A DNA stretch of 64,000 bases from Fidelibacterota bacterium. GTDB lineage: Bacteria > Pseudomonadota > Alphaproteobacteria > Rhodospirillales > Rhodospirillaceae. The translations under genes were made by a program, and so were the position numbers. The DNA lies in the NCBI GenBank assembly GCA_947475895.1, contig CANJMF010000007.1, positions 1 to 64,000 on the forward strand, given 5' to 3'. The notes beneath the pieces were generated by a model. It searched no databases. It saw only the letters and a program-made list of their open reading frames with translations, and was not told where the DNA came from. Below, piece after piece: positions 1-64,000 of the stretch. How positions within the stretch are numbered: the first letter of the stretch is position 1; the number at the start of each line of letters is the position of its first letter.

Positions 1-62
1 CGGCGAATGTCCTTCAGCACCCGCTCAGCTGGGGCCTTCGAGTTCATGGGTTTTGATCTCAT
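1..62 (-). CDS. IS3-family transposase OrfA, N-terminal fragment
   Basis: Reading leftwards from the ATG at 62-60 gives MRSKPMNSKAPAERVLKDIR before the window ends. The segment PAERVLKDIRR is typical of IS3-family OrfA proteins, which are helix-turn-helix DNA-binding subunits made together with the DDE transposase OrfB by frameshifting. A GGAGG sits seven bases before the ATG, supporting this start. Only about 20 codons are visible, so the assignment rests on that one segment and on the upstream IS-like end. Confidence 0.6.
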   Translation of the reverse strand, partial: MRSKPMNSKAPAERVLKDIR

Positions 63-128
63 CTTCGTTCCTCCGTCACTGCGATGAGACCAAAACCCTC
101 CCTTACTCACCACCCCAATTCTGTCTCA
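1..128 (-). mobile_element. End of an IS3-family insertion sequence (partial)
   Basis: The left edge of the window holds the 5' end of an insertion sequence read on the minus strand. It has an outer end beginning TGAGACAGAATTGGGG at about 128, a roughly 65-bp leader, a GGAGG ribosome site and the start of a transposase OrfA. The boundary at 128 is inferred from the TG...CA convention for IS3 ends and from the point where the neighbouring gene loses sense. The rest of the element, the other inverted repeat and any target duplication lie outside the window. Confidence 0.6.
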
Positions 129-495
129 TAGGCGCTGACGCCGCACAGCCAAGACCACGATCACGCGCGTGATCAGCAACCCAGGAAAAAGACGCCGCGT
201 TTTCCTGTTCCAGCACGAGAAAACCCACAAGCGAACGGCCGATGCGCGCGCCAACAATCATGGCGTCGCCTTCGGCGAGGTATTTACGCAAAGATTCCGA
301 CCATGCAAGTGGCCCGCTGTCGTCCGCTTCGACGCTATTCACGATCTCCTTAACCCGAGGCATGAAAGCGTCCTGGGCCGACAGAAGCTCAATCTTGATT
401 TCACCCGGTAGCTTTCGGGCAAGGCGATGATCGCTAAACACATGGTCCTCGCTGGCTTCGGACGGCGCGGTCCGTTCAACGACAGTGCGCTCCAA
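129..495 (-). pseudogene. Small gene cut off at its 3' end by the insertion sequence
   Basis: An open frame starts at 495 and runs 130 codons to a stop at 103, but its last codons (residues PMRQNWGGE) are encoded by the IS end. The true gene therefore loses its natural C-terminus near 129. The surviving part (about 122 residues) has a polar N-terminus and then a segment resembling the first half of a GNAT acetyltransferase: a helix with PRVKEIVNSVEADD, then a strand containing IVGARIGRSLVGFLVLE. That GNAT reading is a guess from pattern. The acetyl-CoA binding part would lie beyond the break, so the product is probably inactive. Confidence 0.45.
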
Positions 496-653
496 TTACC
501 AACGGATCGTTAACGCCCTTAAGCCTTTGAACTCCCGCCTTGATTGCGCCTTTGTTACGTTCGCCCGCTGGCGACGAATTGGCGTTCCTTGCACGCCTTA
601 ACAGCCGTAATGTGCCGATAAGACACCCCCGATCTCACCCACGAGGCCGCTCC

Positions 654-1619
654 ATGCTTATCAATTGCATCGCCTATCAGGACGGCAGGAAGCTCGCCGA
701 TATTCCAATTCAGGACATCAGTGATTACGTGGGACGCCCTGACTGTTTCGTCTGGGTCGCGCTAAAGGACGGTACGAGCGAGGAGCTCGCCGTCATGAAA
801 GAGGAATTCTGCCTACACGAACTGGCAGTTGAAGATGCCCAACTCGGCCATCAGCGGCCCAAAATTGAAGAGTACGGCGAGTCGATTTTCGCGGTGATGC
901 AGCTCGTCGAGCTCGTGAACGGCGAACTCAACGTCGGTGAAATCGACGTTTTCGTAGGCCGCAATTACGTGTTGTCGGTGCGCAACCGCAGTCAGCAGGT
1001 TTTTGTCGGCGTTCGTGACCGCTGCGAGCGCGAGCCTCATCTTTTGAAGCAGGGCTCGGGCTTCGTTCTGTACGCGCTCATGGACGCGGTGGTCGACCGT
1101 TACTTCCCCATCATCGATGAGCTCGAGGCGCAACTTGAAGCCATCGAAGAAAACATTTTCGCTAAGAGCTCGGTCCGCCAGAACATTGAGACGCTGTATC
1201 AGCTCAAACAAAAAGTCATGATCATGAAGCATGCCGTGGCGCCGCTCATGGAAGCGGCCGGCAAGCTTTATGGCGGCCGTGTGCCCGCCGTGTGCGCCAA
1301 TACGCAGGAATACTTCCGCGACGTCTACGATCACCTGGTGCGCATGAATGCGTCGATCGATGTTATTCGCGACACCATTGCGTCCGCCATGCAGGTGAAC
1401 TTGGCTTTCGTCACGATCGAGGAGAACGAAACGACGAAACGCCTAGCCGCATGGGCCGCGATTTTCGCCGTCGCCACAGCTTTCGCGGGCATCTGGGGCA
1501 TGAACTTCAAGAACATGCCCGAGCTTGAATGGGACTGGGGCTACCCCGTCGCCCTTTGGCTCATCATTGGAACGTGTGTCGTTTTGTACTGGCGCTTCAA
1601 GAAGTCGGGCTGGCTATAA
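654..1619 (+). CDS. corA: CorA-family magnesium/cobalt transporter
   Basis: Inner-membrane channel of the CorA family, which lets Mg2+ (and Co2+ or Ni2+) into the cytoplasm. The signature GMN is at residues 282-284, at the end of the first of two C-terminal membrane helices. The second helix (about 295-313) is followed by a short basic tail, the normal CorA architecture. The cytoplasmic N-terminal two thirds show the expected long helices (DELEAQLEAIEENIF). The frame is open from 540, but the ATG at 654 is preferred: it has GAGG seven bases upstream and begins MLINCIAYQDGR, where CorA homology starts. This gives 321 residues, a usual length. It converges on the coiled-coil gene. Confidence 0.9.
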   Translation: MLINCIAYQDGRKLADIPIQDISDYVGRPDCFVWVALKDGTSEELAVMKEEFCLHELAVEDAQLGHQRPKIEEYGESIFAVMQLVELVNGELNVGEIDVFVGRNYVLSVRNRSQQVFVGVRDRCEREPHLLKQGSGFVLYALMDAVVDRYFPIIDELEAQLEAIEENIFAKSSVRQNIETLYQLKQKVMIMKHAVAPLMEAAGKLYGGRVPAVCANTQEYFRDVYDHLVRMNASIDVIRDTIASAMQVNLAFVTIEENETTKRLAAWAAIFAVATAFAGIWGMNFKNMPELEWDWGYPVALWLIIGTCVVLYWRFKKSGWL

Positions 1620-1630
1620 GCCCCAGCCCG
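1606..1630. terminator. Hairpin between convergent genes
   Basis: CGGGCTGG (1606-1613) and CCAGCCCG (1623-1630) form a perfect 8-bp stem spanning the corA stop codon. It lies between two converging genes whose stops are 13 bp apart and could end transcription from both sides. There is no good T-run, so it is a weak candidate. Confidence 0.4.
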
Positions 1631-1632
1631 CT

Positions 1633-4608
1633 TTACTCCGCGCCTTCGACCGCCGCACCCTCCATTGCCTTCGATAGGAGCATGTAGAGCTTGCCCATGT
1701 CGGAGGTGGAGAAGGTCGTGGTCAACACTTCCGCGCGGTCCGTCGCGCGCGCGTGCTTCACCAGCGCCGAGTATTCCTTCAAGTAGCGCATAACGTACGA
1801 GCGGAACTTCTCGTCGGTCTGATACTTGCGCTGAATGGCCTCGAACTTCTGGCGGCTGAGCGTCTTGGTGATATGGCGCAGGAACACGCCCTGATCGCCT
1901 TTGTAGTAACGCTTCCACAATTCCTCTTCGACCGACGGCTGGAAGATGCGGGCGATATCCACCGCCAGGCTATGTAGCTGTTCGATGACATAGGTGGTGT
2001 TCTCGAGGAACTTGCCGGTGTGCGCCTTGTCGTGCGTCTCTTCGAGGACCTTCGCCGTTTCCGCAGCCTTGCCGGCGCTGGCCATGAGCTGATCGACCTG
2101 GCGTGCGAACGTCTGGCCGGCTTTGCCTGTTTGCTCCGTAATGCCATTGCTGGCTTCCACAAGGCTTTCGGCGTGCTTGCGTAAGGTTTTGAGCACGACC
2201 TCAACGCGCGCGACGGCTTCGTCGGCCGACTTGCCGAGCGTGAGCAATTGCTGGCGGAACGCTTCGCCGGTGGCGCGTGTGCCGCCGGCGATTTTTTCCG
2301 ACGTTTCGGAGAACTCGCCCAAGGACTGGCGCATCTTCTCGCCCGCAACGCTGACCTGCGCCGCACCGCGGTTGGTGGAATCCTCGAAATCGAGCATGAG
2401 CTTTTGTAGCGCGTCGCGGAAGCCGTTGATGCGCACTTGGGCGTCGTCGGCCGACGTGGTGATGGCAGCCGAACGTTGCCTTAAGCCATCGCCTACGACC
2501 GCCATGGTTTCGGTGGCATGAGACGCGGCTTTATCGATAGCGCTGACTTGGCTGTGGAACGACTCAGACGCGTCTTTAAGTTTAGCACCGGCAGCATCGG
2601 CAGCCGAGCGCAAGGCGTCCTTGCTCTCATCGAGCGTACTAAGGACGTTTTGCATTTCCTTGGAAACTTGCGTCGCCACGTTGGAGAGCGAAGCCACTTC
2701 GGTACCGATTTCGCGGCTGACGTCTTTGGTCTTGGCAACCGAGTGCGAAACGGTATCGGACACTTTCTGCGATGTCGCCTCGAGCGACTCGCGAATGGAT
2801 TCCAGTTCCTTCGTGACGCGCGCCGAAAGTTGCATCAACTCCGACGAGTTTTGGCTGAGCACATCCGACATAGAGCGCACATGCGACAAGACTTGTTCGG
2901 ACGTCGATCCCATCTGACGGGCCTGCTGCGCAAGCGCCGTTTCGCTGAGCTTTACATGCGTCGTTAGGGTGTTGGCTGCCATTTCGAGTTCGTCGTTCTG
3001 GCGGCGCAAGGTCTCGCGGATACTCTCGGCCTGCGCTGCCGCACGGCCGGCGGAGTTCGCGAGCTGTTCGGCGTGTTCGCGCACGCGTACGCCAACGGTA
3101 TCGATCTTTTGAATGACGGTATCGGAAATCTGGCCCATGACCTCGGCGCGGCCAATGGCGATATTGGATGTTTTTTCGAGATCGGCCGTCGCACGTTCGA
3201 ACTTCTCAGTGACGATGCGCGAGCGCGCGCCGAATTCATCGGCAGCGGCAGCCAAGCGGTTTTCAACCCGGCTTGCGGCTTCGCCCACGTTATCGGCTTG
3301 TTTTTTGACCATGCTCTCGACTGTGCGCAGCTTGCTGACGGCATCATCGGAGGCAGCGTTGAGTTCCTTGGTCTGAATAGCAAGCGCTTCTTCTACGATC
3401 TTCACGCGCGACAGCACGCGCTCCATGACCTGATCGAGGTTGGCTGTTTGCTGGCCAAGGCGCATGTTGACCTTGGTCGTCTGATCTTCGATGCGATCGC
3501 TTGCGGCCGCCAATTCCGAGCGCTGCTTGTCGAACAACGCGCCCAGTCCAACGGCGCGGCTCGACATGGCATCCGCCATTTCGGAAATCGTGGTTTCGGC
3601 GCGCTTAGCAGCTTCTTCCACTTGCTCGGCGTTCATCGCCACGGCGCGGCCCATTTCGTTGGCATAGCTCTTGGCCGTTTCTCCGGCCTTTGCCAGTGCG
3701 CGTTCCTGCTCGGCCAGCTGTTGCGCGATTGCGGCACTCATGCCGCGCGCGCGTTCCGTAGCTGTCGACAAGCTGTTGACGTGACCCGCCAACGTTTGCC
3801 CCATGCTGTTCACTTCGGTCAGAGTCTTCTGGCTCGATGTGCGCACGAACTCGTGCTGGCGACGTAAAGCGTCTTCGATCTTTAAATTCACGTCCGCAGC
3901 GGCATCAATCACCAGCTGCAGTTTACCCACCTGCTCCGTCACGGCGACCGCCGCCGATGCGGCACCCGCATCCAGTGATCCGGTAACGCTCGCGAGCTTC
4001 TCGGTATCGCGCATAAAGCCGGCTTGCAGACGTTGGACTTGTTTAACGGCGAAGTCGCTTGCGTCGCTCAATGCACGCGCCTGCGCCTTCAATGATTCCG
4101 TGACCACATTGATGCGGCCTTCGGCGAGTTCGGAGGGATAGGTCAACTCCGAAAGATATTCGCGCAGCATCTTGCTCTCGCGCCGCAACTCGCGACCACG
4201 ATCGAGGTATGCGACCACCAACCACAAAAACGCCAACGGCAACATAAACGTCGCCATGAAGCTGCCGAACTGGTCGGGCAGCAACGTGAAGAGCTGCGAC
4301 CAACCGATCGTCGCGGTGATGTAAATGGAAAAGCTAAGTCCCCAAATGCCCGACAGAACAACGGCGACGGCGACCGGCTTACCGGTCTCGCGCCACCACG
4401 TTGCGATCACGCCGGCTTCTGCGCCGTCATGTGCATAAATTTCAGCGTCCGGCGCACCGTGAGCGTCGATGGCTGCCGACGTCGGCAATTGACCGGATTT
4501 CGATGCAAATGGCGGACGCTTTACGCGCGCGGCACGCGACACTTTCGCGGACTGTGGAGCGCCGGTCTCGGGTGTTTCACCCGTGCGGTCATCAATACCC
4601 TCAGACAT
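1633..4608 (-). CDS. Large membrane-anchored coiled-coil protein
   Basis: A protein of about 991 residues that I cannot assign to a named family. After a disordered N-terminus of about 75 residues come two hydrophobic segments (VAVAVVLSGIWGLSFSIYI and FMATFMLPLAFLWLVVAYL), which suggest a membrane hairpin. Some 700 residues of heptad-rich helix follow, full of A, E, Q, S and T (blocks such as AEQLANSAGRAAAQAESIRE recur with variation), like apolipoprotein or methyl-accepting-protein helices. The last 150 residues look globular. The frame starts at 4686, but the ATG at 4608 (MSEGIDD) with GGGAG upstream is preferred. A structural or scaffold role at the inner membrane is inference. No enzymatic motif is visible. 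Confidence 0.75.
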   Translation of the reverse strand: MSEGIDDRTGETPETGAPQSAKVSRAARVKRPPFASKSGQLPTSAAIDAHGAPDAEIYAHDGAEAGVIATWWRETGKPVAVAVVLSGIWGLSFSIYITATIGWSQLFTLLPDQFGSFMATFMLPLAFLWLVVAYLDRGRELRRESKMLREYLSELTYPSELAEGRINVVTESLKAQARALSDASDFAVKQVQRLQAGFMRDTEKLASVTGSLDAGAASAAVAVTEQVGKLQLVIDAAADVNLKIEDALRRQHEFVRTSSQKTLTEVNSMGQTLAGHVNSLSTATERARGMSAAIAQQLAEQERALAKAGETAKSYANEMGRAVAMNAEQVEEAAKRAETTISEMADAMSSRAVGLGALFDKQRSELAAASDRIEDQTTKVNMRLGQQTANLDQVMERVLSRVKIVEEALAIQTKELNAASDDAVSKLRTVESMVKKQADNVGEAASRVENRLAAAADEFGARSRIVTEKFERATADLEKTSNIAIGRAEVMGQISDTVIQKIDTVGVRVREHAEQLANSAGRAAAQAESIRETLRRQNDELEMAANTLTTHVKLSETALAQQARQMGSTSEQVLSHVRSMSDVLSQNSSELMQLSARVTKELESIRESLEATSQKVSDTVSHSVAKTKDVSREIGTEVASLSNVATQVSKEMQNVLSTLDESKDALRSAADAAGAKLKDASESFHSQVSAIDKAASHATETMAVVGDGLRQRSAAITTSADDAQVRINGFRDALQKLMLDFEDSTNRGAAQVSVAGEKMRQSLGEFSETSEKIAGGTRATGEAFRQQLLTLGKSADEAVARVEVVLKTLRKHAESLVEASNGITEQTGKAGQTFARQVDQLMASAGKAAETAKVLEETHDKAHTGKFLENTTYVIEQLHSLAVDIARIFQPSVEEELWKRYYKGDQGVFLRHITKTLSRQKFEAIQRKYQTDEKFRSYVMRYLKEYSALVKHARATDRAEVLTTTFSTSDMGKLYMLLSKAMEGAAVEGAE

Positions 4609-4815
4609 GGTCGGCCGTACTCCCGCTGTGCCCGTGTTCCGGACATTTTTATTGCGTGGAAATGCGCGCGGATGCGCAATGCCCACTCACCCGAGCTGAC
4701 ACCATAAAACGTGAATGTTAATAATGTGTTGGCCGTGCCCGACCGCTGGAGTTGCGGTCAAGCCACTGATAAACAACAGTAATTCTACTGGTCGGCTGTC
4801 AACGCTTTAGCTGAA

Positions 4816-6699
4816 TTATTCGTCGGCGTTGACAATGTGCGACGCGAAAACATCGTCCTCGACGACGTCCGTTTTGATCATGGATTTCTGCTGCTTCGCC
4901 CATGCAGAGGCGTAAGCACCGCCACGCTGAAGCAGCTCGTTGTGGCCACCGCGCTCGATAATCTCGCCGTTATCGAGCACCAGAATCTGGTCGGCGTCGA
5001 TCACCGTAGATAGGCGATGCGCGATCACGAGCGTTGTGCGGCCCGTGCTGACCTCTTTTAAGTTCGCTTGAATTTCCTTTTCGGTGTGGGTGTCCAAAGC
5101 CGATGTTGCTTCATCGAACAATAGAATCGGCGCACCTTTCAAGATAACGCGCGCAATCGCCACACGCTGCTTCTCACCGCCCGATAACTTCAGGCCGCGT
5201 TCACCGACGAGCGTTTGATAGCCGTCGGGAAGCTTGGCGATGAACTCATGAATGTGCGCGAGACGCGCTGCTTCCTCGATCTCACTTTGTGAGGCGTCCG
5301 GACGCGCGTAGGCGATATTGTAGCGAATGGTATCGTTAAACAGCACCGTGTCTTGCGGTACGATACCCACCGCCGCACGCGCGCTGCTTTGCGTGACGTC
5401 CCGCAGATCCTGCCCGTCGATCACAATGGCGCCGGATGAAACGTCGTAATACCGAAACAGCAAACGGCCGATGGTCGATTTGCCCGAACCCGTTGCACCA
5501 ACCAGCGCTAGCATTTGGCCTGCGGGCACGGTGAAAGAAACATCTTTCAGAATGGCGCGGCGCGGATCGTAAGAAAAACTGACGTGATCAAAGCGCACTT
5601 CACCGCCAGAGATTTTAAGCGGCAATGCATTCGGCTTGTCTTTGATTTCCTGATCGACCTCCATCAGGTCGAACATTTTTTCGATGTCCACCAGCGACTG
5701 CTTAACGCTGCGATAGACAAAGCCAAAGAAGTTCAACGGTTGCGCCAGTTGGATCATGTAGAGGTTGACGAGCGTGAAATCGCCGACGGTCATCTTTCCG
5801 GCAATCTTGCCCGAAGCCGCCATGGCCATAAGCACCGCCAATCCCACGGCGATGATAAAAGCTTGGCCGACGTTCATAAGCGCGAGCGACGACTGCGAGC
5901 GGACCGTCGCCGTTTCGTATTCGCCCATCACACGGTCGTATTCGCGCACTTCAAGTGCTTCGTTTCCGAAGGCCTTCACGGTTTCGTAATTGAGCAAGCT
6001 GTCGATGGCGCGCGTATTGGCTTTGTTGTCGAGCGCGTTGGCATCCCGGCGGTATTTCAAACGCCACTCGGTCGTAAACCCCGTGAACGCCACATAAATC
6101 ACCACGACAACAAGCGCTACGACACCAAACCAAATCGAAAACGCTTTCCACAAAATCCCGAAGACAAGCGCCACCTCAAGCAGGGTCGGAAACACGTTGA
6201 ACAGCGAAATCGACAAGAGGTTATCGATGGCGTTGCGACCACGCTCGATGGAGCGTGAGAGAGCCCCGGTACGCCGGTCCAGATGGAACTTCAAGGACAG
6301 CGTATGCAAATGTTCCAGCACAATCGCCGAGGCGCGGCGAACAGCGCGCACACTTACTTTTGCAAAGACCGCGTCGCGGATTTGCGCGAAGGCCTGGCCG
6401 AGAAACCGAGCCCCGCCGTAAGCAAGAATAAGGGCCAACGGAATCGCCACGAGGGTGGGCGTATTGTCGGCGGGAGCAAGCGCGTCCACAGCCCGTTGTA
6501 GAAAAATCGGCGCATACACCGTGGCGATTTTCGCCAGCAGAATGCAAACCATGGAGACAACGACGCGCAGCCGAATATTGCCGGCATCCGGCAACGTGCG
6601 CTTCGGCCACAAAAGCGGCAGCAGACTTTTCACCACCTGCCAATCGCTGCGGTGACGGGGAGGTTCGCTTTGTTCGGGCGCAAAGCCGGCGTGGCGCAT
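4816..6699 (-). CDS. Atm1/HMT-type ABC exporter
   Basis: Half-transporter with a six-helix membrane domain followed by an ATPase domain, about 627 residues. The ATPase shows Walker A (GATGSGKST), the LSGGEKQR signature, Walker B (ILLFDEATSALD) and the switch histidine (IAHRLST). Membrane-domain features such as NYETVKAFGNE and the LDRRTGALSRSIERG loop are characteristic of the Atm1/HMT1 subfamily, which exports glutathione-linked sulfur or metal compounds from the cytoplasm. The frame continues to a GTG at 6762, but the ATG at 6699 (MRHAGF) is closer to family length. Neither start has a strong Shine-Dalgarno. A run of eight C at 6724-6731 lies between the two candidate starts. It appears to be a single-gene unit. 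Confidence 0.9.
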   Translation of the reverse strand: MRHAGFAPEQSEPPRHRSDWQVVKSLLPLLWPKRTLPDAGNIRLRVVVSMVCILLAKIATVYAPIFLQRAVDALAPADNTPTLVAIPLALILAYGGARFLGQAFAQIRDAVFAKVSVRAVRRASAIVLEHLHTLSLKFHLDRRTGALSRSIERGRNAIDNLLSISLFNVFPTLLEVALVFGILWKAFSIWFGVVALVVVVIYVAFTGFTTEWRLKYRRDANALDNKANTRAIDSLLNYETVKAFGNEALEVREYDRVMGEYETATVRSQSSLALMNVGQAFIIAVGLAVLMAMAASGKIAGKMTVGDFTLVNLYMIQLAQPLNFFGFVYRSVKQSLVDIEKMFDLMEVDQEIKDKPNALPLKISGGEVRFDHVSFSYDPRRAILKDVSFTVPAGQMLALVGATGSGKSTIGRLLFRYYDVSSGAIVIDGQDLRDVTQSSARAAVGIVPQDTVLFNDTIRYNIAYARPDASQSEIEEAARLAHIHEFIAKLPDGYQTLVGERGLKLSGGEKQRVAIARVILKGAPILLFDEATSALDTHTEKEIQANLKEVSTGRTTLVIAHRLSTVIDADQILVLDNGEIIERGGHNELLQRGGAYASAWAKQQKSMIKTDVVEDDVFASHIVNADE

Positions 6700-6783
6700 G
6701 GAGGATTGCTCTCGCGGGACGGGCCCCCCCCTAATGTAGTCCCTTCCGGCATCAGGCGCCACATCGGAGGGTGCTAAATCGGC

Positions 6784-6813
6784 AAAAGAAACGGGCCGGA
6801 GATGATCCGGCCC
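6784..6813 (-). terminator. Intrinsic terminator of the EF-hand gene
   Basis: GGGCCGG (6793-6799) and CCGGCCC (6807-6813) form a 7-bp GC stem with a 7-base loop. On the minus strand it is followed by a T-rich tract (complement of 6784-6790). It sits 27 bp past the stop of the gene at 6840-7817. Confidence 0.8.
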
Positions 6814-6839
6814 CTGTGACCTACCTACCCTTAGGAGAT

Positions 6840-7817
6840 CTAGGCTGTGACAACCGTCGTTGTCGCAGCCGGCGTCGATGTATCGGTGGTGGCAGCCGTA
6901 GCGGCATAAGCGCTCACTTCAACGACCACGGTTTTCTTGCTTGTTTGAGCGGCCACCTGTTGGGCCTTCTCATAGAGCTTACCGCCATCATCAGTGGATG
7001 CTTGGCCCTGATTTTGTTCCGTGTCCGTTTGGGGAACCTTGTCATAAAGCTTGGCTTCGCCCGAACCGTCTTCGGTCACGATCTGATCTTTGATCACGAC
7101 TTTCTGACTGATCTTTGCCGGCGCGTCTGGAGTTGCGGCAATTGCCGCCTGTCCCACGATAACTTCCGCACCTTGGCCGTAGAATTTCTTTGGAACGTCG
7201 ATGCCGCCGGCAGCCGCACCTTGGGCCGCGGTATCGGCATAAAGCTTCTTCGGCGCAAGGGCTTCCGCCGCTTCAGCCGTTGTGAACACCTTCTTCGGCG
7301 CGCCGGGAATTTCAGGAACGTCGGTGCTGGCAGGCACCGGAGCGGGCGCTGGCGTCGCCGGACCAACATTTTGCAAATGGACGGGTGCGCCGGCGAGTCC
7401 TGCGAACGTGGTCGCTTTTTCACGAACCTGCGAAGCGCGCTCGGACTCGAGCAAATCGACGCGACCATCGCCGTTGACATCGAAGCGCTGCAGCACATCG
7501 GGCGTGCCCACGACTTCCGAGGGCGTCAGGCCAATATCAAGCGAACGAATTTCGATGCGCGGACGCGAAGGTCCGGAATTGTTCTTTGCCGACTGGTCGG
7601 CTTGCTTCTGTTCCGCCGACTCATGATGTCCGGCCGTTTCGCCTTCCGGCGCTTTTGGCTTTTGGATGGCGGGGTCGGCGGCTTGAGACGAAGAGAATGC
7701 ATCAGCGGGGTTCGCCCCGTTGACCGAATTCAATCGATCAACGGAAAAAACCTGTTGCCGCGAGGCTAACAGGCTGAGTTGCGAGAGTGCAGTGGACAAG
7801 GTGACCACTTCAGTCAT
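6840..7817 (-). CDS. EF-hand protein with repeated K-[LF]-Y motifs, low complexity
   Basis: A 325-residue protein without a recognisable signal peptide or membrane segment. Around residues 113-124, DVNGDGRVDLLE is a complete canonical EF-hand calcium loop (D, N, D, D and E at the ligand positions). The rest is Ala/Pro/Thr-rich and probably disordered, with at least five copies of a short motif: PKKVF, PKKLY, PKKFY, AKLYDK and GKLYEK. The C-terminus is almost all A, T and V. The N-terminus (STALSQLSLLASRQQVF) could be amphipathic. Function is unknown. A calcium-responsive or surface role is only inference. It has its own terminator and is probably monocistronic. Confidence 0.7.
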   Translation of the reverse strand: MTEVVTLSTALSQLSLLASRQQVFSVDRLNSVNGANPADAFSSSQAADPAIQKPKAPEGETAGHHESAEQKQADQSAKNNSGPSRPRIEIRSLDIGLTPSEVVGTPDVLQRFDVNGDGRVDLLESERASQVREKATTFAGLAGAPVHLQNVGPATPAPAPVPASTDVPEIPGAPKKVFTTAEAAEALAPKKLYADTAAQGAAAGGIDVPKKFYGQGAEVIVGQAAIAATPDAPAKISQKVVIKDQIVTEDGSGEAKLYDKVPQTDTEQNQGQASTDDGGKLYEKAQQVAAQTSKKTVVVEVSAYAATAATTDTSTPAATTTVVTA

Positions 7818-8279
7818 TTCATCGCCCTTACTCTGGCCGTCGAAAAATTCAACCCACGTTCTGGGTTAACGGTATCTATAGGGGATGCGGGTTTCAAAAG
7901 CAAGTCTATATAGCAAGACGGCAATCCGTTTCGTCCCGCTAATAAATTGATATAGAACAATTATATCAATTTTATTCGCATTATCCCGCACCGCACCAAA
8001 ATCTCAGATCGTTGGCCGCCCCATCCCAAAATCGGCCGACTCGCACCGACCGAGTCGCATAATCTTGAGCGGCCGAGCGGAATATCACTGCAGGAAACGC
8101 CTAGTTAGGCCTGAAACGTACACCGCGATTTTTGCGGAGGCAAAACTTCTCCAACCCCGAGGGCCGGCGGAAGGAACTGCGGCGCACGGCGCGACCGACG
8201 TTGGAATAGGCCGGCGCGTTTGCATCCACGGGCGGATTTAATTAAGTAAGGCACCGTAGCTGCAGCCGGAAGGATTCCC
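7818..8279. other. Divergent intergenic region with an AT-rich palindrome
   Basis: This is the shared upstream region of the EF-hand gene (left) and metH (right). It holds AACCCA-cgttc-TGGGTT at 7851-7867, close to the EF-hand start. It also holds a perfect 11-bp AT-rich inverted repeat, AAATTGATATA / TATATCAATTT (7944-7954 and 7962-7972), which would suit a regulator dimer. Small hairpins near 8108-8140 (GCCTA-gt-TAGGC and CCGC-gattttt-GCGG) lie in the probable metH leader. I do not recognise an SAH or SAM riboswitch core here. Confidence 0.5.
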
Positions 8280-9343
8280 ATGACGACGCGCGCGCAACGT
8301 CTCGCGGCGCTTAAAGAAGCGCTCACCGCACGCGTTCTCGTGCTGGACGGCGCCATGGGTACAATGATTCAGCGCCATAAGCTTGACGAAGCTGCCTATC
8401 GCGGCACGCGCTTTGCCGATCACGTGAAAGACGTGAAGGGTAACAACGACCTTCTGAATTTGACGCAGCCTGATGTTGTTTTGGGAATTCATCGCGAATA
8501 CCTGAACGCCGGCGCCGACATTCTGGAAACCAATACCTTCTCCGGCACAACGATTGCGCAAGCCGACTATGGTCTTGAGAGCATCGTGTACGACTTGAAT
8601 TTCGAAGGCGCCAGGCTTGCGCGCCAGGCAGCCGATGAATTCACGGCGAAGACGCCGCATAAGCCGCGCTTCGTGGCCGGTGCCATCGGCCCTACCAACC
8701 GCACGGCGTCCATTTCGCCCGATGTGAACGACCCCGGTTTTCGGAATGTGAGCTTCGACGAACTGCGCGCCGCCTTCCGCCAGCAGGTGGAAGGCCTTGT
8801 CGCCGGCGGCGCGGATCTCATTCTTGTGGAAACCATCATCGACACGCTCAATGCTAAAGCAGCATTGTTCGCCATCGACGAGTTTTTCGAAGAAAGCGGC
8901 GAACGTTTGCCGATCATGATTTCCGGCACCATTACCGATCAGTCGGGCCGTATTCTTTCCGGCCAGACGACGGAAGCTTTTTGGAATTCGCTGCGCCACG
9001 CGAGGCCGATGTCCATCGGTTTCAACTGCGCGCTGGGCGCGGCTGAGCTGCGGCCTTACGTGGCCGAGCTGTCGCGCGTCGCTGATACATATGTCAGCGC
9101 TTATCCCAACGCCGGATTGCCGAATGCTTTCGGCGAATACGACGAGCAGCCTCACACGACCGCCGGTCACCTTCATTCCTGGGCCAAGGACGGCTTGGTC
9201 AATATCGTCGGCGGCTGCTGCGGCACGACGCCCGACCATATCAAGGCAATCGCTGACTCAGTCGTCGGCGTAAAACCGCGCGCGCCAGCCGAGCAGAAAA
9301 AAGCGATGCGCCTTTCAGGCCTGGAACCGTTCCAGTTGGCATC

Positions 9344-9347
<4 letters not shown>
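8280..9347 (+). CDS. metH: Methionine synthase, homocysteine-binding half (split MetH)
   Basis: N-terminal module of cobalamin-dependent methionine synthase, encoded as a separate 355-residue protein. It holds homocysteine, activated by zinc, for methyl transfer from methylcobalamin. [11 protein letters not shown] opens the barrel. The three zinc cysteines are visible as C250 (GFNCALGA) and C313-C314 (GGCCGTTP). The start is fixed by GGAAGGA six bases before the ATG. The stop overlaps the next ATG by 4 bp (ATGA), so translation is coupled to the second half. Separate subunits are known in some alphaproteobacteria. The two must assemble to work. Confidence 0.93.
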
Positions 9348-12091
<2,744 letters not shown>

Positions 12092-12107
12092 CGCTTCTTA
12101 CGCGGCG

Positions 12108-12734
12108 TTAATTCCAGAAGAGCGTAAAAACGCCACCGGCGAAAATCGCTGCGCCAATCAGTGCGGCCACGGTCACCATTGTGAAGCGGCCCCACGGTCC
12201 TGAAATTGTCGCCGATGCCGACCGCCGGTCGACCAGGAATTTCAAAGCGGGCCCCGCCGCGGCGCCGAACACGATCCCGACCGCCAACATCGGCCAGCCG
12301 ATCAAATTTGATGTGACGGCAAAGAAGGCGACAACAAGCCCCAGTGCGGCGCCGATCCCGAATCCGCCGAAGGCCAACGGCAAATTTCGCCAAACCATGG
12401 TGAAGCTGCGCCGCAGGCGCCACCGCTGCACGATCTGGCGCATCACGGGTTCATGGGGCGCATTCAACCACTCGACCACGGCGGCCTTCGCAGCGGTCAT
12501 CGCCTCGCCGATCGTTATGTGTTCGTCGAGCGATACGATCGACAGAACGTGATAGCGCCGCGCACCTTGCGGCAGCAGCACGCACACCAAAACATTGGTG
12601 ATGTCGTCCTCGGCGATAAAAAAATCGCGGCGGCCTGCCGCGCCGGCTTCACGCGCGCGCGACAACCACCACCGTTCGCTTTCGGTGTCTTCGTCTTCCC
12701 AGATCAGGAATGCGCTATGAATGGACGCGGTCAT
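12108..12734 (-). CDS. Membrane protein of unknown function
   Basis: A 208-residue protein I do not recognise. The first 110 residues are soluble and contain an acidic segment (WEDEDTESERWW), and a fold with FIAEDDITNVLVCVLLP. The rest has three hydrophobic helices (LAFGGFGIGAALGLVVAFFAV, GWPMLAVGIVFGAAAG and VTVAALIGAAIFAGGVFTLF). The N-terminal half is probably cytoplasmic, but this is not certain. It converges with metH at a gap of 16 bp and lies 59 bp downstream of the histidine kinase on the same strand, so the two may be cotranscribed. Confidence 0.7.
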   Translation of the reverse strand: MTASIHSAFLIWEDEDTESERWWLSRAREAGAAGRRDFFIAEDDITNVLVCVLLPQGARRYHVLSIVSLDEHITIGEAMTAAKAAVVEWLNAPHEPVMRQIVQRWRLRRSFTMVWRNLPLAFGGFGIGAALGLVVAFFAVTSNLIGWPMLAVGIVFGAAAGPALKFLVDRRSASATISGPWGRFTMVTVAALIGAAIFAGGVFTLFWN

Positions 12735-12793
12735 CCGCCCAGGTTTACCCTCTCGGGCAAACGAATTGAAGTTTTCGTTACGTGTCGGAGGGA

Positions 12794-14401
12794 TTATTCG
12801 GCCGCCGGAAGCGTGAAATGGAACGCGGCCCCGTTGGTGCAGGACTCATCGGCCCAGATTCCGCCGCCATGTCGCACAATGATGTCGCGGCAGAGATACA
12901 GGCCCAGTCCGGTGCCCTTTTCCCCGCGGGTTCCTGGCGACGACGTTCCGCGGCCTAGCTCGAATAAATTCGCAATCAATGCACGCGACAGACCGACCCC
13001 ATTGTCACGCACGGTGATGCGAACCATGCGTGGGTCGTCGGCGGTTTTGTCGTCGGTCAATTGAACCATGCCGCCGCTGCGCGAGAATTTGATCCCGTTA
13101 GAAACCAGATTGCGTAAAACGATGCGTAACAGAGGCTCGTCGCCTAACGCGCTTACGGGCGAGATGCCGTTGACGATCGTAATGCGTTTCGCTTCCGCCA
13201 TATGCATCAAAGGCTCTAGCGCCGCGGCTGCCGCACTGTGCAGATCGACCGGTGCAATCTTCAGGGCGTCATCGCGGATTTGATAACTGGCCCACGCGAG
13301 AAGATTGTCCAAAAGGTCATGCACGCCCGCGGCTGCTTCACGAACGATTTGCGCATAACTTGCGACCTTGCCGGGAGAAAGTTCGTGCGCCTTGGCGGCT
13401 AACAGATCGGAAAAGCCGATGACACTGTTGAACGGGCTGCGCAGGTCGTGCGCGATAATCGAGAATAATTTGTCTTTCTGCAGGTTGAGCGCCTCGAGCA
13501 CGCGCTTGGCTTCCTGCAGCTCCTGTTCGCGCAGCGTCGCTTCCGTGACGTCCTGAACGGTCGCGATATAGCGCACGAGCTTGTCATCGTAGTCATAAAT
13601 CGGCTGACCGATTTCGCGCAGGTATTTAACAGCATTGCGCGTCGTCTTAATGCGGTAATCGGTTCGGTAAGGCTCGCCGTTCGCCAGCGCTTGATTGAGC
13701 ACATCCACATAACGCTGACGATCTTCCTCGACAACCATCGCGGCAATTTCATCCGGCCGCCGGAATTTTGAAAGAAACGTGGCCGGTGCAAGATCGTGAA
13801 TGCGCGCGAGGTGTTCCGAACAGTACGCGAGACGATCGCTTTCTTTGTTCCACACCCAGTGACCGAGGTGCGCGAGCTCGGCCGCAAGGTCGAGCATTTC
13901 GTTCTGATCTTGAATGGAGCGGATGGCAGCAAACGCTTCCGTAACGTCGGTAATGACGCCGAACAGACCGACCAGGCTTCCGTCGTCGCCGAATTCCGGC
14001 TGGCCGCGGCAAATAATGCTGCGCGCTTCGCCGTCGGGCCGCACCACGCGGCAATCAAATTCGAAGTTGCGTCCGCTCTCGATCGCGGTTTTTACGGTGG
14101 CGCTAACCGCAGCGCGGTCGTCGGGATGAATCGCTTCCCGCGACATCTCTTTTGTCGGCTGGTAGGTCGCCGGGTCGAACCCATAGAGGCGATAGATCTG
14201 CTCGGACCACGTCATGACGCCCGAAGCCACATCCCAATGCCAGTGACCCAGGCTGGCCGCATCCTCGGCCAACCCCCAAAGACGCGCGTCGTCAGGCCCC
14301 TCCCGCCCATTCCAGGGGGGAGCCATATGACGGCGCGGCCATGTGGGCTTGAGAATCGTGTTCCCCTCCACCAACTTATGGATTGACCGGATGTCTTGCA
14401 T
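12794..14401 (-). CDS. PAS-domain sensor histidine kinase
   Basis: A 535-residue hybrid-less sensor kinase with no clear membrane segment, so probably cytoplasmic. Two PAS folds are visible (about 45-160 and 170-290). Each ends with the PAC-like pattern (YIATVQDVTEA and LFGVITDVTEA). A HisKA dimerisation helix follows, with the phospho-acceptor in IIAHDLRSPFN (H318). The C-terminal ATPase has an N box (LRNLVSNGIKFS), G1 (DNGVGL) and G2 (GEKGTGLGLYL). It would phosphorylate itself in response to a small ligand or redox signal and pass phosphate to a response regulator. No such regulator is encoded nearby, so the partner lies elsewhere. The first 45 residues lack PAS homology and an internal start is possible. 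Confidence 0.88.
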   Translation of the reverse strand: MQDIRSIHKLVEGNTILKPTWPRRHMAPPWNGREGPDDARLWGLAEDAASLGHWHWDVASGVMTWSEQIYRLYGFDPATYQPTKEMSREAIHPDDRAAVSATVKTAIESGRNFEFDCRVVRPDGEARSIICRGQPEFGDDGSLVGLFGVITDVTEAFAAIRSIQDQNEMLDLAAELAHLGHWVWNKESDRLAYCSEHLARIHDLAPATFLSKFRRPDEIAAMVVEEDRQRYVDVLNQALANGEPYRTDYRIKTTRNAVKYLREIGQPIYDYDDKLVRYIATVQDVTEATLREQELQEAKRVLEALNLQKDKLFSIIAHDLRSPFNSVIGFSDLLAAKAHELSPGKVASYAQIVREAAAGVHDLLDNLLAWASYQIRDDALKIAPVDLHSAAAAALEPLMHMAEAKRITIVNGISPVSALGDEPLLRIVLRNLVSNGIKFSRSGGMVQLTDDKTADDPRMVRITVRDNGVGLSRALIANLFELGRGTSSPGTRGEKGTGLGLYLCRDIIVRHGGGIWADESCTNGAAFHFTLPAAE

Positions 14402-14618
14402 AGCCCGAATGGTTTTTAGTCCAAATCAATTGTAAAAAGCTAGCCCCGTAAAGAAAAGCCCCTTAAGGCCACCGAACCCATGAAAAAACGCACATTTTAT
14501 CAATCCCATAGGCCTTTGTTACCGAGGGCGAGCCGCGCTTGCGCACCGCCCATAAGTTCGTTAGAACCACGCCCTCACATGTGCCGGGTGGCATTCCGCC
14601 GCCCTGCCATCGCCCTGC

Positions 14619-14695
14619 GGGGGCGTAGTTCAGTTGGTTAGAACGTCGGCCTGTCACGCCGAAGGTCGCGGGTTCGAGTCCCGTCGCTCCCGCCA
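14619..14695 (+). tRNA. tRNA-Asp (GTC)
   Basis: A complete 77-nt cloverleaf. The acceptor GGGGGCG pairs with CGCTCCC, with a G discriminator and an encoded CCA. The anticodon stem-loop is CGGCCTGTCACGCCG with anticodon GTC, and the T arm is GCGGG-TTCGAGT-CCCGT. Its 3' 49 bp are the left attachment site of the island. The gene stays intact because the island enters at the 3' end. Confidence 0.97.
14647..14695 (+). repeat. Island attachment site, left copy (attL)
   Basis: 49 bp covering the anticodon arm, T arm and acceptor end of tRNA-Asp through CCA, identical base for base to 34282-34330. The sequences differ immediately outside (t versus g before, t versus c after). Confidence 0.93.
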
Positions 14696-14702
14696 TTCAC
14701 TT

Positions 14703-14719
14703 CCTTCGGTAAACGAAGG
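14703..14719 (+). terminator. Hairpin just after tRNA-Asp
   Basis: CCTTCG-GTAAA-CGAAGG forms a perfect 6-bp stem 7 bp past the tRNA CCA, inside the island. It may end the tRNA transcript and insulate it from the integrase. No T-run follows, so this is tentative. Confidence 0.4.
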
Positions 14720-14764
14720 CTGTCTTCACTAACGCCTCTTCTCTCCGATCATCGAAAACTGTCC

Positions 14765-14783
14765 CGGGCACAATTCGGGCACA
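14765..14783 (+). repeat. Left arm-type repeat near the island end
   Basis: CGGGCACAATTCGGGCACA contains GGGCACA twice at an 11-bp period. An 18/19 match in the same orientation lies at 34146-34164 near the other island end. Paired repeats just inside both ends are typical arm sites for tyrosine integrases or their directionality factor. This copy also lies directly upstream of the integrase start and could affect its expression. Confidence 0.65.
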
Positions 14784-14798
14784 GTTGTCGGAGAGGAC

Positions 14799-15779
14799 AT
14801 GCCCACGATACGCCGCCGAAGTTCTGGCAAGTGGCAGGTGTTGATCCGCATCGCGGGTCTCAAGCCATTGAGTCGCACATTCTTGAACCGTGCTGACGCC
14901 AAGAAGTGGGCTCACCAGACCGAAGCTCAGATTGATCAGGGTGACCTTGCTGCCGGTAGCAATGTCCTGCGACGAACGTCCCTGGCATCGTTGATCGAGC
15001 GTTATCGCGACACCGTGACGACCAAGAAGAAAAGTCGGTCAAAGGAAACGGCGTTGATCAATGCCCTGCTCCGTCATCCACTGACACGCCTAAGTCTATC
15101 GGCCCTGACGCCCCAGCACTTTGCTGACTTCCGAGACCTGCGGGCCAGGACAGCTAAAGCATCAACGATCAATCACGACCTGAGCATCTTGAACCAGGTG
15201 TACCGCTTGGCCCGATCCGAGTGGTCCATTCCCGTCATGAACCCTCTGACGGGACTTAAAAGACCAAAAGCCGACAAGCCCAGAGACAGAAGACTCATGG
15301 CCGGAGAGTTGGATCAGCTTCTAAAGGCCGCCGATGAATGCCGAAATAAAATGGTTCGTCCCATCATAGAGTTTGCAATCGAAACTGCGATGCGTCGGTC
15401 AGAAATTATTTCGATCAAGTGGGAGAATCTCAACCCGACAAACCTGACTCTACGTATCCCCGTCACAAAGACCGACACTCCCAGGACAATACCTTTGTCC
15501 AAGAAAGCTCTATCGATCTTGGTGCAACAGAGGAATGAGACGGAACAGACATTCCCCACGACCATCAACGCGTTCGACATGGCATGGAAACGATTGGTCG
15601 AAAGGTCCGGCCTGGAGAATCTTCATTTCCATGACTTACGCCACGAGGCGGTTAGCAGATTCTTTGAGATGGGTCTGACAATGCCGGAGGTAGCTTTGAT
15701 CAGCGGACACCGGGACCCTCGAATGCTCTTTCGGTACACGCACCTGCGACCCGAAGACGTAGCCGCAAAACTGAGGTGA
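14799..15779 (+). CDS. int: Tyrosine recombinase / island integrase
   Basis: A 326-residue site-specific recombinase that moves the island in and out of tRNA-Asp. The catalytic set is complete: R199 (MRRSE), H278 and R281 (HDLRH), H304 (SGHRD) and the nucleophile Y313 (FRYTHL). The N-terminal part holds an arm-binding segment (TIRRRSSGKWQVLIRI) and a SAM-like core-binding domain (about 60-150). The start has GGAGAGG directly upstream. It is the first island gene, 103 bp from the tRNA. The reading frame is intact, so the island may still be mobile. An excisionase gene is not evident. Confidence 0.95.
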   Translation: MPTIRRRSSGKWQVLIRIAGLKPLSRTFLNRADAKKWAHQTEAQIDQGDLAAGSNVLRRTSLASLIERYRDTVTTKKKSRSKETALINALLRHPLTRLSLSALTPQHFADFRDLRARTAKASTINHDLSILNQVYRLARSEWSIPVMNPLTGLKRPKADKPRDRRLMAGELDQLLKAADECRNKMVRPIIEFAIETAMRRSEIISIKWENLNPTNLTLRIPVTKTDTPRTIPLSKKALSILVQQRNETEQTFPTTINAFDMAWKRLVERSGLENLHFHDLRHEAVSRFFEMGLTMPEVALISGHRDPRMLFRYTHLRPEDVAAKLR

Positions 15780-15794
15780 GATTAGTCGCCGCAA

Positions 15795-15845
15795 ACTTCT
15801 TGATGGACTCAACTTCTTGATGGACTCAACTTCTTGATGGACTCA
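15795..15845 (+). repeat. Three perfect 17-bp tandem repeats
   Basis: ACTTCTTGATGGACTCA occurs three times head to tail with no mismatch, and the first four bases of a fourth copy follow. The array lies 15 bp after the integrase stop and upstream of the primase-helicase. It resembles iterons of a replication origin, but three copies could also be a simple slippage product. Confidence 0.8.
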
Positions 15846-15904
15846 ACTTTTCTCCAGACCTGAACTTTCTCCTCATAAATCAGGCGTCAAACGTGCGTAT
15901 TGTT

Positions 15905-15933
15905 TTGCGTTTTTCCAAATTCTGTATTATAAT
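15905..15933 (+). promoter_or_regulatory. Probable promoter of the primase-helicase gene
   Basis: TTGCGT (15905-15910), a 17-bp spacer and a perfect TATAAT (15928-15933) make a good sigma-70-type promoter. Transcription would start near 15940, at the first base of the structured leader. Confidence 0.65.
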
Positions 15934-15939
15934 ATAAAA

Positions 15940-16076
15940 ATAATGACCGCTGATTTTTTGTAGTTCGGCTGGAGTCTCCCCGCCAATCCCAAAATCTCAT
16001 CTTTGACCGGCTCCTCACGGGGAGAGCCATTTCTCTTGGCAACGCTTCCGGCCGCCAGCTACAGCCCAGTCATTAT
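15940..16076 (+). other. Structured leader ahead of the primase-helicase gene
   Basis: Arms ATAATGAC-c-GCTG (15940-15952) and CAGC-cca-GTCATTAT (16062-16076) would close a domain of about 137 nt. Inside it, TCTCCCCG (15975-15982) pairs with CGGGGAGA (16018-16025), extended by GGC/GCC. GGCTC (16009-16013) can instead pair with GAGCC (16024-16028), which is mutually exclusive with the first helix. The domain ends 17 nt before the GTG start. It could be a cis-regulatory RNA or a DNA structure at an origin recognised by the primase. I do not recognise the family. Confidence 0.5.
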
Positions 16077-16093
16077 CATCCTAGGAATTTAAC

Positions 16094-18829
16094 GTGAAAA
16101 ATTTAAGCGTCTTAGCCCGCACGGGAACGTGCGAGCCCTTTAACTATGAAAATCTGAGTAACGACAACTGCCGAGCGACTGAGGCACATTTACAAGCGAT
16201 ACCTCTGGCACCGACATCCCCCGCCCCAGAGCGAGAGTTCAGGGCTGAGCAAGCTCTAGCTTTCTTCGAAGCTGCACAGACAGTGGGTGCTAAGTCAGAC
16301 AATCCGTCGAAAACGGTCTTCGTCATGGCAAGCTTCTATGACGGCACATCGCCGGACATTCAGCACATCCCAAACGACCACAACGCCGTCAATACGATGC
16401 TGTCGATTGCTAAGCGGTGGACCCTTGCTGGCCAAAACGTGTACCTGGGATCGTCGCTTATGAACTCAGACCTGCCGTCCAAGCAGAAAGGCACCGAAAG
16501 TGATATCGCTGGAGTGCTGTTCCTTTGTGCGGATTTCGATGATGAAGCCGCCCAGGACTACCAAGAGAGACTACCGCTCACCCCTCATCTCGTTACTGAA
16601 ACCTCACAAGGCCGGTTTCAGTGCGTGATTTTTTTTGACCGTCCGCAGATGCCGGGGGTGATAAAGCCGCTTGCGGAAGCTTTAGCGTCTCATGCCGGTG
16701 CTGATGGGGTGAGTGGTGACCTCAGCCATGTGTGGCGAGTGCCCGGAACGTGGAATTTCCCGAACGCGGGGAAGATTGCAAAAGGGAGAGTGCCGGAACT
16801 GTCCCGGCTAATGGAAGCGTCGTCTTTCGGGGCCTACGAATGCACGTCCGAGGCATTGAAATTGGCCCTCTCGAAGAAGTGGCCGGACGCTTTTTCGAAG
16901 ACCGTAGCTCTGCAACGCCCTGGGGACGATGACTCTTTTGGCTGGGATCAACGGTCAACAAGCAATCCAAATCGCTTCAAGCCGAAAGAGATTGACCACC
17001 ATCTCAACAATGAAAAGTTTGCCAATGACCGTAGCAAAGGTGCTTGGCATTTTTTGAAGCTTGCTAAGAACCGAGGTTACAGTCCGGAAGAACTCGTAAC
17101 CACGCTACTTTCGTACCCTGAGTCTCTCATTTCAGGCCATTACGTCGGTCGCGACGGGGGCCTTAGTGAAAACCGAATTCGAGCCGAGGTGAAACGAGTA
17201 TTCGCGAAGCGAGATGTGCGTCTTAGCGGAATGCCTGGTGACCGCGTGTACCAGGGGTTTGAATGCGATTCTTTGAAAGCGAGTTCGACTTCACGTACTC
17301 GGCGGGAGATAAAAATATCAGGCGGCGACCTTCCGTTCATCGTCGATGAGGCGGAAGAAGCCCTGATCGAAAGCGATACATTTATCTTTCAGCGGGGCCA
17401 AGTAATCGTTCGGCCCGTACGCGATGAATCAGCGAGGATGTGTGATAATGGAGACCTTCGCCGAATCCGTCTTGTAGAGGTGAGGCATCCGGAGATGATT
17501 GAGCGGATGACGGCCGCTGCCGATTTCATGACTTTCAATAAGACTGAAAACGTTTGGAAGTCTGCTAACTGCCCTTCGGAAATCGTGAGCATTTACTTGG
17601 CCCGCGATGGTCTATGGAGGTTGCGTCCACTTGCTGCTGTTATAGGTGGACCCACCCTACGTCCTGACGGGTCCGTACTAGATAAGCCAGGCTACGATCT
17701 GGCAACTGGCTTGCTGTACGATCCGCAAGGGATATCGTTTCCGCCCGTGCCAGTACATCCTACAAGAGAGGATGCAGCTTGTGCCCTGGGGCAGCTCAAG
17801 GAATTGATTTCGACCTTTCCGTTTGTCAGCGATGCCGACAGATCGGTGGCTTTGAGTGCGATCTTGACTGCGGCGATCCGCCCCTCGATTTCGACGGCCC
17901 CCTTGCATGGTTTTACCTCACCTGTTGCGGGTGCAGGAAAAGGCAAACTCGCCGCTATCTCCACATGTATTGCAGTGGGCCGCGACGTGGCGTGGCTTGC
18001 ACAGGGTAGAACTGAAGAAGAAACTGAGAAGCGTGTCGCATCGGCTCTTATGTCCGGCGATGCAACGGTTGGTCTCGACAACTGCACATTACCTATTAGG
18101 GGGGATTTCCTCTGTATGGTCATGACTCAAAGCGAGGTCCAAATACGAATTTTGGGCCAGTCGAAGCTCAAGACGATTCCCAATACGGTGATGTTCTTGG
18201 CGACGGGATGCCATCTGGAATTTGCTGGGGACATGACGAGGAGGGCAATTCGTTGTGAGCTAGACCCGGAGACTGAAACGCCGGAAAACATTACATTTGC
18301 CAATGATCCGGTGGAGGACGCCAAGCGGGAACGGCCTCGCCTGTTGGTCGCCGCCCTCACGGTCTTGAGGGCCTATATCGCAGCGGGGCAACCTAACCAG
18401 TCGGTGCCTCTTGGATCGTTCGAGCAGTGGAGCCGGTGGGTAAGGGATGCTCTCATTTGGCTCGGTGAAGCTGATCCTTGTTTAACAATGGAAGCCATTC
18501 GGAAAGAAGACCCAGAGAAGGAACAACTGGCAACAATTCTTGCGAACTGGTCGGATGTAATCGGTTCGGAGCGGGTATTAGCCAGTACGGCAATCGAAAA
18601 GGCACGGCTCGCTTCTGCCACAGGAAGTGTTGCCCTGCTTGACGCATTCCAGGGTGTCGCAGCTGCCGCAGGTCAAGGAAAGGGCAATACCCTGGTAGAC
18701 TCCAGGAGGCTTGGGCATTACTTCAGGAAGGTCAAAGGAAGGATCGTTAATTCCATGCGGCTGATTGAGGACGGAGCAAAAGCTGGTTCTAACTACTGGC
18801 GTCTCGACCGCATGGGAGGGCTGTTCTAA
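16094..18829 (+). CDS. RepB-like primase fused to a helicase-like ATPase
   Basis: A 911-residue replication protein of the kind found in integrated elements. The N-terminal 250 residues resemble RepB/NrS-1-type prim-pol domains: an acidic pair in FLCADFDDE (about 147-149) and the HVWRVPGTWN motif (about 212). The C-terminal 300 residues resemble superfamily-3 or D5-like helicases, with a P-loop-like GAGKGKL (about 616) and GLDNC as Walker B. The P-loop lacks the usual Ser/Thr after Lys, so ATPase activity is uncertain. The start is GTG with AGGA seven bases upstream. It would copy the excised element. Its neighbours are the integrase, iteron-like repeats and a structured leader. Confidence 0.75.
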   Translation: MKNLSVLARTGTCEPFNYENLSNDNCRATEAHLQAIPLAPTSPAPEREFRAEQALAFFEAAQTVGAKSDNPSKTVFVMASFYDGTSPDIQHIPNDHNAVNTMLSIAKRWTLAGQNVYLGSSLMNSDLPSKQKGTESDIAGVLFLCADFDDEAAQDYQERLPLTPHLVTETSQGRFQCVIFFDRPQMPGVIKPLAEALASHAGADGVSGDLSHVWRVPGTWNFPNAGKIAKGRVPELSRLMEASSFGAYECTSEALKLALSKKWPDAFSKTVALQRPGDDDSFGWDQRSTSNPNRFKPKEIDHHLNNEKFANDRSKGAWHFLKLAKNRGYSPEELVTTLLSYPESLISGHYVGRDGGLSENRIRAEVKRVFAKRDVRLSGMPGDRVYQGFECDSLKASSTSRTRREIKISGGDLPFIVDEAEEALIESDTFIFQRGQVIVRPVRDESARMCDNGDLRRIRLVEVRHPEMIERMTAAADFMTFNKTENVWKSANCPSEIVSIYLARDGLWRLRPLAAVIGGPTLRPDGSVLDKPGYDLATGLLYDPQGISFPPVPVHPTREDAACALGQLKELISTFPFVSDADRSVALSAILTAAIRPSISTAPLHGFTSPVAGAGKGKLAAISTCIAVGRDVAWLAQGRTEEETEKRVASALMSGDATVGLDNCTLPIRGDFLCMVMTQSEVQIRILGQSKLKTIPNTVMFLATGCHLEFAGDMTRRAIRCELDPETETPENITFANDPVEDAKRERPRLLVAALTVLRAYIAAGQPNQSVPLGSFEQWSRWVRDALIWLGEADPCLTMEAIRKEDPEKEQLATILANWSDVIGSERVLASTAIEKARLASATGSVALLDAFQGVAAAAGQGKGNTLVDSRRLGHYFRKVKGRIVNSMRLIEDGAKAGSNYWRLDRMGGLF

Positions 18830-18848
18830 GTGGCTATGGTGGGGAGGG

Positions 18849-18880
18849 AGGGGTTCGCAGAACCCCTCTGCCTTCGGCAG
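18849..18880 (+). terminator. Tandem hairpins after the primase-helicase gene
   Basis: AGGGGTT-cgcag-AACCCCT (18849-18867) is followed directly by CTGCC-ttc-GGCAG (18868-18880) and GTTTAT. It lies 20 bp past the stop codon and is a plausible terminator despite a short T-run. Confidence 0.6.
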
Positions 18881-18917
18881 GTTTATCATCGTGTGTAAGA
18901 AAAAAGAATCTCAAGAG

Positions 18918-18940
18918 TCCTAGGTTAAAGAGACCTAGGA
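18918..18940. repeat. Inverted repeat in the intergenic region
   Basis: TCCTAGGT-taaagag-ACCTAGGA is a perfect 8-bp dyad. An AT palindrome (ATTATTT-t-AAATAAT, 18962-18976) follows. These are the notable features of the 292 bp between 18829 and 19122. They may be an operator or part of an origin. No gene is visible here. Confidence 0.5.
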
Positions 18941-19121
18941 ATCCCACCAATCCCATTTATTATTATTTTAAATAATGTGAATCGTATTCTTACTTAATCG
19001 CTCTAATGAGTTCTTTGATGTTGTTTGAACTTGGCTAGTGCTGAGGCATTTGAAAGTCCTGAAGGCCGAAGACAGCGTAAAAGTTTGGAAATGAACACCT
19101 GCAAGGGCTAGAAAATCATCT

Positions 19122-19418
19122 GTGGCTCACCGAATGACTATTGGCGTTTCACATGATTTGGAGACCGGAGACGTGGTGCTAGTTGATGCTGCCGCAAAGA
19201 CGATTGACGATTTTTCTCCGTCGAAAGCCCGCAAACTAGCATCTAAACTTCGTGCCGCTGCCGCATCAGGAACTTCGGTCTTGGTGATTGCCACGGCGAA
19301 CAATGGACGCCAGATCAAATTAGGTGGCACTGCCGAGCACGCCATTGGCATGGCCGATGATCTGGAACGAAATGCCGAATTGGCGATGGCTATCCGTCGT
19401 CAGAAATCTGCCACGTAA
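19122..19418 (+). CDS. Small hypothetical protein
   Basis: 98 residues from a GTG (or about 94 from the ATG at 19134). I do not recognise it. It looks like a compact soluble alpha/beta protein: a strand pair (MTIGVSHDLETGDVVLVDA), a basic helix (SPSKARKLASKLRAAAAS), a strand (TSVLVIATA) and a second helix with many Ala and Glu. There is no signal peptide or membrane segment. It lies between the primase-helicase and a small membrane protein, all on the plus strand. A purine-rich AAGGGC upstream offers weak support for translation. Confidence 0.55.
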   Translation: MAHRMTIGVSHDLETGDVVLVDAAAKTIDDFSPSKARKLASKLRAAAASGTSVLVIATANNGRQIKLGGTAEHAIGMADDLERNAELAMAIRRQKSAT

Positions 19419-19486
19419 ACGCCCGGGCCGCCTTTTTCTTGTGATCTGGTGCTATCGTGTCCGATGGGCTGGAATCGGAGAATGCG

Positions 19487-19894
19487 ATGTCGGAAGACGA
19501 GATTGTAGAAAAAGCAGCCGGACAAAAAGCAGCGGAGTGGCATTGGCATCGAGGTATCACGATTGCCATTGAGGGCATGAAACTGCTGTTCATTCTTAAT
19601 GGCGGTTCCGCGATAGCGGTACTGGCGTTCATAGGCAAAACGCATGAAGTGCCAACTGGCATAATCCTGTCCATGGTTTTGTTTGCACTTGGTGCTTTTG
19701 TAGCTGTGCTAGCGACCTGCTTCGCGTATCTGACCCAGCTTCATTACGGAAATTCTGGACACAGATTCCCCCAGCCAGCTCCGCCGAAGGCTTTGTTTTT
19801 TACTAATTGTACGTGGGTGACAATTGTCGTCGGAGGCGTGCTGTACCTGTTCGGCATTTGCTCTGCGACACTCGGGTTTTTTTGTGCGGCTTAG
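19487..19894 (+). CDS. Small membrane protein of unknown function
   Basis: 135 residues from the ATG at 19487. The frame also opens at a GTG at 19457, but CGGAG six bases before the ATG favours the later start. Three hydrophobic segments are visible: about 30-50 (LLFILNGGSAIAVLAFIG), 58-83 (ILSMVLFALGAFVAVLATCFAYL) and 110-133 (TWVTIVVGGVLYLFGICSATLGFF). The short N-terminus is acidic and cytoplasmic by charge. The 3' end overlaps the serine recombinase gene on the other strand by 4 bp. Small membrane proteins of this shape occur in defence islands as effectors, but nothing here proves that role. Confidence 0.6.
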   Translation: MSEDEIVEKAAGQKAAEWHWHRGITIAIEGMKLLFILNGGSAIAVLAFIGKTHEVPTGIILSMVLFALGAFVAVLATCFAYLTQLHYGNSGHRFPQPAPPKALFFTNCTWVTIVVGGVLYLFGICSATLGFFCAA

Positions 19895-20442
19895 GCCCTA
19901 GCCCGAAGGCGCGAAATAGTGCTGTGACTAACATTGAAACTCCGACCTATATCGGTCAACGGTTCACCACTTTCCCGACGAGCAAGGGCTTCTTGCCTTT
20001 GATAGGCGGTGAGTTTTGGTTTTCGCCCCAACTTGACGCCTCGTTGTTTTGCACGTGCAAGGCCATCAGAGGTACGGGCGTGGATTAGCTCCCGCTCAAA
20101 TTCCGCGAGTCCACCAAGAACGGCAATCATCAGCCGTCCGTGGGGGGTCGTCGTGTCAGCCCATAAGTCAGCGAGTGATCGGAACCCCGCCCCCGTAACG
20201 GTTATCGTCGCAAGAGTATTCAAAAGATCGCGTGTCGAGCGTGCCAATCGGTCCAAACGCGTGACCATAAGTACATCGCCAGACCGCAAGGCATCGAGTG
20301 CCCTAAGAAGCTGCACCCGGTTCGTCTTGGCACCGCTGGCTACCTCCTGGAAGACCGTACTAGCCCCGGCGGCTTTCAAGGCGGTGACTTGAGCACTCAC
20401 GCTCTGGCCGTCTGTCGATACGCGTGCGTAGCCGTAAATCAT
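19891..20442 (-). CDS. Serine recombinase (resolvase/invertase family)
   Basis: 183 residues from the ATG at 20442 (AAGGG upstream). A TTG at 20460 is also in frame. The catalytic domain begins IYGYARVSTDGQS, with the nucleophile serine in ARVST. It continues with the arginines of MVTRLDRLARSTRDL and the E-helix GGLAEFERELIHARTSDGL. A C-terminal helix-turn-helix (PLTDIGRSFNVSHSTISRL) completes the small resolvase/invertase form. It would cut and rejoin DNA at paired sites to resolve cointegrates or flip a segment. A res-like region lies just upstream. It is a second recombinase in an element already served by a tyrosine integrase. Confidence 0.92.
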   Translation of the reverse strand: MIYGYARVSTDGQSVSAQVTALKAAGASTVFQEVASGAKTNRVQLLRALDALRSGDVLMVTRLDRLARSTRDLLNTLATITVTGAGFRSLADLWADTTTPHGRLMIAVLGGLAEFERELIHARTSDGLARAKQRGVKLGRKPKLTAYQRQEALARRESGEPLTDIGRSFNVSHSTISRLRARA

Positions 20443-20454
20443 GACGCCCTTTTT

Positions 20455-20533
20455 GCACAAGGATTCCGCACAGAATAAACACCTGTAAAACCGGGTTCAA
20501 TGAAATTGTGCAAAATCCTTGAATTATGCACAG
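20455..20533. repeat. Possible res/crossover site upstream of the recombinase
   Basis: GCACAAGGATT (20455-20465) and GCACAG (20468-20473) are mirrored by TTGTGCAAAATCCTTG (20506-20521) and GCACAG (20528-20533). The core CAAGGATT/AATCCTTG is a perfect inverted repeat. Short dyads in this position, directly upstream of a serine recombinase gene, often form its binding site. Confidence 0.45.
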
Positions 20534-20686
20534 ACGCAACGGCGTTTCTCGGCCGGGCTGTATTTCGCAAAACGGTATTTGCGGCACACAAGCACAGGGC
20601 CTGAAGGCTGCAGTTTCTCTCCAACTACTGTCACAGCCCCACAGGGGTTTTCGGTACAGTTAAACTCTTATCGACGATAGGGGCCG

Positions 20687-23209
20687 ATGACCGAACATTC
20701 TCTGAACAGGAACGCCGGAATAACCAGCCGACCTAGGCCGGTGAAGGTTTGTTACGTTGTTAATGCGGACGAAACTTGTGAGCAAATTCTCGACGCCATA
20801 TTCGCGGACAGCTATTCGCGATGGGGCGGTCGCAGCACGCTGATCGTTCCAGTAGTACAGGGAAAGATATCTCCTCAATACCGCTCCTGGATTCGTTATT
20901 TCGATCCGGACGTAGTCTATCCATGCATGTCACTGGGTGCTTCGCTTCTGGAAGTCATCGAGCAAACAACGAGCCCGTCACTCTTTCACAGGTGGAATGA
21001 TAGGACACCGGGTCAATACGTCTTCCACTGGGACCTGCAATTTTTACATAGTTTTTCTGTCTTACCGGCTTTGCGAACGGCTGCAGGAATACTGCAGCCT
21101 AAACCCAGATTGATCGTGGACGCTTATCCTGGCTGGGAAGGAGATCGCTTTATTACAGACTGCTTTGGCACCCGCACCGGTTCAGCCTCTCCCACCATGT
21201 CGTGGCCAATTGCAGAACAGCTTCGAGAGTTTATCGGTTCCCTCGCTTTTCTTCCTGTCAAAAAGGAAATCGATTTACGCCACATGGTAAAAGCCGCCGA
21301 AGACATCACTTCTTCGATCGATCTGCTTATGAAAATGACTAAAGACGGGTCAATCGTGACGATGAATTTGTTATCGAGCACGCTGACCGAGACAGAAGTT
21401 CCTTATGGTATGCACCCGTGGTCTCGTTCTTTTAACTTAGTAATTGGAAGCTCAGTCTTAGACCGTATTTCCTTTTGGAATAGCCGTCTTAATTATGAGG
21501 GATGGCTGCAACAAAGTCTTGTCGCCCTCTGCATTCCTGCGAGTCACCTAGCTGAGCAAGATTTTATCGAGGCTCTCACAGAGTTCATTCGACAGAGAAA
21601 TTTCGTCGGAAATAACGGCGGCTCCAGTCGTCAACTCACCATAAGATCATCCGAGGTTGACGAGGCTGCTGTTCAACCCCTGAGAACTGCGTTTCAGAAG
21701 AAATTTCAGATTTCAAATTTCGAGAAGATACATTCCTTCGACGATTGCGTGCCGCCTGAAAAGTCTATGAGCGATAACGGATATGAACGGCCGGTACGTG
21801 CAACACAGTTCACGGGATTCCGGGAGTTTCGGTTAGACGCACCGTTGCCCCGCCATCTCACCGATTATGGTCTTGTCCCGCCACAAGCAAGTATCGGAGC
21901 CTGGGCGGTAGACGTAAAAATTGAAAGGCACGAGCGGCTTTCGGCTTTTAGCAACGATGAGCACTGGTGGAAACTTCCGCCACGAACTGCGTCATTTAGG
22001 GAATTTGCTGACGATACTCCCGGTCGAGTCACCAATCATGGTCGCCTAAGCTTTCAGCAGTCGGTTGAAGACAAGAGCATTAAGGTCCACCTACCTAAGG
22101 ATCATGATCTAATTCGTGCTCTCTTGAGACGCGAACGCCCCTGGTACTCAGTACTCGATGCACGGCAGGGAAGAGAACTTGGTCTCTATGACTTTATCGA
22201 TACCTCAGATAAGGGCACCTATCTTCGAGCAGCTATTGAGCTTTTCGGAAGCCTGGCCAATGCGTATTCCGTTCTTTCTAATCCATTTTGGACGCAGATG
22301 TTTCAAGAGATGGCATTTCCGGCCAAGAACACAGATGACGACAAGCAAGAAGAAATTGTTCGGCGTCTAAAATCGACAATGAATGTGAATCACGGACCGC
22401 TCACCATAGCGACGCCCGATGAATGGCGAAGTTTGGCGGACGCAGCGGCACGTTTGGCAGTTTCACTCAAGAAACCACGAGCCATTCGAAGCTATGGCCA
22501 ATTTCTCAAGGCATACAAAAAGCATCTCTCCACGCGAGCCAAAACAGAAAAGACAAGCCAAGAATCAAATGATGAGGCTATAGAACGTGAATTGAGAGCG
22601 GGCTTGACTAGGCGATGTGCTGAACGGGTGCTAACTCAGGGACGAGAGTCGAAGTGTCGTAACTGTGGCTACCATAATTGGGTGTCCCTAAAAAATATCG
22701 CACCTTCCGTGAAGTGCGTTATTTGCGGTCACAAAGGCATTACACCGGCAGATTTTAGATGGGACTTCCATTTAAATGATTTGTTGGCTGAAGGTTTAAG
22801 AGAGCACGGCCTCCTCGGCCCCCTCATGAGCCTGGGAGAGCTTCAATCTAAATGCCGCGAGAGTTTCCTGTATGAACCATCACTCAATTTATTTGCGGGA
22901 TATCCAGGCTCTGAAGGAGCCGAAAAAACCGAAATTGATTTTTGTTGTCTCACCGATGGAAAGCTGACAATCGGCGAAGCGAAATTAACTGCGAGAGATT
23001 TCAACGAAAACGAAAACAAGAAGATCATTGCGATAGCCAATGCTGTACGGCCAGATCGGGTCATCCTTTCTTCTCTGGAGGCAACGTCTTCAGCGAAACT
23101 TTCCGAGTGTGCTGATGCGGTAAAAGGGGGATTAAATTATTCCGGGTGTTCAGTTGAGGCGTTGATCCCTACAGGCGGTCTGTGGGCAATGACCACGTCT
23201 TTGCGTTAA
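20687..23209 (+). CDS. Large protein with zinc ribbon and PD-(D/E)XK-like C-terminus; candidate defence gene
   Basis: An 840-residue protein I do not recognise as a whole. The N-terminal third has a regular alpha/beta look (KVCYVVNADETCEQILDAIF, then RYFDPDVVYPC). The middle is helical. A four-cysteine zinc ribbon is visible at C657, C660, C677 and C680. Beyond it, E749-I-D751 and G763-E-A-K766 fit the EXD...(D/E)XK core of restriction-like nucleases, in a strand-turn-strand setting. AGGGG lies upstream of the ATG. It sits between a recombinase and a Type ISP enzyme, so a DNA-targeting defence role is reasonable inference. No helicase or methylase partner is adjacent on its own strand. Confidence 0.6.
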   Translation: MTEHSLNRNAGITSRPRPVKVCYVVNADETCEQILDAIFADSYSRWGGRSTLIVPVVQGKISPQYRSWIRYFDPDVVYPCMSLGASLLEVIEQTTSPSLFHRWNDRTPGQYVFHWDLQFLHSFSVLPALRTAAGILQPKPRLIVDAYPGWEGDRFITDCFGTRTGSASPTMSWPIAEQLREFIGSLAFLPVKKEIDLRHMVKAAEDITSSIDLLMKMTKDGSIVTMNLLSSTLTETEVPYGMHPWSRSFNLVIGSSVLDRISFWNSRLNYEGWLQQSLVALCIPASHLAEQDFIEALTEFIRQRNFVGNNGGSSRQLTIRSSEVDEAAVQPLRTAFQKKFQISNFEKIHSFDDCVPPEKSMSDNGYERPVRATQFTGFREFRLDAPLPRHLTDYGLVPPQASIGAWAVDVKIERHERLSAFSNDEHWWKLPPRTASFREFADDTPGRVTNHGRLSFQQSVEDKSIKVHLPKDHDLIRALLRRERPWYSVLDARQGRELGLYDFIDTSDKGTYLRAAIELFGSLANAYSVLSNPFWTQMFQEMAFPAKNTDDDKQEEIVRRLKSTMNVNHGPLTIATPDEWRSLADAAARLAVSLKKPRAIRSYGQFLKAYKKHLSTRAKTEKTSQESNDEAIERELRAGLTRRCAERVLTQGRESKCRNCGYHNWVSLKNIAPSVKCVICGHKGITPADFRWDFHLNDLLAEGLREHGLLGPLMSLGELQSKCRESFLYEPSLNLFAGYPGSEGAEKTEIDFCCLTDGKLTIGEAKLTARDFNENENKKIIAIANAVRPDRVILSSLEATSSAKLSECADAVKGGLNYSGCSVEALIPTGGLWAMTTSLR

Positions 23210-23398
23210 GCAGGGGTTCGCATCTGCCTATTTTTCTGCAGTCGGCTATGGGGCCTTAATACCGCAAGCATCCGATATACTTCCTGACGAGAAATGCATT
23301 GATCGTGCCGTTGATGAATTGTCTGAAGCCATCGCTCACGAAGGCTGAAACCAAGCCCAGCTTCAGCACTTCGCTAAAACCCAGCTACCTCAAACGAG

Positions 23399-26300
23399 CT
23401 AATCAATATCGAGCTTGGGAAGGCTTTTGACGATCTTCATCGTCTCCAAGGACACGGTGATGACCCGCTGAAAGAGTTCCAGCGGATAAGCTGGATTGTT
23501 CATCGTCTCGTTGGCGTAGTCATTGGCGTCATTAACGATACCGCTCGCCTTATCAGTGCTCACACACTGGCGATCCATCACCCACTCAATCGCTGGCTTG
23601 CCGTTTACGACATACTCATAGGCGGCGAGAGGAATATTGGTCATCGTAATGTTGTGATTATAGACCACGGTAGTCTTGTCCTGGTTAGGACGCTTACCTC
23701 CATATTTCATGTTCTCGACACGATAGAAACTCTTAGGATCGGGAATGTTGGCGAGCCTCAAGTCACCTTGCTTGTAGGTGATGGGATATGGCGGAGCCTT
23801 CTCATAGTTCACATGTATTTCGCCAAGATTCCGGCCAGCGTCAACGAACGCTATGAAGTCCTCATAGCGCTTCACGGCAGGAATTCGTGGTAGTTCCTTC
23901 GAAAGATTATTTTGAAAACGCTCCAGATACTCGGGGGAATGAAACAATCCATAAACGTAGTGAAACAGGTCTAACTTCGAGATTTGTGCCCGAGGGTAAC
24001 GAGCAACGAAATGGGCCAATCCATCATTTTCGATGCCATCAGTCGAAAAATATTTATCTGACGTGGGCAGCCCAGCAAATAGGCCATCAGCACTTTCCTG
24101 AACATCGAAAATATTCAGTGGAAAGCACTGTCCCGTATTCATGAAGTGATTATTTGTGACGTGATCGGTCATTAACGTCGAAAAACCAATAGATGCCCCG
24201 GGACTGGTAGTACCTATGACGAGATTACGAGCATCAGGGTTTGGGAAAAGCCGTCCCATTTGGTGAAGTGACCAGTTCAACTTCCTATCGGAATACCAGC
24301 ACATCTTGGTAAATGGTCGAAAGCTGGCGACCACAATCTTTTCCTCATCAAATTGATATTCCGTACCCTTGACTAGCTCGGCAAGAACGTCATCGGTCCA
24401 GCTAAACAACTTCTTGTCCCTGTTGATTTTCTTTTTTGCTTCCTCAAAGGAACAGCCGTTAAGCCGTTTGGCTTCGGCGTTATAAAAGGAGATGGTGGCC
24501 GTCATATTTGACTTTAGCCGGCTCTTTGAAAAGCTATAGACCCAGTGATCTCTGTTCGATTTGACGCCAATAGAGTAAGTGCCGAACACCTTGCTCTTCT
24601 CTGTCCCCTTTTTATCACCAATAGAAATAAAGCTTTGGAACTGCTCCTCGCCTTGATTGACCCAGTCGTTGTGCTCATCGGGGACAAGAGTTAGCCATTT
24701 ATTCTCTGCCGAAATCCCCTTGATGCTTTTGAAATGCTTCACGACCGCCAGCTTCTGCTCTCTTTCAAGATAATCACCGATGTCATGAAAGAGGATTTGC
24801 CCGTGCTCAGATTTTGACGTGTCTTTCACAAGAATGACGATAGCGATAGGTGCTCGGCTACCTTCGCCAAATACGTTTCCCTTCTCTTTTCTCCGCTGCT
24901 CACCCGCCGTTCGAGCGTTACCTCGAAGGTGAAATACGTAAATCTTGCTGAATTCCTCTTTCAGACACTTTCGAAGTCCGTCGGTGGCGTTGGCTTCGAC
25001 CCAGCCAGCATTGGTTACAAATCCTATTACCCCCTGATTTCCAATACGATCACTCGCCCATCTATAAGCCCTAATATATGAGTCATACGCCTTGCTCTTA
25101 CCCATCTTGTTGGTTGACGATTTGACGTAGGTCTCGCCAATACGGTGATCTAGATTTTGGTAAGACGTATTTTCGGCATCATCGTTTTCCGACTTTTGCC
25201 CCGACGAATACGGTGGATTGCCAAATATAACGGTGATGGCTCGTTTTTTCTGAGCAGTTCTCCGGTTCGAGTTGTCCGGGAGAAGGTTCGCCACCATGTC
25301 TCGATCTTGCTCATACAATTGAAACGTATCGGTGAGTACGATGCCGTTGAACGGCTGGTATTGATTCTCTCTCGCCAAGTCCTGGTAGACGGCTTCGATG
25401 TTGATGGCCGCTATGTAGTAAGCCAGGAGTACAATTTCATTGGCGTGGATTTCGTTTTTGAATTTGTAGGGCAATTCCTCAGGAGCGATCAGGCGGGACT
25501 GTAGCAATCGAGTGATGAACGTCCCAGTCCCTGTAAATGGATCGAGAATGTGAACATTCTTGTTTCCGAGGCCCTTTCCAAATTCATCTCGCAGGACGTC
25601 ATTCACTGAGTGAACGATGAAATCTACGACCTCAACGGGCGTGTAGACGATGCCTAGTCGCTGTGTGAGGGTTGGGAAGGCGTTCCTGAAGAAACGGTGA
25701 TAAAGCTCCAAGACTAATGTTTGTCGTCCAGCAGATGTTGTGATGTCAGCCGCTCGGCGTTTCACGCTGGCATAGAATTTCTCTAGGCTATCAGCCTCTT
25801 TATCCAGGCTGTGATGGTGAAGCTGGTCGAGTACCGTCTCCATCGCCCGTGATACGGAGTTTTCGGCGGTAAACTTGTTGCCGATAAACAACGTGTCAAA
25901 GACCGGCTTGGTAATGAGATGCTGAGCGAGCATCTCGACTGCTTCAGTCTCGGTTACCTCTGGATTTAGGTCATCACGAATTTCTTCAAGAAATGCCTTG
26001 AAAGCTGCCTTTTCCGTGGTGCCTTCATTGAAGACGATCTTCTGAATTCGAACGATATGCTTTTGAGCAATTTTAGCGATGTCGCTTGCCCAATTCTCCC
26101 AGTAGTCCCGTGTTCCACATTTCTCAACGATCTTGGCCTTGATTGCCTGAGAAAGATCGCTCATCACAAATGGTAGTTCGGGCTCGTCTTCTTTGGCCTT
26201 TTCCTCATCCTTTTTCTCATCGCCTAAGACCGCTTCGTCGTCCTCATCGTCCTGATTTCTTTTCTTCTTATCCTTGATGTCCTCAACGACGACCGTAGTG

Positions 26301-28303
26301 GCGTCGAGCTCTTCTCTGGCTCCGACACCCACAATTTCAAGTCTATCGGAAACGTCTTCGCCTAGGCCAATTCGGTTTAGCGTGGAATCAAAGCGTTCAT
26401 CGTGAGCCCGAAGGGCATTCAATATCTGCCAAACGACCTTGTACTTCTCGTTGTCATTGAGGGCCTTTTCGGGAGTTACCCCGGGAGCAACCGTGATCGG
26501 TAAAATCACATAGCCGAGGTCTTTCCCTTCGTGCTTTCTCATAACCCGGCCGACGGATTGAACTACGTCAATCTGACTTTTTCTCGGGTGAAGAAACATG
26601 ATGGCGTCAAGAGCAGGAACGTCGACGCCTTCCGATAGGCAACGAGCGTTGGTTAGAACCCGACAGACATTCTTTTCAGTTTCGTCTTTGAGCCAGCCTA
26701 GACGTTCGTTCCGTTGTTCGGCGTTATATGTACCGTCAACGTGTTCAACCTGAACAACGAGATCGGTTTTGCGGTCTTCCAAAACGTCTTCGTTTCCGCT
26801 GTATTCATCAACGACTTTCGTAAACTCAGCAGCGAACATCTTTGAAAGGGCGATGTTCTGACAAAACGCTAGTGCTCGCTTCATCGGTAGGTGATTGATG
26901 GTCTCTTGATCGCCTTTCCCGTCTTTGAACCCAACCTTAGCGAGCGCCTTGTAGCAACCAATGATTTTGGTAGCGTCGTCGAGCTTTAGCTCGGCACCTT
27001 CGGCCAATCGATTTTGGACGTGTTCACTGACAATTCCTTCATCAACGGCCAGAACCACAACCTTGTAGTCAGTGAGAAGATTGTTCTCGACGGCCCAACC
27101 AAATCCTCGATGAAAGAGAACTTTCCCAAAGATATTCTCATCATCCATCGAGGCTAAGGCGACGTTGCCATCGTCAGCTTTGGACTTTGCCTTCTCGCCA
27201 AAGATTCTTGGCGTGGCCGTCATGTAGAGACGCTTGGAGCCTTTTACGTTGGCGTTGCTATGGATTTTGACGAAGTTGGATTCGTCATCACCGACCAGCG
27301 TGGCCCCGGTGGTTCGATGGGCCTCATCACAAATAATAAGATCAAATTCCCTCAGGCCATGGTCGGCTTGAGCTTGTGAGATAACGTCAATGGAATGGTA
27401 GGTCGAGAACACCACCGTCATTCTTTCAGGGCCGGCCCTCTTCACTTGCTCAGCAAGCTTGGCGGGGTCCGTCGTGGCTGGGAAAGCGAGGTCATGTATT
27501 CCGACCACAATTTCGTCGTCTTGGTTATTACGTTTTCCAACCTTGATATCCGAGCAAGCGGAAAATGCCGTGAAGTCATCTTTGGCGTCATTCTTCCAAT
27601 CACGTAGAGATTGGGACATCAGTGCTAGGGACGGAACCATATAGAGAACGAGTTTGCCTTTGCCGGCGAGGTCCTCAGCTATTCGGAGGCTGGTGAAGGT
27701 CTTACCCGTTCCACAAGCCATGATTAGTTTGCCACGATCTGTTTGTTTCAATCCCTCCCGAATTGCTTCGAGCGCTTGGGATTGATGCTCTTTAAGTTCC
27801 TTCTTGGAATAGAGGCGAACACGGTCCTCACGAACCCAGGTGAGCCAATCAATTCGGCTCTGTTCGAGTTCAGAGAGTGGAATCCGGATATATTGTGTGG
27901 TGAGATTGTCGAAGACATTCTGGGCGTTTTTGCCGATGTCTTGTGTCGACGTATCTACAAGCAGTAGCCGTGAAAAGTCTGGCGTGGCCGATGCTGATAT
28001 AAAGGAATCTAGATCAGCCTTAGAGATAGTGTGTTCGGCTTGGTAGAATTTACATTGGACGGCACAGAAGCCTGATCCGTCGCGAAGTTGAGCGACTAGA
28101 TCAATTCCGACGTCCGTTTGGGGATATGTCGGCCGCTCCTTGGCCCAATCCTTGTAGAGCCAGACCTTCTCGTATTCCTGGGTCTGGGTGCTGTCATTCT
28201 CCAGGAAGACCCTTACCAGCTTCTCAAAGGCGGTCCCCAGCTCGCTATCGTTAGACGTCCGATCCCTAAGTATTTGGAGCGCCTGACGAAGCTGAGACGA
28301 CAT
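23399..28303 (-). CDS. Type ISP restriction-modification enzyme (LlaGI-like, single chain)
   Basis: A 1634-residue protein with all activities in one chain. It has an Mrr-like nuclease (D68 with Q83-C84-K85, the D...QXK core), then a superfamily-2 helicase/translocase with Walker A ACGTGKT (196-202) and DEAH (326-329). A motif VI-like SVGRVMRKHEG follows. Next comes an adenine-N6 methyltransferase with DPFTGTG (about 919) and NPPY (about 1028), and a long C-terminal region expected to read the DNA target. This order and length match Type ISP enzymes such as LlaGI, which methylate one strand of their site and cut unmodified DNA after head-to-head translocation. An acidic, Lys-rich linker lies near 690-725. 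All core motifs look intact. Confidence 0.93.
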   Translation of the reverse strand: MSSQLRQALQILRDRTSNDSELGTAFEKLVRVFLENDSTQTQEYEKVWLYKDWAKERPTYPQTDVGIDLVAQLRDGSGFCAVQCKFYQAEHTISKADLDSFISASATPDFSRLLLVDTSTQDIGKNAQNVFDNLTTQYIRIPLSELEQSRIDWLTWVREDRVRLYSKKELKEHQSQALEAIREGLKQTDRGKLIMACGTGKTFTSLRIAEDLAGKGKLVLYMVPSLALMSQSLRDWKNDAKDDFTAFSACSDIKVGKRNNQDDEIVVGIHDLAFPATTDPAKLAEQVKRAGPERMTVVFSTYHSIDVISQAQADHGLREFDLIICDEAHRTTGATLVGDDESNFVKIHSNANVKGSKRLYMTATPRIFGEKAKSKADDGNVALASMDDENIFGKVLFHRGFGWAVENNLLTDYKVVVLAVDEGIVSEHVQNRLAEGAELKLDDATKIIGCYKALAKVGFKDGKGDQETINHLPMKRALAFCQNIALSKMFAAEFTKVVDEYSGNEDVLEDRKTDLVVQVEHVDGTYNAEQRNERLGWLKDETEKNVCRVLTNARCLSEGVDVPALDAIMFLHPRKSQIDVVQSVGRVMRKHEGKDLGYVILPITVAPGVTPEKALNDNEKYKVVWQILNALRAHDERFDSTLNRIGLGEDVSDRLEIVGVGAREELDATTVVVEDIKDKKKRNQDDEDDEAVLGDEKKDEEKAKEDEPELPFVMSDLSQAIKAKIVEKCGTRDYWENWASDIAKIAQKHIVRIQKIVFNEGTTEKAAFKAFLEEIRDDLNPEVTETEAVEMLAQHLITKPVFDTLFIGNKFTAENSVSRAMETVLDQLHHHSLDKEADSLEKFYASVKRRAADITTSAGRQTLVLELYHRFFRNAFPTLTQRLGIVYTPVEVVDFIVHSVNDVLRDEFGKGLGNKNVHILDPFTGTGTFITRLLQSRLIAPEELPYKFKNEIHANEIVLLAYYIAAINIEAVYQDLARENQYQPFNGIVLTDTFQLYEQDRDMVANLLPDNSNRRTAQKKRAITVIFGNPPYSSGQKSENDDAENTSYQNLDHRIGETYVKSSTNKMGKSKAYDSYIRAYRWASDRIGNQGVIGFVTNAGWVEANATDGLRKCLKEEFSKIYVFHLRGNARTAGEQRRKEKGNVFGEGSRAPIAIVILVKDTSKSEHGQILFHDIGDYLEREQKLAVVKHFKSIKGISAENKWLTLVPDEHNDWVNQGEEQFQSFISIGDKKGTEKSKVFGTYSIGVKSNRDHWVYSFSKSRLKSNMTATISFYNAEAKRLNGCSFEEAKKKINRDKKLFSWTDDVLAELVKGTEYQFDEEKIVVASFRPFTKMCWYSDRKLNWSLHQMGRLFPNPDARNLVIGTTSPGASIGFSTLMTDHVTNNHFMNTGQCFPLNIFDVQESADGLFAGLPTSDKYFSTDGIENDGLAHFVARYPRAQISKLDLFHYVYGLFHSPEYLERFQNNLSKELPRIPAVKRYEDFIAFVDAGRNLGEIHVNYEKAPPYPITYKQGDLRLANIPDPKSFYRVENMKYGGKRPNQDKTTVVYNHNITMTNIPLAAYEYVVNGKPAIEWVMDRQCVSTDKASGIVNDANDYANETMNNPAYPLELFQRVITVSLETMKIVKSLPKLDID

Positions 28304-28575
28304 AAAACTAATCCATTGGAGAGATTGGTCTTTTAGACCTTATCTCAGATTGTATCGCTATCCTAGGTTTCAAATTTCACGTTCCATGAAGGCTGTAGGG
28401 GTTTTGGTGGGCTTACGAATAAAGTTTCCAGAGTCGTTGGTCTGTCCTGTTCGCCGGATTTTTACTGACATTGCTCACTAGTAAAAAGGCAATGCCAACT
28501 GCGACGATAAGAAGCACTACCATTACGGCCGTAGGGGGTCCCTCCTACTTTTTGGTGCCTCAAGACTCGCCAGAT

Positions 28576-28824
28576 TTAACTACCGATTTGACGCACGCGA
28601 TAGCCTTTGTGGTGATCCCGAAGGCCCCGAGCAACTTTGTACATGCTGTTTTTATCAAGCTTCCGACCAGTACAGAATTTCGACAGGGAATAGACCACAA
28701 TCGGTTCGAGGAGCTCGGGGGGCCAGACTAACCACGTCTTGGTCCAACGAGCTGTGAAGGCTCTCAGGCGATCCTGGGCTGGCTTAGAAAGTCTTGGATA
28801 GTCGAGGAGGCGACGGGTCCGCAC
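28576..28824 (-). CDS. Possible small protein
   Basis: An 82-residue open frame with many charged and aromatic residues (TARWTKTWLVWPPELLEPIVVY, in part). It is more protein-like than the overlapping plus-strand frame at 28471-28731. There is no known domain or clear ribosome site. It lies in the 565-bp space upstream of the Type ISP gene, which otherwise shows no gene or obvious structure. It is a low-confidence call. Confidence 0.3.
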   Translation of the reverse strand: MRTRRLLDYPRLSKPAQDRLRAFTARWTKTWLVWPPELLEPIVVYSLSKFCTGRKLDKNSMYKVARGLRDHHKGYRVRQIGS

Positions 28825-28868
28825 ATACCTATTTATTCGCCATCAGTTCGCTCCGACCGCAACACTGC

Positions 28869-29234
28869 TTAAACAATTTTGAAATTATCTGTCGGGACAG
28901 GCGAGAACTTGCCCAACTCGTAGGCAATTTCATGCTCAGCAGTGACCTGGAAGTATGGGACGATCTTACGGAGGTCAGCCTTTTCGATTTTCTGGAACGG
29001 CACTTCCACGACGTATTCCTGGAACTCTGAAACAACCAAAGGCACAGCGATGCCGTCCTCAATGACCGTTTCTATACGGATGACCTTGCCGAAACCAAAG
29101 CCAGACATCTCCACGATGTCTCCCACACCAAAGCCGCACAACGCCTGAAGTGAAGTTGCTGAAGAGCGAGGAAGGAGGGCAGCCCATCCAGCCGCCAGAG
29201 ACATCAAAAAAAATCTTCTACGAGTGATTTTCAT
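28869..29234 (-). CDS. Small exported protein with Tat-like signal
   Basis: 121 residues beginning MKITRRRFFLMSLAAGWAAL, a twin-arginine-type signal (TRRRFFL) followed by a hydrophobic stretch and a likely cleavage after SSA. The mature part (about 95 residues) contains GFGVGDIVEMSGFGFGKVIRI, a beta-rich segment of SH3/KOW appearance, and then a helix with charged residues. No catalytic motif is visible. Its ATG follows the TAG stop of the upstream zinc-ribbon gene without a gap, so the two are translationally coupled. The function is unknown, though the pair probably acts together at the envelope. Confidence 0.6.
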   Translation of the reverse strand: MKITRRRFFLMSLAAGWAALLPRSSATSLQALCGFGVGDIVEMSGFGFGKVIRIETVIEDGIAVPLVVSEFQEYVVEVPFQKIEKADLRKIVPYFQVTAEHEIAYELGKFSPVPTDNFKIV

Positions 29235-30419
29235 CTAATTGAACGCCGCCGGGAACTTGTCCTGCACATCCTTGCACAAACTCTCATGGCCACGTTCCGT
29301 TTCCCTGTCATCGAAAGCTTGAAGCCCGGCCTCCAGCAGCTTTTCAGCCGCCTGTCCTCCCAAATCGTTTATGCAACTGTCAGCCGCGTCAATTAACGGC
29401 TCGGAATAATTCTCGAATCCGCATTGAAGGTGTGCTCGCGAAAGAAAACCGTGCGTCTTGAGCACGCCAGGGCATTTATCGGTTTGTTCGGTTGGTGCTT
29501 CTGCGGACGTGACGGTTTGGACCGACGGAGCATTGGGTTTCTTGTCCGTGGGTATCGCTTGAGCCTTTCCTCCACAACCTTCAATCACTTTTTGGATTGA
29601 GGGATCGGACGTAGGAATTTTGACCGTCAGTGGTCCGCCGCTCGTCGCAAATTGAACCATTATCCGTTGCGTGGTCTTGAGCGGCTGTTGCCACGTGGAT
29701 CCTGAACCGGGAACACCTAACGCTCCTAGCATTCCTAAGAAAATCGGATTGTTCGCTTGAGTTCGAAGTTGCTCCCTACCGGCAACCAACTTCTCGCCAC
29801 CATCCCCCATAAGCAAGTTTGCGACCAAGAATTCTGATGCCGACCTAGGATTCGTAAACTCCGCTTCGAGGATTTCGTTTTCATTGACTCGCAGCTTGCC
29901 CCTTAAAACGACATGCCCATTTCGGACGTCTGTAATACTTGATAGCAATCCGAGATCGCGAATCACGACAAATGCGTCGATTTCATTCCCCGATGAATTG
30001 GGCTCACATTCAACCGTAACATTTGCGGATACACCATTTTCCGTTTGCACCGATGAGGCCATCAAACTCACCCGGTCATTCAATGTGTCGTGCTTCTGAC
30101 TGATCCGCCAACCCGATAAGTCATCATGAATCGATTTCGTAGATGTTGAAACCGGAGGTAGGCTTTGAGATTCAGGCTGTGTGGAAGAGTCCTGGAAGTG
30201 CCAAATAAAACTTACCACCACAATTGCGGCCAAGATCAACGATCCAAACCCAAATGAAAGCGGTTTCCTCGAAGCAACGCCATCCTGAGACCGGTGTTGA
30301 AACTTACCATCAAATGACCCCGGCACCGTCGTTGCAGTTATGGGGACCCCACAGTGTGGGCATGTTGCCGCCTGATCGCTAATTTCTCGACCGCACTCTC
30401 CGCACGCTACTAGAGCCAT
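29235..30419 (-). CDS. Zinc-ribbon membrane protein of unknown function
   Basis: A 394-residue protein starting with a zinc ribbon (C6, C9, C20, C23: CGEC and CPHC). One membrane helix (GSLILAAIVVVSFIWHF, about residue 55-72) follows, and then a long extracytoplasmic domain. Conserved-looking blocks in that domain include GWRISQKHDTLNDRVSL and MVQFATSGGPLTVKIPTSD, the latter typical of an invasion-associated or TIGR02301-like beta sandwich. The C-terminal 80 residues contain several cysteines and could form a disulfide-bonded helical lid. It is the first gene of a two-gene unit transcribed away from the XRE regulator, with a dyad operator between them. Its role is unknown. Confidence 0.6.
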   Translation of the reverse strand: MALVACGECGREISDQAATCPHCGVPITATTVPGSFDGKFQHRSQDGVASRKPLSFGFGSLILAAIVVVSFIWHFQDSSTQPESQSLPPVSTSTKSIHDDLSGWRISQKHDTLNDRVSLMASSVQTENGVSANVTVECEPNSSGNEIDAFVVIRDLGLLSSITDVRNGHVVLRGKLRVNENEILEAEFTNPRSASEFLVANLLMGDGGEKLVAGREQLRTQANNPIFLGMLGALGVPGSGSTWQQPLKTTQRIMVQFATSGGPLTVKIPTSDPSIQKVIEGCGGKAQAIPTDKKPNAPSVQTVTSAEAPTEQTDKCPGVLKTHGFLSRAHLQCGFENYSEPLIDAADSCINDLGGQAAEKLLEAGLQAFDDRETERGHESLCKDVQDKFPAAFN

Positions 30420-30456
30420 TCCGTCCCCCTATTCTTCGCAAACAAATTACCGGATT

Positions 30457-30490
30457 TGTGGCCTATCGGCCATGGGGTTCATAGGCCACA
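30457..30490. promoter_or_regulatory. Dyad operator between divergent XRE and zinc-ribbon genes
   Basis: TGTGGCCTAT (30457-30466) and ATAGGCCACA (30481-30490) are perfect 10-bp arms with a 14-bp spacer. The dyad ends 17 bp before the XRE ATG and 38 bp from the divergent start codon. It is well placed for binding by the XRE protein and for control of both genes. Confidence 0.7.
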
Positions 30491-30507
30491 TTGGCTTCAA
30501 TTCCTGA

Positions 30508-30747
30508 ATGAAAATTCGGGAAGTTCTGGCAACTAACCTAAAACGCCTTCGCAAAGAACGGCAGTGGACACAAGAGGACCTGGCTGGCGAAGCCAGTGTC
30601 GATAGAGGGTATATTTCGAAGCTGGAGAATTCAAAGAAGGAAGCTGGGCTTGATATCTTGCCCAAACTTGCAGATGCCCTGGGCGTAAGACCTGCGGATT
30701 TGCTCACGCCAATTAAGAATGCTCGGGAATCTGCAAAGAAAAAGTAA
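30508..30747 (+). CDS. XRE-family regulator (controller-protein-like)
   Basis: A 79-residue one-domain Cro/C1-type DNA-binding protein. The helix-turn-helix is WTQEDLAGEASVDRGYISKLENSKK, the form found in restriction-modification controller (C) proteins, ending with the common LPKLADALGVRPADLL helix. The ATG has no Shine-Dalgarno and lies 17 bp from a 10-bp dyad, consistent with a short-leader or leaderless, self-regulated gene. It likely controls itself and the divergent zinc-ribbon operon. A link to the Type ISP gene 2.2 kb away is possible but unproven. Confidence 0.85.
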   Translation: MKIREVLATNLKRLRKERQWTQEDLAGEASVDRGYISKLENSKKEAGLDILPKLADALGVRPADLLTPIKNARESAKKK

Positions 30748-30949
30748 GCGACCTTTTTCCTTCTGGATTTCTATAAAATTTTTTTCAGAAACACGGACGC
30801 CCATACCGGAGTCCCCCTCCACCCGGCGGGGGTTCCCCAGAGGGGACCCTAAAGAGAAATCGCACTGGGAGTTTGATGATACGAAGTCGGCATTGGAATT
30901 TGGCGTGCCACAGCTTAGAGGTCTCTATTCTCGGCGGACGGTCTTTGTT

Positions 30950-32969
30950 TCAGCCCAGGGCCGTCTGTTCCTGTAGGCAAGCGACAAGACCGTCGATTGC
31001 TGGCTTCACTCTTTGCTTACTGGTCTCATCGAATCCTTCCTTCCGAACGATGAGGTTTATCTTTTCCGCCACTCGTTTCTTAGAGAACCCGATTTTATGT
31101 GTGGCTTTGAAAGCTTGTTCGTAACGATGACAACGTTTCGCGTTCCCATCTTTTGGGACATCTACAGGCTTGTCGGGATATGTCTCCAAGACGGCTCTTG
31201 CATATAGCTCATCGGAGATCAGGTCTTCCAATTCGAAGTCCGTCCCGGGGGGATAAATTTGGCCCGCCAACGCGTCTAGTGATTTTATTTTTTCCTGTGG
31301 AATGCCTGCCTCACGAAGCTTCCCGACTATATCCCTGCCTCCACTGTCAGCGTCTGTGTAAACGACATAAGCCAATTTCGCCCTTTCGAGAAAGGACGGA
31401 AACATACTCAGTGACTCCGATACGCTTCCATTGACGACGACCTTGGACGCAATACCACCCTCACAGAGTGTCAGTGCCGCTTCCAAAATGGGCCGATCTG
31501 CGGCTCCTTCACCCAGAATGTTATATTGGTTGGTCATTAGGCTTGTAATCAAACTCGCACCTACTGCCGACCTCACAGGCTCAAGTAAGTCAAAATCGTC
31601 GCCCCCTTTGGGTTGAAGTTTTCTGACTTTTGTCCCCTCCAGATTTTCCAGCAAATCAACTCGCCTCACTTGGCTGAGATTGTAGGAATCAATCATTGCC
31701 GGCGAGTGAGTGACATAGAGAACCTGCATGGCTGCAGAATGCTTCTCCTCGATGGAACGTTTGATATCTCTCTGTCCGTCGGGATGAAGCTCTAGCCCCG
31801 GGTTGTCCAGGAGTAAGAACGTCGTATCAGTCGAACTCACTTCGTTTATTAGTGTGCTGTAGAAAGAAAGGTACCAACGGAAACCATCACTACGGTCAGA
31901 GGGAGGGATACGTTTCCCGTAAGTTTTATCTTCAATTGAGATCGATAACTTTTCGCGGTCTACGCGGAAATGCACCGTGTAACTCTGCTGAGACCAGAAT
32001 TCATTGATCGCACCAGAAATGGCCGCTTTATGGTGATCCTCGTATGGTTCACGGAACGCGTTCTCCGTAGCCGTAGACAACTCCAGTAATTTTTGAAATG
32101 TGAGCCCGGCGGCTCGGCAAAGATTTGCCAGCCCCTTGGAGTGGACCTCCGGCTCTTTGAGAAAATCAGCGATGTTCACTTCGTTGGGGATGTTATCGAC
32201 TGTGATGCTGTGCATGACAAATTTTGGCAACTTAGCTCGGAAAAGTATGCTTCTGTCTTCCTGGAGAGTCTTCCTGGAGAGCCTTCCTGATTTCGTCGTG
32301 TTTCGCGAGCATCTCTTTCATCATCAACGCGGTGTCGTCTTGGATCGGCTGATCTTGCCCAGGAACTCCCGCCAGCGTCGTGCCGAGCGTCTTGATGAGG
32401 TTTTCTATCTGCGAAAGTTCGCCAAAATTTGATTGTAGAAAAGCGGTGACATGGGCCTCCGCCGCTTTCTGAGGTTCTGCAAACGATGTTAGTCGAGTTG
32501 TGTGAGCCGAAAGTTTCTTGAAGAAATTCTCGGCACTTTTCTTTATCGCTAGGATTTGCGGATCGACGTTGGGTGCAGTGAACTTCAACGATCGCTCTTC
32601 GCCGTTCTCCAATATAGAAGTAAACAGATAGTGCTGATCGTAGTACCGGGTAACTTTGATCTGTGCGGTTTGTTCGCTACCTGCGACGATTTTTGCCAAA
32701 TCGATGCCCTCTTCCACGTCGGGCACTAACCAGAGAGTCACAATCGGAATGTCAGCCTTGTTCTTGGCCTCAAGCTGAGTGCGTAGATGTTGTGGAAGGT
32801 CATTGGGGGAGTAGTTGTACTTTTCGTTGAACGAGAGCAGGCCACGAAGGAATGTGGTCTTACCTTGTTCATTCTTTCCCACGATCACAGTAACGCGATC
32901 CTCGATATCGACGGGCTCGCTATCAACAATCGACCTGAAGTTCTGAACCTGTGCTCGGACCAATTTCAT
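30950..32969 (-). pseudogene. OLD-family ATPase/TOPRIM nuclease, split by a 13-bp duplication
   Basis: Two adjoining frames together encode one OLD-type nuclease. Frame 1 (32969-32232, 245 residues) has the ATP-binding GKNEQGKTT (31-39). Frame 2 (32230-30950, 426 residues from a TTG) has Walker B LLLDNPGLELHP, the TOPRIM glutamate in GEGAADRPILE and DAD (293-295). Removing one copy of the 13-bp repeat at 32256-32281 joins them exactly (KALQED then RSILFRAK then LPKFVMH), giving a 668-residue protein. OLD nucleases act in phage defence, and GajA of Gabija is a relative, but no UvrD-like GajB is present. As written the ATPase and nuclease halves are separated, so the gene is either dead or switchable. 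Confidence 0.85.
32256..32281. repeat. Perfect 13-bp tandem duplication inside the OLD gene
   Basis: TCTTCCTGGAGAG occurs twice in a row (32256-32268 and 32269-32281), followed by a partial third match (CTTCCTG). Because 13 is not a multiple of 3, gain or loss of one unit toggles the reading frame between a split and a full-length OLD protein. Confidence 0.9.
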
Positions 32970-33079
32970 TGGGGACTCTCCTCGCCGCCGCTGACCATTG
33001 CAGCAGCCTATCTCGATTATACAATTTTTGATAGGTTGAGACGCCGAATTACCATCTCACTACGACACATGGGCAACAC

Positions 33080-34020
33080 TTGGCTGCGTCGAAGAAAAAA
33101 CGAGCTACTTCAAAACGGTCACGGCGGAAGAAGGTGATTGATGACTGCGTCGTGGCCCCAGCAATCCCGCATGAGGCTCTCCCGACTGTGATGTTTAAAC
33201 GAGACGATGTTGAGACGGCGGAGATCGCCGAATATGTTGAGTGGCAATGTAGAGGCGAAGAGATCGTTACCCACGCTGAAATGATCACCAAGGAACATGC
33301 CGCTGGTCAGCGATATGAGGCCTGGGACGTGCATACTGATAAGGGTCGTTGGTGGGTAATCACACCTCCAACGAATCTTTATTCTCAGAAGCTATTCCCT
33401 AGCCTCGATTACACAATCTCTTTTCACATCGGCCTCATGACTCGCGTGATGACGAAACGCGAGGCAAATGTACCATTGGCCGAAAGAGAAATCTTAGGAG
33501 AGCCTGGAGACAGTGGGAACAGGCCGCAGCCAACTCCGATGAAGTTGACGAAGCTGAGGAGTTCCAAGCTATTGGCGTGCGGTGCAGAGAAGCCCTTGTA
33601 GCAATGGTCCGGGCCTTAGCGTCAATCTGCAATATCCCCGACGAAGCGTCGAAACCCAAAGCCGCCGACTTCACAAAGTGGAGTGAGTTAATTGCGGACA
33701 CGGTGGCGAAGGGGCCAAGTGCCGACGAAGTCAGAAAACACCTCAAGGCGACAAGCAAATCTGGTTGGCAACTGGTCAACTGGCTCACTCACGCAAGGAA
33801 CGCAACAAGAGCCGACGCCCACATTGCAGTGACCGTGACGGAACACATTTTGGCAATTTACGGGACTGCATACTTTCGCCACGCACGAGGAGTACCTGAC
33901 AGATGCCCTGCATGCGGTTCATATAAAATTGGTCTCCGCTACCGGGACGTCGAAGAAAAAGAGGGCCAATCTGTCCCCGGATGCCAAGCTTGCGACTGGG
34001 TCACTCCGATGCCTAGTTAA
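33080..34020 (+). pseudogene. Frameshifted gene ending in a zinc ribbon
   Basis: Two overlapping frames read as one broken gene. The first (33080-33601, TTG start) has a very basic N-terminus and is protein-like to about residue 135 (DYTISFHIGLMTRVMTKREA). It then turns into nonsense. The second frame, open from 33403, becomes protein-like at exactly that place (LRRAWRQWEQAA, then EFQAIGVRCREALVAMVRAL) and ends at 34020 with a zinc ribbon (CPAC...CQAC). A net one-base gain or two-base loss near 33482-33495 would explain it. I see no clear slippery heptamer for programmed frameshifting. The intact product would be about 313 residues. It lies at the island's right end, next to the OLD gene. Confidence 0.65.
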
Positions 34021-34145
34021 AATGAACACCCAATCGCGGCAACTTGAAGATTGCACCGACGACCCACATCTTGGTATTGCTACGCTCGAAAGTATCGAAG
34101 GTTTCAAGGCTTCGGTCGAATCCTCGATTAAATGCCGCACAGTTT

Positions 34146-34164
34146 CGGGCACAATTTGGGCACA
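34146..34164 (+). repeat. Right arm-type repeat near the island end
   Basis: CGGGCACAATTTGGGCACA differs from the left copy (14765-14783) at one base and has the same orientation. It lies 117 bp inside the right attachment site. The 360 bp between 34020 and 34381 otherwise hold only the attachment site and no credible gene. Confidence 0.65.
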
Positions 34165-34281
34165 CTGAGCGAGGTTTTTTCGACAAATTCGGTTGATCCG
34201 AGGACTAAAGGAAATCTGAGATAAACTAGTCGCTTCAACCATTTAAGATTTGGCGAGACTGTAGAGCTTTAGTTATGAAGG

Positions 34282-34330
34282 CGGCCTGTCACGCCGAAGG
34301 TCGCGGGTTCGAGTCCCGTCGCTCCCGCCA
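34282..34330 (+). repeat. Island attachment site, right copy (attR, tRNA fragment)
   Basis: An orphan 49-bp copy of the tRNA-Asp 3' part, identical to 14647-14695. It lacks the D arm and 5' acceptor strand, so it is not a tRNA gene. It ends 50 bp before the thiolase start codon. Confidence 0.93.
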
Positions 34331-34380
34331 CTCCTTCAAATAGCGCTGCGGCGCGCCGGCCCACAGAGGAGATATCTCGT

Positions 34381-35571
34381 ATGACTCAGACCCGTGACGT
34401 TGTTTTCGTATCAGGTGTTCGCACGGCCATCGGTTCCTTCGGCGGTAGCTTGAAGGATGTGGCGCCCACGAAGCTCGGCGCTTCTGTTGTGCGCGAAGCC
34501 GTGAAGCGCGCTGGCATTGAAGCAGACGAAATCGGAAGCTGCGTCCTCGGCCACGTCGTCCCCACTGAGCCGCGCGATATGTACATCTCGCGCGTCGCCG
34601 CGATCGAAGGCGGACTGCCGATCAAGACGCCGGCGCTCACCGTGAATCGCCTGTGCGGTTCCGGCCTGCAGGCGATTGTCACAGCCGCACAACAGATCAT
34701 GTTGGGTGACGTCGACGCCGCCGTCGCAGGCGGCGCTGAGAGCATGAGCCGCGGCGCTTACATCCTGCCTTCGGAGCGCTGGGGCGCCAAAATGGGCGAC
34801 ACTAAAGCCCTCGACATGATGGTCGGCGCGTTGACCGATCCGTTCGGCACGGGCCACATGGGCATCACTGCTGAAAATCTTTCGACCAAATTCCAGATTA
34901 CGCGCGAAGAGCAAGACGCCTTTGCGCTGGAAAGCCAGAAGCGCGCCGTGAAGGCCCGTGAAGCCGGCTATTTCAAAGACCAGATCATGCCGTTCGCGCT
35001 GGAGACTCGCAAAGGCACGACCATGTTCGAACACGATGAATATCCGCGCGACGATGTATCGGCTGACGCCTTGCGCTCGCTGAAGCCGGTGTTCAAAAAA
35101 GACGGCACCGTCACCGCCGGTAATGCGTCAGGCATCAATGACGGCGCTGCCGCCGTGGTTCTGATGGATTCGAAAACCGCTGAGAAAAGAGGCCTGAAGC
35201 CCATGGCGCGCTTGGTCGGTTACGGCATCGCCGCCGTTGAACCGTCCGAAATGGGTTACGGTCCGGTTCCGGCCGTGCAAAGCCTCTTGGCTAAGACCGG
35301 CATTAAGCTCGCCGATATCGACATTATCGAATCCAATGAAGCCTTCGCCGCGCAAGCGCTAACGGTTTCTAAGCAACTCGGCTTTGATCCGGCGAAGACC
35401 AACGTTAATGGCGGGGCCATCGCGCTTGGCCATCCGATTGGCGCTTCGGGCGCGATCATCACGGTAAAAGCGTTGTATGAGTTGAAGCGCACCAACAAGC
35501 GTTATGGCTTGATCACGCTGTGCATCGGCGGCGGACAAGGCATTGCCGCACTGATCGAGAATCTGAACTAA
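34381..35571 (+). CDS. Acetyl-CoA C-acetyltransferase (thiolase)
   Basis: A 396-residue thiolase that condenses two acetyl-CoA to acetoacetyl-CoA or cleaves beta-ketoacyl-CoA. The active site is complete: the acyl-accepting C92 (NRLCGSG), H351 (GHPIGASG) and C381 (CIGGGQG). Length and motifs fit the biosynthetic or degradative thiolase I/II family. The choice between PhaA-like and AtoB-like roles cannot be made from sequence alone, and no phaB or phaC is nearby. GAGGAG precedes the ATG. The gene lay directly behind tRNA-Asp before the island entered, so its upstream region has been replaced. The stop overlaps the convergent SMR gene. Confidence 0.93.
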   Translation: MTQTRDVVFVSGVRTAIGSFGGSLKDVAPTKLGASVVREAVKRAGIEADEIGSCVLGHVVPTEPRDMYISRVAAIEGGLPIKTPALTVNRLCGSGLQAIVTAAQQIMLGDVDAAVAGGAESMSRGAYILPSERWGAKMGDTKALDMMVGALTDPFGTGHMGITAENLSTKFQITREEQDAFALESQKRAVKAREAGYFKDQIMPFALETRKGTTMFEHDEYPRDDVSADALRSLKPVFKKDGTVTAGNASGINDGAAAVVLMDSKTAEKRGLKPMARLVGYGIAAVEPSEMGYGPVPAVQSLLAKTGIKLADIDIIESNEAFAAQALTVSKQLGFDPAKTNVNGGAIALGHPIGASGAIITVKALYELKRTNKRYGLITLCIGGGQGIAALIENLN

Positions 35572-35885
35572 GCGGACACCAACTTAAGTCCGACAATTCC
35601 CGCCACGATCACGGCGAGGAAAAAGAGACGCGCCGCATTCGTGGGATCGCCAAACAAGGCGATCCCCACGATCGCCGTTCCGACCGCGCCGATGCCCGTC
35701 CAAACCGCATAGGCCGTGCCCAACGGGATGGTTGCGATGGCCTTCGATAAGAGCCAAGCACTCCCTGCATAAGCCACGACGAACAATGCCGACGGCACCA
35801 ATTTGGTGAAACCCTCGGCGTATTTCAGCGACGTGGTGAACGCAACTTCAAGGGCGCCTGCAAGCGCCAGATAAAGCCAGCCCAT
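35568..35885 (-). CDS. SMR-family exporter, SugE/Gdx-like
   Basis: A 105-residue protein with four membrane helices, the size of small multidrug resistance proteins, which work as dual-topology dimers exchanging substrate for protons. The essential glutamate is E13 (LAGALEVAF). Residues such as PLGTAYAVWTGIGAVGTAI and IVGLKL match the SugE/Gdx branch, members of which export guanidinium. EmrE-type members instead export drugs. The branch call is by pattern. No guanidine riboswitch is visible in the short gap upstream. It ends inside the last codon of the thiolase gene. Confidence 0.85.
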   Translation of the reverse strand: MGWLYLALAGALEVAFTTSLKYAEGFTKLVPSALFVVAYAGSAWLLSKAIATIPLGTAYAVWTGIGAVGTAIVGIALFGDPTNAARLFFLAVIVAGIVGLKLVSA

Positions 35886-35906
35886 GGTTTGCTCCCGAAT
35901 AGCGTT

Positions 35907-36701
35907 TTAGAAGAGCACGTCCCAAAGTTGGCTGCGACCGTCATCGAACGCCGTCAGCACCTTGTTCACGTTCGCATCGCTCTTCAGGCAAGTGACCACA
36001 AGATTGGCGAGGTCGCTGCGCGTGATCCAGCTAAATTTCGTGGCATCGGCGATGAGAATGGCGTGGTTCGATGGCGGCGCGTCCAGAAGCCAGCCGGGAC
36101 GAACAATCGTATATTCGAGGCCTGACGTCCGCAGATAGTTTTCGGCTTTAGTTTTCTCGCCGAAATACGTCGTCTTGAACATCGCAAGATACCAAGGTGC
36201 CGCCGGCGCACTGTCGCCCGCGCCGATGGCGCTGATGAGTACGAGGCGCGGAATGCCGCTATTCTTGGCGGCATCGATAATGTTGCGATTGCCCTCATAG
36301 TCGACCGACGCGTCTTTGGGCGTGCCGCCCAAGGTGGATAGCACTTCACGAAATGGGGCTGCTGCGAACGCCGCATTGACGTCGTCGCGATTGAGCGCGT
36401 CGCCGGTCACCACATTGACGTTTAGGGATTTAAGCGCTTCAACGTTCGCCCCCTTGCGCGCCATGACGGTCACTCGTTCGCCGCCTTTCACCAGTGCGCG
36501 AACCACTTCAAGGCCGGTTCCACGCGTGCCGCCGAACACCAATATGCCGCCAGGACGCGGCAGCGCCATTTCCAACACTTTCACGACCGGCGCCGCACGC
36601 GGAACGGGAGGCTCGTTCGCGGGATCAATAGGTTCGGCAAACGCCGGACCTAAGCAGGCCATAAGCATCGCGGCGATTAAGAAGCGGAAAAAAGCTGTCA
36701 T
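35907..36701 (-). CDS. Exported NAD(P)-binding (atypical SDR) protein
   Basis: A 264-residue protein with a signal peptide (MTAFFRFLIAAMLMACLGPAFA), a short Pro-rich spacer and then a Rossmann fold with the dinucleotide motif GGTRGTGLEVV. The following blocks (VVTGDALNRDDV, LVLISAIGAGDSAP, YTIVRPGWL) are those of NmrA/HSCARG-like atypical short-chain dehydrogenases. These often bind NAD(P) without the usual YXXXK catalysis, and no such motif is clear here. An exported member is unusual because NAD(P) is scarce in the periplasm. The segment MACLG is not a good lipobox. It lies 21 bp downstream of the SMR gene and may share its transcript. Confidence 0.75.
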   Translation of the reverse strand: MTAFFRFLIAAMLMACLGPAFAEPIDPANEPPVPRAAPVVKVLEMALPRPGGILVFGGTRGTGLEVVRALVKGGERVTVMARKGANVEALKSLNVNVVTGDALNRDDVNAAFAAAPFREVLSTLGGTPKDASVDYEGNRNIIDAAKNSGIPRLVLISAIGAGDSAPAAPWYLAMFKTTYFGEKTKAENYLRTSGLEYTIVRPGWLLDAPPSNHAILIADATKFSWITRSDLANLVVTCLKSDANVNKVLTAFDDGRSQLWDVLF

Positions 36702-36889
36702 CGCGTCACATCCGAAAGGGAACGACCGGCACTATAGAGGTTTCGACGGGCTTGTATGCGTCGCGGAGATGAAAATTCGGCCAGGCACCGTCTTAACGCC
36801 ACAGCATAAGGCCGGTTGCGACCGCGATCAGCGGCGCCGCCAAAAACCGGCGGAGCGCACTGTCGGGCACGCGCCTTTTATGTGGATTG

Positions 36890-37969
36890 TTATTCGGCCG
36901 CGCTCGCAGGGAATACACGCGCGGCGCGCGCGGACACGAATACGTTCTGGCCAATTTTGTATCCGAGCTCCAGATAGCGTTTCCGGCTCAAATCGGCTTC
37001 GATAAAATTTGGAATGCCTTCGATTTGAATTTCAATGCGCGCCGTAGGACCCGCAGCCGCGACATGTCGCACAATCGCGGGCACGGCGTGTTCGGTCCCC
37101 TTCTCGACGAAATCGATGTCATGGGGCCGAATGTAGGCGAATCCCGGCACTGTTCCGGACGGGCACTTGCCGCCATCCTGTGTTTCGGCAATCACTTGCA
37201 CGCCCCACAAATGCACCTTGCCGTCGTTGATCGTGCAGTCGATGCGATTAACGTTGCCGAGGAACTCATAAACGAATGGCGTGGCCGGTTGATCGTAGAC
37301 CTCTTCCGGCGTGCCGATCTGTTCAATCTTGCCTTTATTCATGACAACGACACGATCGGCGAGCTCAAGCGCTTCTTCCTGATCGTGCGTCACGAAGATA
37401 CTGGTCAGGCCCATTTCGTCGTGCAAACGCCGCAGCCAGCGGCGCAATTCCTTGCGTACCTTTGCGTCCAACGCGCCGAAGGGCTCGTCGAGCAAAAGAA
37501 CCAACGGTTCAATGGCGAGTGCGCGCGCAAGCGCAACACGCTGGCGTTGACCTCCCGATAATTGCGTCGGATATCGTTCCGACAACCGGTCAAGCTGTAC
37601 AAGCGATAGCAGTGAAAGGACTCTTTTCTTGATGTCGGTGTTCGACAAGCGCCGCGCACGCGGAACCACACGCAATCCGAACGCCACGTTTTCGAATACC
37701 GTCATATGACGAAACAGCGCATAGTGCTGAAACACGAAGCCCACGCGGCGCTCACCGACATGACGGGTTCCGGCGTCTTGGCCGTCAAAGAAAATCGAGC
37801 CGGCACTGGCGAACTCCAAGCCGGAAATAATGCGCAACAGCGTCGTCTTTCCCGAACCGGAAGGCCCCAGCAACGCGACAAGCTCACCGCGCTCGATCTT
37901 CAGATTCAAATTGTTAAGCGCTTTGAACGTGTCAAAGTTCTTATCAACATTGCGGACTTCAATCACCAT
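36890..37969 (-). CDS. cysA: Sulfate/thiosulfate ABC transporter ATPase CysA
   Basis: A 359-residue ATPase of the sulfate importer. Walker A is GPSGSGKTT (35-42), the signature is [15 protein letters not shown], Walker B is [11 protein letters not shown], and the H loop is FVTHDQEEA. The C-terminal 120 residues form a TOBE-like regulatory domain ([12 protein letters not shown]), as in CysA. It pairs with the permeases CysW and CysT encoded upstream on the same strand (gap of 21 bp to cysW) and powers import of sulfate delivered by the periplasmic binding proteins. It is the last gene of the cluster. The 188 bp after it hold no clear terminator or gene. Confidence 0.95.
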
Positions 37970-37990
37970 GACAGGTTCCTATTGTGCCGA

Positions 37991-38836
37991 TCAGGTTCGC
38001 GCAACGCCAAGCTCGTGGCCGTAACGCCACTCGAGCAGGCCTTTGGCAACAAGCGTCACAAGCGCCAACGACGCAAGCAACGAAGCCACCGCGAACGCCG
38101 CGACCATATTGTATTCGTTATAGAGAATTTCCACATGCAGCGGCATCGTGTTGGTCAGTCCGCGGATCTTGCCCGAAACCACCGATACCGCACCGAATTC
38201 GCCCATGGCGCGGGCATTACACAGCAACACCCCGTAGAGCAGCCCCCATTTGATATTGGGGAGCGTCACACGAAAGAACGTTTGCCAGCCGTCAGCGCCA
38301 AGCGAGCGCGCGGCCTCCTCTTCCTCCGTACCTTGTTCTTGCATCAGGGGAATAAGTTCGCGGGCCACAAATGGGAACGTGACGAAGATCGTCGCCAGAA
38401 CAATCCCCGGAACCGCGAACACAATTTGAATGTCATGGGCCTGCAGCCACGGCCCCACCAAGCCTTGTGCGCCGAACAGCAGGACGTAAACCAGGCCCGA
38501 GACCACCGGCGAAACGGAGAACGGCAGGTCGATTAATGTGATGAGGAAACTTTTGCCGCGAAAATCGAATTTCGCCACCGCCCACGACGCCGCAACGCCG
38601 AAAATCAGATTTGCAGGGACTGCGATGGCCGCCGTGATGAATGTCAGCTTAATGGCGGACAAAGCGATGGGATCACTGATCGCGACAAAATAGGCGCCGA
38701 AACCTTTGCGGAGCGCTTCGTTAAATACCGCGACGACCGGCAATACCAGGAACAGCGCGATATACAACAGACCTATGCCCAGCAGCGTGAACTTCACCGC
38801 CGGTGTTTCTGTGATGGGATTGATGCGCAAACGCAT
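37991..38836 (-). CDS. cysW: Sulfate ABC transporter permease CysW
   Basis: A 281-residue inner-membrane permease with six predicted helices and the cytoplasmic EAA loop ([25 protein letters not shown]) that contacts Cys[22 protein letters not shown] is a CysW-specific stretch. The N-terminus ([16 protein letters not shown]) is short and basic. The start codon overlaps the cysT stop, so the two permeases are coupled. CysW and CysT form the heterodimeric channel through which sulfate or thiosulfate enters. Confidence 0.95.
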
Positions 38837-39702
38837 TACATTCCCCCCATACGATTGCGGCTCCAGCGCTGGAGCAAGTTGATGATCAGCAACAACACAA
38901 ACGCGACGAACAGCATTGCGGTGCCGATTGCCGCCGCACCGCGATAATCGAATTGCTCAAGCTTGATCACAATCAGCAACGGCACGATTTCGGATTTCAT
39001 CGGCAGATTGCCGGCAATGAAGATCACAGAACCGTATTCACCCACGGCGCGCGCGAAGGCGAGCGCGAAACCGGTGACGGCGGCCGGTAAGATCACGGGC
39101 AGGATGACGCGGCGGAACGTTGCGGCGCGCGAAGCGCCGAGGCTTGCCGCCGCCTCCTCCACCTCCTTATCAAGATCCTGCAACACAGGCTGCACGGTTC
39201 GCACCACAAACGGCAGCCCGATAAAGGTCAACGCCACTACGACGCCCAGCGGCGTATAAGCGACCTTGATACCCATCGGCAAGAGAATGCTGCCGATCCA
39301 GCCGTTAGGCGCGAACAGCGCTGCGAGCGCGATACCAGCGACGGCAGTTGGCAGCGCGAACGGGAGATCCACTAGGCCATCCAAGAAGCGTTTAAACGGA
39401 AACTGATAGCGGGTGAGTACCCATGCCACGAGCACGCCGAACACGATATTGATGGCCGCAGCGATGAAGGCCGCACCAAAGCTTAGGCGGTACGCCGCCA
39501 ACGCGCGCGGCGCCGTGACAACATCCCAGAACTCGGCCCACGTAAATCCGGCAGCCTTCAAGATCAGCGCAGCCAACGGCAACAACACGAGTAGGCCGAG
39601 GTACACCAGCGTGAACCCCATCGTGATGCCGAAGCCGGGCAAGACGCTCGGCGTGCGCCAACTGAATGTACGGATTGAACTACTCAAGATACGGCGCCCC
39701 AA
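38836..39702 (-). CDS. cysT: Sulfate ABC transporter permease CysT (CysU)
   Basis: A 288-residue permease with six membrane helices and an EAA loop ([23 protein letters not shown]). [24 protein letters not shown] at the N-terminus is the usual CysT opening. [23 protein letters not shown] near the C-terminus is the CysT counterpart of the CysW signature. It begins 157 bp downstream of the binding-protein gene sbp, and an RNA hairpin lies in that gap. Confidence 0.95.
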
Positions 39703-39758
39703 TCCCCTTCTTCTTTTTTCCTACCCGCCGGGGTTCACGCGGGGCCGGTAACAAAGCT

Positions 39759-39793
39759 TGCGCCGGAGGCAGAGTTTATGCTGCCCCGGCGCA
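39759..39793 (-). terminator. Intercistronic hairpin between sbp and cysT
   Basis: TGCGCCGGAGGCAG (39759-39772) and CTGCCCCGGCGCA (39781-39793) form a long GC stem with one or two mismatches. It could stabilise or attenuate the message, giving more binding protein than permease, as is usual for ABC operons. Confidence 0.5.
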
Positions 39794-39859
39794 TACTTAC
39801 GAGCGTATTTTTTATAGTGTTTACAGTGTGTTAGATCGCCGGTCAACGACCGCGATCGG

Positions 39860-40870
39860 TCACTTATTCACATAAATTTGATCGACGATGGCGCCGTCGG
39901 CAAAGTGTTCCTTACTGATGGCATCCCATCCGCCAAAATCCTTGGCCGAGACGAGGGTCACGGCGGGAAACTGGGCTGCATACTTCTGGGTCACAGCGGC
40001 ATCCCGCGGACGGTAAAAGTTTTTAGCGATCAGCTCCTGGCCCGATGGGCTGTACAGAGCTTGCAAATAGGCGGTGGCCGCTACCCGCGAATTGCGCGCA
40101 TCGACAACCTTATCAACGACCGTGACCGGAAACTCCGCCAGGAAGCTCACCGACGGTGTGACAACATCGACCTTATCTTCGCCCGCCTCATGCCGGATTC
40201 CGTAGGCTTCCGACTCAAACGTCACCAGCACATCGCCGATTCCACGGTTCACAAACGTTGTCGTCGCAGCGCGCCCGCCGGTATCGAACACCGGCACGTT
40301 GGAAAACAGCGCCTTGGCGAAATCGCGCGCCTTGGCTTTGTCGCCGCCAAACTTCTTCAGTGCGTAGGCCGTCGCGCCAAGGTAGGTGTAGCGGCCGTTG
40401 CCAGACGTTTTCGGATTTGGGAACACCACTTGTACGCCGGCCTTCACCAGATCATCCCAGTCCTTGATGTTCTTGGGGTTGCCTTTGCGAACCACAAATG
40501 TCGGAAATGAGAAAAACGGCGAGCTGTCATTGGGCAAACGCGTTTGCCAGTTGGCCGGGATCAAGTTGCCTTTGTCATGCAGCACCTGAACGTCTGTGAC
40601 TTGATTGAACGTCACCACATCGGCTTGTAGGCCTTCCAAGACCGCGCGCGCCTGGCTCGATGAGCCGCCGTGCGATTGGCGAATTTCGAACTTCGTCTTG
40701 TTTTTTGCGTCCCACTCTTGCGCGAACAGCTGATTGAATTGCGTGAACAGCTCGCGCGAAACGTCATATGAGACGTTGAGAATGTTAGTCGGCGCCTCGG
40801 CCGCGAAAGCTGTGGCGTTCTGAGAGATCAACGCCAACGAGAACGCGAGCGCCGCGATTTTCTGTTTCAT
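39860..40870 (-). CDS. sbp: Periplasmic sulfate-binding protein (first copy)
   Basis: 336 residues from the ATG at 40870. The frame extends upstream to 41032, but the ATG has a GAGG-rich site and begins a proper signal peptide (MKQKIAALAFSLALISQNATAFA). The mature protein has the sulfate-binding family blocks NVSYDVSRELF, QSHGGSSSQARAV and FPNPKTSGNGRYTYLGA. It captures sulfate or thiosulfate for CysTWA. It overlaps the upstream hydrolase gene by 4 bp. A close paralogue is encoded at 41550-42545, so this cluster carries two binding proteins for one ABC system. Confidence 0.93.
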   Translation of the reverse strand: MKQKIAALAFSLALISQNATAFAAEAPTNILNVSYDVSRELFTQFNQLFAQEWDAKNKTKFEIRQSHGGSSSQARAVLEGLQADVVTFNQVTDVQVLHDKGNLIPANWQTRLPNDSSPFFSFPTFVVRKGNPKNIKDWDDLVKAGVQVVFPNPKTSGNGRYTYLGATAYALKKFGGDKAKARDFAKALFSNVPVFDTGGRAATTTFVNRGIGDVLVTFESEAYGIRHEAGEDKVDVVTPSVSFLAEFPVTVVDKVVDARNSRVAATAYLQALYSPSGQELIAKNFYRPRDAAVTQKYAAQFPAVTLVSAKDFGGWDAISKEHFADGAIVDQIYVNK

Positions 40871-41487
40871 ATCCTCACTCCTGCTTGATGCCCCTGAAGC
40901 AAGGCATCCAATAATTCCTGCCCCTGTTGCCAGGGGCCTAAATTCGATTGCGCGTTGATATGACCGGCCGCGCCAATATTTACGAACTGCGATCCCCAGC
41001 TCTCGGCGATCTCGCGTGAGCGCGCCAGACACGCGTAGCGATCATTAACGCTGGCGACGACGGTGGTCGGAAACGGAAAAGGCCGGCGCGGAATGGGCGC
41101 AAAGCACTTTAGCATGTCCGGGGCCTCAATCGCCTCGGGATCGCATGGCGCCACCAGCAACGCGCCTGCGATGCGCTCATGAGATGCACTCGTTCGCGCC
41201 CAAAGCGCCGTCGCAATGCATCCGAGGCTGTGCGCGACAAGCACCAGTTTTCCGGGCAGCGCACTAACGATGGTTTCCAGCCGTGCGATCCATCGCTCCG
41301 GCGACGGGTTATCCCAATCGCCTAAGTCGGCGCGCACGCAATCGGAACGCTCACGTTCCCATGCACTTTGCCAGTGATCATACGACGAATTTCCCAATCC
41401 AGGCACGATCAACACGGTCGGCCTTGCCCCACCGGTCACTGAGGATTCGTCCGTTTGCGTGCATGTATGATTTTGCATAACGGCCAT
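40867..41487 (-). CDS. RBBP9/YdeN-type alpha/beta hydrolase
   Basis: A 206-residue serine hydrolase of the RBBP9/YdeN family. It shows the oxyanion segment VLIVPGLGNSSYDHW, the nucleophile elbow AHSLG, an aspartate in VNDRYAC and the histidine in GAAGHINAQSNLGPW, all in the expected order and spacing. No signal peptide is visible, so it acts in the cytoplasm. It is translationally coupled to the sulfate-binding gene by a 4-bp overlap, in a sulfur-uptake operon, which suggests a role with sulfur compounds (for example an ester or thioester). The substrate is unknown. It starts only 18 bp beyond a strong terminator. Confidence 0.85.
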   Translation of the reverse strand: MAVMQNHTCTQTDESSVTGGARPTVLIVPGLGNSSYDHWQSAWERERSDCVRADLGDWDNPSPERWIARLETIVSALPGKLVLVAHSLGCIATALWARTSASHERIAGALLVAPCDPEAIEAPDMLKCFAPIPRRPFPFPTTVVASVNDRYACLARSREIAESWGSQFVNIGAAGHINAQSNLGPWQQGQELLDALLQGHQAGVRI

Positions 41488-41505
41488 GGATTGACCTGAT
41501 CGCGT

Positions 41506-41540
41506 AAAAAAGCGCGCACCCCTTTTTAAGGGATGCGCGC
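41506..41540 (-). terminator. Intrinsic terminator after the second sulfate-binding gene
   Basis: The stem GCGCGCACCCCTT / AAGGGATGCGCGC (41512-41540, one mismatch, TTT loop) is followed on the minus strand by six T (complement of 41506-41511). It separates porin-sbp2 from hydrolase-sbp-cysTWA. With only 18 bp left before the hydrolase start, the downstream genes need read-through or a promoter inside sbp2. Confidence 0.88.
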
Positions 41541-41549
41541 GGCCTCACG

Positions 41550-42545
41550 TTATTTCGCTTGGTAGATTTTATCGAAAATGCCGCCATCGTTAAAATGCAC
41601 GGCTTGAGCTTTCTTCCAACCGCCGAACTCCGAGATGTTGAACAACTTGATCTGCGGCGTTGAGGCCAGCGCGGCCGAGGCCAAACGCGGACGGTAGTGG
41701 TTCTTGGCGATGATGCCCTGTGCTTCCGGTGTATAGAGGAATTGCAGGTAAGCTTCGGCGACCGCGCGCGTACCGCGTGAGTCGGCGTTCTTATCAACCA
41801 AGGTAACAGGCGGCTCGGCCAGGATGCTTTCCGGCGGATAGATGATTTCGAACTTGTCCGCGCCGAATTCCTGCAGGGTCAAATACGCTTCGTTTTCCCA
41901 CGAGATCGCGACGTCGCCGAGGCCACGTTGTGCGAACGTGACGGTCGAGCCACGCGCGCCGGTGTCAAGCACGGGCACGTTTTTGAAGATCTTGCCCACG
42001 AATTCTTGAGCCTTCTTCTCGTCGTTGCCGTTTTTGTGCAGCGAATAGCCGTAAGCCGCGAGGTAGTTCCAGCGCGCACCGCCCGAGGTCTTCGGATTCG
42101 GCGTAATGACCGAGATTCCCTGCTTCGCGAGATCGTCCCAATCCTTGATCTTCCAAGGGTTACCCTTGCGCACGATGAATACGATTGTCGAGGTGTACGG
42201 CGTGCTGGATTCCGGCAGGCGCGTCTGCCAATTTTCAGGGAACAACTTCGCTTTTTCGGCGATTACGTCGATGTCGTAAGCAAGTGCAAGTGTCACGACA
42301 TCGGCCTTCAGGCCATCGATCACCGCGCGCGATTGCGCGCCCGACCCAGCGTGGGACTGGTTGATGGTGACGTTATCGCCGGTTTTCGTTTTCCATTCTT
42401 TCGCGAACGCGGCGTTTACTTCCTTATAAAGCTCGCGTGTCGGATCGTAGGAAACGTTCAAAAGCGTAATGTCTTTCGCGAAGGCTGTCGGAGCAAGTGA
42501 AGCACTTGCTACGAGGAGCGATGCGATCAGCGACTTGAATTTCAT
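41550..42545 (-). CDS. sbp: Periplasmic sulfate-binding protein (second copy)
   Basis: 331 residues from the ATG at 42545. A second in-frame ATG lies four codons upstream at 42557. The signal peptide is [23 protein letters not shown]. The mature protein carries [31 protein letters not shown] and [19 protein letters not shown], the same family blocks as the first copy but with clear divergence elsewhere. The two proteins may differ in affinity or in preference for sulfate versus thiosulfate. It follows the porin gene with a hairpin in the gap and ends in a strong terminator. Confidence 0.93.
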
Positions 42546-42570
42546 GGGTATCTCCATTTTTTCAAAGGCG

Positions 42571-42600
42571 CCCTGGTGCCCGAAGTATCAGACACCAGGG
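42571..42600 (-). terminator. Hairpin between porin and second sulfate-binding gene
   Basis: CCCTGGTG (42571-42578) and CACCAGGG (42593-42600) form a perfect 8-bp stem with a 14-base loop, 10 bp past the original porin stop. On the minus strand it is followed by a CGCCTTTG tract, not a T-run. It may stabilise or partly terminate the message. Confidence 0.55.
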
Positions 42601-42609
42601 AAGCGTTGA

Positions 42610-44133
42610 CTAAAAGCTCAATTGCGCGCGAGCGGTGAGGATGTCGACGTCCTGGCCAATTTGGCGGTAGGGCGCGGTCGCACCGATACGGTCGATGTTC
42701 TCGTGCTGGTAGTCGAACAGGAAGCGGATGGCCGAGTTCGGGTACCAATTCAGACCAACGGTATAGCCTTACTGGTTGCCGCCGCGGACAGGTCCGAGGG
42801 CGGCAGTCGTGTTCGCTCCGACAATACCTTGATTGAAGTTGAGATCGAGCTTGCTGAAACGCGCCGCCAATTCCCACGCGCCGAGGTCGCCATTCTTCAA
42901 GCTGAACGGTTTAGTCGGGCGCGGTGACTGCCATGAAGCGGTTTCGGTGTTGTAACGCCGAGCTTCACCAGTGAGAACCCACGTACCTTGCACATACCAT
43001 CCGGCGAAGTCGGGGTTTGGCAGCGTTCCGGTGCGACGATCGAGTTTGAAGCCGAAATACCCGGCTTGGCCGTAAAGGCTCTTCCAGTTAGCCGCGCCTT
43101 CAACACCCCACGACGTCGTGCTTTTAGAGTCGATGTTGCCGGTGCTGATCAAGCGCGTGCCGTCGACGACGTTCTCAGGACGAACTTGAAGATTGATGGC
43201 AGACGGCGAGTTGTTGCCGACGGCGGTTTGCGGAGGACGGAACACCCACGTTCCCGTACCCGACAGAACGACGTTCGTATCGAGGTTCTTATAGAGGCGA
43301 TAAGCTGCACGACCCACGAGGGCCTGCTGGCTATCGAATGACGCCGCGTCGAATGCACGCGCGCCGCTCCATGACAAAGCTGCGTAGTGATTGTCGCCGG
43401 CGGCGATGAAGGCGAGATAGTTTTTGCGGCCGTCCGAAGCGCCGATGCTGCGGTAAAGATCCGTCGGTGCCGCACGTTCGAGGAAGATCAAATCGCTGGC
43501 GCTGGTTTGGTCTTCGATGCCGGCGGGCGTTGGGAATGCGCCGCTTCGGATTTTAACCCACGAGAGGCCATCGTATTGAACATACGCATCGCTCAATCCG
43601 GTGCCTTCAACGCCCGAACCGCCGAAGTCATACAAGAAGCTGTAAGACCAGTCGCTGAACGCCTTGCCCTGGAAACCGATACGGGCGCGACGGAAGTTCG
43701 TGCCGCTGGAGAGATCGGTGCCCGACAGGGCGCGATTATCTTGAGAATAGTAAGCCGCGTCGAACTGCAGCAATGAACGGGGCGAGAACGAGAAAGCGCC
43801 GTCGGCCGTTGCGAATGTCGGACGCGCGTTGGCGAGGCTAACTTTAACGTCTGAATTGCGCTGCGCTTGGATGTCCGCGTAAGCGGCGGATTGTGCGCGC
43901 TTCAGATCGATGACTTGACCTTCGAGCGCAGCCTTATCGGTTTTGTCTGCTGCCGCTTCTTTCTTAAGTGCATTGATTTCGGATACGAGCGCATCCAATT
44001 TCTGCTCAAGCGCGTTGAGTTTTACGTCACGCGCGTCGGCCTTTGTTTCAGCCGCGAACGCTGGCGCTGCAAGTGCGGCAACCGCGACACCGGCCAACAA
44101 GACGCCGGCATATTTCTTGTGAAAGCTTTTCAT
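42610..44133 (-). pseudogene. OprO/OprP-type porin with an in-frame stop
   Basis: The gene starts at the ATG at 44133 (GAGGGG upstream) with a signal peptide (AGVLLAGVAVAALAAPAFAAE). A coiled-coil segment (LNALEQKLDALVSEINALKKE) follows, then an anion-porin beta barrel (FRRARIGFQGKAFSDWSYSFLYDFGG). Translation stops at a TAA at 42771-42769 after GGNQ. The same frame continues for 52 codons of clear porin sequence (GYTVGLNWYPNSAIRFLFDY onward) to TAG at 42610, ending in LSF, the proper outer-membrane C-terminal phenylalanine. One base (CAA to TAA) would explain it. The truncated 454-residue form lacks the last strands needed for BAM recognition. The protein likely brought sulfate or similar anions across the outer membrane for this cluster. 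Confidence 0.8.
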
Positions 44134-44235
44134 GTTTAACCCCTCTACTGATCTGTTTGCCGACGCGAACAACGTGCTGCAGTTCGGCGATGGGTGAAGG
44201 TTACGGAAACACAAGCCTGACGGTAACCTCTATTT

Positions 44236-44254
44236 CCCTATCGAATTAGTAGGG
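44236..44254. promoter_or_regulatory. Candidate Rrf2 operator A, upstream of the porin operon
   Basis: On the minus strand CCCTACTAATTCGATAGGG, a CCCTA-N9-TAGGG dyad, lies 103 bp before the porin start codon. A matching dyad lies at 44662-44680. The nearby Rrf2-family regulator is the obvious candidate to bind both. The 310 bp between 44134 and 44443 hold this site, a terminator and no credible gene. Confidence 0.6.
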
Positions 44255-44380
44255 TATGAAAAATTGGGAAAATATTCCTAACTTTCGACATTCGGAGAAC
44301 GATTTTTCCGGACCCGCTCCAATTTCCCAATTAAAGCGAGGTCCGCACAGGAATTTTGTCTCCCGTGAACAATGCGCGCA

Positions 44381-44408
44381 AAAACGAAAACCGCCGCCCT
44401 CAGGCGGC
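44381..44408 (-). terminator. Intrinsic terminator of the 52-residue gene
   Basis: GCCGCC-ctca-GGCGGC (44393-44408) is followed on the minus strand by TTTTCGTTTT. It lies 36 bp past the stop of the small gene at 44444. Confidence 0.8.
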
Positions 44409-44443
44409 GCACGTGCATTGGCGCAATGAAAATCGCGAGTGTT

Positions 44444-44602
44444 TTAGCGGGTAAATCCAGCTTCATGCGCGACAGGCGCTGAAGCCCGCGCATTGAAGCC
44501 GGGGCGGCCAAAGCCGAACACCAACGCCAATACAAAGCCGAGCGCGACGATTGCGAGGGCTTCCGGCAGGCGATTGCGGTGAGAAACGATGAGGCGAGTC
44601 AT
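44444..44602 (-). CDS. Small one-helix membrane protein (52 residues)
   Basis: A short open frame from the ATG at 44602: a basic N-terminus (MTRLIVSHRNRL), one membrane helix (PEALAIVALGFVLALVFGF) and a short polar tail ending GFTR. The positive-inside rule places the N-terminus in the cytoplasm. A proper terminator follows it, and a candidate regulator dyad (44662-44680) lies 60 bp upstream, so it behaves like a real, separately controlled gene. The ribosome site is weak (GGAACG). It may help the sulfate system, but that is inferred only from its position and shared operator. Confidence 0.55.
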   Translation of the reverse strand: MTRLIVSHRNRLPEALAIVALGFVLALVFGFGRPGFNARASAPVAHEAGFTR

Positions 44603-44661
44603 GGGCGCGTTCCAAATTACGCGCGAAACTTAAGCGGACGTTCTTCGAAAAACTCGCAATT

Positions 44662-44680
44662 CCCTACTAAAAGCATCGGG
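44662..44680. promoter_or_regulatory. Candidate Rrf2 operator B, upstream of the small membrane gene
   Basis: CCCTACTAAAAGCATCGGG has the same CCCTACTAA arm, 9-bp spacer and GGG right arm as operator A. It lies 60 bp before the 52-residue gene and 10 bp past the stop of the Rrf2 gene. Confidence 0.55.
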
Positions 44681-44689
44681 ATTAGGGTT

Positions 44690-45145
44690 TTAGGGAAGAA
44701 TCTTCCCTTTTTTAACGCCAGGAAGAACGGCTTTACCGCTTAACCCGTCGGCCAAAGTCACGGTATCGAGGATCGCGGACATCGAATCCCGCACGCCCCG
44801 CATGATTTTCCGAATGGCGCAGGTTTTTTCATCCTCGCAGTCCTCGCATTTGCGATAGGCGGTCACGCTCGCGCAGGCGATCGGGGCCAACGGCCCGTCG
44901 GTAATGCGAATGATCTCGGCGAAGGTGATTTTGTCGGAGGGGCGCGCAAGCGTGTAGCCGCCGTTCTTGCCGCGCTGACTGTGCAGCAAGCCGCGCTTTT
45001 TCATATCCAGAAGAATAAGTTCTAGGAACTTCTTCGGGATTTTGGCTTTATTCGCGATATCGGCAACAAGCACCAGTTGATCCGGCTTTTGCTTAGCCAG
45101 ATGCAGCATGGCGCGAAGTGCGTATCGAGAGCGGCTGGAGAGCAT
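44690..45145 (-). CDS. Rrf2-family regulator with Fe-S-type cysteines
   Basis: 151 residues from the ATG at 45145 (MLSSRSRYALRAML, the standard Rrf2 opening). The frame extends 15 codons further upstream. The winged helix spans about 1-80 (RSRYALRAMLHLA, then SQRGKNGGYTLARP). The cysteine set after it (CASVTAYRKCEDCEDEKTC) matches cluster-binding Rrf2 proteins such as IscR, which use a 2Fe-2S cluster to sense iron-sulfur, redox or sulfur state. It lies beside the sulfate-uptake cluster, and two matching dyads are located in front of the porin and the small membrane gene. A CCCTAATAA half-site at 45330-45338 may give self-control. Confidence 0.85.
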   Translation of the reverse strand: MLSSRSRYALRAMLHLAKQKPDQLVLVADIANKAKIPKKFLELILLDMKKRGLLHSQRGKNGGYTLARPSDKITFAEIIRITDGPLAPIACASVTAYRKCEDCEDEKTCAIRKIMRGVRDSMSAILDTVTLADGLSGKAVLPGVKKGKILP

Positions 45146-45524
45146 TTCTCTATTTGCCCATCGGTTTTCAGGAGATCCGCCTCCTCTCATATATCAATCG
45201 CGGCCAAACCGCAGCCATCGTCAGGGGCCAGGAACAAACCAAAAGCGGTCGACGAAGCGAGGCCTCTTGCGCATTGAAGCGTGCCTGCGAACCTTAGACC
45301 TATGCCGGGGGAGGCATACGAGTGCGGAACCCTAATAAAATCAGTTGGTTAAATAGCCGCGGGCGAGATTAAATAGCTGTTATTGCTGTTGCTCCGCCCT
45401 TGGACCCGGTTAACATCCCCCAGTGTCTCGTCTGCTGCGCCAACGCGCGCGGGCGACCCTGCTGACACGCAAGATTCCTCGCGTACTCGCGCGACACTTA
45501 TTGAAAACGAAAGGCCTTATTCCA

Positions 45525-46907
45525 ATGACTGCACGCTTCCCGCGTCTCGTTTCGGCGACGACGGCGCTTGCCTTACTGACATTCGCGGCTCCGGTAACCA
45601 CCTATGCGGCGACCGCACAATTGCCGGTAGCCAACGGATTGCCCACCTTAGCGCCGCTGGTCGAGAAAGTTCTTCCGGCCGTCGTTGGTATCCAGACCAA
45701 AGCAAAGGCCGCCGAGCTCAGCGCCGACAACCCGCTGTTTAAAGATCCCACTTTCCGCCGGTTCTTTGGCGAGCGCGGCATGCCGCAGCCCCAAGAGCGT
45801 TCGGCCGCAGGCTCCGGCGTCATCGTCGATGCCAAGAAGGGCTATGTCCTCACAAACTTCCACGTCATCGACGAAGCCAACGAAATCACTGTTTCGCTGT
45901 ATGACCGCCGTGTGTTCATTGCGAAGGTCGTCGGCAAGGATGAGCGCACTGACATAGCGCTGCTGCAGATCGATCCGAAAGAGCTGACGCAAATGCCCAT
46001 CGGCGATTCCGACGAAATGAAAGTCGGCGATTATGTCGTCGCGATCGGCAACCCCTTCACGCTCGGTCACACCGTCACGCAAGGCATCGTTTCGGCTAAA
46101 AGCCGCGCGACCGGCGTTGAAGGCCAAGACGGCTTCGAGGACTTCATCCAAACCGATGCCGCCATCAATCCCGGCAACTCGGGCGGTGCGCTCATCAACC
46201 TTAAGGGCGAGCTGATCGGCATCAACACCGCCATCTTCGGACCCAACGGCAATATCGGCATCGGCTTCGCCATTCCGACGAGCATGGTGAAGATCGTCAT
46301 GGCGCAACTCACGGAATACGGTGAAGTGAAACGCGGCGTCATCGGTGTCACCATTCAGAACATGGACCCCGAGCTGGCTAAGAACCTGGGCGTCGAACGG
46401 GCCGAAGGCGCGCTGATCATGAGCGTTGTAAAAGGCTCGCCCGCCGAGAAAGCCGGCCTCAAAGGCGGCGATATCGTCATTGAAATGGACGGCAAGCCGC
46501 TTCACAGCCAAACCGAACTGCGTAATCGCCTGGGCTTGACCACCGTCGGCACCACCGTCGATCTCACGATCCTGCGCGACAAACAGCGCCGGGATGTGAA
46601 GGTCACGATCGCCAAGGCGCCTACGGATCAGGTCCTCGCAAAACTGGACGACCGCCCGGCCCTGCAAGGCGCCAGCTACACGACCGCAGACTCCTCCGAT
46701 AAGGCCAAGGGCGTGAAGGTCACCGACGTCGAACGCGAAAGCAAAGCCGCTCAGGTGGGGCTCAAGCCGGGTGACATCATTGTGGCCGTGAATCGCAAGA
46801 ACATCTCTAACGTCGAAGAGTTCAAGACGGCGATGTCGGCATCGCCACGCCAGACCGCGCTCTTCATCAAACGTCAGGGCGAAGACGTCCTGCTTCTCGT
46901 GCCGTAA
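45525..46907 (+). CDS. degP: Do/DegP-like periplasmic serine protease
   Basis: 460 residues from the ATG at 45525. An upstream TTG-type extension to 45423 lacks homology. The signal peptide (LVSATTALALLTFAAPVTTYAA) is followed by a trypsin-like domain with H113 (TNFHVID), D143 (DERTDIALL) and S219 (PGNSGGAL). Two PDZ domains follow (about 260-345 and 375-455). It degrades or refolds misfolded periplasmic proteins. The Q-linker between protease and first PDZ is short, as in DegQ/MucD-type members. The 334 bp upstream, shared with the Rrf2 gene, hold no other gene. A strong terminator follows. Confidence 0.92.
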   Translation: MTARFPRLVSATTALALLTFAAPVTTYAATAQLPVANGLPTLAPLVEKVLPAVVGIQTKAKAAELSADNPLFKDPTFRRFFGERGMPQPQERSAAGSGVIVDAKKGYVLTNFHVIDEANEITVSLYDRRVFIAKVVGKDERTDIALLQIDPKELTQMPIGDSDEMKVGDYVVAIGNPFTLGHTVTQGIVSAKSRATGVEGQDGFEDFIQTDAAINPGNSGGALINLKGELIGINTAIFGPNGNIGIGFAIPTSMVKIVMAQLTEYGEVKRGVIGVTIQNMDPELAKNLGVERAEGALIMSVVKGSPAEKAGLKGGDIVIEMDGKPLHSQTELRNRLGLTTVGTTVDLTILRDKQRRDVKVTIAKAPTDQVLAKLDDRPALQGASYTTADSSDKAKGVKVTDVERESKAAQVGLKPGDIIVAVNRKNISNVEEFKTAMSASPRQTALFIKRQGEDVLLLVP

Positions 46908-46926
46908 AACGCGAAGCCGACCCTAT

Positions 46927-46963
46927 AACGGCGCCGCTCACCCGAGCGGCGCCGTTTTCTTTT
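46927..46963 (+). terminator. Strong intrinsic terminator after the Do-like protease
   Basis: AACGGCGCCGCTC (46927-46939) and GAGCGGCGCCGTT (46944-46956) form a perfect 13-bp stem with loop ACCC, followed by TTTTCTTTT. Confidence 0.95.
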
Positions 46964-47018
46964 GCGCCAAACCCGTCCATACTCAGGCGCGGGGGAGTTG
47001 CGCGAGGGGTTATTCTGA

Positions 47019-49121
47019 ATGCTTAAGCTATCCGGCCTACGCCATTGCCTGTTTCTGGCGATCGCGGGCCTTCTCCCATTCATGCCTACCGCTTCGGCCG
47101 ACGTTGAACGGATCGAGGTCTTGGAACGCACCACGGTGGCCGACGGCAAGGCCTTCGGCAATGTAGGCGCTTACGAACGTTTGCGCGGACGCCTGTACTA
47201 CGCCATCGACGCGAGTGCCGCGGAAAATCAGTCTCTCGTCGATATCAAACTTGCACCGCGCGATGCCCAAGGCCGCATTCGCTTCGCCGCCGACTTCATC
47301 GCCTTGCGCCCCATCGATGCGGCCCGCGGCAACGGCCGCATGCTTTACGATGTCAGCACGCGCGGTAAAATCACCCTCCTCCACGAGTTCAACAATTCAG
47401 CATCGTCATCGAACGCACCCACGACGGCAGCCGATATGGGTAACGGCTTCCTGATGGAGCAAGGCTATACGCTGCTCGCGACGGGCTGGAGCTGGGACGT
47501 GCCGCCGGGTGAAGATCGTTTGCGGGCCGATATTCCCGTCGCACTCGACGGCGGGAAGCCGATCTATGGACGCGTTGAAGGCGAAATCACCGTCGAACAA
47601 CCGACACCCACGGCCTCTCATGCCGGCTTTGATGCCCTCACGTATGAGCCGGCGCGCGCCGATGATCCCGAAGCCGTCCTAACGATGCGGGACGCAGCAC
47701 AAGGCCCGCGCACGGTTATTGCTCGCAACCGCTGGAGCTTCGGCCGCAAGGTCGGAGATAAAGTTGTCTACGATCCCAGCCTTATCACACTCGACACCGG
47801 CTTTAAGCCGGGCATCATTTACACGGTGACATACTTAGCACGCGGCCCGCGCATCGGCGGCCTAGGGCTCGCCGCCATTCGCGACGCGCTGTCGTTTTTC
47901 CGCCGTGAACGTTTGGATAAATTTGGCACACCCAATCCCCTAACAGATACTGGCGCCGAGTTACCCAAAACCGTGTTGGCCTTCGGCTACGGACAGGGAG
48001 CGCGCGTTTTGCAAGCGATGCTCACCTACGGCCTGGTGTCAGGCGCCGGCGGGCAGCCTGCGTTCGACGGCGCTTTCATAAAAGCTGGCGGAGCCGGCCG
48101 CGCGAACATCAATTATCGGTTCGCCCAGCCGTCGCGTCACTTTGGTCCCGATGTCGAACAAGACTTCGCGGGCGATGGCTTCCCGTTTGCGACGACGGCA
48201 CTCACCGACGGCGTAAGCAATGAAACACGCGGAACCTTAGATCGCCTGCCCGGCGCAACGACACCGAAATTATTTTACGTGAATACCGCGACGGAATATT
48301 GGACGCGCGCTGCGTCCCTCATGCATACCGCGCCGGACGGGTCCATTGATGCCGCGCCCGACAAGCGCGCACGCGTTTATATGATTGCGAGCGATCACCA
48401 GCGTGTATCTGGCGTGAATGAGCGTGGTATTCTTGCACACTGTTTTAATCCGCTCGACGACCGGTCGGTTTTGCGCTCGCTTCTGTTACACCTCGACGCG
48501 TGGATCACTTTGAAACAGGAACCACCGGCATCGGCGTACCCTTCTCTCGCCGATGGCACGCTTGGAAAACTCCCGCAGCACTTGGAGGCTTTCCCAAAAG
48601 TCGCCACCGTACGCATCCCCAGCCGTCTCTCCGATCCGCTGCGGCTCGACTTCGGTGGACGTTTCGCGAGTGAGGGGATTGCCGATGTGGTGCCGCCCAA
48701 GACGGGCCGCGCCTTCACATCGCTTGTGCCGCTTCCCGACGGCGACGGCCTCGACAAAGCCGGCATCCGGTTGCCCGACATTGCCGTGCCGCTTGGCACT
48801 TACACAGGCTGGAATCCTCAAAACGCCGCAACAGGTGCGCCGGAAAGATTGTCGCGCGCGGAAGGCAGCTTCATTCCGTTTGCGCGCAACGATAACGAGC
48901 GCATCACCGCCAACGATCCGCGTCCTTCTTTGCAAGAGCGCTATCCGACGCGCGAGGCTTATCGTCAGGCTTACGCGGCGGCAACGCTGGCGCTTGTGGA
49001 AAAGGGCCTCATTCAGGGTACCGAGGTCAACGGCATGGTCGATCGCGCCGCGGCCTTCTACGACCGCTTGATGGCGCGTGATCCCGCCGGCGAGAGCTGC
49101 GCCTATTTGGCGGCAAAATAG
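47019..49121 (+). CDS. Exported alpha/beta-hydrolase-domain protein
   Basis: A 700-residue protein with a signal peptide (MLKLSGLRHCLFLAIAGLLPFMPTASA). It belongs to a poorly characterised, large alpha/beta-hydrolase-domain family of proteobacteria. Blocks include VERIEVLERTTVADGKAFGNVGAYE at the mature N-terminus, GYTLLATGWSWDVPPG, and LAFGYGQGARVLQAML, a GYGQG elbow where a GXSXG nucleophile would be expected. The serine is replaced, so catalysis by the usual triad is doubtful. Substrates of the family are unknown. It lies 10 bp from a convergent amidohydrolase gene and has GCGAGG upstream. Confidence 0.7.
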   Translation: MLKLSGLRHCLFLAIAGLLPFMPTASADVERIEVLERTTVADGKAFGNVGAYERLRGRLYYAIDASAAENQSLVDIKLAPRDAQGRIRFAADFIALRPIDAARGNGRMLYDVSTRGKITLLHEFNNSASSSNAPTTAADMGNGFLMEQGYTLLATGWSWDVPPGEDRLRADIPVALDGGKPIYGRVEGEITVEQPTPTASHAGFDALTYEPARADDPEAVLTMRDAAQGPRTVIARNRWSFGRKVGDKVVYDPSLITLDTGFKPGIIYTVTYLARGPRIGGLGLAAIRDALSFFRRERLDKFGTPNPLTDTGAELPKTVLAFGYGQGARVLQAMLTYGLVSGAGGQPAFDGAFIKAGGAGRANINYRFAQPSRHFGPDVEQDFAGDGFPFATTALTDGVSNETRGTLDRLPGATTPKLFYVNTATEYWTRAASLMHTAPDGSIDAAPDKRARVYMIASDHQRVSGVNERGILAHCFNPLDDRSVLRSLLLHLDAWITLKQEPPASAYPSLADGTLGKLPQHLEAFPKVATVRIPSRLSDPLRLDFGGRFASEGIADVVPPKTGRAFTSLVPLPDGDGLDKAGIRLPDIAVPLGTYTGWNPQNAATGAPERLSRAEGSFIPFARNDNERITANDPRPSLQERYPTREAYRQAYAAATLALVEKGLIQGTEVNGMVDRAAAFYDRLMARDPAGESCAYLAAK

Positions 49122-49131
49122 CGGCTGATCG

Positions 49132-50469
49132 CTACAGCGTTTCCTGGAAGCGCACGACTTCGCCGATCTGCTTGCCGAGCAATTGGTCGTCGCGCATGAC
49201 GATGTTGCCGCGAATGATCGTCGCTTTGGGCCAGCCCGTCACTTCCATGCCGTCGAAGGCCGTCCAACCCGCGCGGCTGGCGATCCAATCGTTGGTGATG
49301 GTGCGTTTGGCTTTCAAATCCACCACCGTGAAATCGGCGTCGTAGCCGACGGCGATACGGCCCTTGCCGGCAATACCGAAAATGCGCGCCGCCCCGGCGC
49401 AGGTCAGATCGACGAAACGCTCTAAGGTCAGGCGTCCCGCCGCGACGTGATCGAGCATTAACGGCACCAACGTTTGCACGCCCGTTAATCCGGAGGGACT
49501 GCGCGGATAGGGCTTCGCTTTTTCCTCGAGCGTATGCGGTGCGTGATCCGAGCCAATGCAATCGACAATGCCCGCATTCACGGCCGCCCACAGCGCATCG
49601 CGGTGCCGCGCTTCGCGGATGGGCGGGTTCATTTGCGCAAGCGTACCCAGGCGCTCGTAACATTCGGGCGCCGCGAGCGTCAGATGTTGCGGAAGAACTT
49701 CTACCGTCGCGATGTCTTTATTCTGTCCGAGAATTTCCATTTCTTCGGCTGTCGTCACATGCAGCACGTGAACCCGGCGGTGATTAGCCCGCGCCAATGC
49801 AAGCAGGCGCTGAGTGGAGCGCACCGCCGTTTCCACGTCGCGCCATTGCGGATGCATGCTGACGTCGGCGCCGCCGGCCACCATCGCCGCGCGCTCCTGC
49901 AGGCGCATATCGTCTTCGCTGTGAACCGTGACGCGGCGCGAACCCGACTTTAAAACCCGCGCCACATTTTCATCGTCCGCCACCAACAGCGTGCCGGTCG
50001 ATGAACCCATGAACATCTTGATGCCGCAGCAGCCCGGCAACCGTTCCAATTCACCCAATTGATCGGCGTTCTCCGGCGATGCGCCGATATAAAACGCATA
50101 GTCGGTCCAAGACCGCCCGGTCGCCCGTTTGATTTTGTCAGCGAGCGCCGGTGCATTTGTCGTAGCGGGATCGGTGTTCGGCATTTCGAACAGTGTCGTC
50201 ACGCCGCCCAAAACCGCGCCGCGCGTTCCGGATTCGAGATCTTCTTTATGAACCGGGCCCGGCTCGCGGAAATGCACCTGCTCGTCGATCACGCCGGGCA
50301 AAACGGTCAAGTTGGCCGCGTCATAGCGCGCCGCAGCCACGGCCGATTTTAGATTACCCAGCGCCACGACCTTGCCGCCGCGCGCACCGACGTCGAGCAT
50401 AACCAGACCGCCGGCCGTGAACACGTTGCCGCCGTGAATCACGAGATCAAAGGCATTGTTTTGAGACAT
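49132..50469 (-). CDS. Dihydroorotase/allantoinase-like amidohydrolase
   Basis: A 445-residue cyclic amidohydrolase. Metal-site blocks are visible: VIDEQVHFREPG (60-71), TTLFEMPNTDPAT, the lysine in GIKMFMGSSTG, a histidine in VHVLHVTTAEE and the aspartate in GSDHAPHT. The first histidine of the usual HXH is Q64, a variant seen in one dihydroorotase subgroup, so one zinc ligand is missing. The protein probably ring-opens dihydroorotate or a similar compound, and allantoinase cannot be excluded. Its stop-to-start neighbour on the same strand is a glycosyltransferase, one base away, suggesting cotranscription without an obvious pathway link. Confidence 0.8.
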   Translation of the reverse strand: MSQNNAFDLVIHGGNVFTAGGLVMLDVGARGGKVVALGNLKSAVAAARYDAANLTVLPGVIDEQVHFREPGPVHKEDLESGTRGAVLGGVTTLFEMPNTDPATTNAPALADKIKRATGRSWTDYAFYIGASPENADQLGELERLPGCCGIKMFMGSSTGTLLVADDENVARVLKSGSRRVTVHSEDDMRLQERAAMVAGGADVSMHPQWRDVETAVRSTQRLLALARANHRRVHVLHVTTAEEMEILGQNKDIATVEVLPQHLTLAAPECYERLGTLAQMNPPIREARHRDALWAAVNAGIVDCIGSDHAPHTLEEKAKPYPRSPSGLTGVQTLVPLMLDHVAAGRLTLERFVDLTCAGAARIFGIAGKGRIAVGYDADFTVVDLKAKRTITNDWIASRAGWTAFDGMEVTGWPKATIIRGNIVMRDDQLLGKQIGEVVRFQETL

Positions 50470-51516
50470 CTAACTCACCATGGCCGGACGTGAAGCGAGC
50501 TGTTTGAACAATTCGGTATACTGAGGTGCGACCTTATCGGCTGCAAAGGTATCACGGTAAACAATGCGCCCGGCCTCGCCCAAACGCCGCGCAAGCGCTG
50601 TGTCTTGGTACACCCACTTAATGGCTTCAGCCATGCTAACGACTTCATCCACCGGCACAAGCAAACCGTTCTCTTGATGCTTGATCAACAGGCCCGGACC
50701 GAGGCTATCAGCCGCGATGACCGCCGCGCCGGCGGCCCAAGCTTCCGTGATCGTTTCGCCGACGTCATCCTGGCGGGCTGGGTATACAAACACGTCCGCC
50801 GCCGCGAGGAAGGGCGTCAGATCGTCGCGCCAACCTATGAAACGGACGCGTGGCTTTACACCGCGTTCGTGGGCCGCGGCTTCCAGCGCCGTGCGGCCTG
50901 CCCCGTCGCCGATAATCCACAAATAATAACCGGACAAGCGCGCCACAGCGTCCAGCAGCGTTTCGAGACCGGAATCGCGCGTAAGACGCAGTGCCGTGAC
51001 AATCAACTTTGCCATGGGCGGTGTGTAATAGGTTTTGCGGTTCGCGGGCGTGATCGGCGTTTCTTCGGAACGCGGAAGATGCGGGATGGTGTGTACTTTG
51101 TCCGTGGCCCATCCGGCCGCGAAGGCAAATCCGGCACGCGAGGTCGACGGTGTCAAAAGGTGCTCGCAGTTTACCAGCGACGTCACATCGCTCGCGGGTG
51201 GTAGCCGTCCGATGTGCGTGAAGTTGCCGGGCTGGACAAGTGCGGCCATGGCCGGTTCCCACGACACCACCACATCGGGGCCAAATCGCCGGATGACGGA
51301 ATTGATGCGCCGGCGATCGAGAAACACGAAGCGGCTGGGGTAGGACATTTCGATGGGCACGATGCCTACCGCCGACAGGCGCGCGGCGCGCGCGGCATCC
51401 TCAGCGAACATAACCCGCTGCTCGAAGCCTTCCTTATGCAGCAGGCCGGCCAAACGTTCCAACTGGCGTTCGACACCGCCGAAAGGCGCACCGGATATGA
51501 GGTGGAAAATCTTCAC
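50470..51516 (-). CDS. GT4-type glycosyltransferase
   Basis: A 348-residue GT-B glycosyltransferase. The N-terminus SGAPFGGVERQLERLAGLLH is the acceptor-side glycine-rich loop. The C-terminal donor domain has VRFIGWRDDLTPFLAAADVFVYPARQDDVGETITEAWAAG, the E-x7-E family 4 signature. It probably adds a sugar to lipopolysaccharide or capsule at the cytoplasmic face. It immediately precedes the amidohydrolase gene and faces a GT2 gene across a 120-bp divergent region. With the genes at 51637 and 52434 it forms a small envelope-sugar cluster. Confidence 0.85.
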   Translation of the reverse strand: MKIFHLISGAPFGGVERQLERLAGLLHKEGFEQRVMFAEDAARAARLSAVGIVPIEMSYPSRFVFLDRRRINSVIRRFGPDVVVSWEPAMAALVQPGNFTHIGRLPPASDVTSLVNCEHLLTPSTSRAGFAFAAGWATDKVHTIPHLPRSEETPITPANRKTYYTPPMAKLIVTALRLTRDSGLETLLDAVARLSGYYLWIIGDGAGRTALEAAAHERGVKPRVRFIGWRDDLTPFLAAADVFVYPARQDDVGETITEAWAAGAAVIAADSLGPGLLIKHQENGLLVPVDEVVSMAEAIKWVYQDTALARRLGEAGRIVYRDTFAADKVAPQYTELFKQLASRPAMVS

Positions 51517-51636
51517 GCATTGATCCTTGGTCGTAGCAACTGTGCATGGTGGGTACCCCCGCGGTCAACGGTGAGATAGCGGCAAAATCCCAGAGCATGC
51601 TAGAATCGCGCAACACGCCTCGCACGATTGTCCCTT

Positions 51637-52437
51637 ATGTCTCAGCGCCTGCCGATCTCCGCCTTTATCATCGCTAGAAATGAGGCCGATCGCATCCCGA
51701 AGGCGATCCTGTCGGTCCGCGATTGGGTCGATGAGGTCATCGTGGTTGATTCCGGGTCCACCGATGACACAGTGGCTATCGCGCAAAAGTTGGGGGCGCG
51801 GACTTCGTTTCATGCCTGGCAGGGCTATGGCCCGCAGAAAATTCATGCCCAGACGCTGTGCCGCAACGATTGGCTTCTCAATCTCGATGCGGACGAAGAA
51901 GCGACACCCTTGGTCGAGGCCGAGATCAGATCGCTATTCGCAAACGGCGAACCGCCTCACAAAGCCTACGCCATGAACATGACGTTCGTGTTGCCGTTCG
52001 AGGACAAGCCACGTCTCTTTGCGCGCAAGGTCGCGCAGGGACGTTTTTTCAATAAAACATTCGCGAGCTTTCGCGATTCCATCGTCCACGACAACGTCGT
52101 GCTCAACGACGGCAGCGCATTGCGGCTCTTAAAGCACGGCCTCAATCATTACAGCGAACGCGCCTATGCTCAGGACGTCGAAAAGATGAACTTTTACACG
52201 TCCATGCAGGCTGAGAACTTTTTTCGGGCGGACCGCAATCCGGGATTTCTTCTCATCGCGCTGACGCCGTTCTTTGCCTTTATCAAAGCGTACATATTTC
52301 GCGGTTACTTTTTGCAGGGGGCCGACGGCCTCATCCGTGCACGCGTGTATGCGTTTTGGCGCATGATGCGCCTGGCCAAGGCCCGCGAGAAGTTCAAGGA
52401 AGCGGCCATCGCACGCCGCACGCCGCCGCAGGGTTAG
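51637..52437 (+). CDS. GT2 glycosyltransferase, WaaE/KdtX-like
   Basis: 266 residues from the ATG at 51637. A TTG three codons earlier is also open. The fold begins SAFIIARNEADRIPKAILSV and has the nucleotide-binding VDSGSTDDT and the metal-binding NLDADEE. The C-terminal part (FNKTFASFRDSIVHDNVVLNDG, then LKHGLNHYSERAYAQDVEKMN) matches the lipopolysaccharide-core glucosyltransferase WaaE/KdtX group. A hydrophobic segment (LLIALTPFFAFIKAYIF) would attach it to the inner membrane. It likely adds a sugar to the inner core. It converges on and overlaps the next gene by 4 bp. Confidence 0.85.
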   Translation: MSQRLPISAFIIARNEADRIPKAILSVRDWVDEVIVVDSGSTDDTVAIAQKLGARTSFHAWQGYGPQKIHAQTLCRNDWLLNLDADEEATPLVEAEIRSLFANGEPPHKAYAMNMTFVLPFEDKPRLFARKVAQGRFFNKTFASFRDSIVHDNVVLNDGSALRLLKHGLNHYSERAYAQDVEKMNFYTSMQAENFFRADRNPGFLLIALTPFFAFIKAYIFRGYFLQGADGLIRARVYAFWRMMRLAKAREKFKEAAIARRTPPQG

Positions 52438-53579
52438 CGCGCGATCCCGGGAAGCTTCAGCACGATCGCTTCAAACTCTTCCGCGACAACATCCCACGTG
52501 CGCTCTCGCCCCACGTCGCTCGCGGCCTTGCTGAGGTTTTGATATACCGCGTCGTTGCGTAAAATCTCCAACGTCACATTCGCAAATGCCGCTTCGTCTG
52601 GAACGACGTAGCCGGTCTGACCATTGTCGATGCAAGCATTCACGCCGCCCAGGGCACGCGCGACCGCGGGCACCCCGAGACTTTGCGATTCCCGCAACGT
52701 CCAGCACGCATAGTCCAGCGGATTGCCGGGATATAGGTGCACGCGCGCTTCGCGATAATTGGTCGCCATACCTTCATCGCCGCGCGGTTCGGCGACCACC
52801 ACGTTTGCGCTGGCAGCCGCGATCACTTTTTCCAATATGGGCACAATGTCGTCGGGCACGCTTTCGCCCTTGATGCCCTTGTTCAGCACCGCTGAAATCA
52901 CCAAAAGCCGCGCATCGGGCAGCTGTGGCTGAATCTGCGTTGTCCACACATCGAGCAACCAGCCGAGTCCATGGAGCGGATGGGTCGTGACGATGGCATG
53001 CGCCGGCGGAAACGTCGGTGCGGCGGGCTCAGGCGGCACGACAGGTGTTTCCAGCTCGGGCGGCGGTCCATCCGTATGGGGATAAAAACTCTGCGGCACC
53101 GCAGGCTGGGTGCTTTCGGACAAAATAGGCGGCAAAAAAGCGGCGCTCGTTCCCGGCGTCAACAGCACGCTCGGCACCTTTCCGGTGTAAGCCCGTTGTT
53201 GCAGGGGATTGGTGAACATGAAGGTCGGTTGAAACGAATCCCACAACGGCGCATTGGCGGCTGCCGACAGATAGTCCGTGCTTCCCGTGACCCACAAAAC
53301 GCGCTGTTTGGCGCCGCGCACACTTCCGAGCAGCAACGGCTTGCGCACGGCAATCACGACGTCGGCTGTGCGCGGTATGCCCACGCCGCCAATCGGCACG
53401 TAATTCACGCCAAAGGCCATATGCGCATAGGTCGTGTTATTGACGACCGTCACATCGGCGCCGCGGTCCAGCAGGGCTGTCGCCAGCGACACCACGGCCT
53501 TTTCGGCGCCGCCGAGCGGGCGGCGGATGGGCGAATAGCCGTCATAACTGACGGAATCGTCGACAAACACATATTGCAT
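52434..53579 (-). CDS. GT4-like glycosyltransferase with a Pro-rich insert
   Basis: A 381-residue GT-B protein. The N-terminus has RPLGGAEKAVVSLATALLDRG and the donor half has PGNPLDYACWTLRESQSLGVPAVARALGG, both family-4-like. Between the halves lies an unusual Pro/Glu-rich stretch (about residues 165-200: PPPELETPVVPPEPAAPTF). It is probably a flexible loop or hinge extension, and I cannot tell whether it is conserved. It begins with MQYVFVDDSVSYDGYSP. The sugar and acceptor are unknown. It is transcribed opposite to and overlapping the WaaE-like gene. Confidence 0.75.
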   Translation of the reverse strand: MQYVFVDDSVSYDGYSPIRRPLGGAEKAVVSLATALLDRGADVTVVNNTTYAHMAFGVNYVPIGGVGIPRTADVVIAVRKPLLLGSVRGAKQRVLWVTGSTDYLSAAANAPLWDSFQPTFMFTNPLQQRAYTGKVPSVLLTPGTSAAFLPPILSESTQPAVPQSFYPHTDGPPPELETPVVPPEPAAPTFPPAHAIVTTHPLHGLGWLLDVWTTQIQPQLPDARLLVISAVLNKGIKGESVPDDIVPILEKVIAAASANVVVAEPRGDEGMATNYREARVHLYPGNPLDYACWTLRESQSLGVPAVARALGGVNACIDNGQTGYVVPDEAAFANVTLEILRNDAVYQNLSKAASDVGRERTWDVVAEEFEAIVLKLPGIAR

Positions 53580-53700
53580 GGCGCTGTTATAGCGGTCGCG
53601 TTCCAGCGTTAAAAGCGTCTAACGACACGCCTGTGTAACGACGCACCCTTGCCGTGCGGGCGCTGAGTGCTACATATCGAGCAAGCTTCTGGAGCCGTTT

Positions 53701-54591
53701 ATGCCGTTCTTCACCCCCCTGTCTCATCGCGCCCTGATTTCGGTGCAGGGAGAAGATCATCTGAGTTTCCTGCAGGGCATGATTTCCAACGATGTGCGCC
53801 ACCTGGAGAGCGGCCAAGCCATGTGGGCCGCGTTCTTGACGCCTCAGGGAAAATTCCTGCACGAATTTTTCGCGGTGCCTCACGATCAGAGCGTCTTGCT
53901 GGAATGCGAACGCGAGCGCCGCGCCGACTTGATCACGCGCCTGTCGCGGTATCGCTTGCGCGCCAAGGTAACACTTGCGCCCGATGACACCCTCGTCGTG
54001 GGCGTGGCATGGGGCGAAGGTGCGAGCGCTGCCTTAAAGACCGCCGAAGATCTCGGCGCCGTCACGCGCCTGGGCGCTGGCGTACTGTATACCGATCCGC
54101 GCCTTCTCGGCGCAGGTGTTCGGTGGGCGCTGCCGGCCGATCATGTGGGCGCGCCTTTGGAAAAAAGCGGCCTCACCGCCGCATCGCTCGCGAACTATGA
54201 CACCCATCGCATGACTCTGGGACTTCCCGACGGTAGTCGCGATCTTGAAATTGAAAAAGCATTGCTACTGGAAAACGGCTTTGCCGAACTTCACGGCGTG
54301 GATTTCAACAAAGGCTGTTACATCGGGCAGGAATTGACCGCGCGCACGCATTACCGCGCGCTGATCAAAAAACGGCTCATGCCTGTCACGATCGACGGTG
54401 ATGCCCCCGCCTTCGGTACGTCTTTGACCGCGAACGGCGTCGACGCTGGTGAACTTCGCAGCGTTTCAGGCAATCGCGGGTTAGCGCTTGTAAAGCTTGA
54501 GGCCTGGCGCACGGCAAGCGGTGGCGTGCTGGAGGCAGGAAGCGCTAAGATCACGCCTCACCTGCCTGCATGGATGGAACTTCCAGCATGA
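53701..54591 (+). CDS. ygfZ: Folate-binding iron-sulfur repair protein YgfZ
   Basis: A 296-residue member of the YgfZ/GcvT-like family, which binds tetrahydrofolate and supports iron-sulfur enzyme maintenance. The diagnostic motif KGCYIGQE is present with the key cysteine C206. FLQGMISNDVRHL near the N-terminus is also typical. Length is slightly below the E. coli protein. The stop overlaps the start of the next gene (ATGA), showing translational coupling to an exported protein of unknown function. The 121 bp upstream separate it from the divergent glycosyltransferase. Confidence 0.92.
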   Translation: MPFFTPLSHRALISVQGEDHLSFLQGMISNDVRHLESGQAMWAAFLTPQGKFLHEFFAVPHDQSVLLECERERRADLITRLSRYRLRAKVTLAPDDTLVVGVAWGEGASAALKTAEDLGAVTRLGAGVLYTDPRLLGAGVRWALPADHVGAPLEKSGLTAASLANYDTHRMTLGLPDGSRDLEIEKALLLENGFAELHGVDFNKGCYIGQELTARTHYRALIKKRLMPVTIDGDAPAFGTSLTANGVDAGELRSVSGNRGLALVKLEAWRTASGGVLEAGSAKITPHLPAWMELPA

Positions 54592-55202
54592 AACTCAAAG
54601 TCGCCGTTTTGGCGCTGGCACTCTGTGGTATCGCGCCGCACGGCCATACCGAAGAGGCCCCGCCGTTTATCGGCGATCTTGATCCCGAGGATGAATGCGA
54701 CGGCCCGGTAGCGTCGCCGGTCTGCGCTTATAAAACCTGGTTCTACTGCCGCCTCGCCGACGACGACCAGATGTGCGCCTACGTTATGGGCCAAGGGCGC
54801 AAGCAGGAATGGAAAGACGAACCCTGGTCGATGCCGCTATCCGAGCTGATGCAAGGCACCATCGATGTCACCGGGTATGCTTTCGTCGGCACACATAAGG
54901 TGACGGCAGAGCGCGTCGGGGCCAATCCCAGCAAAGAAGCGCGGCGTCTCATCGGTTCCACCGAGGTCATGGACACTTACGGCGATCCGCAAGATCCGGG
55001 CACGGCCTATGTCGGTAGCGAGTTCTACGCCGAAACGAAACCCGGCCAGTGGCGCATCGTCGGCTGGACCCTGACGACCGAAGGCGCCGACGCCGACCCG
55101 CCTTGCTCGCTGCCTGAGGAAAAGAACGATCCTCTGTGCAAGATTTACGTCGGCGAGATTCCGTCCTGGGCCGATCTCATGCGCGACGGGAAGTTGAAGT
55201 AG
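54588..55202 (+). CDS. Exported protein of unknown function
   Basis: 204 residues from the ATG at 54588, preferred over 54570 because it overlaps the ygfZ stop as ATGA. It has a signal peptide (MKLKVAVLALALCGIAPHGHT) and an acidic mature part with six or more cysteines (DECDGPVASPVCAYKTWFYC, DDQMCAY, DPPCSL, DPLCKIY), likely to form disulfides in the periplasm. A central region (GTIDVTGYAFVGTHKVTAERV) looks beta-rich. I do not recognise the family. It converges on the pyruvate phosphate dikinase gene with no gap between the stop codons. Confidence 0.65.
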   Translation: MKLKVAVLALALCGIAPHGHTEEAPPFIGDLDPEDECDGPVASPVCAYKTWFYCRLADDDQMCAYVMGQGRKQEWKDEPWSMPLSELMQGTIDVTGYAFVGTHKVTAERVGANPSKEARRLIGSTEVMDTYGDPQDPGTAYVGSEFYAETKPGQWRIVGWTLTTEGADADPPCSLPEEKNDPLCKIYVGEIPSWADLMRDGKLK

Positions 55203-58091
55203 TTACTTCTCCGCCAACACGGCTTGCGCCGCCGCAAGGCGCGCCACGGGCACGCGGTAGGGCGAGCACGAGACGTAATCCAAACCCTGGCGATGACAGA
55301 AGGCGATGGAGTCCGGGTCGCCGCCGTGTTCGCCGCAGATGCCCAGCTTCACATCGGGGCGCGTTGCACGGCCGCGCTCGACCGCGATCTTGATCAACTC
55401 GCCCACGCCTTCCTGATCGAGCGACGCGAAGGGGTCTTTTGCGTAGATGCCCTTCGCGCGATAGGTTTCGATCAACGGCGCGCAGTCGTCGCGCGAGAGG
55501 CCGTATGTGGTTTGCGTGAGATCGTTGGTGCCGAAGGAGAAGAACTCGGCGTCGTGCGCGATTTCACCGGCTTGAAGGGCCGCGCGCGGCAATTCAATCA
55601 TTGTGCCGATCAGATACGGCACGCTGGATTCCAGCGTGGCGAACACCTTGGCCGCCGCGTCGTTGATCAGCTTTTTCATCATCGTAAGTTCGGCGCGCGT
55701 ACCCACCAGCGGAATCATAATTTCCGGCGTCACGGTCTTGCCGACCTTCGACACTTGCACGGCCGCTTCGAAAATCGCGCGCGCCTGCATTTCGTAAATC
55801 TCAGGATGCGACACGCCCAAGCGCACGCCGCGATGGCCGAGCATGGGGTTGGTTTCGTGCAGCTTTACTAGAACTTCCCGCACGGAATCTTCCGATACGC
55901 CCGCACCGCTCGCCACTTCGGCGATTTCGGCGTCGGTGTGCGGCAGAAATTCGTGCAGCGGTGGATCGAGCAGACGGATCGTGACCGGCAAGCCTTCCAT
56001 GATCGTGAACAGCTTCACGAAGTCGCTGCGCTGATACGGCAGCAGTTTATCTAACGCAGCTTTGCGACCACCCGCATCCTTGGCGAGGATCATCTGACGG
56101 ACGGTGAGGATGCGGGTGGCGTCAAAGAACATGTGCTCGGTGCGGCACAAGCCGATTCCTTCCGCGCCGAATTTGCGGGCGGTTTCGGCATCGAGCGGCG
56201 TCTCGGCGTTGGCGCGTACTTTTAAGCGGCGGATTTTATCGACCCAACCCATGAGCGTCGCGAAGTCACCGGTCAATTCCGGGCGAATGGTTTTCACCAT
56301 GCCGAGAAAGATTTCGCCGGTGGCGCCGTCCATGGTGATGACGTCGCCTTCCAGCAACACTTTGTCGCGCACGCGCGCGGTTTTGTTTTTCACATCCACT
56401 TGAATGTCGCCGGCGCCGCAAACGCACGGCGTGCCCATGCCGCGCGCGACCACAGCCGCGTGGCTGGTCATGCCGCCGCGCGTGGTGAGAATGCCTTGGC
56501 TGACGTGCATGCCGCCGATGTCTTCCGGCGATGTTTCACGGCGCACGAGGATGACTTTCTCGCCGCGCTTTACCCAATCTTCCGCGTCTTCGGCGGTGAA
56601 TACGATCTTGCCCGAAGCGGCCCCCGGAGACGCGGGCAATCCGCGCGACAGCAATTGGCGCGGCGCTTTTGGATCGAGAGTCGGATGCAGCAATTGATCG
56701 AGTTGCGCAGGATTGATGCGCTTCACCGCATCGGCTTCGCTGATCAAGCCTTCGCGCGCCATATCGACGGCGATCTTAAAACCGGCAGCGGCCGTGCGTT
56801 TACCGCCGCGCGTTTGCAGCATCCAGAGTTTGCCTTTCTGGATGGTGAATTCCATGTCTTGCATGTCGCGGTAATGACGCTCAAGCCGGTCGCGCAATTC
56901 CACGAGCTGTTTGTACAGCGGCGGCATTTCCTCTTCCATGCACGGCAGTTCGGAGCTGTGCGCGTTCTTGCCGGCCAGCGTGATCTGTTGCGGCGTACGG
57001 ATACCGGCCACCACATCTTCGCCTTGCGCGTTCACGAGGTATTCGCCGTAGAACACGTTGTCGCCCGTCGACGGATCGCGGCTGAAGCATACGCCCGTGG
57101 CGCAATCGTTGCCCATGTTGCCGAACACCATGGCCTGCACGTTGACAGCGGTGCCCCAGTTGTCGGGAATATCGTGGAGTTTGCGGTAGGTGATGGCGCG
57201 CTGGTTCATCCAGCTGCCGAAGACCGCACCGACGGCGCCCCACAGCTGCGCGTGAACGTCTTGCGGGAACGGGTGCCCCAGTTCTTCTTCGACCTTCGCT
57301 TTATAAGCGCCGACGAGGCTTTTCAAATCGTCCGCCGTCAGTTGCGTATCGAGTGTGACGCCGCGGTCTTCCTTGGCGATGTCGAGTAAATGCTCGAAGT
57401 CGTAGTGATCCATATTAAGGACCACCGACGAATACATTTGAATGAAACGGCGATAGCTGTCGTAAGCAAAGCGCGCGTCTTTCGACTGCGCCACCAAGCC
57501 TTCGACCGTCTCGTCGTTGAGGCCGAGATTCAAGATGGTGTCCATCATGCCCGGCATGGATGCGCGCGCACCTGACCGCACTGAGACCAACAAGGGATTC
57601 TTCACGTCGCCGAAGCCCGCGCCGATGTGCGCTTCCACTTTCGCGAGCGCCGCTTCGACTTCGGCCTTCAGGTTGGCGGGGTACTGTTTACCGTTTTGGT
57701 AAAAGTGCGTGCAGACCTCGGTCGTCACGGTAAAGCCCGGCGGCACCGGAATGCCGATGCTGCTCATCTCGGCCAGGTTGGCGCCCTTGCCGCCCAAAAG
57801 GCTGACCATGGAGACGGTGCCTTCCGCCTTGCCCGCGCCAAAGCCGTAGACGCATTTGGCCACCCCTGCGGGGGCCGCAGCGGCCTTCCCATTGGTGGGG
57901 GCGGGATAGAGGTCTGGGCGAAGCTCGTGGCGGGAAACCTTACCGGCGGTGGCCGTTTCAACGGCTAGGGCCCGTTCGGCTGGCACTCGGTCCCATTGGC
58001 TGATAGCTTGGGGGGTGACGTTGATAGCCCGGGCCAGGGCGGCCACGCCGCCGGCCTCGACAATGGCCTTTTCTAAAGCGTTATCGCGCAT
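55203..58091 (-). CDS. ppdK: Pyruvate phosphate dikinase with N-terminal YdaS-like DNA-binding domain
   Basis: A 962-residue fusion. Residues 1-62 form a YdaS/Cro-like helix-turn-helix (ALEKAIVEAGGVAALARAIN, VTPQAISQWDRVPAERALAV, ending HELRPDLYP). An Ala/Pro linker follows, and then a full PPDK: nucleotide-binding start GGKGANLAEMS, phospho-histidine H544 (MTSHAAVVARG) and catalytic C942 (SCSPYR). The usual enzyme is about 880-890 residues, so the extra 75 are the DNA-binding part. There is no internal ATG near the normal PPDK start (CVYGFGAGKAEG), so the fusion is real. It interconverts pyruvate+ATP+Pi and PEP+AMP+PPi. AAGGGG lies ahead of the ATG. Six GTAAG half-sites lie just upstream, suggesting direct self-regulation. 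Confidence 0.9.
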   Translation of the reverse strand: MRDNALEKAIVEAGGVAALARAINVTPQAISQWDRVPAERALAVETATAGKVSRHELRPDLYPAPTNGKAAAAPAGVAKCVYGFGAGKAEGTVSMVSLLGGKGANLAEMSSIGIPVPPGFTVTTEVCTHFYQNGKQYPANLKAEVEAALAKVEAHIGAGFGDVKNPLLVSVRSGARASMPGMMDTILNLGLNDETVEGLVAQSKDARFAYDSYRRFIQMYSSVVLNMDHYDFEHLLDIAKEDRGVTLDTQLTADDLKSLVGAYKAKVEEELGHPFPQDVHAQLWGAVGAVFGSWMNQRAITYRKLHDIPDNWGTAVNVQAMVFGNMGNDCATGVCFSRDPSTGDNVFYGEYLVNAQGEDVVAGIRTPQQITLAGKNAHSSELPCMEEEMPPLYKQLVELRDRLERHYRDMQDMEFTIQKGKLWMLQTRGGKRTAAAGFKIAVDMAREGLISEADAVKRINPAQLDQLLHPTLDPKAPRQLLSRGLPASPGAASGKIVFTAEDAEDWVKRGEKVILVRRETSPEDIGGMHVSQGILTTRGGMTSHAAVVARGMGTPCVCGAGDIQVDVKNKTARVRDKVLLEGDVITMDGATGEIFLGMVKTIRPELTGDFATLMGWVDKIRRLKVRANAETPLDAETARKFGAEGIGLCRTEHMFFDATRILTVRQMILAKDAGGRKAALDKLLPYQRSDFVKLFTIMEGLPVTIRLLDPPLHEFLPHTDAEIAEVASGAGVSEDSVREVLVKLHETNPMLGHRGVRLGVSHPEIYEMQARAIFEAAVQVSKVGKTVTPEIMIPLVGTRAELTMMKKLINDAAAKVFATLESSVPYLIGTMIELPRAALQAGEIAHDAEFFSFGTNDLTQTTYGLSRDDCAPLIETYRAKGIYAKDPFASLDQEGVGELIKIAVERGRATRPDVKLGICGEHGGDPDSIAFCHRQGLDYVSCSPYRVPVARLAAAQAVLAEK

Positions 58092-58114
58092 GGGACACCC
58101 CTTGAGAGACGCAT

Positions 58115-58175
58115 GTAAGGCGACCGTAAGGGAGCAAGTAAGACGTCCTTACAACCGACGTAAGCCGCACCTTAC
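58115..58175. promoter_or_regulatory. Array of six GTAAG/CTTAC half-sites upstream of ppdK
   Basis: GTAAG starts at 58115, 58126, 58138 and 58160, and CTTAC at 58148 and 58171. Start-to-start steps are 11, 12, 10, 12 and 11 bp, so all half-sites face the same side of the helix. The last four form two dyads (GTAAG-N5-CTTAC and GTAAG-N7-GTAAG-N6-CTTAC). A TATAGG that could be a -10 lies just upstream on the minus strand (58181-58186). The likely ligand is the helix-turn-helix of the PPDK itself. Confidence 0.7.
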
Positions 58176-58261
58176 ATCGCCCTATACTCCTCGGTTTGGG
58201 GGCCTGCAAACGGAAAGTGGGGCTGCCAGGCGTCCCTGCCCGCGTGGGCGGCGAAAACGAG

Positions 58262-58345
58262 CCCATGAACTTATGAATCGCACATGGTCAGTCGCTTGAT
58301 CGGTCACGCTTTTTGGCGCTGGCATTCGACCCCATGAACTTATGA
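58262..58345. repeat. 15-bp direct repeat between ppdK and the lysozyme-like gene
   Basis: CCCATGAACTTATGA occurs at 58262-58276 and 58331-58345, 69 bp apart. Both copies lie in the 463-bp intergenic region between ppdK and 58555, which holds this repeat, a possible promoter (TTGACA at 58394) and two terminators. I see no gene here. Confidence 0.6.
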
Positions 58346-58428
58346 TTCGGGCTGTCGCCGCCACCGGCATCACTGTTGACGAACCGCGGAAAGTTGACAA
58401 AAATCACAGGGTCATAATCGTGCACTCG

Positions 58429-58460
58429 CCCCGACGGGAAACCGTGCGGGGTTTTTTATT
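58429..58460 (+). terminator. First of two tandem terminators
   Basis: CCCCG-a-CGG-gaaa-CCG-tg-CGGGG with a GNRA-type loop, followed by TTTTTT (58452-58457). It shares the 15-bp GCGGGGTTTTTTATT with the second terminator. Confidence 0.8.
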
Positions 58461-58501
58461 GCCTGCGTGGTTGCCCGGCGTGACGCCCTTCCCCAACCCG
58501 A

Positions 58502-58542
58502 CCCCGTTGCCCGCCTTACCGGCGGTCGCGGGGTTTTTTATT
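58502..58542 (+). terminator. Second of two tandem terminators, just before a gene
   Basis: CCCCG-ttgc-CCGCC-ttacc-GGCGG-tcg-CGGGG, then TTTTTT (58534-58539). It ends 12 bp before the ATG at 58555, leaving no room for a promoter. It may act as an attenuator. Confidence 0.75.
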
Positions 58543-58554
58543 TGGAGGCCATCA

Positions 58555-59118
58555 ATGGCACTCGCTCCCTATCGAAGCTTTGGATTATTTGCCCCGAGCC
58601 AACCGCAAAATCATACGGGCGACGACGATCCCGTTGCGCACTGGAAACAGGGGATCGGCTTTAGTGAAGAACCAGCCCAAGACGCCCAAGGATTTTGGAC
58701 GATTGGTTACGGCCAAAGACTCAACGACACACCCGGCGGCCCGAGGCCCTACGCGACAATCTCGGAACCCATCGCCCACGATGAACTGAACTACTTCATG
58801 GCTCAGGGCGGCGACCCAAGTACGCGCATTAATCCAACGCCAGAAACTATCAGCGAAGGAGAGGACATCGGACCGACGGATAAGCCGCAATACCTTCCCA
58901 GTTCGGGAGGATACACGCGAGGCCAGCACGTCGGCGTTCAAGGCAATGTTACTCAGGAGGATATCGACGCCATACCCGATGACATTTTGATGCCGGACAA
59001 TTCGATCGGCGGCAAAATTTTAGAAGGTGCTGTCGGTGTTTACGATGCAATGGGTCGGCTCATTGGCAAAAAACCCGAGCCGCCGCCATTTCCGAACAAT
59101 GTCGGCATAAGGGGGTAA
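58555..59118 (+). CDS. Small protein with a lysozyme-like TIGYG motif
   Basis: 187 residues from the ATG at 58555 (GGAGG six bases upstream). The same frame is open from 58342, through both terminators. Residues about 38-52 (DAQGFWTIGYGQRLND) match the D...G-x2-TIGYG part of phage-type (GH24) lysozymes. The catalytic Glu expected nine residues before that Asp is not present, so lytic activity is doubtful. The rest is hydrophilic and Pro-rich, with no signal peptide. It may be a phage remnant. It lies directly behind two tandem terminators, so it may be expressed only by read-through. Confidence 0.55.
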   Translation: MALAPYRSFGLFAPSQPQNHTGDDDPVAHWKQGIGFSEEPAQDAQGFWTIGYGQRLNDTPGGPRPYATISEPIAHDELNYFMAQGGDPSTRINPTPETISEGEDIGPTDKPQYLPSSGGYTRGQHVGVQGNVTQEDIDAIPDDILMPDNSIGGKILEGAVGVYDAMGRLIGKKPEPPPFPNNVGIRG

Positions 59119-59124
59119 ATTGGC

Positions 59125-59841
59125 TTAACGCCCCACCGGAAGATTGGGCAGGGTTTTTCGCCCTGCCCATATTCCCACGACAGCCGCGCCGATCATCAGG
59201 CTGAGCAAACCAAAGATGGGGTTGATCTCGCCGAAGACCGCCGGAAAACTGAATAGGCTGTCGTAGATCGCGTGAAGCGCGACGACCAAGGCAATCGATC
59301 CCGTCTTGAGATACACGACGCCAAAAACGATGCCCGCAACGGCGATCCCCGCAAAATTAATCGCATTGTCTGGCGCCGCGCCGACGTGCCACAGCGCGAA
59401 GATCACCGCCGCCAGAAGTACACCCCATACGGCGCCAAGCCGATCAACGATGAGGTTTTGCACAATGCCACGTGCAAAAAATTCTTCGTGGAGGCCGACG
59501 GGGATCGCGGCGACGGAAAGGATAACCGCATCCAAAATCGGCGGGCTCGAATGCGGCGCTAGAATGGGAGAACCGGCGACGAATATCATTGCCAACCAGA
59601 AAAGCGGTTGGCGCATTTTCGTAAGGCTCGGGCGTCGGCTGAAAATAATATCGGGCATTAAAAGACAAAATGCCCCTGCGGCAACCAACCGGGCCGGCGT
59701 GCGCAAGATTTCGATAATCGTGAAATCCGGCCCAGCCTGATAAAAAAGCCGCGAGTACGCCATATAAGCGACCTCGATGGCGATCACCAACGCGAGACGC
59801 AGTTTGAAATCGAGACGCGCGACATTAAGCCAGGATCGCAT
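59125..59841 (-). CDS. CPBP-family intramembrane metalloprotease
   Basis: 238 residues from the ATG at 59841. A TTG 16 codons earlier is in frame. About seven membrane segments carry the CPBP/Abi motifs: EEFFARG (EEXXXR), the histidine in ALWHVGAAPDNAINF and the second histidine in VVALHAIYDSLFSF. These proteins cleave CAAX-like or bacteriocin-type substrates inside the membrane or serve as self-immunity factors. No obvious substrate is encoded nearby. Its stop is 6 bp from that of the convergent lysozyme-like gene. Confidence 0.8.
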   Translation of the reverse strand: MRSWLNVARLDFKLRLALVIAIEVAYMAYSRLFYQAGPDFTIIEILRTPARLVAAGAFCLLMPDIIFSRRPSLTKMRQPLFWLAMIFVAGSPILAPHSSPPILDAVILSVAAIPVGLHEEFFARGIVQNLIVDRLGAVWGVLLAAVIFALWHVGAAPDNAINFAGIAVAGIVFGVVYLKTGSIALVVALHAIYDSLFSFPAVFGEINPIFGLLSLMIGAAVVGIWAGRKTLPNLPVGR

Positions 59842-59928
59842 ATTTTTTGTCTCATGGAACTCAGGTGCGCACACTTCAAAGCATAACAAGAAAGCGGTAT
59901 AGTCGCAAAATCAGGTGGCCCGACATCA

Positions 59929-60312
59929 ATGCCAAAAGTACTTAAATATTTCGTCGCTATTTTCGGAGTGGTGGCCGCTCTGGCCGTGGCGATCTATGTC
60001 CACTTTTGGATTACGACGGTCACGCTCGTAAACAATTCCGGAAAACTGCTGTCGCCCGTTCAAATAAAGCTGGCGCGCACTGAGATTTGGCGCGGCGAAA
60101 TTCCGGCTGGAAAATCGCAACGGGCGTTCGGTAAGCCCAATCGCGAGGGCAATATCCTCATTTTCTTCAGAATCGACGGGCGCGCGATTCTCGCCGGATG
60201 CAGCCATGTTGCGCCCGGTCCGGCTGGCAGAGCCGAAATATTCACGATTGGCGAAAACGGCTTAATTGATGAATGTCAGCCGCGCGAATCCGCCGACGAC
60301 TCAAAACAATAA
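59929..60312 (+). CDS. Small membrane-anchored protein of unknown function
   Basis: 127 residues. One N-terminal membrane helix (YFVAIFGVVAALAVAIYVHFW) is followed by an outside domain of about 95 residues with a beta-sandwich look (TTVTLVNNSGKLLSPVQIKLA, then AIPAG-like turns). VNNSG suggests a type of receptor or fibronectin-like strand pair. No catalytic motif is visible. The ribosome site is weak. It lies in a 39-bp divergent gap from the protease gene and 84 bp from the convergent transporter. I do not recognise it. Confidence 0.55.
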   Translation: MPKVLKYFVAIFGVVAALAVAIYVHFWITTVTLVNNSGKLLSPVQIKLARTEIWRGEIPAGKSQRAFGKPNREGNILIFFRIDGRAILAGCSHVAPGPAGRAEIFTIGENGLIDECQPRESADDSKQ

Positions 60313-60395
60313 TCCACGAAAATTTCGACGCGCGGGAGACCCGCCCTCAATCTTCGAGAAGTTAGCGACGCGGTTCATGCCGCCGACGATCTCAT

Positions 60396-61706
60396 TTAAT
60401 CCTCGGTGATGCGGCTGTGGCGTTGGGGATCGCGCATGCGCAGCGTTGTGAGGAAGGCGACAAACATCAACGCGGTGAGGAACCAATAATAATAGCTTTC
60501 GTGATTCGCGCGTTTGAAGGACAGCGCAATAAATTCGGCCGAGCCGCCGAACACGGCCTGGGCGGCCGCGAACGAGAGGCCTACGCCAAGGGCGCGAATT
60601 TCCGCTGGAAACAATTCGGCCTTGAATAAAGCGCTGACGGCCGTGTACGGCGACAGAATCACAAATGCGAATGTGAGAATCAGAAAAGCGTTTGTGGATT
60701 GATCGGCTTTTTCCAAGGCCATCATGATGGGGACCGTGCCCAAAGTACCGAGGGCACTGAACGTCACCAACAGCGCCTTGCGGCCAACGAAGTCCGAAAT
60801 CCAACCCAGCAATGGCTGTAGGAACATAAAGATGACGATGGTCGCCGTTGAAATCTGCGCAGCGGTTTCGGCCGAGAACCCGGACGTGTTGACGAGGAAC
60901 TTCGGCATATAGATGGCGTAGTTCTGATAGGCCGTCGTCCCCGCCGCCGTAACGACAAACACAATCAACAATTCGCGCCAATGTTTCGCCATCAGGGGCC
61001 ATGTACGTGGCCGTTCCGCCAGGCGCTGCACCGCCTCGAAGGACTTGGTTTCATTCACGGATGAGATAACGAAATAGGCGACCCCGGCCATCACGGTGCC
61101 GATGAGGAAAGGAATCCGCCAACCCCAGGCGATGAGTTCGTCTGACGTCAGGACGGCTTGCAGCACCAGCAGAACCGACATGGACAGCAGCAGGCCCAAC
61201 AGGATCGTCACATAATGGATGCTGCCCCAAAAGCCGCGCCGTTTGCGGATCGCCATCTCGCTGATGTAGGTGGCGCTTGCCGCGTACTGCCCGCCCAAAC
61301 TCAGGCCTTGAACGACGCGAAAGAACACCAGGAGCACCGGCGCCATGACGCCGATGGTCGCATAGCTTGGAATGAATGCGATGCCGAGGGAACCGCACCC
61401 CATGACGACCATGGACAGCATCATCGCCGGTTTGCGGCCCTTGCGGTCGGCGTAAACCCCCATGAGCCAACTGCCCAGGGGCCGTATCATGAAGCCGAGC
61501 GCGAAGATGCCGGCCGCGTTCAGAAGCTGCGCGGTCTGATCGACCTGGGGAAAGAAGGACTTCGAGAAATAGAGCGCCAGCGTGGGATAGGTATACCAAT
61601 CATACCATTCCACCAGACCGCCAATCGTCGCCGCGAAAATCGAACGCACGCGCGCCAGCCACGAACTGGCTGCGCGGTGACCCTCGACAGCGTTATCCAT
61701 GCTCAT
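60396..61706 (-). CDS. MHS-family MFS transporter
   Basis: A 436-residue, twelve-helix transporter of the metabolite:H+ symporter branch (KgtP, ShiA and ProP relatives). Diagnostic stretches are GGLVEWYDWYTYPTLALYF at helix 1, the loop GVYADRKGRKPAMM and FFRVVQGLSLGGQYAAS in helix 4. It probably imports a dicarboxylate, 2-oxoglutarate or a similar acid with protons. Its neighbour on the same strand, 29 bp upstream, is a FMN-dependent 2-hydroxy-acid dehydrogenase, so hydroxy-acid uptake is the natural guess. Confidence 0.9.
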   Translation of the reverse strand: MSMDNAVEGHRAASSWLARVRSIFAATIGGLVEWYDWYTYPTLALYFSKSFFPQVDQTAQLLNAAGIFALGFMIRPLGSWLMGVYADRKGRKPAMMLSMVVMGCGSLGIAFIPSYATIGVMAPVLLVFFRVVQGLSLGGQYAASATYISEMAIRKRRGFWGSIHYVTILLGLLLSMSVLLVLQAVLTSDELIAWGWRIPFLIGTVMAGVAYFVISSVNETKSFEAVQRLAERPRTWPLMAKHWRELLIVFVVTAAGTTAYQNYAIYMPKFLVNTSGFSAETAAQISTATIVIFMFLQPLLGWISDFVGRKALLVTFSALGTLGTVPIMMALEKADQSTNAFLILTFAFVILSPYTAVSALFKAELFPAEIRALGVGLSFAAAQAVFGGSAEFIALSFKRANHESYYYWFLTALMFVAFLTTLRMRDPQRHSRITED

Positions 61707-61735
61707 GAGCGAAGGCCCGACGGGCCCCGTTCAAA

Positions 61736-63022
61736 TCAGAGCGCCTTATGAATCATCTTCGGGTTCAAGTCGCTCAAGGTGGCAGCGCCAACCTGCTGCA
61801 TGGCAGCCAGGGTTTCTGCTTTTAAGATTTGCATCACCCGATCGACGCCCGCTTCACCGAAGGCGGCGAGGCCCCAGATGTAGGGACGGCCCACGCCCAC
61901 CATTGTGGCGCCCATGGCGACGGCTTTGACAACGTCCATGCCGCGACGGAAGCCGCCGTCGATAAAAATCGGGACCCGGCCTTTAACCGCCGGCGCAATA
62001 TCAGCCAGCGAGGCGATGGTCGAGCCCGCTGTGTCTTCGTTGCGCCCGCCGTGGTTGGACACATAGACGCCGTAGCCCAACTTCACGCACATCAGCGCAT
62101 CTTCAACGTCCATGATGCCTTTCACGAAGATATCCATTTTCGTGAAGTCGCGCAGACGCTTCAGGAATTCCCACGTCAGGGCATCGGGGGTGAATTTTTG
62201 GTCCCAGATGGCCGCCGGAACTTCGGAGAACTGCGGCTTTTTTAAACGCACATTGCCCACCGGCTCCTTCGGATTCCCGGCACGAACCTCGTGACAGGTT
62301 GCGCAAAGGCGCGTGTCGGCGCGCCGTGAGCGTTCCCACTGCATGTCCTTGCGGGCCGAAACGCCGTCGACCGTTACCAGCACCGCCGGACAGCCATCGC
62401 GTTCCGCGCGGGCAACAATCGCTTTGGTGACTTCCCAATTGGCCTGTTGATAGAGCTGAAACATAACGGGCTTGCCGTTACGCACTTTGTTGACCTCGGT
62501 GGTCGAATTGGTGGCCATGGTCGAGAGCGCCTGCGCCACATTGTTTTTTGCGCTGGCGCGGCCCGTGGCGATTTCACCGTCGGGATTCCACTGGGTGTGG
62601 GAGCCGATGGGAGAGAGAAAGATGGGAACCGAATATTTAATGCCGAAAATCTCGCGGCTCGGGTCGGCGCTTTTTACATCGCGCAGGCGGCGCGAGCGGA
62701 TCGCGAATTTGCTGATGTCTTCGCGGTTGGCGCGGTATGTGCCTTCGCCATCGGCGCCGGTGGACATCCACCCCCAGTGCGCGAGGGGCGAGTTTTTCTG
62801 GGCGACCGCTTCCAGTTCAAAAACGTCGAGGGCGTCTTCGGGCTTTTCGACCAGATAGCTCGGATCGTAGGGTTTCCAGATATAAGGATCTGCGGCGCGC
62901 TGCTGCAGTTCGCTGCCGGTTGCCGCCAGCGCTTCGTGGGCGCTCATGCCGAGCACGGGGCTTGCCGCGAGATATTGAAGGAATGAGCGGCGGCTCTTTT
63001 CCTGTCTGGTCAGATCACGCAT
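61736..63022 (-). CDS. FMN-dependent 2-hydroxy-acid dehydrogenase with a CXXCH motif
   Basis: A 428-residue protein with a Tat-type signal (SRRSFLQYLAASPVLG) and then the FMN barrel of the lactate/glycolate/mandelate family. K301, H324 and R327 (VSNHGGR) are the flavin and catalytic residues, and PIFIDGGFRRGMDVVKAVAMGA is the FMN phosphate loop. An insert between strands carries C240-A-T-C243-H244 in RADTRLCATCHEV, a textbook heme-c motif. If haem is attached in the periplasm, electrons could leave the flavin directly to a respiratory chain. It oxidises 2-hydroxy acids such as lactate. It lies between a MHS transporter and a ChrB-like gene on the same strand. Confidence 0.88.
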   Translation of the reverse strand: MRDLTRQEKSRRSFLQYLAASPVLGMSAHEALAATGSELQQRAADPYIWKPYDPSYLVEKPEDALDVFELEAVAQKNSPLAHWGWMSTGADGEGTYRANREDISKFAIRSRRLRDVKSADPSREIFGIKYSVPIFLSPIGSHTQWNPDGEIATGRASAKNNVAQALSTMATNSTTEVNKVRNGKPVMFQLYQQANWEVTKAIVARAERDGCPAVLVTVDGVSARKDMQWERSRRADTRLCATCHEVRAGNPKEPVGNVRLKKPQFSEVPAAIWDQKFTPDALTWEFLKRLRDFTKMDIFVKGIMDVEDALMCVKLGYGVYVSNHGGRNEDTAGSTIASLADIAPAVKGRVPIFIDGGFRRGMDVVKAVAMGATMVGVGRPYIWGLAAFGEAGVDRVMQILKAETLAAMQQVGAATLSDLNPKMIHKAL

Positions 63023-63068
63023 TGGTCCATCCCTCCTCTTGAAACGCGACGTTAGCTAAACGTGCCGT

Positions 63069-63701
63069 TTAGCCTTTCTTCTGGTCTTTCAGCTCTTTGG
63101 TGATCAAGGCATAGAGCGCGTCGTAAACCGGAAAGCTCAAATCCAGTGCTTCTTGATCGCTCTTCGCTTTTTGCAAATAGGCGTCCGCCAATCCCATCAG
63201 ACCGAAGCCCCAACGGGCGTAACGGTCGTTCATGTCGACGGGGAGCTGTTGCGTTTTCCAGTCACCATTTTTCCGGTTCATGCCGGACCATGTGAGCGCC
63301 TGGCCGTTCATCTTGTCCAAGATGAGAACCGCAGGGTCATCAATTTTGTATTTCACGATTGTTTTATGGAAACACGATCCGGCCTCGTCGTGGGCGGTGA
63401 GATCGCCCGTGGGGTAGCCCATGGAAATGGCGCCCTTCGGAAGCTGCTCGACCTTTTCTGAAAAAACGAACTTCGCGTCCTTGTCGACGAAGCGCTTCAC
63501 CAGCCACGGCGCCATGACGCGATCAAAATGCGGGTGCGAGGAAATGCCCCAGGTTTTTCCATTCTCGGTGAGCGCTGCAACAGCGCTGCTTGAGAAAGAC
63601 GTCGCGGCTCCGGCGACGGCAACGGTCACGACCGATTGAATGATGTCTCGGCGCGTGCGCTTAATATTGTTCACGGCTAGATCCCCCCACTTGTTGTCCA
63701 T
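63069..63701 (-). CDS. Exported ChrB-domain protein
   Basis: 210 residues from the ATG at 63701. A start at 63731 is also open. A twin-arginine-type signal (IKRTRRDIIQSVVTVAVAGAATSF) is followed by SHPHFDRVMAPWLVKRFVDKDAKFVF and HDEAGSCFHKTIVKYKIDDPAVLIL. These are the conserved blocks of the C-terminal ChrB (chromate-resistance) domain. No chromate transporter ChrA is near, and the protein is exported, so a role in chromate resistance is not implied. It is 46 bp upstream of the FMN dehydrogenase gene and probably shares its operon. Confidence 0.8.
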   Translation of the reverse strand: MDNKWGDLAVNNIKRTRRDIIQSVVTVAVAGAATSFSSSAVAALTENGKTWGISSHPHFDRVMAPWLVKRFVDKDAKFVFSEKVEQLPKGAISMGYPTGDLTAHDEAGSCFHKTIVKYKIDDPAVLILDKMNGQALTWSGMNRKNGDWKTQQLPVDMNDRYARWGFGLMGLADAYLQKAKSDQEALDLSFPVYDALYALITKELKDQKKG

Positions 63702-63813
63702 CGCATCATCCCGGAGGGACGCGATCTTCACAACGAACGTCCGCGCAGCGACCGATGTCAGCCGCGCGCTACCGCAGTGATGCTATGCCCCTGATCCCCC
63801 GCACGGTCCGCAT

Positions 63814-63839
63814 TTTCCCTCATCGGCTAATGAGGGAAA
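63814..63839. repeat. Perfect 10-bp inverted repeat
   Basis: TTTCCCTCAT (63814-63823) and ATGAGGGAAA (63830-63839), spaced by six bases. It lies 113 bp upstream of the ChrB-domain start and 5 bp past the possible edge frame at 63844. It may be an operator for the operon or the terminator of an incoming gene. Confidence 0.6.
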
Positions 63840-63843
63840 TTAA

Positions 63844-63999
63844 TCATGAAATGTGGATGTTAGAGTTTGCTGCGATGCACTGGGCGGTGCAGGCGGAGAA
63901 ACGCCCGGCCATATCAAGCCAGTAGCAATGCAGGCGGTGCACGCTTGCATTGTTAACGCGAAACGCGGCAATTCCCTTGGTTGGCCGAAAAGCCCGCTG
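63844..63999 (-). CDS. Possible 3' end of a gene entering from the right edge
   Basis: A minus-strand frame open from the window edge to TGA at 63844, about 51 codons with several Cys and His (VHRLHCYWLDMAGRFSACTAQ, in part). A hairpin follows the stop at once. There is no recognisable domain, and a frame of this length can occur by chance, so this is a low-confidence call. Confidence 0.25.
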   Translation of the reverse strand, partial: QRAFRPTKGIAAFRVNNASVHRLHCYWLDMAGRFSACTAQCIAANSNIHIS

Positions 64000-64000
64000 G

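Follow-up and report, generated by a model that had tools for sequence, protein, structure and literature searches.

A phage Cro-type domain fused to pyruvate phosphate dikinase, a probable repressor of its own gene

What does a DNA-binding domain do at the head of pyruvate phosphate dikinase (PPDK), and does it act on the promoter from which the enzyme is made? In the window (the whole 64 kb stretch of DNA that was analysed), the preliminary description had claimed that one frame joins a helix-turn-helix to PPDK. This is borne out, and Pfam recognises both parts. It had also claimed that the protein regulates its own gene through the fused domain. We consider it very likely that the head is a domesticated phage Cro, which came with its operators to the glyS–ppdK junction and now represses ppdK. 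The gene and its parts are as follows.

55203..58091, minus strand: ydaS/cro fused to ppdK in a single open frame, 962 aa counting the stop
57906..58091, minus strand: Cro-type (YdaS/P22_Cro) helix-turn-helix, residues 1–62, from PF15943, PF14549 and related solved structures
57858..57905, minus strand: unconserved Ala/Pro-rich linker, residues 63–78, from the alignment of 34 fusions and pLDDT
55206..57857, minus strand: complete PPDK, residues 79–962, with H544 and C919, from Pfam domains and structure-chain matches

Architecture of the fused protein

The head matches the Pfam families YdaS_toxin (PF15943, at 6–64, 1.9e-19, 69.6 bits for a curated cut-off of 30) and P22_Cro (PF14549, 2.8e-12, 46.7 bits for a curated cut-off of 30.2). 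By sequence, the nearest solved chains are 5w8y (XPH1), 3bd1 (Cro), 5w8z (XPH2), 2pij (Pfl 6 Cro) and 1rzs (Cro); we take 3bd1 and 1rzs to be the Cro proteins of phages Xfaso 1 and P22, respectively. The Pfam name would make the head a toxin, and YdaS-type products have been reported as toxic (PMC5700373). We rejected this reading, based on a footprinting study whose authors argue that YdaS and YdaT are analogues of Cro and CII, not a toxin–antitoxin pair (PMC8630535).

The PPDK part contains the PPDK_N, PEP-utilizers and PEP-utilizers_C domains, and aligns over its full length to 1kbl, 2x0s and further PPDK structures. H544 had been correctly identified and lies within GGMTSHAA, but the assignment of C942 as the catalytic cysteine was wrong: C942 is a different cysteine, conserved too, and that of GICGEHGGDP is C919. 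This motif presumably carries the catalytic cysteine, residue 831 in the PPDK from C. symbiosum, and the end register to 1dik (961 to 873) is consistent with C919 being the equivalent of residue 831. We assume that H544 (the phospho-histidine) and C919 are the catalytic residues, and the fused enzyme is probably active. It resembles ordinary PPDK in its full-length homology and in both catalytic motifs, and differs from it by the N-terminal helix-turn-helix, the linker and the operators in the promoter.

Across the 34 fusions described below, 29 of the 62 residues of the head are invariant, and its mean pairwise identity is 81%, versus 78% for the first 150 residues of PPDK. The pN/pS ratio of the head, pooled over six close pairs, is 0.054 (the L019/L024 PPDK comparison, which was ungapped and gave an implausible dN of 2.18, is not part of the pooled value). 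These values indicate strong purifying selection on the head. The linker measures 12 to 36 aa and is conserved neither in length nor in sequence. The structure predicted for the whole fusion from 13 sequences is poor (mean pLDDT 63.6, pTM 0.46) and informs only on the helical head and on the low-confidence linker, whose residues 66–77 have a pLDDT below 50.

The production of a separate PPDK from an internal start was rejected as a conserved feature. The linker stretch that was tested contains an ATG in none of the 34 fusions, and 25 of them have no ATG, GTG or TTG; the nine others have an in-frame GTG, preceded by a purine-rich stretch in three cases (L018, L035, L036). The linker of the window is one of these nine, and has no such stretch before its GTG.

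Reading the frames of the window, we found no CI-like partner upstream of the fusion, and the only Pfam match of the divergent frame (58342–59118) is Phage_lysozyme, below the cut-off. The lack of a divergent CI-type partner suggests that the head is a captured domain and not a phage switch. A 23-bp direct repeat, CGAGCCCATGAACTTATGAATCG, occurs upstream of the fusion promoter in two copies that are 91% identical and 69 bp apart (58258–58280 and 58327–58349).

Distribution and origin of the fusion

The preliminary description had recommended a search for similar fusions. Fused frames, in which the match runs from residue 1 or 2 into PPDK, are found in 34 of the 73 genomes of the family (f1) to which the window belongs, its own included. 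They span eight genera (g1, g2, g3, g5, g7, g9, g18 and g44). The rest of the family consists of 31 genomes with an ordinary PPDK, five with no match and three in which the gene is cut by contig ends (G004, G067, G090). When 317 genomes of the order were searched with the head as the query, all frames longer than 510 aa fell within this family. In samples of the class (385 genomes) and of the phylum (398 genomes), the only PPDK-sized frame with PF15943 among the candidates scored, at most 15 per genome, is that of the window.

In a tree built from 34 PPDK with the head and 26 unfused ones, the fused proteins form one side of a single branch with support 99/97, so that the trait needs one change. 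The unfused set comprises 23 of the 31 ordinary PPDK of the family and three from other families of the order; both counts were made after setting aside 12 duplicates and the contig-split copy of G004 (L025).

A co-oriented relative of glyS precedes the gene in 26 of the 34 fused loci (gaps of 145–1355 bp, median 196, seven above 600) and in 25 of the 26 unfused loci (gaps of 2–335 bp, median 23). No relative of glyS was found within 1500 bp upstream in the other eight fused loci, including that of the window. Since glyS neighbours both fused and unfused ppdK, a cassette most likely entered at an old glyS–ppdK junction. From the present layout we infer that a cro gene, together with its own promoter and operators, would have landed there in frame in a forebear common to eight genera or more.

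Operators upstream of the fused genes

Six GTAAG/CTTAC half-sites had been described upstream of the fusion, and we confirm them at 58115, 58126, 58138, 58148, 58160 and 58171, in steps of 11, 12, 10, 12 and 11, which places the array 24–84 bp upstream of the ATG. They can be arranged as follows.

58160..58175, minus strand: candidate operator dyad GTAAG-N6-CTTAC, 84–69 bp upstream of the ATG
58138..58152, minus strand: candidate operator dyad GTAAG-N5-CTTAC, 61–47 bp upstream of the ATG
58126..58130, minus strand: half-site CTTAC, by sequence
58115..58119, minus strand: half-site CTTAC, by sequence, the closest to the start codon

There are 69 half-sites in the 64 kb window, and six of them crowd into these 61 bp; outside the array, no 100-bp stretch of the window starting at a half-site contains more than two.

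The relatives share this crowding. Each of the 34 fused genes has three to eight half-sites in the 130 bp upstream (171 in total), while 300 dinucleotide shuffles of the same 34 x 130 bp gave 12.5 on average and never more than 23. CTTAC/GTAAG is the most frequent 5-mer in these regions. None of the 26 unfused PPDK has three half-sites, and two have one. The preliminary description would have been in difficulty with fusions lacking the half-sites beside ordinary genes carrying them; the result is the opposite, and this comparison strongly supports its claim of self-regulation through the fused domain.

The half-sites also leave an evolutionary footprint: 134 of 166 are intact between close pairs, versus 654 of 3178 other 5-mers, the counts being made in both directions over 18 pairs that are not independent. 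The operators thus appear to be under selection. The idea that the fusion is an assembly or frameshift artefact, or the array a chance cluster of motifs, has a negligible probability: the former is ruled out by the presence of the fusion in 34 genomes, the latter by the shuffles and by the footprint, and we found nothing in support of either.

The array had been described as helically phased. This holds within each Cro-type operator, where half-sites are about one turn apart, but the regularity of the array as a whole is not conserved: the step of 10–12 bp varies among relatives, half-site positions and spacing differ between clades, and a phased array of six sites is ruled out as a conserved unit. 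A CTT lies exactly 10 bp past GTAAG at 53 of the 171 sites (the other offsets tested gave 1–12, save offset 15, with 23). The corresponding pattern, AAG-N5-CTT, is found upstream of 27 of the 34 fused genes, versus one of the 26 unfused ones, and is absent from seven fused upstream regions. Several Cro-type operators are a better description than a phased array.

It may be asked whether the head itself binds these operators. Since the fusion and the array coincide in all 60 PPDK genes that were compared, the two are inseparable within the clade, and this coincidence would also fit an unlinked regulator that binds the array, the head being a relic or a structural element. The strong purifying selection on the head argues against this explanation, as does the presence of the motif, outside the clade, upstream of three genes whose helix is of the same type (two free Cro genes and one NnrD/E fusion); we regard it as very improbable. 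One of these free genes (L063, 60% identity) is preceded by GTAAGCATAACTTAC, and its divergent neighbour resembles a CI gene by eye. Upstream of the other (L139, helix SSQAISQW), GTAAG is present twice and CTTAC three times. The 58138..58152 dyad has the same 15-bp geometry as the sites preceding both. The third case (L085:423-2147, minus strand) is a YdaS/Cro head with the helix RPQAVYQW on an NAD(P)H-hydrate epimerase/dehydratase (NnrD/E), and the 15-mer upstream of it is the same GTAAGCATAACTTAC as that before L063. In terms of sequence, the three loci share helix type and operator with the ppdK fusion.

The correspondence between helix and motif is not one to one, however, because five additional free Cro genes whose helix contains [PS]QA (one of them TPQAISQW) mostly use other outer bases, GAAAG, TCAAG or similar: four have no GTAAG half-site, and L076 has one. 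All five have AAG-N5-CTT, versus one of the eight remaining genes of the 13 examined (the viral loci and L055). Among 39 entries from the class and phylum, this pattern is found at L085, L139, L131 and L143 only.

Proposed mechanism and alternatives

The fusion, its head and its operators are conserved, they occur together, and the same operator recurs at further genes whose helix is of the same type. To account for this, we propose that the fused PPDK is expressed from a promoter that contains GTAAG/CTTAC operators, to which the Cro domain most likely binds, thereby blocking RNA polymerase. More PPDK protein would then mean less ppdK transcription, and the amount of enzyme would be held constant. 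Autorepression by the fused head is, in our judgement, the probable outcome by a wide margin; binding and repression are deduced from sequence, and the head may activate the gene instead.

Two observations led us to favour repression. The first is the promoter overlap: 12 of the 34 fused genes, all from the genus of the window, have a promoter-like TTGTAA-N16..18-TAnTnA with a half-site overlapping the -35 element, which fits repression by occlusion. This pattern occurs in none of the 26 unfused genes and in a fraction of 0.00015 of shuffles, and it is missing in 22 of the 34 fused genes, including that of the window. The second is the precedent of the CP-933P prophage: its YdaS gives a footprint on operators adjacent to the ydaS gene, and shuts down the promoter from which it is itself expressed (PMC8630535). 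With such YdaS/Cro proteins of lambdoid phages and prophages, the fusion shares the domain family, the repeated operators at its own promoter and the repression expected there; it differs in that the head is fused to an enzyme and has no CI-like neighbour in the window.

The other comparison is with trigger enzymes (PutA, BirA, NadR, PepA), which combine catalysis and DNA binding. PutA represses its own transcription (PMC8249747). By sequence, the fusion also joins an enzyme to a DNA-binding domain and has putative target sites in its promoter, but it is another enzyme, with a phage Cro head and several operators. The preliminary description had suggested that DNA binding is coupled to pyruvate, PEP or AMP; the head would then be freed from DNA, or guided to it, by the enzyme's catalytic state (PEP, pyruvate, ATP or AMP), as proline gates PutA. 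The existence of DNA-binding trigger enzymes (PMC8249747) and the retention of all PPDK domains and of both catalytic residues make this conceivable. No feature of the sequence hints at gating, and such coupling becomes less likely because the linker is unconserved and because related heads sit on unrelated partners that have no common ligand (see below). We consider it unlikely, and the suggested coupling is unsupported.

Might the fused protein also act at other promoters? Two strict dyads (GTAAG-N4..6-CTTAC) occur elsewhere in its own genome, by genes that look, by eye, like those of a PEP carboxykinase and of an ECF sigma factor. However, the first is flanked by the ends of two frames that converge on it, and no cluster is found upstream of the PEP carboxykinase-like gene. 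In the 18 other genomes of the genus, there are 0–3 strict dyads per genome, fewer than in the backward control in 16 of them, as many in G013 (2 and 2) and more in G002 (3 and 1). The scan covered strict dyads, a pattern that, among the 19 genomes of the genus, is found at ppdK in the genome of the window only. We regard a wider regulatory role as unlikely, and self-repression is the reading that we retain.

Regarding the two dyads, the first site (L102:1449-1538) has four half-sites including the strict dyad, between the ends of the PEP carboxykinase-like frame and of a converging frame that resembles GreA by eye. At the second (L105:1467-1515), which precedes the ECF sigma-like gene, the strict dyad is accompanied by a single additional half-site.

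If autorepression is correct, a central enzyme has gained from a phage, in one step, a ready-made negative feedback (repressor, promoter and operators together), and this device has been kept across eight genera. The claim that no PPDK of this design had been described stands as far as the matches listed in the open-access literature go. Among these, in a collection with few subscription journals and no preprints, there is no YdaS/Cro-enzyme fusion of any kind.

Cro heads on other proteins

The PPDK fusion is not an isolated case. Pfam confirms heads on ketopantoate reductase (five loci), an RraA-like protein (one), PF02613 proteins (eight), which we read as TorD-like chaperones, NnrD/E (one) and an EPSP-synthase-family protein (one). 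We think it rather more probable than not that these reflect a recurrent route, in which phage cassettes of promoter, operators and cro insert in frame ahead of ordinary genes, yielding "Cro-headed" proteins that control their own dose. The partners in Alphaproteobacteria would be PPDK, ketopantoate reductase, the NAD(P)H-hydrate repair enzyme, and MurA-like, RraA-like and TorD-like proteins, with the type of operator following the head and not the partner. We did not see this route in the open-access papers surveyed. It suggests that the Pfam label "YdaS toxin" may hide a set of self-regulating proteins.

The TorD-like fusions recur in the class (L083, L084, L086, L088–L093, L128–L134; eight of these frames, L091 and L128–L134, are assigned by length and resemblance only). 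Their two head types pair with two upstream motifs: CATAG/CTATG is found in 12 of the 13 fusions with one head type, in two or more copies in seven, and ACAA-N2..9-TTGT in all three with the other. The latter motif also precedes the five ketopantoate reductase fusions; it is less specific, since L085 and three of the other 17 free genes have it too. As for GTAAG, one half-site each is found in one ketopantoate reductase fusion, two TorD-like fusions, the RraA-like and the MurA-like fusion. The comparison of head types covers the loci other than L099, L100, L147, L055 and all viral loci. Since these motifs were taken from the same sequences, their pairing with heads is a description, not a test; GTAAG is the exception, because that motif came from the original finding. 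Such natural head swaps, in which one type of partner comes with two types of head and two motifs, allow the choice of operator by the head to be tested directly.

As for phage relatives, the matches in INPHARED amount to 95 records, and none of the 12 homologues from the viral_contigs scans has three GTAAG/CTTAC half-sites.

Last, we note the following about individual loci. The ketopantoate reductase (PanE/ApbA) fusions (L056, L057, L059, L060, L061) belong to genus g54, in another family of the order, and have TACAA/TTGTA repeats upstream. The EPSP-synthase-family fusion, MurA-like by eye (L087:605-2071, minus strand), has TTACTAATTTTTTAGTAA upstream. Three TTACAC/GTGTAA half-sites lie upstream of the RraA-like fusion (L058:1294-2250, minus strand), and one is found at a free Cro gene with a similar helix (L062).
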